Source: Parcubacteria group bacterium GW2011_GWD2_42_14
GTDB taxonomy: Bacteria > Patescibacteriota > Minisyncoccia > Phycocordibacterales > UBA12088
DNA: 34,128 nt
Direction: 5' to 3'
NCBI GenBank assembly: GCA_000998045.1
Contig: LCCS01000005.1
Coordinates: forward strand, 1-34,128
Shown: one piece after another, positions 1 to 34,128 of the stretch
Numbering within the stretch: the first letter of the stretch is position 1
How the letters are laid out: each line of letters opens with the position of its first letter
Made by a program: the position numbers and the translations under genes
The notes under the pieces: generated by a model
What the model saw: the letters and a program-made list of their open reading frames with translations, nothing else
What the model was told of the DNA's origin: nothing
Database searches by the model: none

Positions 1-105
1 CAGTATCCACTGATATCGCTCCATTTGGATTGTTTCGTTCATTTTGACGGTCATTTAGCTACTCTACTAAATCCGCCATATGTGTGTGCACATTACCGAG
101 TAGTA

Positions 106-135
106 TTGACACATGTAGTTATATATGGTTATCTA
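106..135 (+). promoter_or_regulatory. Putative sigma70-type promoter for the 201-620 gene
   Basis: TTGACA at 106-111 followed about 17-18 nt later by an AT-rich TTATCT/TATCTA element; ORF start about 70 nt downstream. Confidence 0.4.
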
Positions 136-200
136 TATTTAGATTCAAATACTTCCAGAATCTCTTCAGCCAAAAAACAGAAAAACAGGAGAATACCGCC

Positions 201-620
201 ATGAAAGAAATCACCCCCGAGGAGAAGGAACAGTTCTTTGCTTTTTGGAATATCCAACGTCAAGCGATCAAAGGCCGTGTGTCCGTCGAAACAATGTACT
301 GGTTTAATGCCTTTACCGCGAAAGACAACATCGGCTACGAGTTCGGACAGCTTCGTCCAGGTAAACTCGGACAGTGGGACCTTTACCAGAACCTCACTGG
401 CGACCAAAGTGCCATCAATTGCGACGAAAACGAGGCATTGGTCGCATCCGGTCTCAACATCGCGGAAATCGCCGAGGAGAATCGCCGTGAATACTACCGT
501 GGAATCAGTGCGTGTCCCGACGATAAACTCGAAATTGCAATGTTCAACCGCTTTCAACATATGAGCCCAGAACAATTTGACGCCGAGATCGACCGCTTGG
601 AACAGCAACTTATTGAGTAA
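201..620 (+). CDS. Hypothetical protein (139 aa, acidic)
   Basis: ORF from ATG 201 (MKEITPEEKEQFFAFWN...) preceded by aggaga; the 84 start is less likely; terminator follows. Confidence 0.6.
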   Translation: MKEITPEEKEQFFAFWNIQRQAIKGRVSVETMYWFNAFTAKDNIGYEFGQLRPGKLGQWDLYQNLTGDQSAINCDENEALVASGLNIAEIAEENRREYYRGISACPDDKLEIAMFNRFQHMSPEQFDAEIDRLEQQLIE

Positions 621-651
621 AAAATGCTCAAAAAACGAGTGTCATGCTCAA

Positions 652-685
652 AAACGCCAACTCTACCAAGGGTTGGCGTTTCTCT
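652..685 (+). terminator. Rho-independent terminator
   Basis: AAACGCCAAC (652-661) / GTTGGCGTTT (672-681), loop TCTACCAAGG. Confidence 0.7.
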
Positions 686-779
686 AATGAAAGTTGACTC
701 AGAAAATGTATATGATAAAAACTACTGTAGTTCCCAGACATATGTATGTATGTTTTGTTCCATAAAATTGGAGGTTTCA

Positions 780-1073
780 ATGCAAGTCAAAGACAGTCAA
801 GATGTGAAGGATTTCAAAAACCCTTCGGTGTACTGGACGCACCAAGGTGCTTTCTCGGTTGATCTGGCATCTGACGCAGACAAAAGTATCGTGCCCTCAT
901 CAGCAGAAATTAAAGATGACATCGTATATGTCAGCGATGGTTTTATCAAGCAGACTAAGGGCGGTATTCAGTTCTACTCCATCAGGAGTCCATTTCATTG
1001 GAGGTATTCAGACATCAAAGTCATCCGTGACGAAAATGGAGATTTGTTGTGGGTCAACGACAGATACCGATAA
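780..1073 (+). CDS. Hypothetical protein (97 aa)
   Basis: ATG 780 (MQVKDSQDVKDFKNPSVYW...) with ggagg about 8 nt upstream; the longer ORF start at 624 is probably artefactual because it overlaps a terminator. Confidence 0.55.
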   Translation: MQVKDSQDVKDFKNPSVYWTHQGAFSVDLASDADKSIVPSSAEIKDDIVYVSDGFIKQTKGGIQFYSIRSPFHWRYSDIKVIRDENGDLLWVNDRYR

Positions 1074-1092
1074 CTTGACCGCCACCGCCCGT

Positions 1093-1127
1093 AAAAAGCC
1101 GTTCGTTTCTCTGCGAACGGTTTTTTT
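1093..1127 (+). terminator. Rho-independent terminator
   Basis: CCGTTCG/CGAACGG stem followed by TTTTTTT. Confidence 0.8.
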
Positions 1128-1227
1128 ATCTTCATCATGTATTCATAATTATGTAATAGTATGTTGCACAGTAATGTAGAAATTATCTTCTTGTTACTGA
1201 CCCCTTATTTCTTACTGAGCACATAAC

Positions 1228-1785
1228 ATGGACAGCATTAAAAACATTGCCACAGGAACTATTCTGACACTCATTATTGGCGGGACTGCTTACTCTTTCA
1301 GTCAAGTTGATGTGGTGCAAAATTTTGCAAATGATACCGGATTAACACAGGAACAAGCACAACAATACATAGATGAAATCCCAGAGGAGGATTTGGCTTC
1401 TTGGGAAGTGATAGGTTCTGAATTCATTACAGAGGGGCAGGATTTGATTACTTTTGTAGATGACATTGACTGCGATACGTACGACTATCCATGGGAGTCA
1501 GCTTCGTTCTCATGTCTTGAAGGTAAAAATCAAATTGAGAAAATAGGTAGGGATAGTCTTTCATTGGGTCAAGCATACACAAAATTGGATTCAGATTCAG
1601 CGTCGGAAGATGATATACGCGAAACCATTAAACGTATAGATGAACTGAACGCTGACTACGAGTTAGCGGTTGTTAAAATTTTATTTATATCAGACCCGTC
1701 TGTAATTGATGAAACAAAGAAAACTAATTCATATAACAAAGCGATTTTGAAAGCTGTCCTCGAGAGTGCGGAAAATACTGACTAA
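1228..1785 (+). CDS. Hypothetical membrane-anchored/secreted protein
   Basis: ORF with N-terminal hydrophobic segment (IATGTILTLIIGGTAYSF). Confidence 0.6.
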   Translation: MDSIKNIATGTILTLIIGGTAYSFSQVDVVQNFANDTGLTQEQAQQYIDEIPEEDLASWEVIGSEFITEGQDLITFVDDIDCDTYDYPWESASFSCLEGKNQIEKIGRDSLSLGQAYTKLDSDSASEDDIRETIKRIDELNADYELAVVKILFISDPSVIDETKKTNSYNKAILKAVLESAENTD

Positions 1786-1886
1786 GTATTTCTGTTTGAG
1801 GTTGGTTTCTTTGTAGGTAACTACCCATGTTTTCCCAGGTTTGTTTTAAACCATGTTTTAATTATTTTCTTTGTTATACTTACCTC

Positions 1887-2957
1887 ATGGAAAATTTGGG
1901 ATATAACGAATTCTTCAAGTCTGCTTTTGAAACGTTACAAGCAGTTGGCTGTTCTCCTGCGCGGGTAACTGCTGAACATAAAGGCGCATACAAGGTAAAA
2001 AATGCTACAGGCGAGTTCCTAGCAAAGGTGACCGGCAAGCAAATGTTTACTGCTACCTCACGGGAGGATTATCCCGCAGTTGGCGACTGGGTCGCGATAC
2101 AAGAACTGGATCAAGAAAACGCGACTATTCATGCTGTGCTACCACGGAAAACGATTCTTAAGAGAAAGTATAACAACAAAAATGATTCGCAACTTATCGC
2201 AACAAATATCGACATCGCTTTTATCGTAGCATCTGTTGATAGGGATTTTAATCTAAACCGTTTTGAGAGATATATTGCACTCGCACATGATGGCGGTGTG
2301 CAGTCTACTATCATCGTTAACAAGATAGACTTACTTTCTAAGGATGAACTAGACTCAAAAATAGCTCACCTACAAGAAAGATTTCCAGATATCACCGTAC
2401 TGACCACCAGTACTGTCAGAAAGGACGGGTTGCAAGAACTAGCAGAATATATGGAAAAGGAGAAAACATACTGTTTCCTCGGTTCTTCTGGTGTGGGGAA
2501 GTCGTCTTTAATAAACAGTTTATTGGGAGAAAATGCACTGGAAACGGGTGAGATAAGTTTCCAAACAGGGAGAGGAAAACATGTCACCACAGGGAGGGAA
2601 ATGTACTTTCTGAAAAATGGCGGGATTGTCGTAGACAATCCCGGAATGCGAGAAGTAGGAATGACTGACACAAATGCCGGTGTCGATACCCTGTTTGATG
2701 AGATAGTTACCCTAGCGGAAAAATGCAAGTACCCCGACTGTACACATACCCACGAGTCAGGGTGCAACGTAGCTCCTCACATACAGTCTGGAAGAATTGA
2801 CGAAGATAAGTTCTCTAATTATGTACGATTAAAAAAAGAGGCTGACTTCTACGAAATGTCCGAATACGAGAAAAGAAACAAAGACAAGAAGTTTGGAAAG
2901 TTCCTGAAGAAAGCAAAAAAGACTATGGGTGAATGTGGGTATGATGCATACCAATAA
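1887..2957 (+). CDS. rsgA: Small ribosomal subunit biogenesis GTPase RsgA (circularly permuted GTPase)
   Basis: GSSGVGKSSLINSLLG P-loop located C-terminal to NKIDL; DNPGMRE; C-terminal Zn-binding CKYPDCTHTHESGCNV. Confidence 0.93.
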   Translation: MENLGYNEFFKSAFETLQAVGCSPARVTAEHKGAYKVKNATGEFLAKVTGKQMFTATSREDYPAVGDWVAIQELDQENATIHAVLPRKTILKRKYNNKNDSQLIATNIDIAFIVASVDRDFNLNRFERYIALAHDGGVQSTIIVNKIDLLSKDELDSKIAHLQERFPDITVLTTSTVRKDGLQELAEYMEKEKTYCFLGSSGVGKSSLINSLLGENALETGEISFQTGRGKHVTTGREMYFLKNGGIVVDNPGMREVGMTDTNAGVDTLFDEIVTLAEKCKYPDCTHTHESGCNVAPHIQSGRIDEDKFSNYVRLKKEADFYEMSEYEKRNKDKKFGKFLKKAKKTMGECGYDAYQ

Positions 2958-3016
2958 CCCAATATGGGTATAAGTCTGACCTTATACCCATATGTATCCT
3001 ATTTTTTAACAATTAC

Positions 3017-3484
3017 TTACCCTTCTGTTACACATTCTGCAAAAGTGGTGGTACCGTTTTGCGTTACAGAAGCAGTGTCTCCTTTATTCCAAAACACGAA
3101 TGACTCATCGTCCTTTGCATATCGTGCTCCTGACCCTGACATCGCACGTGGTAAGGATATGTTGGTTCCGTCACTCATTTGAAGATCAACAAACTGATCA
3201 TCTGATGGATAGAATGTTGCGGTGATTGTTTTGCTATCGGCACACGTAAAGAGCGCCACCTTCGGAGTAGCTGTGGTGCAGTATCTCTCCCATGCTCGCT
3301 CACAAGCCTTTCGTGCCTCGCACCATGAGTATCCTGCTCCGGTAAGACATCCTTCTTCTGTTGTATCTCCACCAATAACTTGTGGCTCGTTAACCTGTTG
3401 TTCTTGATTTGTGTAATTGTTGATTAATATGAATACTCCAATTATCACGGCCAGAGAAACAAAAATTCTAAGTAACCATTTCAT
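3017..3484 (-). CDS. Membrane-anchored protein with C-terminal MliC-like (C-type lysozyme inhibitor) domain
   Basis: N-terminal TM segment; GAGYSWCEARKACERAWERYC motif; then FTCADSKTITATFY...SDGTNISLPRAMSGSGARYAKDDESFVFWNKGDTASVTQNG, an MliC-type pattern. Confidence 0.7.
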   Translation of the reverse strand: MKWLLRIFVSLAVIIGVFILINNYTNQEQQVNEPQVIGGDTTEEGCLTGAGYSWCEARKACERAWERYCTTATPKVALFTCADSKTITATFYPSDDQFVDLQMSDGTNISLPRAMSGSGARYAKDDESFVFWNKGDTASVTQNGTTTFAECVTEG

Positions 3485-3690
3485 AGTGTAAAGTTATTTT
3501 TTTAATGCTTGAATTATAAAATACTTTAATTGGTAGTACAATCAAAACATTGCGTAATTTTTGTTTAAATACTGTTGAAATATAAGGCTAACATATTGAA
3601 GACAGAGTATTGTGTGTGGTACGTCATAACCACAGAAGCACTTTTTGCTTACCAACTAACTTTTAGTAATTAATTCACTACAAAATTACC

Positions 3691-4674
3691 ATGAACAAGA
3701 AAACACTCTTGGGTGCATTTATAATTTTTTCATTTGTACTCACCACACTTGTAACAGTGCCAACAGTAGATGCTAAACAGGGTGAGGACTCTGTAGGAAA
3801 ACCAGCTTTTCCTGGAAACTCTTTGTACGGAAGGATGCATAATCCAAACTTCATGTACAAATGGGGCAACCAAAACTTCGGAAGTTTTGAAAACCTCCTA
3901 AAGTATCTACAAGAAAACAGCCACCTTTGGAAGAAAAACAAAACTGGAAAAACTCCTTGTACTTTTTGCGAGGCAACCACTAGCAGTAGCACGCTTGTAA
4001 ACGTTATCACAAAAAGCGCAACAAACATTGACGACGACTCTGCTACACTAGGTGCTACAGTCGAGCTTGATGAAGGAGAAACAGCTGAGGTTTGGTTCAA
4101 GTATGGAACCACTTCATCAAAACTTACTTCTGAAACAGACAAGGTGACCCTTGACGATGAAGATGCGGATTCTTACACAAAAGAAATTACAGGATTGGAT
4201 GAAAATACCCGTTACTACTACCGTGTAGTAGCTGAAGATGAGGAAGATAACTTAGACTATGGAAAAATTCTTTACTTCACTACAGATGAAACTGGAACTT
4301 CAGAAGAAGTCGCTCCAACAGTAACGACCCGTACACCTGCTGAAATTACTGACGACTCTGCAACTATTCGAGGTCGTGTAGAAATGGAAGACTTTGAGAA
4401 TGGTATTGTATTCTTTGTCTACGGTACAGATGAGGACAGTATCGATAACATTGCTGACGACTTTGACACATTTGCTGATATCGATGAGTCAGGTGACGAA
4501 CTTAACAAGGCACAAGTAGAAGATGATCTTGACGGTGAAGCTTCGTACGAACACGAGGTAGAAGACCTTGATGGAGACACGAAATATTACTATCGTGTCG
4601 GAGTACAGTATGAAAACGAAGATGGTGAAGACACACTCGTACTCGGAGAGACAGAAACACTTACAACTGAGTAA
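3691..4674 (+). CDS. Secreted protein with two fibronectin type III-like repeats
   Basis: Signal peptide; repeated ATNIDDDSATLGATVELDEG...GLDENTRYYYRVVAED and AEITDDSATIRGRVEM...DLDGDTKYYYRVGVQ. Confidence 0.75.
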   Translation: MNKKTLLGAFIIFSFVLTTLVTVPTVDAKQGEDSVGKPAFPGNSLYGRMHNPNFMYKWGNQNFGSFENLLKYLQENSHLWKKNKTGKTPCTFCEATTSSSTLVNVITKSATNIDDDSATLGATVELDEGETAEVWFKYGTTSSKLTSETDKVTLDDEDADSYTKEITGLDENTRYYYRVVAEDEEDNLDYGKILYFTTDETGTSEEVAPTVTTRTPAEITDDSATIRGRVEMEDFENGIVFFVYGTDEDSIDNIADDFDTFADIDESGDELNKAQVEDDLDGEASYEHEVEDLDGDTKYYYRVGVQYENEDGEDTLVLGETETLTTE

Positions 4675-4688
4675 CACTTGTCACTAAA

Positions 4689-4728
4689 AACAATACGCCC
4701 GCACACAAGTGCGGGTGTATTGTTTATT
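4689..4728 (+). terminator. Rho-independent terminator
   Basis: AACAATACGCCCGCAC / GTGCGGGTGTATTGTT long stem (one G-T pair), loop ACAA. Confidence 0.75.
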
Positions 4729-4848
4729 CGAGTGGGCAAATGGAAACAGTTTCATAGTGCACGTGTTGACTGGATTATGTTTTATTTTAAGTTACTATAC
4801 GGCGAGACTACAGTAGGATATCCTTGAGAAAATTCACTTGGAGGAATC

Positions 4849-5094
4849 ATGCAAAACTATACTGGAGTAATAATACGTAAAATTCCGGGGACGCTCAGCA
4901 AGGAATGGAAAGTAAAGGTAGAAGATTTACCCGAAAATGGGAAGTACGCCGGAAAAAGTATCAATACGACTTCAGACATACAAGGACTTGATGTCGGTAT
5001 CAGAGTATCCTTGAAGGTTATCAAGACGTATGGGAATCCAAAAAACCCATACGAAAAGTTGAATATCCGTGAAAAAATTCCAGTGTGCAATTAA
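4849..5094 (+). CDS. Hypothetical small protein (81 aa)
   Basis: ORF with ggagga upstream of ATG; terminator downstream. Confidence 0.6.
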   Translation: MQNYTGVIIRKIPGTLSKEWKVKVEDLPENGKYAGKSINTTSDIQGLDVGIRVSLKVIKTYGNPKNPYEKLNIREKIPVCN

Positions 5095-5112
5095 TGCCTC
5101 GTTTTAAGTTCG

Positions 5113-5149
5113 AAACGCCATCTCTACCAAGATTTGGCGTTTCTTTTTT
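5113..5149 (+). terminator. Rho-independent terminator
   Basis: AAACGCCA (5113-5120) / TGGCGTTT (5135-5142) + TTTTT; resembles the terminator at 652-685. Confidence 0.75.
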
Positions 5150-5292
5150 ATATAATTTAATCGTCAGTACGGTGGTACGACTTTAACTCAATAAAAAAAT
5201 AGGCTGAGCCTTTACTATGATGAAAAAAATGCTATGGTGGATTTAGGAATGTCTTCTAATCTAATATAGAAACCTTTTTGCAAGGAGTGGTA

Positions 5293-5637
5293 ATGAAAAC
5301 AACAAAAATAGTTCTGGTAAGTTATCCTCTAGAAGGGAATCTTCAAATATGTTTAGCCGAGATACTGAAAATATGCATTAATGCGCAAAGGGCAAGATAC
5401 ATCCCAGTTGCCCCCCAGATTTTTGCTATAGTAGACCAGCGAAATACAGACCAGCAAACCCACAGGGTGGTTTCAGATTGTATCGAAATGTATTTGTCTA
5501 ACATGTTGGTGGACGAGCTGTGGCTGTACGGAAGTGAGTTAACAAAAGACATGATCGCTTCTGTTCGTTTGGCTCACCGACATAGTATTCGAATAGTACC
5601 GAAGTCCGAAATACTACGAAGGTTTTTTGTTTCATAG
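5293..5637 (+). CDS. DUF7768/DUF4406-like protein (nucleoside 2-deoxyribosyltransferase-like fold)
   Basis: VSYPLEGN..., IPVAPQIFAIV, CIEMYLSNMLVDELWLYGSELTKDMIASVRLAHRHSIRIV pattern. Confidence 0.55.
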   Translation: MKTTKIVLVSYPLEGNLQICLAEILKICINAQRARYIPVAPQIFAIVDQRNTDQQTHRVVSDCIEMYLSNMLVDELWLYGSELTKDMIASVRLAHRHSIRIVPKSEILRRFFVS

Positions 5638-5660
5638 ACTACGTTTTTTTTAACAAAACA

Positions 5661-5699
5661 AAAACCGCTTAGCAGAATACGCTAAGCGGTTTTCTGTTT
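5661..5699. terminator. Bidirectional terminator between convergent genes
   Basis: AAAACCGCTTAGC / GCTAAGCGGTTTT perfect 13-bp stem. Confidence 0.8.
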
Positions 5700-5727
5700 T
5701 AACTCATATCACTTATTACATTGACTA

Positions 5728-6534
5728 TTACATTGACCTCTTTCTAAAAAGATAAGCAGTAATCGGAATAGAAATAACCAAGGAACTCACACACCAGACC
5801 AAACTAATCCATCCATGATTTCCTATTGATGTTCCCACCATAAGCGCTCGTATTGCTTCTATTATATGTGTTATCGGCTGGTTTTCAGCAAAAACTCTAA
5901 GAAACCATGGCATGCTGTCAGTCGGCACAAAGGCAGCACTGGCAAATGTAAGTGGAAACACAAAGAAAAATCCCATCCATTGCACTGACTCGACGCTTTT
6001 TGCAAGCAAGCCCATGATGGCAGCTATCCAAGATACCGAAAATGTAAACAAGAGTGCCAGAGCAAAGATCATAACCCATTCACGTACGTCAGCTTCTGGA
6101 CGAAAGCCGATAAACAATGCTGTAATGATAAGGACGATAGAGGAAATAAAGTTGCGCACCAAGTCAGCTACTACATGCCCCGTTATAACAGCCGAATTAA
6201 GAATTGGAAGCGAACGAAACCGATCAACAATTCCTCTCTTGATGTCAGTCGCCACACTCAAAGACGTCGTTAATGCCCCAAATGCCAACGTCTGAACTAA
6301 GATTCCCGCAACGAGGAAATTCACGTAGGAAACTCCTCCAGTATTAATCGCGCCTCCAAATACGTACCTAAAAAGCAACATAAACATTATTGGCTGAATG
6401 GTTGAGCCCAATAGCTGATCTGGATTTTTAGTAATATGTCTGATACTCCGGAGTACAAGAACCCAAATATCCAAAAGAGCATAGTACAGCCTTCCGTGAC
6501 TCTGATCTATTTTTCTATTGATTGTATTTTTCAT
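5728..6534 (-). CDS. ABC-2 type transporter permease (DrrB-like)
   Basis: MKNTINRKIDQSHGRLYYALLDIWVLVLRSIRHITKNPDQLLGSTIQPIMFMLLFRYVFGGAI..., six hydrophobic segments; directly downstream of the ATPase. Confidence 0.88.
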   Translation of the reverse strand: MKNTINRKIDQSHGRLYYALLDIWVLVLRSIRHITKNPDQLLGSTIQPIMFMLLFRYVFGGAINTGGVSYVNFLVAGILVQTLAFGALTTSLSVATDIKRGIVDRFRSLPILNSAVITGHVVADLVRNFISSIVLIITALFIGFRPEADVREWVMIFALALLFTFSVSWIAAIMGLLAKSVESVQWMGFFFVFPLTFASAAFVPTDSMPWFLRVFAENQPITHIIEAIRALMVGTSIGNHGWISLVWCVSSLVISIPITAYLFRKRSM

Positions 6535-6535
6535 A

Positions 6536-7525
6536 CTATTTGGAACTTGAAGTAGATTCAGTTGTACTTTCATCACCTTCTATCTCTCTGCCTGTTAATT
6601 CAAGAAATACATCATCGAGTGTTGGTTTATGTACGGACATGGCGTCAATTTCGATTTGTTCACTATACAAAATATCAAGTATCTCTTTTACTGCTCTAAC
6701 ACTGCCGTCCGTAGCCACTCGTATTTCTCTCTCTTCTTTATTCGATTGCAAACCATCTCGTGCCAACATCGTAAGAGCTTTATCAAAATCACTGATTTTT
6801 TCAATAACAATATGAATGTGTTCACTCCCAACAGTCGCTTTGAGCTCATCTGCTGTTCCTATTGCTATAATCTTTCCATGGTCGAGCACTGCTATCTGGT
6901 CTGCAAGTTTGTCTGCTTCTTCCAAGTACTGGGTCGTGAGGAGAATCGTGGCTCCTTCTTTCATCAGGTTTTCTATGATGCCCCACATGGTCAATCTACT
7001 TCGCGGATCAAGTCCTGTAGTCGGTTCATCGAGAAAGATGATAGGTGGATGTGCGATAAGACTGAGTGCTAGGTCCAGTCGTCTCCGCATACCTCCTGAG
7101 TACGTTTTGGTCGGACGATCAGCTGCGGGGGTAATATCGAATTGTTCGAGTAATTCCTCCGCCCTCCGCACGCTCTCCGCTTTGCTTAGGTGGTACAAGC
7201 GACCCATCATAACTAAATTTTCTCTTCCAGTTAGAAACTCATCGACAGCAGCAAACTGCCCAGTGAGGCCAATATTGTGGCGTACCTGTTCTGCTTCTTG
7301 TACCACATCAAAACCGTTTACGTATATTTCTCCTTCATCAGGAGTAAGAAGCGTGCTTAGGATTCTCACCGTAGTGGTTTTGCCTGCACCATTTGGACCG
7401 AGCAGGGCAAGCATAGTACCTCGCTGTACAGACAGATTTAACCCTTCAAGAACTTTTACGTTACCGAACGTTTTCTTTAGTCCACGTATGTGGATAGCGG
7501 ATTTTTCTGTAATGTCATTTTTCAT
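6536..7525 (-). CDS. ABC transporter ATP-binding protein (DrrA-like, daunorubicin-resistance family)
   Basis: Walker A GPNGAGKTTTVRIL; signature YSGGMRRRLDLA; Walker B IIFLDEPTTGLD; C-terminal DUF4162-like extension. Confidence 0.92.
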   Translation of the reverse strand: MKNDITEKSAIHIRGLKKTFGNVKVLEGLNLSVQRGTMLALLGPNGAGKTTTVRILSTLLTPDEGEIYVNGFDVVQEAEQVRHNIGLTGQFAAVDEFLTGRENLVMMGRLYHLSKAESVRRAEELLEQFDITPAADRPTKTYSGGMRRRLDLALSLIAHPPIIFLDEPTTGLDPRSRLTMWGIIENLMKEGATILLTTQYLEEADKLADQIAVLDHGKIIAIGTADELKATVGSEHIHIVIEKISDFDKALTMLARDGLQSNKEEREIRVATDGSVRAVKEILDILYSEQIEIDAMSVHKPTLDDVFLELTGREIEGDESTTESTSSSK

Positions 7526-7669
7526 ATAGGTATTAGAGATTTGAAAAAATGTAAATTGTCTTGAGACTTAACATTCTTAGTCGGAGTATTGATAGAAGTA
7601 CATCAATAGTACGCTGTATACTATAGGTATCTTTCATTAGTAGTTCTGCTGGAATACACCTCGTTATAT

Positions 7670-7960
7670 ATGACACCTTCACCTTCAACAACTAAACGTA
7701 TCAAAACAAAAAGGGCTTCATTTGATACGAACGGAGAGGGAAGTAAGGTAGTGCTCTATAACTGCAACTGCCACACCTTCGATAGTGTCATTGTTCAACT
7801 TCTGTATGCAATTGAGTGTTCGTTTGAACAGGCTAAAAGATATGCGTACGTCATTCACCTCAATGGCAAAGCAACCGTCTATAAAGGTACACAAGAAAAG
7901 TGTGATGACGTGGCTGACAAGCTTGCTGAAATCGGTCTTATCGTACGCGTCACCTCGTAA
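7670..7960 (+). CDS. ClpS-like adaptor domain protein
   Basis: KVVLYNCNCHTFDSVIVQLLYAIECSFEQAKRYAYVIHLNGKATVYKGTQEKCDDVADKLAEIGLIVRVT aligns along its length with the ClpS core (K-V-x-L-x-N...V-H-x-x-G-K-A). Confidence 0.75.
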   Translation: MTPSPSTTKRIKTKRASFDTNGEGSKVVLYNCNCHTFDSVIVQLLYAIECSFEQAKRYAYVIHLNGKATVYKGTQEKCDDVADKLAEIGLIVRVTS

Positions 7961-7973
7961 GTAACGGAAAAGT

Positions 7974-9014
7974 TTAGGCTATAACAGTCTGCTCCTTTTT
8001 AACAAGGGAGGCCGGGTGTGTCACCGATACCACCGTCCCACGTTCGGTACTTACTCTATCTATCTTAGCATTCAACTGCTTTGTTAAAGATTCAAGAATA
8101 TTTGTTCCGAGTCCAACTCCGTTTTTAAAAGTCGCTTTGAGTCCCACACCATCATCACCAACACTCAGCTTCCATTTTTTTCCCCTCGTTTCATAGCTGA
8201 CTGTTATTTGACCTTCTCCACTGGGGAAGGCGTGCTTCAAAGCGTTCATGACCAACTCTGTGGTAATGAGTCCAAGACTAATAGCTTCATCGGGAGTGAC
8301 GGAGCCCCCTTTTCCTGTGACTTTTAATGAAATCGGCTTATTACCGCTTATCATTGATTTTGCGAGACTTCCACAGAGCATTCTTAGGTAATCCAAGACG
8401 GGTATCAACGAACCATCACTCGTGGGGTCAAGATTTTTCTGAACAGTCGCAATCGAGATAATTCGGTCATGCGCGTCTTCAAGGTGAGCTCGACCCTCTT
8501 TGGATCTTACAGTACCAGCCTTTAGAAGAATTATACTTGCAATAAGCTGAAGACTATTTGCGATACGGTGACGCATCTCTTTGAGAAGAGTATCTTTTTG
8601 CAACATCAGATTTTTTTTGTCGTGTGCTTCCTTATTCTGATCTGTTATGTCAGTTATGGAAACAAAAATATCTTGCTTTTTATTTTTAAGTTTAATTGAA
8701 TGAGCATTTAGGACCATTACCCGCAAACCCAATCGTTCAAATGTATGCAAGACCTCATACCCTTCAATTTTAGTTTTGTCGGGGATAACTTGTTCGAGTA
8801 GTGAAATAAGCGCTGGGATATTCCATTCGCCAGTACCTAATTCTGCAAACTTTTTTCCATGAATTTCCTCATACCTAACTCCAAACTTTTCGTAAAACGC
8901 CCGATTGCCGACAAGGACATGAAGATTTTTGTCCAATATCACTATTGGCTCACGCAGTGCATCTATAATTGCCGCACTTAATTCTGGGTCTAAGCCCTGT
9001 AAAGTTTTATCCAC
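7974..9014 (-). CDS. PAS-domain sensor histidine kinase (HisKA_2 type)
   Basis: N-terminal PAS (EPIVILDKNLHVLVGNRAFYEKFGV); H-box EMRHRIANSLQLIASIILLKAG; N-box ELVMNALKHAFP; DDGVGLKATF. Confidence 0.85.
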   Translation of the reverse strand: MDKTLQGLDPELSAAIIDALREPIVILDKNLHVLVGNRAFYEKFGVRYEEIHGKKFAELGTGEWNIPALISLLEQVIPDKTKIEGYEVLHTFERLGLRVMVLNAHSIKLKNKKQDIFVSITDITDQNKEAHDKKNLMLQKDTLLKEMRHRIANSLQLIASIILLKAGTVRSKEGRAHLEDAHDRIISIATVQKNLDPTSDGSLIPVLDYLRMLCGSLAKSMISGNKPISLKVTGKGGSVTPDEAISLGLITTELVMNALKHAFPSGEGQITVSYETRGKKWKLSVGDDGVGLKATFKNGVGLGTNILESLTKQLNAKIDRVSTERGTVVSVTHPASLVKKEQTVIA

Positions 9015-9133
9015 AATATTTAGTATATATATTTAACATTAAAACCCGATGAAGTTTCGGTAATAATCGGATATACCAGCCCAAACGCTAGACGTACACA
9101 AAACTTTGTGATAGCGTAAAATGTACATTAACT

Positions 9134-9811
9134 ATGAACAAACAATCTACAGAAATACAGACGGCACGGGTAGCTGTCGACACCGTAGTTTTTTCTGTTT
9201 TTGATGGAGCACTCCATGTATTACTTATTTCAGTAAACAGACCTCCTCATTATAAAAACATGAATGGTCTTCCAGGGGGGTTGATGACCATGAAAGAAAC
9301 TTCTGATGAAGCGGTACGACGCCATCTTTCTGGCAAGATTGGTTTGTTTCATTTGTACTTTGAACAACTATATACCTTTACCGCTATACACAGAGACAAA
9401 CGCAATCGAGTGGTTGCAATAGCTCACCTTGGGCTTGTGACAGAGTCAGAAGCAAAGGGGGTCGCTAGGGAAGGGGGTAGGTGGGTACCTGTCCTTGAGG
9501 TAGGACAACTTGCGTATGATCACAATGAAATCCTCAATACCGCTGTGTTACGCCTCGCAGGCAAACTGTTGTACACAAACATAGTTCGACACCTACTTCC
9601 AAAGAAGTTTACCCTCACGGAACTACAGAAAGTGTATGAGATTATTCGCAACGAAACTTTTGATAAACGTAACTTCCGCAAAAAGATACTTTCTATGAAT
9701 ATCATAAAAGATACCCACGAAATGCAAACTGGCGTAGCCAACCGACCTGCTTCACTCTTCACCTTTACAGGAACAAAGGTTACTGAAATCCCTCTGATTT
9801 CTTCTATCTAA
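9134..9811 (+). CDS. NrtR-like regulator: N-terminal Nudix fold plus C-terminal winged helix
   Basis: GLPGGLMTMKETSDEAVRRHLSGKIGL (Nudix box, degenerate); LAYDHNEILNTAVLRLAGKL; C-terminal FTLTELQKVYEIIRNETFDKRNFRKKILSMNII...NRPASLFTF. Confidence 0.82.
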   Translation: MNKQSTEIQTARVAVDTVVFSVFDGALHVLLISVNRPPHYKNMNGLPGGLMTMKETSDEAVRRHLSGKIGLFHLYFEQLYTFTAIHRDKRNRVVAIAHLGLVTESEAKGVAREGGRWVPVLEVGQLAYDHNEILNTAVLRLAGKLLYTNIVRHLLPKKFTLTELQKVYEIIRNETFDKRNFRKKILSMNIIKDTHEMQTGVANRPASLFTFTGTKVTEIPLISSI

Positions 9812-9812
9812 C

Positions 9813-9911
9813 TTATTGTTATATTGACACTATGATACTTTTCATGTCATAGCTTATTGTTATATTGACACTAACTAACTCTTCCTATATCTTAGTGTTA
9901 GATACACACTA
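9813..9911 (+). promoter_or_regulatory. Three-copy operator-like array overlapping a putative promoter
   Basis: TTATTGT-N7-ACACTA at 9813-9832 and 9854-9873; TTAGTGT-N7-ACACTA at 9892-9911; TTGACA 9865-9870 with TATCTT at 9888-9893 (17-nt spacer). Confidence 0.65.
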
Positions 9912-9954
9912 TGTAGTAACAACCGGTGTTTGTTCTTTGACATAGGAGGAGAAA

Positions 9955-11085
9955 ATGACAACTACTTTTGAGGTGATTTCAGAAAAAATCACCACAGCAA
10001 AAAGATTTGCTGACGTATTCGGCGAAATCAGTTCAAACGATGTAGCACAAAAGTTGCGTGAGCTAAGGAAGCAATACGTGTACATGGCTAAGTTTATACA
10101 TCCTGACCGCGTGTCCAAAGATGAGGCTGAAATGGCCAACACGGTCTTTAGAGATTTTGTTGGTTTGTATGAGCAAGCAAAGAATGCTCTCGAAAATGAC
10201 TCCTACAAAAAACCTCTTACACCACGTGACGTGCAAAGTGCTGGTGTGCAAGACAGTGTCATTGCAACACGTTCGCATACGTACGTGGTAAAAAACACAA
10301 TCTGGGCTGAAGGTGACTTTTCAGATATCCACCTTGGCAAGACAGAAGATGGGACACCGGTACTGATAAAGGTAGCGACAGACCCAACAATGAACCAGTA
10401 CTTGGAACACGAATTCTCTGTGTACAAGAGTATGGATACACATTCGGCAAAGACACAGGTGTTGCAGTATATTCCCAAACTCCTTGATTCGATACTCGTA
10501 GACTTACCTGGTAACAGGCAGATTCGTGTAAACGTGTTTCTGTATCAGGAAGGTTACGTGTCACTTACGAAGATTCGGGAGGTGTATCCCAAGGGACTTG
10601 ATCCGCGCGATGCTTCATGGATATGGAGGCGTGTCTTAGGACACGTCATAACAGCCGAGATGTTGGGAGTGGTGCATGGGGCTATCGTGCCCGACCACAC
10701 ACTTGTTCATCCGATAACGCACGATCCAATAAACATAGGTTGGGCGCACAGCATGCCTCATAAAGGCATGTCCACACGCCTCACAACCTGTATTGATAGA
10801 TGGAAAGCGTGGTATCCAAAGGAGGTGTTTGACCACAAAGTGCCAACACGCAGGACCGACTTGTATATGGCAGGAAAGACGATGCTGTACCTTTTGGGAG
10901 GAGATGTTATACAAAACCATTTCCCAAAAACTGTTCCTCAGCAGGTGCAGAAGATAGTGCAACGTTGTGTTGACGTGAACCCGTCAAACCGACCAGAAAA
11001 CGGATATGAAGTACTCCAACAGTTTACGAACACAATCCATGGACTGTGGGGGAAAACATACCGTAAACTTGCAGTGCCAAACTGA
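9955..11085 (+). CDS. J-domain protein fused to a degenerate protein-kinase-like domain
   Basis: LRELRKQYVYMAKFIHPDRVSKDEAEMANTVFRDFVGLYEQAKNAL (HPD motif); then EGDFSDIHLGKT...VLIKVA...EHEFSVYK N-lobe and HGAIVPDHTLVHP in the catalytic-loop position; RBS ggagga. Confidence 0.72.
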   Translation: MTTTFEVISEKITTAKRFADVFGEISSNDVAQKLRELRKQYVYMAKFIHPDRVSKDEAEMANTVFRDFVGLYEQAKNALENDSYKKPLTPRDVQSAGVQDSVIATRSHTYVVKNTIWAEGDFSDIHLGKTEDGTPVLIKVATDPTMNQYLEHEFSVYKSMDTHSAKTQVLQYIPKLLDSILVDLPGNRQIRVNVFLYQEGYVSLTKIREVYPKGLDPRDASWIWRRVLGHVITAEMLGVVHGAIVPDHTLVHPITHDPINIGWAHSMPHKGMSTRLTTCIDRWKAWYPKEVFDHKVPTRRTDLYMAGKTMLYLLGGDVIQNHFPKTVPQQVQKIVQRCVDVNPSNRPENGYEVLQQFTNTIHGLWGKTYRKLAVPN

Positions 11086-11116
11086 GAAATATAACTTTTA
11101 CAGAGTGGAGGAAATC

Positions 11117-12136
11117 ATGGGTGGAGGAAAATGGGACACAGGTATCTACAGTAGTGCAAAGGCTTCTCGACGTTCGTCGGGTATTGATGATTTCGACTAC
11201 ACCGCTAAGGTGCGTTCGGGAAAGGTATCAAAAGTGAACGAAGTGCTTGACGCAAAGAAAATGGTCAATCCTGACAGTTCACGCTACCCTTTCCCGCTTC
11301 GTGAAAGCAGAGACAGTGACGAGCATCCGCTATCGGTACCAGTCGCAATGTTCTTCGACGTGACTGGCTCCATGGGACATATCCCGAGGGTGCTGCAAGA
11401 AAAGTTACCAAAACTGATGGATGTCATCATCGACAAGGCCGGTCTCTCTGACCCGCAGGTACTTGTTGGGGCAATTGGTGACGCTACATGCGACAGGTAC
11501 CCGTTTCAGGTTGGGCAGTTCGAGTCGGATAACAGTTTTGACGAACAGCTCCGGCAGATAATCCTCGAGGGAGGTGGTGGTGGGCAAACGTTTGAATCGT
11601 ATGCTCTCGCGTACCACTTTGCGGCATACCACACGGCTACAGATGCCTACGAAAAGAGGGGTAAGAAGGGATACTTTTTTACCATGGGTGATGAAGCTCC
11701 TTGGCCGACAGTGACCGTCGAGGAAATGTCTGCCGTGTTCGGAATTTCCACAGGGGAGAACGAGACCGTCGAAAGCCTGCTTGCGCGTGCGCAAGAGAAA
11801 TGGGATATGTTCCATTTGTTCGCAGTCGACGGTGGGTACCCTCATACCAAAAAAATTCATGACCGTTGGCGTGCTCTGTTTGGCGAACGATTTATCATGG
11901 TTGAGGACTCAAGACTCGTGTGTGAAGTTATCGCTGGCATTATCCATATGATGGAAAATTCCTACGATGCTGACCGCGTCGTTCAAGACATTGGGCTTTC
12001 GGGCAAAAACGCTTCCATGGTAAAAAATGCTCTCGTTCCTCTCTCTACCTCTTCTTCACTCGTCGTGAGGGCGGTTGCAGAAGGTACTGCATTGACGAAT
12101 AGTGGTCGCCGAAAAAGAGGGGTAACCCGTCTTTAG
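11117..12136 (+). CDS. von Willebrand factor A (vWA) domain protein
   Basis: FFDVTGSMGHIPRVLQEKLPKLMDVII (MIDAS DxTxS); later YFFTMGDEAPW; ATG 11117 with gtggagg upstream. Confidence 0.75.
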   Translation: MGGGKWDTGIYSSAKASRRSSGIDDFDYTAKVRSGKVSKVNEVLDAKKMVNPDSSRYPFPLRESRDSDEHPLSVPVAMFFDVTGSMGHIPRVLQEKLPKLMDVIIDKAGLSDPQVLVGAIGDATCDRYPFQVGQFESDNSFDEQLRQIILEGGGGGQTFESYALAYHFAAYHTATDAYEKRGKKGYFFTMGDEAPWPTVTVEEMSAVFGISTGENETVESLLARAQEKWDMFHLFAVDGGYPHTKKIHDRWRALFGERFIMVEDSRLVCEVIAGIIHMMENSYDADRVVQDIGLSGKNASMVKNALVPLSTSSSLVVRAVAEGTALTNSGRRKRGVTRL

Positions 12137-12154
12137 GTAATTGTTAATCCATTT

Positions 12155-12184
12155 GTACGGTGGCACGACTTTGTGCCACCGTAC
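12155..12184 (+). promoter_or_regulatory. Perfect hairpin in the 5' leader of the PurA-like gene
   Basis: GTACGGTGGCAC (12155-12166) - GACTTT - GTGCCACCGTAC (12173-12184), no U-tract; RBS aaaggag begins about 11 nt downstream. Confidence 0.7.
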
Positions 12185-12208
12185 CTCATGTATACAAAGG
12201 AGAACACC

Positions 12209-13609
12209 ATGCAAGCTACTATAGTGATTGATCTTGGATTTGGAGACGCTGGCAAAGGAACGATGGTTGATTATTTGTCGCGGGGAATGCGTGAGCCGGT
12301 CATTGTGCGCTTTAACGGCGGAGCTCAGGCAGCGCACAACGTGGTAACGCCACGTGGCGTACATCATACGTTCTCTCAGTTTGGAAGTGGCACGCTCGTT
12401 GATGGAGTCCGCACCTTCCTTTCGAGATTTATGTTGCTTGACCCCTACGCACTTCTTGCGGAATCACGCGGACTTGAGAAACTTGGAGTAAAAAATCCGC
12501 TTGCGCGTGTCATGGTAGACGGTGAGGCACTCGTGGTGACACCTTTCCACAAAGCAGCGAACCGCTTACGTGAGGTACTGCGGGGAAACGGCAGGCACGG
12601 CAGTGTCGGTATGGGAATAGGTGAGACTATGGCAGACATGCTAGCGTTTCCTCACTTGGCGGTACGAGCTCAAGATTTGCGCTCCTTAGCAACCATTGAA
12701 ATGAAGTGTCGAGGTCTTCAGGAACTAAAGTATTCTGAATTCAAAGACTCTTTTACTGGCGTCGCCGCCACGGGATTTCTTCCCGATGAACTTAGAATAC
12801 TGACGGATCCTTTTGCACCTAGAAAGGTTGCGTATGAAATGGTACGAATCGCACGACTGTTTTCGCTGGTTTCAATGAAAACTTTAGAACGACTTTCGTA
12901 CACACACCCGCTTATTTTTGAAGGAGCACAAGGAGTACTTATTGACGAGTGGCACGGCTTTCATCCCTACACTACGTGGAGTACCACAACCAACGCCAAC
13001 GCCAACATACTACTGAGGGAGATTGTGTATCCTAACAACGTGACGCGCCTTGGTGTCGTGCGGGCGTATGGTACACGGCACGGACCTGGACCATTCCCGA
13101 GTGAAAATATGGAACTCACGATGCGGTTACCTGACAAACATAACAACTTTGGAATATGGCAGGGAGGGTTTCGGGTAGGGTGGCTTGATATACCACTTAC
13201 GCGATACGCTCTTACGGTCTCTGATGGTACTGAGAGTGTGGCACTCACACATCTCGACCGGTATGCCACGTTACCACAAAAACGATTGGTTACGGCATAC
13301 AAGGTCTTGAAGGGAAAACTGACAGAAAGGGAAAAGGCAGTAATTGTGGTAGATTGGAAAAAATCACAAGGTGACGAAATGTATATTGTCTCATTTCGAA
13401 GGAAATCCAATCTTGAAGACCTTGAGTATCAGGAAATGCTTGGTGAGATTCTTACGAAGGCGACGCCAGTAGTCGAAGACATTGACTACACCGAGGAACG
13501 CTTTATTGAGTATGTGAGTAAACTTCTTTCTCTTCCTATTTCTGTCACCTCTCACGGACCGACGGCCTTTGAAAAGCTTGAAAAAGTGAAAATACAGAAG
13601 GCTGCATAG
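12209..13609 (+). CDS. Divergent adenylosuccinate synthetase-like (PurA superfamily) enzyme
   Basis: DLGFGDAGKGTMVDYL; RFNGGAQAAHN; GSVGMGIGET; FEGAQGVLIDEWHGFHPYTT; YGTRHGPGPFPSE; GWLDIPLTRYALTVSDGTESVALTHLDRY; TSHGP near the C-terminus. Confidence 0.82.
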   Translation: MQATIVIDLGFGDAGKGTMVDYLSRGMREPVIVRFNGGAQAAHNVVTPRGVHHTFSQFGSGTLVDGVRTFLSRFMLLDPYALLAESRGLEKLGVKNPLARVMVDGEALVVTPFHKAANRLREVLRGNGRHGSVGMGIGETMADMLAFPHLAVRAQDLRSLATIEMKCRGLQELKYSEFKDSFTGVAATGFLPDELRILTDPFAPRKVAYEMVRIARLFSLVSMKTLERLSYTHPLIFEGAQGVLIDEWHGFHPYTTWSTTTNANANILLREIVYPNNVTRLGVVRAYGTRHGPGPFPSENMELTMRLPDKHNNFGIWQGGFRVGWLDIPLTRYALTVSDGTESVALTHLDRYATLPQKRLVTAYKVLKGKLTEREKAVIVVDWKKSQGDEMYIVSFRRKSNLEDLEYQEMLGEILTKATPVVEDIDYTEERFIEYVSKLLSLPISVTSHGPTAFEKLEKVKIQKAA

Positions 13610-13622
13610 CAGTTCCTTCAAT

Positions 13623-13655
13623 ACTAACCGACTACTAATTTAGTTGGTTAGTTTG
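13623..13655 (+). terminator. Terminator-like hairpin ending the J-domain/vWA/PurA-like operon
   Basis: ACTAACCGACTA / TAGTTGGTTAGT (one G-T pair) followed by TTGTGTG. Confidence 0.55.
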
Positions 13656-13718
13656 TGTGTTAACGTGAGGTTCAAACTTTTAATATATGAGAAGCAATGT
13701 TGGTGGTATACTCAACGC

Positions 13719-14549
13719 ATGGAAAGGAAAGTACCCAAAGTTGGTTTGGCACTGAGCGGAGGCGCTACATTAGGTATTGCTCATGTGGGCGTACTCAAGG
13801 CCTTTGCTGATCACCATATTCCAATAGATTACATAAGTGGCACGAGTACCGGCTCCCTTGTGGCTGCGTGCTTTGCCTTTGGTATGCCTTTGTCTCAAAT
13901 GATTGAGATTACAGAGGGGCTTGACTGGAAAAAGATTTCCAAATTTGGATATTCAAGACTTGGTATTAATACTAATAAACCAATGTCAGTTTTCATTACT
14001 GATTTATTAGGAGATGTAAAAATCGAAGATGCCAACATCCCTTTGGCTATAGTCGCAACAGATATTGAATCATTCGAGATGGTAGTTTTACGTGAGGGGA
14101 GCCTCCATGAAGCTATACGCGCAAGCACATGCATTCCAGGATTCTTTGCTCCTGTCGAACTTAACGGCAGAATGCTTGTTGATGGGGTGCTTTCCGAAAA
14201 TTTACCACTTACCCCTCTCGATGAGATGGGTGCGGTAATCAAGATAGGTGTCAATCTGTCTTCCAATCCAGTGAAAGTACGGCCTCAAAACATACTTGAG
14301 GTGATAAGTAACTCGTACACAGTTCTATCGCGTCATCGTGATGTAAACCTAAATTCCCGTGCTGATGTGATTATCGAACCTGATTTAAACAAATTTGATT
14401 CTAGAAAATTTAAAGATGCAGACCAAATATTAGAAGAAGGTTATAACGCAGCCCTGAAAGCAATTCCTGTAATCAAAGAAATAATATCGTCACATCACAA
14501 AAAGAAAGGATGGCTCGCAGAGCTTCTGTCATTTTTTACTAGTAAGTAG
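13719..14549 (+). CDS. Patatin-like phospholipase (RssA-like)
   Basis: LALSGGATLGIAHVGVL oxyanion motif; GTSTGS nucleophile elbow; DGVLSENLPLTPL. Confidence 0.9.
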   Translation: MERKVPKVGLALSGGATLGIAHVGVLKAFADHHIPIDYISGTSTGSLVAACFAFGMPLSQMIEITEGLDWKKISKFGYSRLGINTNKPMSVFITDLLGDVKIEDANIPLAIVATDIESFEMVVLREGSLHEAIRASTCIPGFFAPVELNGRMLVDGVLSENLPLTPLDEMGAVIKIGVNLSSNPVKVRPQNILEVISNSYTVLSRHRDVNLNSRADVIIEPDLNKFDSRKFKDADQILEEGYNAALKAIPVIKEIISSHHKKKGWLAELLSFFTSK

Positions 14550-14579
14550 TATATTTTTATAATGTAACAGTTAATTCAT

Positions 14580-14945
14580 ATGGAAATTACACTCTTTTTA
14601 GCAAAATTTTGGGGCAGTCTTTTTATGATACTTGGTGGACTATCTATTGGAGCAAAGTTTTTGGGTAGGGTTATAGAGTATACCGAAGATAAAACCATTA
14701 CTGTCTCCACCGGCTACATAACATTTTTGATGGGGCTAGCTACCGTAACTTTGCATAACATCTGGGTTGCTGATTGGAGAGTGGCTATCACTATTCTAGG
14801 CTGGACTACTTTGATCAAGGGGATCTTGAAAATCGGGTTTCCAACACATATCAACAAACAAGCTCAAATGTTCAAAAACCAATCGACCCTTTGGGGTATT
14901 CCTATATTTATTTTAGGTGCTTGGTTGTACTGGATGAGTTATTGA
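14580..14945 (+). CDS. Small integral membrane protein
   Basis: 121-aa ORF with several hydrophobic segments. Confidence 0.55.
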   Translation: MEITLFLAKFWGSLFMILGGLSIGAKFLGRVIEYTEDKTITVSTGYITFLMGLATVTLHNIWVADWRVAITILGWTTLIKGILKIGFPTHINKQAQMFKNQSTLWGIPIFILGAWLYWMSY

Positions 14946-15143
14946 TTGTAAAAGCCATTCTTTATCATTGTGTATATGGTTGTAGATATTGAACTAACAC
15001 TGAATAGGTTTGGATTTGGAAAAATTTCTGAAAATAAATTTCAGTTTCTATTTTTGAGGTTTTCCAAGTGGAATATACCAAACAAATACTCAATCTCTTT
15101 TGAAATAAATTGGAAAGTGTAAAAAATACGACAAGCAGTGATC

Positions 15144-16189
15144 TTAAAAAACTTTGAACAAGTTTAAGAGTCGCCACAATACTTTCTTATAGTTTGGTTC
15201 ACGCTTGTAGTCATCGAATGTATACAGGATAGAGTTTTTGAAATCCAAATGAAACTGAGAAACTATACTTTCAAGAACCTCTTTGTTCTGTGTCACAAGG
15301 TTCAGTTCATGATTGAAATATTCACTTAAATAATCAAAGTTAAAGCTCCCCACACTAACCCAATCGTCGACCACCACTGTTTTCGCATGTATCATTTCAG
15401 TGTATCTGAAAATCTGTATATTATTCTTCAATAAACTTTTAAAAAATGACTTTGCAATATAGTCACCTAACGCACATCAACATTCCTTCTAGCTGCCTTC
15501 TTAATTACTCTTACCATTTTCCTACTTGGAACGAAGTAAGGGGTTGTTATCCATACTCTTTTTCTGGACCGACTTATCTTACTAAGTATTTCTTTACGTA
15601 GGGCTTTATCCTTCTCTCTTGGGCAATTACCCAAAAAACCTTCGGCATTTTCATTAAGATGCCTATTCATGTACTGATGGGGCCTAGCACTTGTTTTTTC
15701 TAAACTATTCCAGATTGCATCAAAAGAATTTTTCAGGAGTGGGACGAAGTCATTCTCTATTCTCACTTGAGTATCTCTCCAATGTTCCATCTTTTGTCCT
15801 ATCACCACACCCCCTATATATCCGATTTTTTCATCTATCACTAAAACTTTTCTGTGATCCCGGTAGAGGTTAGGGAAGATATTTGAAAGTATATTTTTTC
15901 TACTTAATGCATGAAAACGTAAATCAATGCCGTGTTCTTCAAGATTTACTGTCTCACTTGAAAAGAAAAAGTCGGTACTGCCTACTGAGTCAATCAGGAG
16001 CTTAACCTTAACGCCTTCCTTTGCTTTATTAATCAGTGCTTCTAAAAAAATTTTACCTATTTCACCTTTCTCTAAATCATTAAATAAATACTGCTCAAAA
16101 TAAATACTGCTTTGAGCATTGTTAATATCCCTGAGCATCTCCTCCCATGCGTTTTTAGTAATATAAAATACACTCCAACCATCTTTCAT
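15144..16189 (-). pseudogene. Cardiolipin synthase/phospholipase D family gene, frameshifted
   Basis: First half has HRKVLVIDEKIGYIGG (HKD 1) and ends at ...AARRNVDVR-stop; second half continues in another frame as ...GDYIAKSFFKSLLKNNIQIFRYTEMIHAKTVVVDDWVSVGSFNFD (HKD 2). Confidence 0.82.
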
Positions 16190-16247
16190 TCAGTAATAAT
16201 ACCATTCAGGCGTACAAACGACATCACGAAGCCCGTGAAAACAAGCA

Positions 16248-16280
16248 AACCCCATATGTCGTGAAGTGACATATGGGGTT
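16248..16280 (-). terminator. Hairpin downstream of the PhaC-like gene
   Basis: AACCCCATATGTC - GTGAAGT - GACATATGGGGTT perfect 13-bp stem; minus-strand 3' side is T-rich (TTTGCTTGTTTT). Confidence 0.6.
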
Positions 16281-16329
16281 AAGCGGCGCATAACTGTCTC
16301 TACAAGGCAGTCACTTCGCTCACAACTAT

Positions 16330-17835
16330 CTAATTGCGAAGGATAGACTTTGACAGCAACGGAAGGTCAGGTGGAGTCTGAGTGAGACTCAAATGAAATC
16401 TTTCTGGACCTCCTACCTTTTGGGAAGGAGACGTGGCTTTTTTCACGTGTCCCCCCGACAGAGCTTCCACATGTGTTGCCCATTTCGCTGAGGCAAGGGC
16501 AACTTCAGGCTCAACAAGATCATCATCGGGTGCGTAGAAAATTGCATACCGACAACCCATTTTCTCAAAACTGTTAAGGTTGAGCTTTTTTCCGAAAAGT
16601 GTTACTGGCAAGGTCCCACATGCAGTGATAGGAATGTTGTATGACTGGAAACTGACTTTGGTTATCGCCATAGGGATGTCCACTCTACCATCGCGCAACC
16701 ACACATTAAGTGCAGGAACGGTCGGGCTGAGTTTCCCACCATTATTCACCGAAGCCTCCATCATTTTCCAATCATTGTAGAAGGCAACAACGGGCGCTTG
16801 GTTATCAAGACTTTTGATCTTGTAAACCCAAGACATCAACTGTCCTGAAGCCACTTCGACTCCATTCACCTTCACGGTTCCGTACAGGAGATCGTTGAAC
16901 TCTCGTGGAAGGTTGTCAAGAAACTTTTTCAATCCCCGACTGAATGTGCCGTCCATAGGGGCAACACATGTCATCACTGCGTCAACAGAATCTTTGAGTT
17001 CCCCCGACAGAACGTGCGTCACGGCTAAGTAACCGCCTTGGCAATACCCGTTGAGGGTTACTTTTTGCTTGTGTCGTGCAGCGATCTTTTCGCAGAAAAA
17101 CTTTGTGTCGAGGCAGTCTTCTTCCGGCGTCATTCGTGCGACAGCCTGTGTTGTGTTAATAGGCTTGACAATACGAATATACGTTGGAACACCCATGTTG
17201 GCAAAGCTGTGAACATAGCTTTTACCATTGTCACGAAGGAAACAGAGAATGTTGGGACCTAAGACGTAGGGCGGGATTATGATAATCGGCTTCAAACTTT
17301 CATTCACCAAGTCGTATCGGGTCGTTCCGTCTACAAACGGAAAAATACGATACAACTCGAACCGATCCGTTTCGCCACATTTTCGAGAATTACCGTCACC
17401 AAAGTGGAAGCCGTACTTCGCCTTGATCGCTTCCATCTCGTTATCAAAATCGGCAAGCTTCTGCAATGCTCGACTTTGATTGTTCAGGAACTGTACTGTG
17501 TCTCCTCTGAACAGACTTTCAACAAAACGTACATATTGCTTCGTATGAAAGTCCGCGATACTTTTTGAACTTGCACACATTGCGACATGGAACATGTCCA
17601 TGCAAAGCTCTGAAAGTGCAGAGTTGAGTCGCTGGTTTTCAGCAGAAGTACGCCCACGAGCTCGCACACTTTCCACTTGACGGAAAAGTACGCCGGCATG
17701 CTTCGACTGAGCTTTGAAGTCTTGGGTATATCGCCCAAGCGCCTTCGTGTAGTTTGCCCAATCGGTCAAAGAGTTCTGCCACAGGGTCAAACCCGAGAAC
17801 CAAGGATTAATTGCAGTAAGCTCATTTGTTTCCAT
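16330..17835 (-). CDS. PHA synthase (PhaC)-like alpha/beta hydrolase
   Basis: IIPPYVLGPNILCFLRDNGKSYVHSFANMGVPTYIRIVKPI...VTLNGYCQGGYLAVTHVL (GxCxGG box); APDDDLV and GGHVKK as candidate triad Asp/His. Confidence 0.72.
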   Translation of the reverse strand: METNELTAINPWFSGLTLWQNSLTDWANYTKALGRYTQDFKAQSKHAGVLFRQVESVRARGRTSAENQRLNSALSELCMDMFHVAMCASSKSIADFHTKQYVRFVESLFRGDTVQFLNNQSRALQKLADFDNEMEAIKAKYGFHFGDGNSRKCGETDRFELYRIFPFVDGTTRYDLVNESLKPIIIIPPYVLGPNILCFLRDNGKSYVHSFANMGVPTYIRIVKPINTTQAVARMTPEEDCLDTKFFCEKIAARHKQKVTLNGYCQGGYLAVTHVLSGELKDSVDAVMTCVAPMDGTFSRGLKKFLDNLPREFNDLLYGTVKVNGVEVASGQLMSWVYKIKSLDNQAPVVAFYNDWKMMEASVNNGGKLSPTVPALNVWLRDGRVDIPMAITKVSFQSYNIPITACGTLPVTLFGKKLNLNSFEKMGCRYAIFYAPDDDLVEPEVALASAKWATHVEALSGGHVKKATSPSQKVGGPERFHLSLTQTPPDLPLLSKSILRN

Positions 17836-18101
17836 TTTTTCCTCCTATGTAAATGTTAGGGAACTGAATCTGATATCAACGATACTGTAATTGCACCTAC
17901 TGTCAATCGTATGCTGTGCGCTCTCCTAATTTACTCATATCTTAAAGCATATTTTGTAATTTATGAAAATAGTATGAGAATTTGCAAATTTCCGAATAAC
18001 AAATATTGCAGTGGTTTAATAAAAATTTGACTTCTACCTTATTTTACTTGTGTTTTAGACTGTACGTGATATATAAACAACTTACATTCGTCTACTACTA
18101 T

Positions 18102-19916
18102 ATGTCACAAAAAAACAAAGGAGAAACAACAGATACTCGAGGCACCGAAAGGCGAAATCCGCTTCTCTATCTGTTCAGCAGGTCTTGGACATATTCCAAA
18201 GGCAATCGAGACAAAGTAGTGTGGTATTGGATTATGTTTATTGTCGCCAATATTGTGCCGTTGGTCGGTACACCTCTAGTTTTCGCGCACATCATGAACA
18301 CCGTCCAGAAGGAAGGTATTACATCCGAGAACTTTCCAATTCTTATTGGACTACTTTTTCTTACCCTCTTGTTCGACCTTTTTTTCTGGAGCCTCCACGG
18401 ACCAGCACGTTATATCGAAAAGAACAACGCTTTTAAACTTCGTCGAAATTACAAGCATTATCTTTTGAAAGGCATCATGACACTCCCTATGGATTGGCAT
18501 GTTGAGCATCATTCAGGAGACACTATCGACAAAATAGAAAAGGGGACAAATGCTCTGTATACCTTCTCGGAGAGTTCTTTTGAGATCATCAATGCACTTG
18601 TGCAACTGGTTGTGAGCTATGCCATACTGGCTTACTTTAGCCCACCTTCAGCCTTCATTGTTTTCGGAATGATTTGTGTAGCTGTTTGGATAACAATAAG
18701 CTTTGACCGAGTCATAGTGAGACAATACAGAGAGCTTAACTGGGCAGAAAACAAAATTTCGGAAAGCGTGTTTGATGCGGTAAGTAACATCTCCACGGTC
18801 ATCATCTTGCGGGTTGAAAAGCTGGTTTTCAAATCAATCATGAACAAGATTGAAAAACCTTATGAACTCTATAAGCGTAACCAACGACTTAATGAACTGA
18901 AGTGGTTTTTCATAAACATCTGTTGCACGATAATGATAATCGCGGTGCTTTCGGTATATTTTTGGCAAAACATTGGTACGGCGCAAGGTATCTTAATCGG
19001 AAGTTTGTTTCTGCTTATGAATTATCTCAATAAAGTAAACTCACTATTTTATAAGTTCACCGGCATGTATGGTCAAATTCTTCGACGTAAGGCAAACGTC
19101 TCAAACGCAGAGGAACTTACGTATGATTTCAAAACTGAAAACTTTGCAAACCATGTCTTGCCGAAAGATTGGCAACAGTTGGAAGTGCAAAACTTAAACT
19201 TCTCATACCATAGCGACAACACAGAAGATCTACATCTAAAAGATATCACCATGTCTATAGGGCGAGGTGAACGTATCGGTCTTGTTGGTGAAAGTGGTAG
19301 TGGTAAAACCACACTTTTGAAACTGATACGAGATTTGTATCACCCAACGAGCGGAAAAATTATTTGCGATGGTGCAGTGATACAAGACGGTTTTGGAGGT
19401 ATTAGCAGAGCTATTGCACTGGTACCTCAAAATCCAGAGATTTTCGCAACGACCATATTGGAAAATATCACGTTAGATGCTGAGTATCCTATGGATTTTG
19501 TAAAGCACTTCACTGACATGGCGTGCTTTACCACTATCGCAGAAGGTTTGCCACATAAATTTAAATCCTCAATTAAGGAAAAAGGGGTCAACCTTTCTGG
19601 TGGTCAGCAACAACGGTTAGCACTGGCTCGAGGATTACTCGCGTGTCATGACAAAGATATCGTACTTCTCGATGAACCAACATCCAGCCTCGATACAGCT
19701 ACCGAAATGAAAGTCTATCGAAATATTTTTCAAGAATTCCGTGATAAAACCATTATCTCCTCAATCCATCGTCTTCACCTTTTACCATTGTTCCAAACTA
19801 TCTACATGTTTAATGATGGAAGAATAATTGATTCTGGAACTGTACAGGACTTGCTTGCAGACTGCCCAGAGTTTAGGGAGCTGTGGCGACAGTATCATGA
19901 ACACAAACTAGATTAA
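18102..19916 (+). CDS. ABC exporter, fused permease-ATPase
   Basis: Walker A GESGSGKTTLLKL; signature NLSGGQQQRLALARG; Walker B DIVLLDEPTSSLD; N-terminal TM domain. Confidence 0.92.
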   Translation: MSQKNKGETTDTRGTERRNPLLYLFSRSWTYSKGNRDKVVWYWIMFIVANIVPLVGTPLVFAHIMNTVQKEGITSENFPILIGLLFLTLLFDLFFWSLHGPARYIEKNNAFKLRRNYKHYLLKGIMTLPMDWHVEHHSGDTIDKIEKGTNALYTFSESSFEIINALVQLVVSYAILAYFSPPSAFIVFGMICVAVWITISFDRVIVRQYRELNWAENKISESVFDAVSNISTVIILRVEKLVFKSIMNKIEKPYELYKRNQRLNELKWFFINICCTIMIIAVLSVYFWQNIGTAQGILIGSLFLLMNYLNKVNSLFYKFTGMYGQILRRKANVSNAEELTYDFKTENFANHVLPKDWQQLEVQNLNFSYHSDNTEDLHLKDITMSIGRGERIGLVGESGSGKTTLLKLIRDLYHPTSGKIICDGAVIQDGFGGISRAIALVPQNPEIFATTILENITLDAEYPMDFVKHFTDMACFTTIAEGLPHKFKSSIKEKGVNLSGGQQQRLALARGLLACHDKDIVLLDEPTSSLDTATEMKVYRNIFQEFRDKTIISSIHRLHLLPLFQTIYMFNDGRIIDSGTVQDLLADCPEFRELWRQYHEHKLD

Positions 19917-20012
19917 ATATAAGAGAAGGACTTTACAAAAAACAACAATACGCTACTCTACCGCATAGAAAAAGAAATTTGACACACAACAACATCATGC
20001 TTGGAGGAGAAA

Positions 20013-20774
20013 ATGACACAATATGATCGTAGGACCAGTACGGTATACTCAACGAGAGAGATGGAAAACTTCTTTCATCGCAAGTATGTAACGTATCCCT
20101 CATGGCTCACAGCCTGTGGCGACGTGCGCAATCTGCGTATTCTTGACCTTGGTTGTGGAAGCGGAAGAAGCTCTCGAATGCTCGCAGAGAGGGGAGCAAA
20201 GATTTTAGGCCTCGATAACTCACAGGAGCAACTTCTTATTGCCAAAGCAGAGGAAAAGAAAAACCCACAGGGAATCGAATACATTTTTGGGGACTCAGGT
20301 AACCTTCGTCTTTTTAATACGTTCGACATGGTTACAGCGGCAATGCTGTTGCATTACGCCCAAAAAGAAGAGCAACTCTTCAACATGTGCGCGGAAATAG
20401 CTCACGTTTTGATACAAGACGGAAGGCTTGTCACTCTCACGTTGTGCCCCAAACACCCTGTACAGACGTACCACCCGCTTTTAGGCTACTCGAGCGAATG
20501 GGTGGGGCCCTCGTTCCAAAATGGGTCTGAAATAAGAATTACCCTGTATGATTCCAAGGGTGGGGAAGTGGGAGGATTCAGTAATTGGTACTGGGACACG
20601 AAAACCTATGAAAAGGCTCTCGTTCAAGCAGGTTTCCGCAACGTCGAGTGGTCTCGATGTACGATTAACACTGAAGGGAAGAGGTTATTACTTACATCCA
20701 ATCCGCACGACCTTAACTTTCCGGAAATTGAAAACAAGATGATTCTGTCTGTTTTAACTGCAACCTTGAGTTGA
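20013..20774 (+). CDS. Class I SAM-dependent methyltransferase
   Basis: RILDLGCGSGRSSRMLAERGAKILGLDNSQEQL; RBS ggagga. Confidence 0.9.
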   Translation: MTQYDRRTSTVYSTREMENFFHRKYVTYPSWLTACGDVRNLRILDLGCGSGRSSRMLAERGAKILGLDNSQEQLLIAKAEEKKNPQGIEYIFGDSGNLRLFNTFDMVTAAMLLHYAQKEEQLFNMCAEIAHVLIQDGRLVTLTLCPKHPVQTYHPLLGYSSEWVGPSFQNGSEIRITLYDSKGGEVGGFSNWYWDTKTYEKALVQAGFRNVEWSRCTINTEGKRLLLTSNPHDLNFPEIENKMILSVLTATLS

Positions 20775-20775
20775 C

Positions 20776-20830
20776 ACCCGCCCATACAAAACGAACCTGC
20801 TTCGTCTGTGTATGAGGCGGGTTTGTTTTT
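20776..20830 (+). terminator. Rho-independent terminator
   Basis: ACCCGCCCATACA ... TGTATG-A-GGCGGGT followed by TTGTTTTTT. Confidence 0.7.
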
Positions 20831-20990
20831 TGCGTCCCTGTCATTAATCTACGTGGGGATTATGAAGATGGAGGAAGTCCGCTGATATTGTGATATTACT
20901 GGTTCTTAATTTGCCTAAATTCTTTTTCACTCAGATTTCATCACAGACGCTGTATACTTGCAATCCACCAACACGGAAACATCTTTCACA

Positions 20991-21929
20991 ATGGAAATAC
21001 CTTTTACAATGGAAAAAAATATACAAAAAAAAATTATTCCCAACCTTTGGTTTAACAAAGATGCAGAAGAAGCGGTACATTTTTATACAACAGTCTTTAA
21101 TCGGGGAAAAATTCTTAGTAAAACACACTACACAGAAGCCGGTCGTGATGTACACGGCATGGAAGCAGGAACAGTGTTGACGATAGAATTTATGATAGAG
21201 GACACGACGTTTTCCGCATTAAACGGAGGCCCGACTTTTACCTTTACACCTGCAATATCATTCATAGTCAGTTGCCCCTCAGTCGAAGAAGTAAACGAAA
21301 TGTGGGAAAAACTCTCGAAAGGAGGTACTACTCTGATGCCTCTCAACTCGTATCCATTTAGCGAGCGGTATGGTTGGATTCAAGACAAGTATGGCCTTTC
21401 GTGGCAGGTTATATATAACGAACTCAAAAAGGAACGTGGGCTTATGCCATCACTTCTCTTCACCGGTGCACAGTGCGGAAAGGCGGAGGAAGCAATGACG
21501 TACTACACTTCCATTTTTGACGCAAACTCAAGTATAGGTGATATAGCTCGCTATGATGCGAATCATTCTCCAGACAAAGAAGGTACCATTATGTACGCAG
21601 AATTTACCCTTGCGGGGCAAAAGTTTGCCATCATGGACAGTGCCCAGGAACATGGCTTCACTTTTAACGAAGCGATTTCGTTTATAGTTTTGTGCGAAAC
21701 ACAGGAAGAGATAGATTACTACTGGGAAAAACTATCTACTAATCCTGAGGCAGAACAGTGTGGGTGGTTAAAGGATAGGTATGGCGTATCATGGCAAATC
21801 GTTCCCACTACTTTGGGTGAAATACTTATGTCTACCGACAGGCAACGAGTGGATCGAGTTATGGCGGCACTGCTAGAGATGAAGAAACTTGATATAGGAA
21901 AATTGGAAGAAGAGTTTATAAAACATTAA
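20991..21929 (+). CDS. Tandem two-domain VOC/PhnB-like protein
   Basis: KIIPNLWFNKDAEEAVHFYTTVFNRGKI... and LMPSLLFTGAQCGKAEEAMTYYTSIFDANSSIG... each ending in a (G/R)YG(V/L)SWQ(V/I) motif; start codon uncertain (20991 or 21009). Confidence 0.85.
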   Translation: MEIPFTMEKNIQKKIIPNLWFNKDAEEAVHFYTTVFNRGKILSKTHYTEAGRDVHGMEAGTVLTIEFMIEDTTFSALNGGPTFTFTPAISFIVSCPSVEEVNEMWEKLSKGGTTLMPLNSYPFSERYGWIQDKYGLSWQVIYNELKKERGLMPSLLFTGAQCGKAEEAMTYYTSIFDANSSIGDIARYDANHSPDKEGTIMYAEFTLAGQKFAIMDSAQEHGFTFNEAISFIVLCETQEEIDYYWEKLSTNPEAEQCGWLKDRYGVSWQIVPTTLGEILMSTDRQRVDRVMAALLEMKKLDIGKLEEEFIKH

Positions 21930-21947
21930 AAGTTTAAAAACATTCAT

Positions 21948-22403
21948 ATGAGTACAATTCAAACTACATACCTGTGTTTTAACGGAAACGCAAAAGAAGC
22001 AATGGAGTTTTATCAATCAATCCTAGGAGGAACCCTACGATTACAAACATATGGAGAGGTTATGGGAGAGAAGAATCCTCTATTAAAGGATAGGATTATC
22101 CACGCATATCTTGAGCACAGCACGGTATTGATTATAGCCCGTGACACACATCCGAAATACAACATCCTTGCTGAAGCTACAGAAACCACACGCGTACGGA
22201 TAGCGAGCCCAGACGAGACCATGCTTTCATACTATTTTACAAAACTTTCAAAGGGGGGAAGAGTAGATATGCCACTAACAAGACAAGTGTGGGGTGATGC
22301 ATACGGCATGCTTACTGATAAATTTGGTATACCTTGGATTATTAACATTATTGCAACAGAAGTGCTTACCTACAGAGACTACAGAGAAAAGACACGAGTA
22401 TAA
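21948..22403 (+). CDS. VOC/PhnB-like protein
   Basis: TTYLCFNGNAKEAMEFYQSILGGTLRLQTYGE...DKFGIPWIINI. Confidence 0.87.
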   Translation: MSTIQTTYLCFNGNAKEAMEFYQSILGGTLRLQTYGEVMGEKNPLLKDRIIHAYLEHSTVLIIARDTHPKYNILAEATETTRVRIASPDETMLSYYFTKLSKGGRVDMPLTRQVWGDAYGMLTDKFGIPWIINIIATEVLTYRDYREKTRV

Positions 22404-22414
22404 GTATACTAACC

Positions 22415-22446
22415 AAAAAAACTCCCCATACACGGGGAGTTTTTGA
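22415..22446. terminator. Bidirectional terminator
   Basis: AAAAACTCCCC-ATACAC-GGGGAGTTTTT between convergent genes. Confidence 0.85.
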
Positions 22447-22458
22447 AAAAAACTTTTT

Positions 22459-23451
22459 TTAAAAACCTGAGCCCCTCCGTATAATAAATTGCTCTACTTG
22501 GATTTCTCCATCATCTGATTTTGTAAATACCACATCCGCCGTCAGTGCGATGTGCCCGTCTTCATACTGTATAATCGCACTGGTATCACTTGTTTGTCGT
22601 ATTGAGGTAATATAAAACGTTCCTCCAAGAACCGCCTTAGCAGGGCTCAAACTAGCAATGTTTGCACGGATATACTCCTCAAACGCACTATCGACACCAG
22701 GAAGTGGAGCGACTTGAAACGTCACCCGATAATTCGCAGCTCCTAAGACTTTTGTAGACACAGCTTCAGGGGAAACTTTGACAATAGAAACCTCGTACGC
22801 GTCGAAAGGTTGAGGTTGTTGATCGGACATCATGAGAGTGTTGAGAGAATCAGTATCACTTTCAAGTGTGACACTCACCGTAAGGGCTCCAGCTTGGATA
22901 CACTCTACATCGATAGGGCAACGCGAATCACCTTCCACTCCACCGAAAGTAATACGCACCGCACCTATGAGTGCAGACTCACCTACTGCAAGTGTCCCTT
23001 GTGCCACACCAGCCTCATTTGGTTGGTTTTCAGCACCAGTAAGAGTAGTTACGCGAAGTGTGTTACCTGTGGTAAATGTGCCTGTTATAGTAACTATGTT
23101 GCCAAGCAATGCTTCCGCTTCCGCCACATCACGTATGATGAGCGGTAGTGCGTAGGTCACTTCACCCATACCAGTAAGAGGAGACGCAACTGAAAGTACA
23201 TACTGATCCCCTTGTGCAATAAGCTCCCCTGTAAAGCTTTCTTGGTTTGGACACGGCGCAAACTCACACGCTAACCCTGTGCGCCCAACTCCTGTTCCAT
23301 CAGGGCAAATCATTGCTTCTGTAGTACAGGCTATTTCGCCTTCAGACTCTTGATCTAGTGAGGAAACAAAAAGGTACAGTGCAATTGCAACCACAATACC
23401 TATACTAAGTAGTGTGGCGTAAAAATAAGGTTTTCGGGGTGGCGTTGTCAT
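22459..23451 (-). CDS. Hypothetical membrane-anchored secreted protein
   Basis: N-terminal TM; CTTEAMICPDGTGVGRTGLACEFAPCP Cys-rich segment; C-terminal FTKSDDGEIQVEQFIIRRGSGF. Confidence 0.7.
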   Translation of the reverse strand: MTTPPRKPYFYATLLSIGIVVAIALYLFVSSLDQESEGEIACTTEAMICPDGTGVGRTGLACEFAPCPNQESFTGELIAQGDQYVLSVASPLTGMGEVTYALPLIIRDVAEAEALLGNIVTITGTFTTGNTLRVTTLTGAENQPNEAGVAQGTLAVGESALIGAVRITFGGVEGDSRCPIDVECIQAGALTVSVTLESDTDSLNTLMMSDQQPQPFDAYEVSIVKVSPEAVSTKVLGAANYRVTFQVAPLPGVDSAFEEYIRANIASLSPAKAVLGGTFYITSIRQTSDTSAIIQYEDGHIALTADVVFTKSDDGEIQVEQFIIRRGSGF

Positions 23452-23539
23452 ATGGTGTTAAAGTATGCACCTGTTACTAAGAACCACAAGGTGGTGTACG
23501 TTACAATGAATCTACGTCTCGCAGTATAACAAATTTCTT

Positions 23540-24652
23540 ATGATTTTTAAAAACTCAAAACACATCCTTATCCTTTTCGGCACAGCTCTTCTTCTCAGTG
23601 TCGTGTATCTTGCCTTCATATATTACGTTGATGCAAAGCGCACAAAAGATATACGCGAACTCGTGGAAACATTCGGATCACACATGCAACACATACCGCT
23701 CCTTGGTACACAAGAAGAAATAACACAAGCAATGGAAGAACACTATGGGCCACTGGTTACGTCACCAGTTCTCATTGCCGAGTTGGTCGCAGACGCCTTA
23801 GAAGACCCAACCCAAGTTCCTGGGCGATTAACTTCAAGCCCTTTTCCTCATCGTATACGTATCACTACTACTGAAGACCTTTCCCGTTACACCACACGAG
23901 TCACTGGAGAAGTGGAGGAAGTAACGAGCGACGGTACAATAGTCCACACACAACCTATCACACTGCTTGTCGAAAAAAGACGAGACAGAGGAAATCGGTG
24001 GTTTATTGCACACATAACCCTACAGACGAAAGACGATACGGAGGAAGTTATTGGAAACACGCAATTGGAACAAACTATTCAACAGTATCTGCTCACCCAA
24101 AAAACATTTAGCTGGCACACGAAGGAAGGAAGTCACACCGTGTGCACATTGGAAAATCTTGATCCAGAGTCTCCGCTGTTTCCACTCTACCTATGGGCTC
24201 ATTGTGGTGAATATAGTATTGAAAACGGTACACTGGTGTCATTGAGTGGGTCTTCGATTCCAGTCAAAATCCAGTACCCAAATGAACTTTCGTACTACGC
24301 TCTTCAAGAATTCTCACATGAGATTCCACGAGACGGTGCATCCTATGCCGAAGATATCAAAAATATATTTCCTGAGCATGTACAAGAAAAAATCTCGAAA
24401 ATTGATAGAAAACTACTTATTGAAAAAAACGAAGCACAAGCACTCGCAACTATTCTCGCTTGGGAACGTGTTGTAGAAGCAGTGACGCAGTGCGAAGTCG
24501 CAAGTGTTTTCCAATCACATAGCAGAGACGTGTCTGTTGAACGTAAAGACAGAAGTACACTTTCCGCTGTTGAGCCAGCAATAGACGATATTTTTGATGT
24601 GGTGCTAGCTTCAGAAGAAACATGTGGACGCATTATAATGGCGACTGAATAA
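23540..24652 (+). CDS. Hypothetical membrane-anchored protein
   Basis: 370-aa ORF with N-terminal TM (ILILFGTALLLSVVYLAFIYYV). Confidence 0.65.
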   Translation: MIFKNSKHILILFGTALLLSVVYLAFIYYVDAKRTKDIRELVETFGSHMQHIPLLGTQEEITQAMEEHYGPLVTSPVLIAELVADALEDPTQVPGRLTSSPFPHRIRITTTEDLSRYTTRVTGEVEEVTSDGTIVHTQPITLLVEKRRDRGNRWFIAHITLQTKDDTEEVIGNTQLEQTIQQYLLTQKTFSWHTKEGSHTVCTLENLDPESPLFPLYLWAHCGEYSIENGTLVSLSGSSIPVKIQYPNELSYYALQEFSHEIPRDGASYAEDIKNIFPEHVQEKISKIDRKLLIEKNEAQALATILAWERVVEAVTQCEVASVFQSHSRDVSVERKDRSTLSAVEPAIDDIFDVVLASEETCGRIIMATE

Positions 24653-24690
24653 CTCTTTATACTCCTGCATAGTATGGTATAACCAACTTA

Positions 24691-24964
24691 ATGAGGCGAG
24701 GAAAAAGACGAAACAAAGCATACTATGCACCCCCCATCGCGGATGCTGAGCTTGATTTGCATGGATGCACCGCACATGAAGCGCGAGGTGCGGTAGGAGG
24801 GGTGGGTACGTATCCGCATTATCGTGGGAAAAGGGTTACGCTCACCCGAAGGTATTGCCGTACTTCCTACAACTATAAAAAACTTTCTGACTGAACAAGG
24901 ATATACGTACACCTATGCAAAGCTCGAAAACGGTGGAGAAGGTGCCCTTGAAATATCTTTGTAG
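24691..24964 (+). pseudogene. Smr-domain protein, internally deleted and frameshifted
   Basis: Frame 1: DAELDLHGCTAHEARGAVGG; frame shifted by one from about 24806: VRIIVGKGLRSPEGIAVLPTTIKNFLTEQGYTYTYAKLENGGEGALEISL-stop at 24962-24964. Confidence 0.7.
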
Positions 24965-24966
24965 GT

Positions 24967-25009
24967 TCGACGTCGGTATCGACGTTGCAATCGACGTCGA
25001 GAATCGATG
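24967..25009. repeat. Short 12-bp-period tandem repeat of TCGACGT
   Basis: TCGACGT at 24967, 24979 and 24991 (exact 12-nt period) plus TCGATG at 25004; internal self-complementarity. Confidence 0.75.
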
Positions 25010-25014
25010 TTTTT

Positions 25015-25863
25015 CTACTGTCCAGCACTTGGAGTCCCCTCCATAAATATTTGCATGTGCGGAAAAGGTATTTGAATTTGAGCGGCATCAAGAGCTTTTT
25101 TACTCTGTTCTGTGATTGTGAAAAGTGCAAACATCTCGTCCTCTGCATCGGCAACCCATGCCTGAACGACCAGATTGATACTTGAATCTCCAAGACTTTC
25201 GACTATAACTTCAGGGGCAGGGTGCGTGAGAATTTTATCAATTTTGGAAACTTCTTCTAGAAGCACTGTACGAGCATTATCAATACTTTCCTTGTACGCG
25301 ATTCCCACTTTCACATTGATACGCGTCATCCCTTTTCGAGAGTGATTGATAAGTACCTCATTGATAACTTTTTGATTGGGAATAACCACAAACGTATTAT
25401 TCCTCGTTTTAATACGTGTTGTTCGAAGGGTTATATCATCAACCTTTCCATACTCACCAGCGACTGTGACCCATTGTCCAATTCGAAACGGCTTATCCCA
25501 GAAAATCATAAACCCTGCAATAATATTACTTAACACATCCTGAGCTGCGAAACCTACTGCGATACCCGCAATACCAAATCCTGCTGTTGCAGCAACCACA
25601 TTTACCCCAAGATGGCTCAGTGCCATAATGCCTGCAATAACCATAAGAACACCGAGGTAGATATTTTGTATCAAAATACGAATGAGTGTCTCATTGAAAT
25701 CTGCATGAATAAGAATACGTCGTAGTATGCCTCGTGTGGACAAATAGAGTATCCAAAACCCGACAAGTATAGCCAGCGCAGTTCCAATGTTAGGAAGTAC
25801 TTCATAAAACTTAGCAAGAAACCAATCGGTATCAATAGGTGCTTTCAAAAAATTTTCTAACAT
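25015..25863 (-). CDS. MscS-family mechanosensitive ion channel
   Basis: VVAATAGFGIAGIAVGFAAQDVLSNIIAGFMIFWDKPFRIGQWV...GKVDDITLRTTRIKTRNNTFVVIPNQKV. Confidence 0.93.
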   Translation of the reverse strand: MLENFLKAPIDTDWFLAKFYEVLPNIGTALAILVGFWILYLSTRGILRRILIHADFNETLIRILIQNIYLGVLMVIAGIMALSHLGVNVVAATAGFGIAGIAVGFAAQDVLSNIIAGFMIFWDKPFRIGQWVTVAGEYGKVDDITLRTTRIKTRNNTFVVIPNQKVINEVLINHSRKGMTRINVKVGIAYKESIDNARTVLLEEVSKIDKILTHPAPEVIVESLGDSSINLVVQAWVADAEDEMFALFTITEQSKKALDAAQIQIPFPHMQIFMEGTPSAGQ

Positions 25864-25963
25864 ATGGAAAATAGTACCATAAACACGTGTACAACAAGGT
25901 ATGTGTCTATACTGGATACTGTGGTAATCTTACGTCGAAGATAAATAAAAAAACCAAACAATT

Positions 25964-26308
25964 ATGAAAAATAGCTCTAAACTCATCGTACTTTTACTAA
26001 CCCTACCCGTCTTTTTTATTGGATACCACGTGTGTACCTCATCACCTTCTGATTCTGGCGAAGAAAAAGATACAGAAACTGCAAACACGTTGAGTGAACC
26101 TGAAGCTCGGACTATAGCCGAACAGACCTGCGTAAAAGGGGGTGAGGCGTTGTCTAATCCATCATATAACAGTGGTACAAAAACGTGGTGGTACGATGCC
26201 AACCTCAATGCAACTCGTGAAGGGTGCAACTCTGCTTGTGTTGTAAGCGAAGAAACGAATACCGCAGAAATAAACTGGCGATGTACTGGCTTACAGGAAG
26301 GTAATTAA
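25964..26308 (+). CDS. Small secreted hypothetical protein
   Basis: Signal-like N-terminus; conserved-looking NSGTKTWWYDANLNATREGCNSACVV. Confidence 0.6.
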   Translation: MKNSSKLIVLLLTLPVFFIGYHVCTSSPSDSGEEKDTETANTLSEPEARTIAEQTCVKGGEALSNPSYNSGTKTWWYDANLNATREGCNSACVVSEETNTAEINWRCTGLQEGN

Positions 26309-26309
26309 C

Positions 26310-26987
26310 TTACTCTACCACCTGACCATCAGCAAGGGTAACAATCCGACCCGCACGCCGTGCATACTCTGCTTCATGGGTGACCATAAGAACGGTGAGA
26401 CCTTGTGCATGAAGCTCCATAATAATGGATAAAATATTTTCACTCGTATCGGAATCAAGGTTTGCGGTTGGCTCATCAGCAAAAAGTACATGCGGAGAAT
26501 TTACGAGGGCGCGTGCAATAGCGACACGTTGTTGTTCACCACCTGAGAGCTGACTTGGTCTGTTGTGCAAACGATTTCCTAGACCAACCTGCTCCAGTAA
26601 CTCGGTGCCATGCTTCGTACAATCATCAAACTTCCCCGTGAGCATGAAGTGTGGAAGAATAACGTTTTCGAGCGCGGTAAGTTCGGGTATGAGCGCGTAG
26701 TCTTGAAACACATAGCCGAATGTGGAAAGACGAATGGCGACACGTTGTTCGCGAGAAAAATGTGAGGTGTCTTCGTTATATACAAACACACCCCCCTCGG
26801 TAGGCTTATCGAGCAAACTTAAGAGATGGAGCAGTGTACTTTTTCCTGAACCGGACTTGCCGTCAATGGCAACAAACTCTCCTTCAGTGATTCTGATAGA
26901 AACACTATCAAGCGCGCGGGTAACGACTTCGCCTACCATGTAGCACTTCACGAGTTTTTTTGTTTCAATAACTGTTTTCTTTTCCAT
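26310..26987 (-). CDS. ABC transporter ATP-binding protein (MacB/LolD-like)
   Basis: Walker A GKSGSGKSTLLHLLSLLDKPTEG; signature LSGGEQQRVAIARALV; Walker B VLFADEPTANLD. Confidence 0.9.
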   Translation of the reverse strand: MEKKTVIETKKLVKCYMVGEVVTRALDSVSIRITEGEFVAIDGKSGSGKSTLLHLLSLLDKPTEGGVFVYNEDTSHFSREQRVAIRLSTFGYVFQDYALIPELTALENVILPHFMLTGKFDDCTKHGTELLEQVGLGNRLHNRPSQLSGGEQQRVAIARALVNSPHVLFADEPTANLDSDTSENILSIIMELHAQGLTVLMVTHEAEYARRAGRIVTLADGQVVE

Positions 26988-26991
26988 AGTA

Positions 26992-28260
26992 CTAGCGTCC
27001 AAGAATCGCGTTAATGGTGTTTTTTTGCACAATCATACGAGCGGGTATGTATCCGGCAAAAAGTGTCGTTACAATCAAAATCAGGCTACGCACAAATGTA
27101 TCATTCCACGGTGCCACAAGCACACCGTCCGCAAAAGGAAAATCAATGGGGTGTGCAGTGATGTAGGGGGTAATCAGAAAATAAAGTACAAGTAGTCCTA
27201 AAGAGATGCCGACAAGCGCATAGAGTATTGATAGAAATACATATGAACTCTCAATCGCTAGGCGATTAATACCTATGCCTTTCAAAATGCCGATTTGTTT
27301 CTGTCTGTTAAGTGCAACAATAAACACCATGATAAAAACGGTAATAGCTGCAACCACTATACCGATAAGTCCTATACCCGTACCGAGCAAGTCAAACGTT
27401 TGCGTAATATCATCGAGAAATTGTCCCTGTGAATCCTGTGCGCTCTGCACGATAGCGTACTCTCCTATTCCGGATGCGTTGAGCTTCGCTACGTATCCAT
27501 CAACTGAAGTTGAAGGCATGAGGTCAATTGCTATTTCATCTTTTTTATCAATACTTCCACCAAGAATCTTACGGAGTCGTTCTCCGTTCATATATATACG
27601 TCTACTGTTTTCACCAACCTTTCCTTCTACGATACCTAGAACTGTGTATGTCCCCACTACCTCACCGATCGTGATACGTACCTCACTTCCGGGAACAACG
27701 TTTTCTAAACTACCTGTCGTGTCGGGCGTACCTCCTGCTTCTGGAGTTTCTCCAGCATACTGCTCTAGAAGTTGACTGCCGAGCAGGACTCCTGTTTCAT
27801 CATGTTCCGTGAGATACGTACCCTCCACAACAAGATCACGAAGCCCTGTCACCTCATCCTCTAGAAGTGGGTCAATACCCACGACTGCTGTCCCTACCTG
27901 ATCTGGCAAACGTGTTTCTTTTTGTGGTCGTTCGTAATTGGCACGTATAACAGCTGAAGCAAGGTACCGAGCAGAGTGCGCACGATACCCTTCGATTGAA
28001 GTAAGAGTGCTCTCCACCAATTTGGTCCTATCAATATGTCTCTGATCGGGAAGTGGGGTGATAAGCACGCTACCAGAATATTCCTTTTCATAAGAGATAC
28101 TTGCACCGACTGGAAGCCCTACCAGCACGCCACGTACGACAATCACATTCAAAAAAGTTAAGAACATGATGGTAATAATAAGGAGTGACGCCCACGAGCT
28201 TCCATGGCGTACATACCGCACCATTAAAAAAAACCCAACTCGCAATGAGCGAAGTACCAT
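26992..28260 (-). CDS. ABC transporter permease (MacB/FtsX-like)
   Basis: N-terminal TM, large extracytoplasmic domain, C-terminal FtsX-like TM block; immediately upstream of the ATPase; start codon approximate. Confidence 0.85.
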   Translation of the reverse strand: MVLRSLRVGFFLMVRYVRHGSSWASLLIITIMFLTFLNVIVVRGVLVGLPVGASISYEKEYSGSVLITPLPDQRHIDRTKLVESTLTSIEGYRAHSARYLASAVIRANYERPQKETRLPDQVGTAVVGIDPLLEDEVTGLRDLVVEGTYLTEHDETGVLLGSQLLEQYAGETPEAGGTPDTTGSLENVVPGSEVRITIGEVVGTYTVLGIVEGKVGENSRRIYMNGERLRKILGGSIDKKDEIAIDLMPSTSVDGYVAKLNASGIGEYAIVQSAQDSQGQFLDDITQTFDLLGTGIGLIGIVVAAITVFIMVFIVALNRQKQIGILKGIGINRLAIESSYVFLSILYALVGISLGLLVLYFLITPYITAHPIDFPFADGVLVAPWNDTFVRSLILIVTTLFAGYIPARMIVQKNTINAILGR

Positions 28261-28426
28261 AAGGCTATTGTACCAGTGAAGGGCAGGGAAAAACGAATTT
28301 CCCAGACAGAAAAGCAGAGTCAAGATGCACTATCACGCGTTGACTTTATATACAAACTATTTTATGTTGGGAATAGAATTGTTAACCTATATTAGTAATT
28401 GTTAAAACACATCCAAGGAGGAGCCC

Positions 28427-28957
28427 ATGGATAATCTCAGCAATCTTGATACTGAAATTTTAGAGAAATTACCTATCAATTGGAATAAAAAGGTGCTCTT
28501 GAGAATGACGTGGACGAAAACTCCATTGCGTGACAAGAGAAATATTGCTTTGAATGTAGTCCTACTCACTGCGCTGGCACTCATAGCAGCCGATGTGTGG
28601 GCGGAGTTCGCTCCGGTAAAAACAGTAGCTTTGGCAATTTACTACTCCGTTATGATTCTGTTTACAGGAGCTTCACTATTTAGAATTGCACAATTCTACT
28701 TCAACCACGACAAGGAAGCCCAGAATCTACTTGATAGACATGTTGTTCGAGACCACATCGGAATCATAGCATCGATAAAAACGGTACTTAAGATTGCTCT
28801 ATGGTCGTGCACATTTTATTTTCTTCTTGTACATATTGGAGAAGAGCATGCGGCACACTTCGGAGCACGTGCATCAGGTGTTATTATTCTATGCACACTT
28901 ATTCGCATAGTTCTCATACAGAGAAACCTCACCTACTTATCGAGCCAGCGGTCTTAA
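28427..28957 (+). CDS. Hypothetical membrane protein
   Basis: ORF with strong RBS (aaggaggag) and TM segments. Confidence 0.6.
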   Translation: MDNLSNLDTEILEKLPINWNKKVLLRMTWTKTPLRDKRNIALNVVLLTALALIAADVWAEFAPVKTVALAIYYSVMILFTGASLFRIAQFYFNHDKEAQNLLDRHVVRDHIGIIASIKTVLKIALWSCTFYFLLVHIGEEHAAHFGARASGVIILCTLIRIVLIQRNLTYLSSQRS

Positions 28958-29081
28958 ACGCTATCAGCCTCACACCGTCTTGTGTGTGGGGCTGATTTAG
29001 TTCAAGTGAGTAGTTTGCATCTTCTTAAACTGGTACAATGCATTTGTTATTTACGATAAAGAATTTTCTCATGAGAGCCAT

Positions 29082-30668
29082 ATGATACTTTCAAAATCAA
29101 ACTTTCTTCTGTACTTGCGACATCCTGCATGGCTCTGGCTCGAAAAACATAACAAAAGTATTCTACCTGAAGTTGATGACAATACTCAGGCAATCTTTGA
29201 TGCGGGAAATTTATTTGAAACGTATGCAGAACAGCTTTTTCCTGAAGGAGTAACGCTAGGTTACAAAACGAACGGAAAGTTTGATGGAAAGAAATACTGG
29301 GCTCTTCCCGAGACCACGCAACGAGCACTTGAAGAAAAGGTGCCAGTACTCTTTCAGGGGCGTTTAGAAATACAGGGGATTACATGCATCTTTGATGTCC
29401 TAGAACGAAATGAAAATGGGACCTACAACCTTTATGAAATAAAGTCGAGCACAAAGGCTAAACCGGAACACGAACATGATCTTGCTTTTCAAACAATTGT
29501 TCTCGAGAGCTCTGGTCTCAGTATCGAAAGCATGTTTGTTATCCACGTCAACAATGAGTATGTGAGAAATGGAACTATTCCTCCAGAAGAAATTACTGAC
29601 ATAACGGAAGTCACTTCTGCAGTCCGAACAATACTTCCTCAAACTATGATAGATATTGAGGATGCGAAAGCGGTTATGGCATCACACACCATGCCTGATC
29701 CTTCGCCTCGCCATGCACGTTTGGGGTCGTTTGCAGCATGGATGGAAATCTACACTATTTTACAACCCCATCTTGACCCCTACAATATCTATAAGCTCTG
29801 CAGTCCAGGAGCTCGGAGGATAGGAGAACTGGAAGACGGGGGTATACAAACCATAGCGGATATACCAGATGATGAGAACTTGACCGTAAAACAACGGTAC
29901 CAAGTACAGGCTACGCAAATGGGAACACGCATCATCAAGCGTGACGAGATAGAAACATTCCTCCAGACCTTTCAGTATCCTCTCTACTTTTTTGATTACG
30001 AAACTCTTGCAAGTGTCGTCCCCCCTTTTGACGGCATGCGACCCTACCAACAGGTGCCATTTCAGTACTCGCTACACATACTTCGCGACCCGCTTGCACC
30101 ACTCGAGCACCGAGAATTTTTACATACGGAAAACTCCTCTCCAGTCCAGCATCTCGTGAAGCAATTGAAGTCCGACATCGGCAGTATTGGATCTGTCGTG
30201 GTGTGGTATCAAAACTTTGAAAAAAGTTGTAATGTGACCCTTGCAAACTTCGTGCCGGAACATCGTGAATTTTTGTATGCACTCAACGACAGGATAGTGG
30301 ACTTAATGATACCATTCAGTGAAGGATGGTTTGTAGATAAAGACTTTTTTGGAAGCGCCTCCATCAAAGCTGTCTTGCCGGTCCTAGTTCCTGAATTAAG
30401 CTACAAAGACCTCGTCATACAAGGAGGGGCGACCGCACAAAACACATGGATGAGTACCATATTTGGTGGCAAAAACCAAAACAAAAAAGATATTATTATG
30501 GAAGATATGAGAAAATATTGTACACTCGATACCCTAGCTATGGTCAAAATATGGGAAGTACTCTCAAATGTTTCTTCTGAAGAGGCTCTCTTGCAACTAG
30601 GTAACGTAGAACTAGTTTCAAAGGCACCCGACATTCAATCAGACGTATTTCAAAAAAGTTTATTTTAA
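29082..30668 (+). CDS. DUF2779 protein with N-terminal PD-(D/E)XK-like nuclease region
   Basis: MILSKSNFLLYLRHPAWLWLEKH; IFDVLERNENGTYNLYEIKSST; C-terminal FFDYETLASVVPPFDGMRPYQQVPFQYSLHI and CTLDTLAMVKIW. Confidence 0.78.
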   Translation: MILSKSNFLLYLRHPAWLWLEKHNKSILPEVDDNTQAIFDAGNLFETYAEQLFPEGVTLGYKTNGKFDGKKYWALPETTQRALEEKVPVLFQGRLEIQGITCIFDVLERNENGTYNLYEIKSSTKAKPEHEHDLAFQTIVLESSGLSIESMFVIHVNNEYVRNGTIPPEEITDITEVTSAVRTILPQTMIDIEDAKAVMASHTMPDPSPRHARLGSFAAWMEIYTILQPHLDPYNIYKLCSPGARRIGELEDGGIQTIADIPDDENLTVKQRYQVQATQMGTRIIKRDEIETFLQTFQYPLYFFDYETLASVVPPFDGMRPYQQVPFQYSLHILRDPLAPLEHREFLHTENSSPVQHLVKQLKSDIGSIGSVVVWYQNFEKSCNVTLANFVPEHREFLYALNDRIVDLMIPFSEGWFVDKDFFGSASIKAVLPVLVPELSYKDLVIQGGATAQNTWMSTIFGGKNQNKKDIIMEDMRKYCTLDTLAMVKIWEVLSNVSSEEALLQLGNVELVSKAPDIQSDVFQKSLF

Positions 30669-30769
30669 AACACACTCAAGATAAAATGTAAATAGTCAAA
30701 ACCCACACAACATAGCGCTTTTAAAAACCCCTCTTGTAATATTTTTTCAAACCTTCATACTATATTCAT

Positions 30770-31870
30770 ATGAACAAAGAAGTGTTTCCTGTAGACCAAG
30801 CCCCCTCTAAGGAAGAACTCCATGAAGACACACGAGCAAAGTCGTATGTACGTGATTTTGAATTTTCAAATGCACTTCGTTCTCTTCGAGAAGAAGGTCT
30901 AATGCCACAACAAGTTCTCCGCACAAAAGAACGGTACGGGGAATCACTGGAGTCTGCTGTATTTATGACTGAGAAGGATTGGGAATACCTCACCATGATA
31001 TCTTTATATTCTCCGGAGCTCGCGACACACAGTGTTGAAACGTATAGACTAATCCGTTCCAAAATTGAGCGTATACACATTGGTTCTGAAACAATTGCAA
31101 AACGTATTGAAAAAGAGGCGGGCTCTCTCAATGAGTTTTATCGAGCAGCACTATTCCATGACATTGGAAAACTAGATATCCCTGAGTCAGTTATGAACCA
31201 TGTCGTACAACCTGGAGATTGGCATGCCCTCACGCACGCGGGTTCCGATCCTGAACACGTACACACCGTCTACTCTGATACTGGAAAGCTCGTACCAGTA
31301 ACAAAAAATTTTGATTCAGAAAAATTTATGTCTGAGTACGACTTAAACAAATCCTCCAAAGAACCTGCGAGTTCTATTCTTCCTCCGGAAAAGATAGATG
31401 AGCTAAATAAAAGGGGTATATCCCCAGAGTTGACGCTTCGTCAAATTTTTAATCTTCACGAGGAATATACGAGGAACACTCTCAAAAGGGAAGGTTTACA
31501 CGCCGAAGCAGACATTGCTGGTCAAGTCCACAACTACCAGAAAGAAGAGCGTACCACTCCTACGAGCTCTGAAACTATCGCTGTATCTACCGACGCAGCG
31601 GACATTGAGAAGATTATTTTACATATTGGCGATGCACAAGAAGCTTTGCGCTCGAGTGAGCGTGATTACAACAAAAGACGTCCACATAGTCAGGTAGCAA
31701 CAGCAAGTATCCTCGTCCAAGACGCAAAAAAAGTTCCGCTCAGTAAGCTAATCACTGCTCTCTGGATACAAGAAGACATGAACGAACTTGAAGATACGGT
31801 GACACCAGAGGATCATGAAAAAATAAAAGAAATAAAGGAATTTATACGTACATCACTCTCAGATTCCTAA
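30770..31870 (+). CDS. HD-domain phosphohydrolase-like protein
   Basis: HSVETYRLIRSKIERI...FYRAALFHDIGKLDIPESVMNHV...LHEEYTRNTLKREGLHAEADIAGQVHNY. Confidence 0.75.
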   Translation: MNKEVFPVDQAPSKEELHEDTRAKSYVRDFEFSNALRSLREEGLMPQQVLRTKERYGESLESAVFMTEKDWEYLTMISLYSPELATHSVETYRLIRSKIERIHIGSETIAKRIEKEAGSLNEFYRAALFHDIGKLDIPESVMNHVVQPGDWHALTHAGSDPEHVHTVYSDTGKLVPVTKNFDSEKFMSEYDLNKSSKEPASSILPPEKIDELNKRGISPELTLRQIFNLHEEYTRNTLKREGLHAEADIAGQVHNYQKEERTTPTSSETIAVSTDAADIEKIILHIGDAQEALRSSERDYNKRRPHSQVATASILVQDAKKVPLSKLITALWIQEDMNELEDTVTPEDHEKIKEIKEFIRTSLSDS

Positions 31871-31889
31871 TAAAACGATTATTTGTAGG

Positions 31890-31924
31890 AAATGCCTAGG
31901 AAATACTTTCCTAGGCATTTTTGT
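31890..31924 (+). terminator. Rho-independent terminator
   Basis: AAATGCCTAGGAAA-TAC-TTTCCTAGGCATTT perfect 14-bp stem, then TTGTT. Confidence 0.85.
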
Positions 31925-32127
31925 TCTCTCTCGATTACCGTCGAAAAAAGTTACACCGCTTCGGAACTGCCGCAAGAAACAACACTTTAAAGTGATAATT
32001 TTCACATTCTTTTTTCTCTATTGCGTAGATGCAAGTTCTTTTTGCTACAATCTTCACACGAATTTCACTACCCATCGTTTACTATGCGGAAACCCTTATA
32101 TAACTTACACAGATAACATAACCTATC

Positions 32128-34008
32128 ATGAATAATTCACCATTGCGATTTTGCAGCCGACCTGCTAAAAAACCACTCCATTCCTTTGGTGGTATTTTTT
32201 TCCTTAGCATTTTTGCTATTACGTCCTTCTTTCCACCTGCACTCTATGCTGCAGAAAAAGTAAATATAGCTATACCAAATGTTGAAACAGCAACAAACCC
32301 GGAAGTGGATAAAATATTACCTATAGCTGACACCGAGGTTACAGAGACGCCCGCTTTACAACGAACTCTGGTCACACAAAGTCTTGCAGAATCATTTGGT
32401 CCTAACTTAATCCAGAATCCTTCTTGGGAAAATACTGACAGCTCGGGTAATCCATTACAATGGTTGAAGGGTGGATATGGTAGTAACAACAGATTTTTTT
32501 CATACCCTGTTTCAGGTTTTCAAAGTCCAAAGGCTGGTAAGGTTGAGGTAACAAACTACACAGGAGGTGATGCAAAATGGTACTTTACCGATGTTCCTGT
32601 CACTGCAGGTAAAGAATACTTGTTTTCCGATTACTACCTTTCTTCAAGTGAAAGTATTGTAACCATCAGATATAAGAAACAAGATGGAACATTTTTGTAT
32701 CCAACACTTACCGTCCTTCCTCCTTCGTCCACATTTACACAATCATCATCTCGATTCACAGTCCCTCAAGGTGTTGTGTCACTTACTATTTTTCACTTAC
32801 TCAAGGGTATTGGAGCACTAACGACTGACGAGTACTCTCTTCAGGAAGTAATCCCTGGAAGCGGAGGAGGTAGCGATACTGGCCTTGTACTGAACGGTGA
32901 TTTTGAACAAGTATCAGGTGCACTCCCGTTTGGTTGGTACAAAGGAGGATGGGGCACCAACAATCGCTCGTTCTCGTATCCTGTGACTGGAGTAGGTGGT
33001 AGCAAGGCAGCTCAGGTTACAATGACCACTCGCTCATCCGGAGATGCAAAATGGTATACGGACTATATTCCAGTAGTACCTGGTACCTATACCTATACTG
33101 ATGCATATTCCTCAAACGTAACAACCTATCTCACGGTACAGTACCTACACAGTAACGGATCTGTAAGTTATGCTGATATATCACTTGCGCCTCCTACGAA
33201 CGGTTTCTGGGAAATGACGGCTAATATTGCTGTGCCGATTGGTGTCACACACGTACGGGTGTTCCACCTTCTCAACAAAATTGGAACGCTCACTATCGAC
33301 AACGCTTCACTCGTAAAAACCGGGAATTCAAACACTGGCATATTCAATACCGGTGCTGTAACTCTCGCATTTGATGATGCGTGGAGGAACCAATACACCA
33401 ATGCAGTACCGAAGCTGGACAGTTCTGGCTTGCCCGCAACGTTTTACGTTACCACCCGTCAAATGTATGACTATGGTTTCGTGGGATTTATGTCACGTGC
33501 TCAAGTACAAGAATTGTATGGGAAAGGCTATGAAATAGGTGCTCACACACGCACACACGCTCATCTCACCTCACTCTCAGAGAGTGATCAGATATACGAA
33601 ATAGCTGGATCTCGTGATGATTTACACGCCATGGGTATTCAGACTGTGAAAGCTTTTGCTTATCCGTTTGGTGAGTACAACCAAACTACCATAAACGTCG
33701 TACGAAATGCAGGATTTACCTCGGGACGCTCTACACTTGATGGTAATGTCACCGCTGCATCTGATCATTACCAACTTGCTCGTCAGTCAGTAGAGATAAA
33801 TACTACGGTGGCACAAGTACAAACATGGGTACAAAATGCTCTTGCAAACAAACAATGGCTTATACTCACCTTTCACCAAATTACGGATGAGCACGACCAA
33901 CGATATAACACGAAACCCGCTGTATTTAACGCTATTATTGACTACTTAGTGAACAATGATGTGCCTGTCGTAACGATAGAGGAAGGTGTTGCATCTATGG
34001 CGGAGTAA
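32128..34008 (+). CDS. Secreted polysaccharide deacetylase with two tandem carbohydrate-binding-like modules
   Basis: NodB homology: VTLAFDDAWRNQYTNAVPKLDSSGLPATFYV, YEIGAHTRTHAHLTSL, AFAYPFGEYN; duplicated NPSWEN.../NGDFEQ... modules. Confidence 0.87.
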   Translation: MNNSPLRFCSRPAKKPLHSFGGIFFLSIFAITSFFPPALYAAEKVNIAIPNVETATNPEVDKILPIADTEVTETPALQRTLVTQSLAESFGPNLIQNPSWENTDSSGNPLQWLKGGYGSNNRFFSYPVSGFQSPKAGKVEVTNYTGGDAKWYFTDVPVTAGKEYLFSDYYLSSSESIVTIRYKKQDGTFLYPTLTVLPPSSTFTQSSSRFTVPQGVVSLTIFHLLKGIGALTTDEYSLQEVIPGSGGGSDTGLVLNGDFEQVSGALPFGWYKGGWGTNNRSFSYPVTGVGGSKAAQVTMTTRSSGDAKWYTDYIPVVPGTYTYTDAYSSNVTTYLTVQYLHSNGSVSYADISLAPPTNGFWEMTANIAVPIGVTHVRVFHLLNKIGTLTIDNASLVKTGNSNTGIFNTGAVTLAFDDAWRNQYTNAVPKLDSSGLPATFYVTTRQMYDYGFVGFMSRAQVQELYGKGYEIGAHTRTHAHLTSLSESDQIYEIAGSRDDLHAMGIQTVKAFAYPFGEYNQTTINVVRNAGFTSGRSTLDGNVTAASDHYQLARQSVEINTTVAQVQTWVQNALANKQWLILTFHQITDEHDQRYNTKPAVFNAIIDYLVNNDVPVVTIEEGVASMAE

Positions 34009-34035
34009 AAATAGCTGAAAAGTTATTATCGTAAT

Positions 34036-34128
34036 CTAATCAATACCTTGGACGCAGTTGTCTAATAATTGCACTGGTGCCTTGAGACCAATCCCCATAT
34101 GGAGTCGTCTCTCGTTGTAGTACGGCAC
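34036..34128 (-). mobile_element. C-terminal end of an integrase-core (rve-type) transposase, truncated by the window edge
   Basis: Minus-strand frame reads VPYYNERRLHMGIGLKAPVQLLDNCVQGID-stop, matching the Y-N-x-x-R-x-H-x-x-x-G-x-x-x-P motif near the end of IS3/IS481-type transposases. Confidence 0.75.

What the first reader, a model, noticed from the sequence alone, without database searches (positions are those of the whole stretch)
9134..13655. Candidate undescribed four-gene system: NrtR-like sensor, J-domain/pseudokinase, vWA protein and divergent PurA-like enzyme
Seen directly: a Nudix-wHTH regulator, a repeated palindromic operator, and three tightly spaced co-directional genes. The gaps are about 31 nt and 72 nt, each gene has a strong RBS, and a hairpin closes the unit at 13623-13655. 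Established knowledge: NrtR proteins sense ADP-ribose/NAD-related metabolites; J-domains recruit Hsp70; MIDAS-type vWA domains scaffold complexes; PurA-family enzymes couple GTP to amidoligation of purine nucleotides. Kinase plus vWA plus a nucleotide enzyme recalls the TerY/Ter-type stress systems, but no TerD or PP2C gene is visible here. Inference: a metabolite-gated chaperone/vWA complex that makes or handles a modified nucleotide, possibly in stress response, phage defence or cell-cell conflict. I do not recognise a named system with this composition.
Basis: partly seen in the sequence, partly recalled or inferred. Interest (0 to 1): 0.88.

Follow-up and report, generated by a model that had tools for sequence, protein, structure and literature searches.

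The report
Unnamed phage-borne PurA–vWA–pseudokinase gene module
A three-gene unit (a chaperone-recruiting dead kinase, a metal-binding scaffold protein and a rebuilt version of the purine enzyme PurA) that hundreds of large phages and some plasmids and bacteria carry side by side; in bacteria an ADP-ribose-type sensor usually controls it, and no description of it was found, so what it makes is a testable open question.

Summary
Window 9134-13655 holds NrtR, three operators, then J-domain/pseudokinase (JK), vWA and PurA-like genes and a terminator. The trio is a real unit. Of the 80 best of 353 IMG/VR contigs encoding the vWA, 78 have PurA-like beside it and 56 a JK. It is also in ~190 Mycobacterium C1 phages, in plasmids of Actinomycetota and Proteobacteria, a Planctomycetota contig and sparse Patescibacteria; Rhizobium and Vibrio phages have vWA-PurA. 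It is not housekeeping purA: the genome has no other PurA and no PurB, and four of six genus members lack the module. The enzyme keeps GTP/catalytic residues (D13, K16, H41, Q224; D333 in 85/87) but has rebuilt the aspartate loop (R303 deleted 87/87, T301 to Q 85/87) and part of the IMP site. JK keeps HPD but lacks the catalytic Asp; vWA keeps its MIDAS. Cellular copies usually carry NrtR (10/13), viral copies rarely (2/80); the operator occurs nowhere else in the genome. Best reading: a GTP-dependent purine-modifying enzyme with a non-aspartate acceptor, served by an Hsp70-recruiting vWA/pseudokinase adaptor and gated by ADP-ribose/NAD status in cells. Product and role are unproven.

The parts
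9134..9811 (+). NrtR-like regulator: degenerate Nudix domain (no catalytic Nudix box) plus NrtR winged helix; dedicated repressor of the operon (inferred)
   Evidence: Pfam NrtR_WHD 4.4e-25, NUDIX 8.6e-7; no GX5EX7REUXEEXGU motif; orthologue beside the module in 10 of 13 cellular loci
9813..9832 (+). operator copy 1 (TTATTGTTATATTGACACTA)
9854..9873 (+). operator copy 2 (TTATTGTTATATTGACACTA)
9892..9911 (+). operator copy 3 (TTAGTGTTAGATACACACTA), best palindrome
9955..11085 (+). JK: N-terminal J-domain (about residues 26-81, HPD 49-51) fused to a pseudokinase (HRD to HGA, DFG to IGW)
   Evidence: HPD in 50/55 homologues, catalytic Asp position Ala/Gly/Ser in 51/55
11117..12136 (+). vWA protein with intact MIDAS (DVTGS 81-85, D192) and conserved MGxGxW start
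12209..13609 (+). PurA-like enzyme with retained GTP/catalytic residues and rebuilt aspartate/IMP sites
13619..13655 (+). hairpin followed by a weak T-rich stretch; likely terminator of the unit
   Evidence: -15.9 kcal/mol; sequence

Best explanation
A mobile enzyme module. SHOWN (by sequence and context): JK, vWA and PurA-like genes are a conserved unit; in cells the unit usually comes with an NrtR regulator, and here operators unique to this locus lie between NrtR and JK; the PurA-like enzyme keeps the GTP-binding and catalytic residues but has lost the aspartate-binding arginine and changed part of the nucleotide-phosphate pocket; JK has a J-domain and a catalytically dead kinase fold; vWA has an intact MIDAS. 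INFERRED: the PurA-like protein still uses GTP to phosphorylate the lactam oxygen of a purine-containing substrate (6-oxopurine nucleotide or a larger derivative), but couples it to an acceptor other than L-aspartate. The vWA and JK proteins form an adaptor that binds the enzyme or its substrate through the MIDAS and recruits host Hsp70 through HPD, to load, activate or remodel it. In cells NrtR represses the operon until ADP-ribose/NAD-derived nucleotides rise. Phages carry the effector trio without the gate, probably as a counter-measure to host attack on nucleotides, NAD or RNA, or as part of take-over.
For: Unit: 53 of 80 viral loci have JK-vWA-PurA in that order on one strand, 78 of 80 have vWA+PurA; same trio in C1 mycobacteriophages, plasmids of Rhodococcus, Tsukamurella, Acetobacter, Agrobacterium, Variovorax and Rhizobium, Planctomycetota and Patescibacteria. 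Distance matrices of the three proteins correlate, r 0.82-0.91, 0 of 2000 permutations (part of this is shared host phylogeny). Rebuilt active site: 87 homologues against E. coli PurA. Not AMP synthesis: no second PurA, no ADSL_C, no lyase-1 family in the genome; module in 2 of 6 genus members. Gate: operator unique in genome, conserved in genus mate; TTAG-N13-CTAA pairs also between NrtR and JK on Acetobacter and Agrobacterium plasmids, expected 0.01-0.02. NAD/RNA context: one Patescibacteria locus has NrtR, a nucleotidyltransferase, JK, vWA, PK-like, PurA-like, isochorismatase/nicotinamidase-like, NAD-kinase-domain and ADP-ribosylglycohydrolase genes in a row; viral neighbours include HAD_SAK_2 x7, R2K x6, NAMPT x2, NADAR, Thg1; a Vibrio phage has NADAR and TROVE genes nearby. 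DnaK is present. An intein in the vWA of phage Sauce just before MIDAS motif 3 suggests a functionally constrained site.
Against: No biochemistry: substrate, acceptor, complex formation and ADP-ribose binding are all unmeasured. 24 of 80 viral loci lack a recognisable JK in the held DNA, so JK is dispensable or replaceable. NAD/RNA-repair neighbours are a minority and large phages are rich in such genes; no background rate was measured. The adaptor idea rests on family knowledge of J-domains and vWA domains only. The kinase DFG aspartate is kept in 19 of 55 homologues.
Confidence: 0.5

Rival explanations
1. The PurA-like protein makes a modified (deoxy)purine nucleotide that phages build into their DNA or RNA (a base-modification pathway comparable to PurZ), with JK/vWA as helper proteins.
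For: PurA-fold enzymes do this in Z-genome phages (PMC8342488); PHROGs names the family '2-aminooxy adenylosuccinate synthetase'; most copies found are in phages; the rebuilt pocket implies a new product.
Against: NF038379 PurZ score 35 against a cut-off of 300; PurZ keeps the aspartate loop tip (PMC8342488), this family does not; position D21 is mostly Asp (58/87), rarely Ser (5/87), and Asp in the window protein. Cellular copies with a dedicated NrtR do not fit a genome-modification role.
Confidence: 0.17
2. A Ter-like stress or conflict system: a vWA/kinase signalling module coupled to an enzyme that makes a nucleoside-like signal.
For: Same theme of kinase fold + vWA + nucleotide enzyme; a Rhizobium phage locus has PRTase_3 and HAD genes, and PMC7824862 describes PRTase and HAD enzymes as the signal-making part of Ter systems; in Patescibacteria the kinase-vWA pair also occurs with a pyruvate-kinase-like barrel and once with a radical SAM gene.
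Against: No TerD or PP2C in the window; the kinase is catalytically dead, unlike the TerY-P triad; the module recurs without recognised Ter genes among the commonest viral neighbours.
Confidence: 0.13
3. The PurA-like protein is a dead enzyme used as a GTP-binding regulator or scaffold.
For: The partner kinase is dead; substrate residues of PurA are lost.
Against: D13, K16, H41, Q224 and D229 are invariant in 87 sequences, and new residues (Q301, H273) are fixed in 85-87 of 87, which looks like selection for a new reaction, not decay.
Confidence: 0.1
4. Ordinary purine salvage: a divergent adenylosuccinate synthase giving AMP, neighbours incidental.
For: PurA fold over full length, 215 bits to PF00709; the only PurA in the genome.
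Against: Neighbours are conserved in phages and several bacterial phyla; aspartate-site Arg303 missing in 87/87; no PurB or any lyase-1 enzyme in the genome; score far below the NCBIfam purA cut-off (154.6 against 395.55).
Confidence: 0.04

Closest known systems
Adenylosuccinate synthetase PurA (PF00709, TIGR00184)
   Same: Same fold over the full length; GDxGKG loop, catalytic D13/H41/Q224 and GTP-recognising D333 kept
   Different: R303 deleted, R305 mostly F/L, T301 to Q, T300 to aromatic, N38 to Q, T129 to C/V, R143 lost, V273 to H; in an operon with vWA; no PurB
PurZ (2-aminoadenylosuccinate synthetase of Z-genome phages)
   Same: Phage-borne PurA-fold enzyme with shifted specificity
   Different: Aspartate loop tip lost, D21 mostly kept, score far below the PurZ cut-off, different neighbours
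NrtR (Nudix-wHTH, ADP-ribose-responsive regulators of NAD genes)
   Same: NrtR winged helix, degenerate Nudix, palindromic operators beside its target operon
   Different: Target is this module, not NAD biosynthesis; no NAPRTase in the genome
Ter / TerY-P systems (vWA + kinase + phosphatase, nucleoside-like metabolite)
   Same: vWA with a kinase fold beside a nucleotide enzyme
   Different: No TerD, no PP2C, dead kinase with J-domain, PurA-like enzyme instead of PRTase
MoxR-vWA chaperone pairs
   Same: vWA as probable peptide- or protein-binding co-chaperone
   Different: No AAA+ partner; a J-domain pseudokinase takes the ATPase-recruiting place (inferred)
PHROG families 3043, 2971, 1211
   Same: The three phage proteins are already clustered as separate families (kinase; unknown function; '2-aminooxy adenylosuccinate synthetase')
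   Different: Listed as separate families; no description as one system was found

Membership tests
PurA (adenylosuccinate synthetase) | PurA fold with catalytic Asp13, Lys16, His41, Gln224 | tested here: met
   87/87 homologues; PF00709 1.5e-63
PurA (adenylosuccinate synthetase) | L-aspartate loop with Thr301, Arg303, Arg305 | tested here: not met
   R303 gap in 87/87, R305 is F/L in 76/87, T301 is Q in 85/87
PurA (adenylosuccinate synthetase) | NCBIfam equivalog score | tested here: not met
   154.6 bits against 395.55 for TIGR00184
PurA (adenylosuccinate synthetase) | Adenylosuccinate lyase PurB in the same genome | tested here: not met
   No PF10397 and no PF00206 match; genome estimated 94% complete
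PurZ | NF038379 cut-off; Ser at the D21 position; kept aspartate loop tip | tested here: not met
   35.1 bits against 300; Asp in the window protein, Ser in 5/87, loop lost; PurZ features from PMC8342488
PurZ | Partner genes DatZ, MazZ, DpoZ in the same phage | not tested
   Not searched
NrtR | NrtR winged-helix domain with degenerate Nudix box | tested here: met
   88 bits against 27; no Nudix box
NrtR | Palindromic operator at its target operon | tested here: met
   Three copies, unique in the genome, conserved in a genus mate
NrtR | Binding of ADP-ribose or a related nucleotide | not testable with these tools
   Needs a binding assay
J-domain proteins | J-domain fold with HPD motif | tested here: met
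   HPD in 50/55; DnaJB6 3e-8; helical N-terminal domain in the model
Active protein kinases | Catalytic Asp of HRD and Asp of DFG | tested here: not met
   HRD Asp in 2/55; DFG Asp in 19/55, both absent in the window protein
vWA domain | vWA fold with MIDAS DxSxS/DxTxS and a later Asp | tested here: met
   D81, T83 in 67/68, S85 in 66/68, D192 in 68/68; Foldseek integrin I and Ku80
Ter / TerY-P | TerD and/or PP2C with active kinase | tested here: not met
   None among the window genes scanned; kinase inactive
MoxR-vWA | Adjacent MoxR AAA+ ATPase | tested here: not met
   No AAA+ gene in the operon
Known anti-phage defence systems | Match to PADLOC models | tested here: not met
   Only weak kinase similarity of JK to mad6 and of NrtR to PDC-S07; none for vWA or PurA-like

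The most novel reading that the evidence does not exclude
A new kind of nucleotide-handling system spread mainly by large phages: a PurA-derived enzyme with a new reaction (GTP-activated purine coupled to a non-aspartate acceptor), assembled or switched by a J-domain pseudokinase and a vWA protein through host Hsp70, used by phages against NAD-, nucleotide- or RNA-based immunity and kept by plasmids and ultrasmall bacteria under an ADP-ribose-sensing switch.
Probability: 0.3. Interest if true: 0.93.

Novelty: categorically new. Interest (0 to 1): 0.85.

Why it matters
The three genes sit in well-studied mycobacteriophages (cluster C1, about 190 sequenced genomes) as 'serine/threonine kinase', 'hypothetical protein' and 'PurA-like adenylosuccinate synthetase', so function can be tested at once in M. 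smegmatis. If the enzyme makes a new nucleotide, or reverses one made by host immunity, it adds a new chemistry to phage-host conflict and a role for a J-domain/pseudokinase fusion with vWA in enzyme activation, and it corrects a likely wrong name in many genome annotations.

Tried and rejected
Housekeeping purA: rejected by lineage absence, no PurB, lost aspartate site. PurZ: rejected by score, loop and D21. Ter system: no TerD/PP2C in the window. Known defence system: no PADLOC match of weight. Rfam and tRNA scans of the window gave nothing. JK missing near the vWA was looked for elsewhere in 24 viral records: only two weak matches, to the J-domain part alone, so the gap is not simple relocation, though the records may be fragments. 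NrtR elsewhere in 40 viral records: full-length strong hits only in two, both over 400 kb and beside the module. The single-palindrome test of the operator in the window was not above shuffles. A genome-wide search for further operators found none. The PurA-like structure was not predicted (both jobs went to vWA and JK) and no complex prediction was possible. Papers: nothing describing the trio in the searches; PMC9503650, PMC7824862, PMC7159879 and PMC12839542 do not mention adenylosuccinate synthetase. The Ter review (PMC4104200) is not held, and a 2016 RNA-repair survey known to me from memory did not come up, so a prior mention there is not excluded.
Full report
OBSERVATION. The window is contig C5 of a 1.08 Mb, 94% complete genome in 44 contigs; its near relative is a Parcubacteria-group genome, so it is a member of the Patescibacteria. 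The module genes JK, vWA and PurA have 46-51% G+C against 41-42% around them, as expected of acquired DNA. Between NrtR and JK lie three 26-nt repeats, 41 and 38 nt apart. The genus mate GW2011_GWA2_43_11 (L010) has the same three sites at the same spacing, two of them perfect palindromes. With up to two mismatches the site occurs three times in the whole genome, all here; the reversed control pattern occurs zero times.

THE PARTS. NrtR: winged helix 88 bits, no catalytic Nudix box. JK: profile matches to J-domain proteins (DnaJB6, 3e-8, profile residues 26-81) and to Ser/Thr kinases (StkP, 4e-10). Its model (pLDDT 92.9) matches kinases at E about 1e-11 and, as a whole, a DnaJ-PKA fusion. In 55 homologues HPD is kept in 50; the catalytic Asp position is Ala/Gly/Ser in 51. 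vWA: no Pfam or PDB sequence match, but the model (pLDDT 92.6) is a vWA fold and the MIDAS is intact in practically all 68 homologues.

THE PurA-LIKE ENZYME. Aligned to E. coli PurA, 87 module enzymes keep G12, D13, K16, G17, H41, E221, Q224, D229 and R272 without exception, T239 in 86 and D333 in 85. They replace N38 by Gln (84), T129 by Cys/Val (84), R131 by mostly hydrophobic residues, V273 by His (87), T300 by an aromatic residue (73) and T301 by Gln (85); R143 is lost, R303 is deleted (87) and R305 is Phe/Leu (76). In PurA, R303 contacts the IMP ribose and the free aspartate (PMC8342488, citing Wang 1995); the roles of the other residues are from general knowledge of PurA. The seven type-B Patescibacteria enzymes share the W-Q-G..R loop and H273, though five of them also lose Q224. 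So in the main family catalysis is kept while the acceptor site and part of the nucleotide site are rebuilt in a fixed way. That is inference about chemistry from sequence; no assay exists.

IT IS A UNIT. A profile scan of IMG/VR found 353 contigs encoding the vWA. Of the best 80, 53 show JK-vWA-PurA in order on one strand, 23 show vWA-PurA without JK, 2 have NrtR plus all three, 1 has JK-vWA and 1 vWA alone within the stretch held. Contigs reach 512 kb. Among sequenced phages the vWA is in 208 records: 189 Mycobacterium, 10 Rhizobium, 6 Vibrio and a few others, with kinase and PurA beside it in Ghost and Sauce and PurA beside it in Rhizobium and Vibrio phages. Cellular copies are on plasmids of Rhodococcus, Tsukamurella, Acetobacter, Agrobacterium, Rhodovulum (PurA missing), Rhizobium and Variovorax, in a Planctomycetota contig and in about 2-4% of the Patescibacteria genomes sampled, type B included. 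Distances among the three proteins correlate (Mantel r 0.82-0.91, 0 of 2000 permutations); shared phage phylogeny contributes, so this shows co-inheritance, not contact.

NOT HOUSEKEEPING. There is no second PurA, no ADSL_C and no Lyase_1 member at all (the control finds it in 14 of 14 genomes). PurA-family genes are in 3 of 41 genomes counting this one, and the vWA is in 2 of 6 genus members.

GATE. NrtR lies beside 10 of 13 cellular loci with enough flank (window, L010, L014-L018, L123, L130, L134; not L124, L129, L135) but beside only 2 of 80 viral loci, and is not found at full length elsewhere in 40 viral records. TTAG-N13-CTAA palindromes occur twice each between NrtR and JK on the Acetobacter and Agrobacterium plasmids and in L010, where 0.01-0.03 are expected; Rhodococcus and Tsukamurella have 21-nt palindromes TTTTAGTC-N5-GACTAAAA and TTCTAGTC-N5-GACTAGAA upstream of JK. 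So NrtR control of this module looks old and dedicated. That the ligand is ADP-ribose follows from the NrtR family, not from a test here.

CONTEXT. One Patescibacteria locus (L134) strings together NrtR, a cytidylyltransferase-like gene, JK, vWA, a PK-like barrel, PurA-like, an isochorismatase/nicotinamidase-like gene, an NAD-kinase-domain gene and an ADP-ribosylglycohydrolase. Among 115 near viral neighbours the commonest families are HAD_SAK_2 (7), R2K ATP-grasp (6), homing-endonuclease domains and NAMPT (2), with single NADAR, Thg1, Band_7 and PNKP-type HAD. PMC7824862 and PMC9503650 describe RNA-repair, NAD and R2K enzymes in large phages. No background rate was measured, so this is a lead only. 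In Patescibacteria the kinase-vWA pair also occurs with a pyruvate-kinase-like barrel in place of, or next to, PurA-like, which suggests that the pair is a general partner for diverted metabolic enzymes.

MECHANISM AND NOVELTY. I favour a GTP-dependent purine-modifying enzyme with a non-aspartate acceptor, served by a vWA/J-pseudokinase adaptor that recruits Hsp70 (a DnaK gene is present), gated by NrtR in cells and ungated in phages. Shown: composition, conservation, residue changes, operator. Inferred: reaction, complex, ligand, role. The parts belong to known families, and PHROGs holds them as three separate families, but I found no description of the system in the papers searched; one key review was not held. 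I call the system categorically new in composition, with function open.

Noticed in passing
L021 5194-6978 (Mycobacterium phage Sauce): The vWA gene carries an in-frame insert of about 255 aa with intein-like ends (starts with Cys, ends SN|C), annotated HNH endonuclease, just before MIDAS motif 3; several C1 phages show the same split match.
   Followed up: partly
L092, L099, L104, L107, L112, L116, L117, directly upstream of vWA: These viral loci without JK have instead a conserved, probably helical protein of about 120 aa (LKRNNKQIRADRA...DLSP); the one tested (L112) matches no Pfam or PHROG family. A possible JK substitute.
   Followed up: partly
L023, L024, L129, L131, L133, L134, L135: vWA genes, mostly with a kinase-like gene, sit with a pyruvate-kinase-like barrel protein, once also with a radical SAM gene; L134 and L135 have both PK-like and PurA-like enzymes, L129 two cassettes in tandem.
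   Followed up: partly
L025 10839-11873, L026 10748-11971, L027 6147-7178, L132 3116-4147: Type-B Patescibacteria modules have a fourth gene after PurA-like; the two tested have no Pfam match.
   Followed up: partly
L010 4560-4693: An element of about 134 bp with perfect 17-bp terminal inverted repeats (MITE-like) lies between NrtR and the operators in the genus mate, ending in operator 1; absent in the window.
   Followed up: no
L010 12486-12623: A second copy of the PurA-like C-terminus (65% identical to residues 421-466) lies about 4 kb downstream of the module, behind other genes; possibly a remnant of duplication or insertion.
   Followed up: no
L017 1-1797 and 8274-12735: On the Agrobacterium vitis plasmid the module is followed directly by AAA ATPase, DUF5682 and DUF4132 genes, a neighbourhood resembling MoxR-vWA systems, and lies near a type VI secretion tip gene.
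   Followed up: no
L019 975-3239: Rhizobium phage RHph_TM39 has HAD and PRTase_3 (ComF-like) genes and an annotated NMN adenylyltransferase/NUDIX gene a few kb upstream of vWA-PurA.
   Followed up: partly
window 7974-9014 (-) and 13719-14549 (+): The module is flanked by a PAS-HisKA_2 histidine kinase and a patatin-like phospholipase; neither was seen beside it in the annotated loci inspected.
   Followed up: partly
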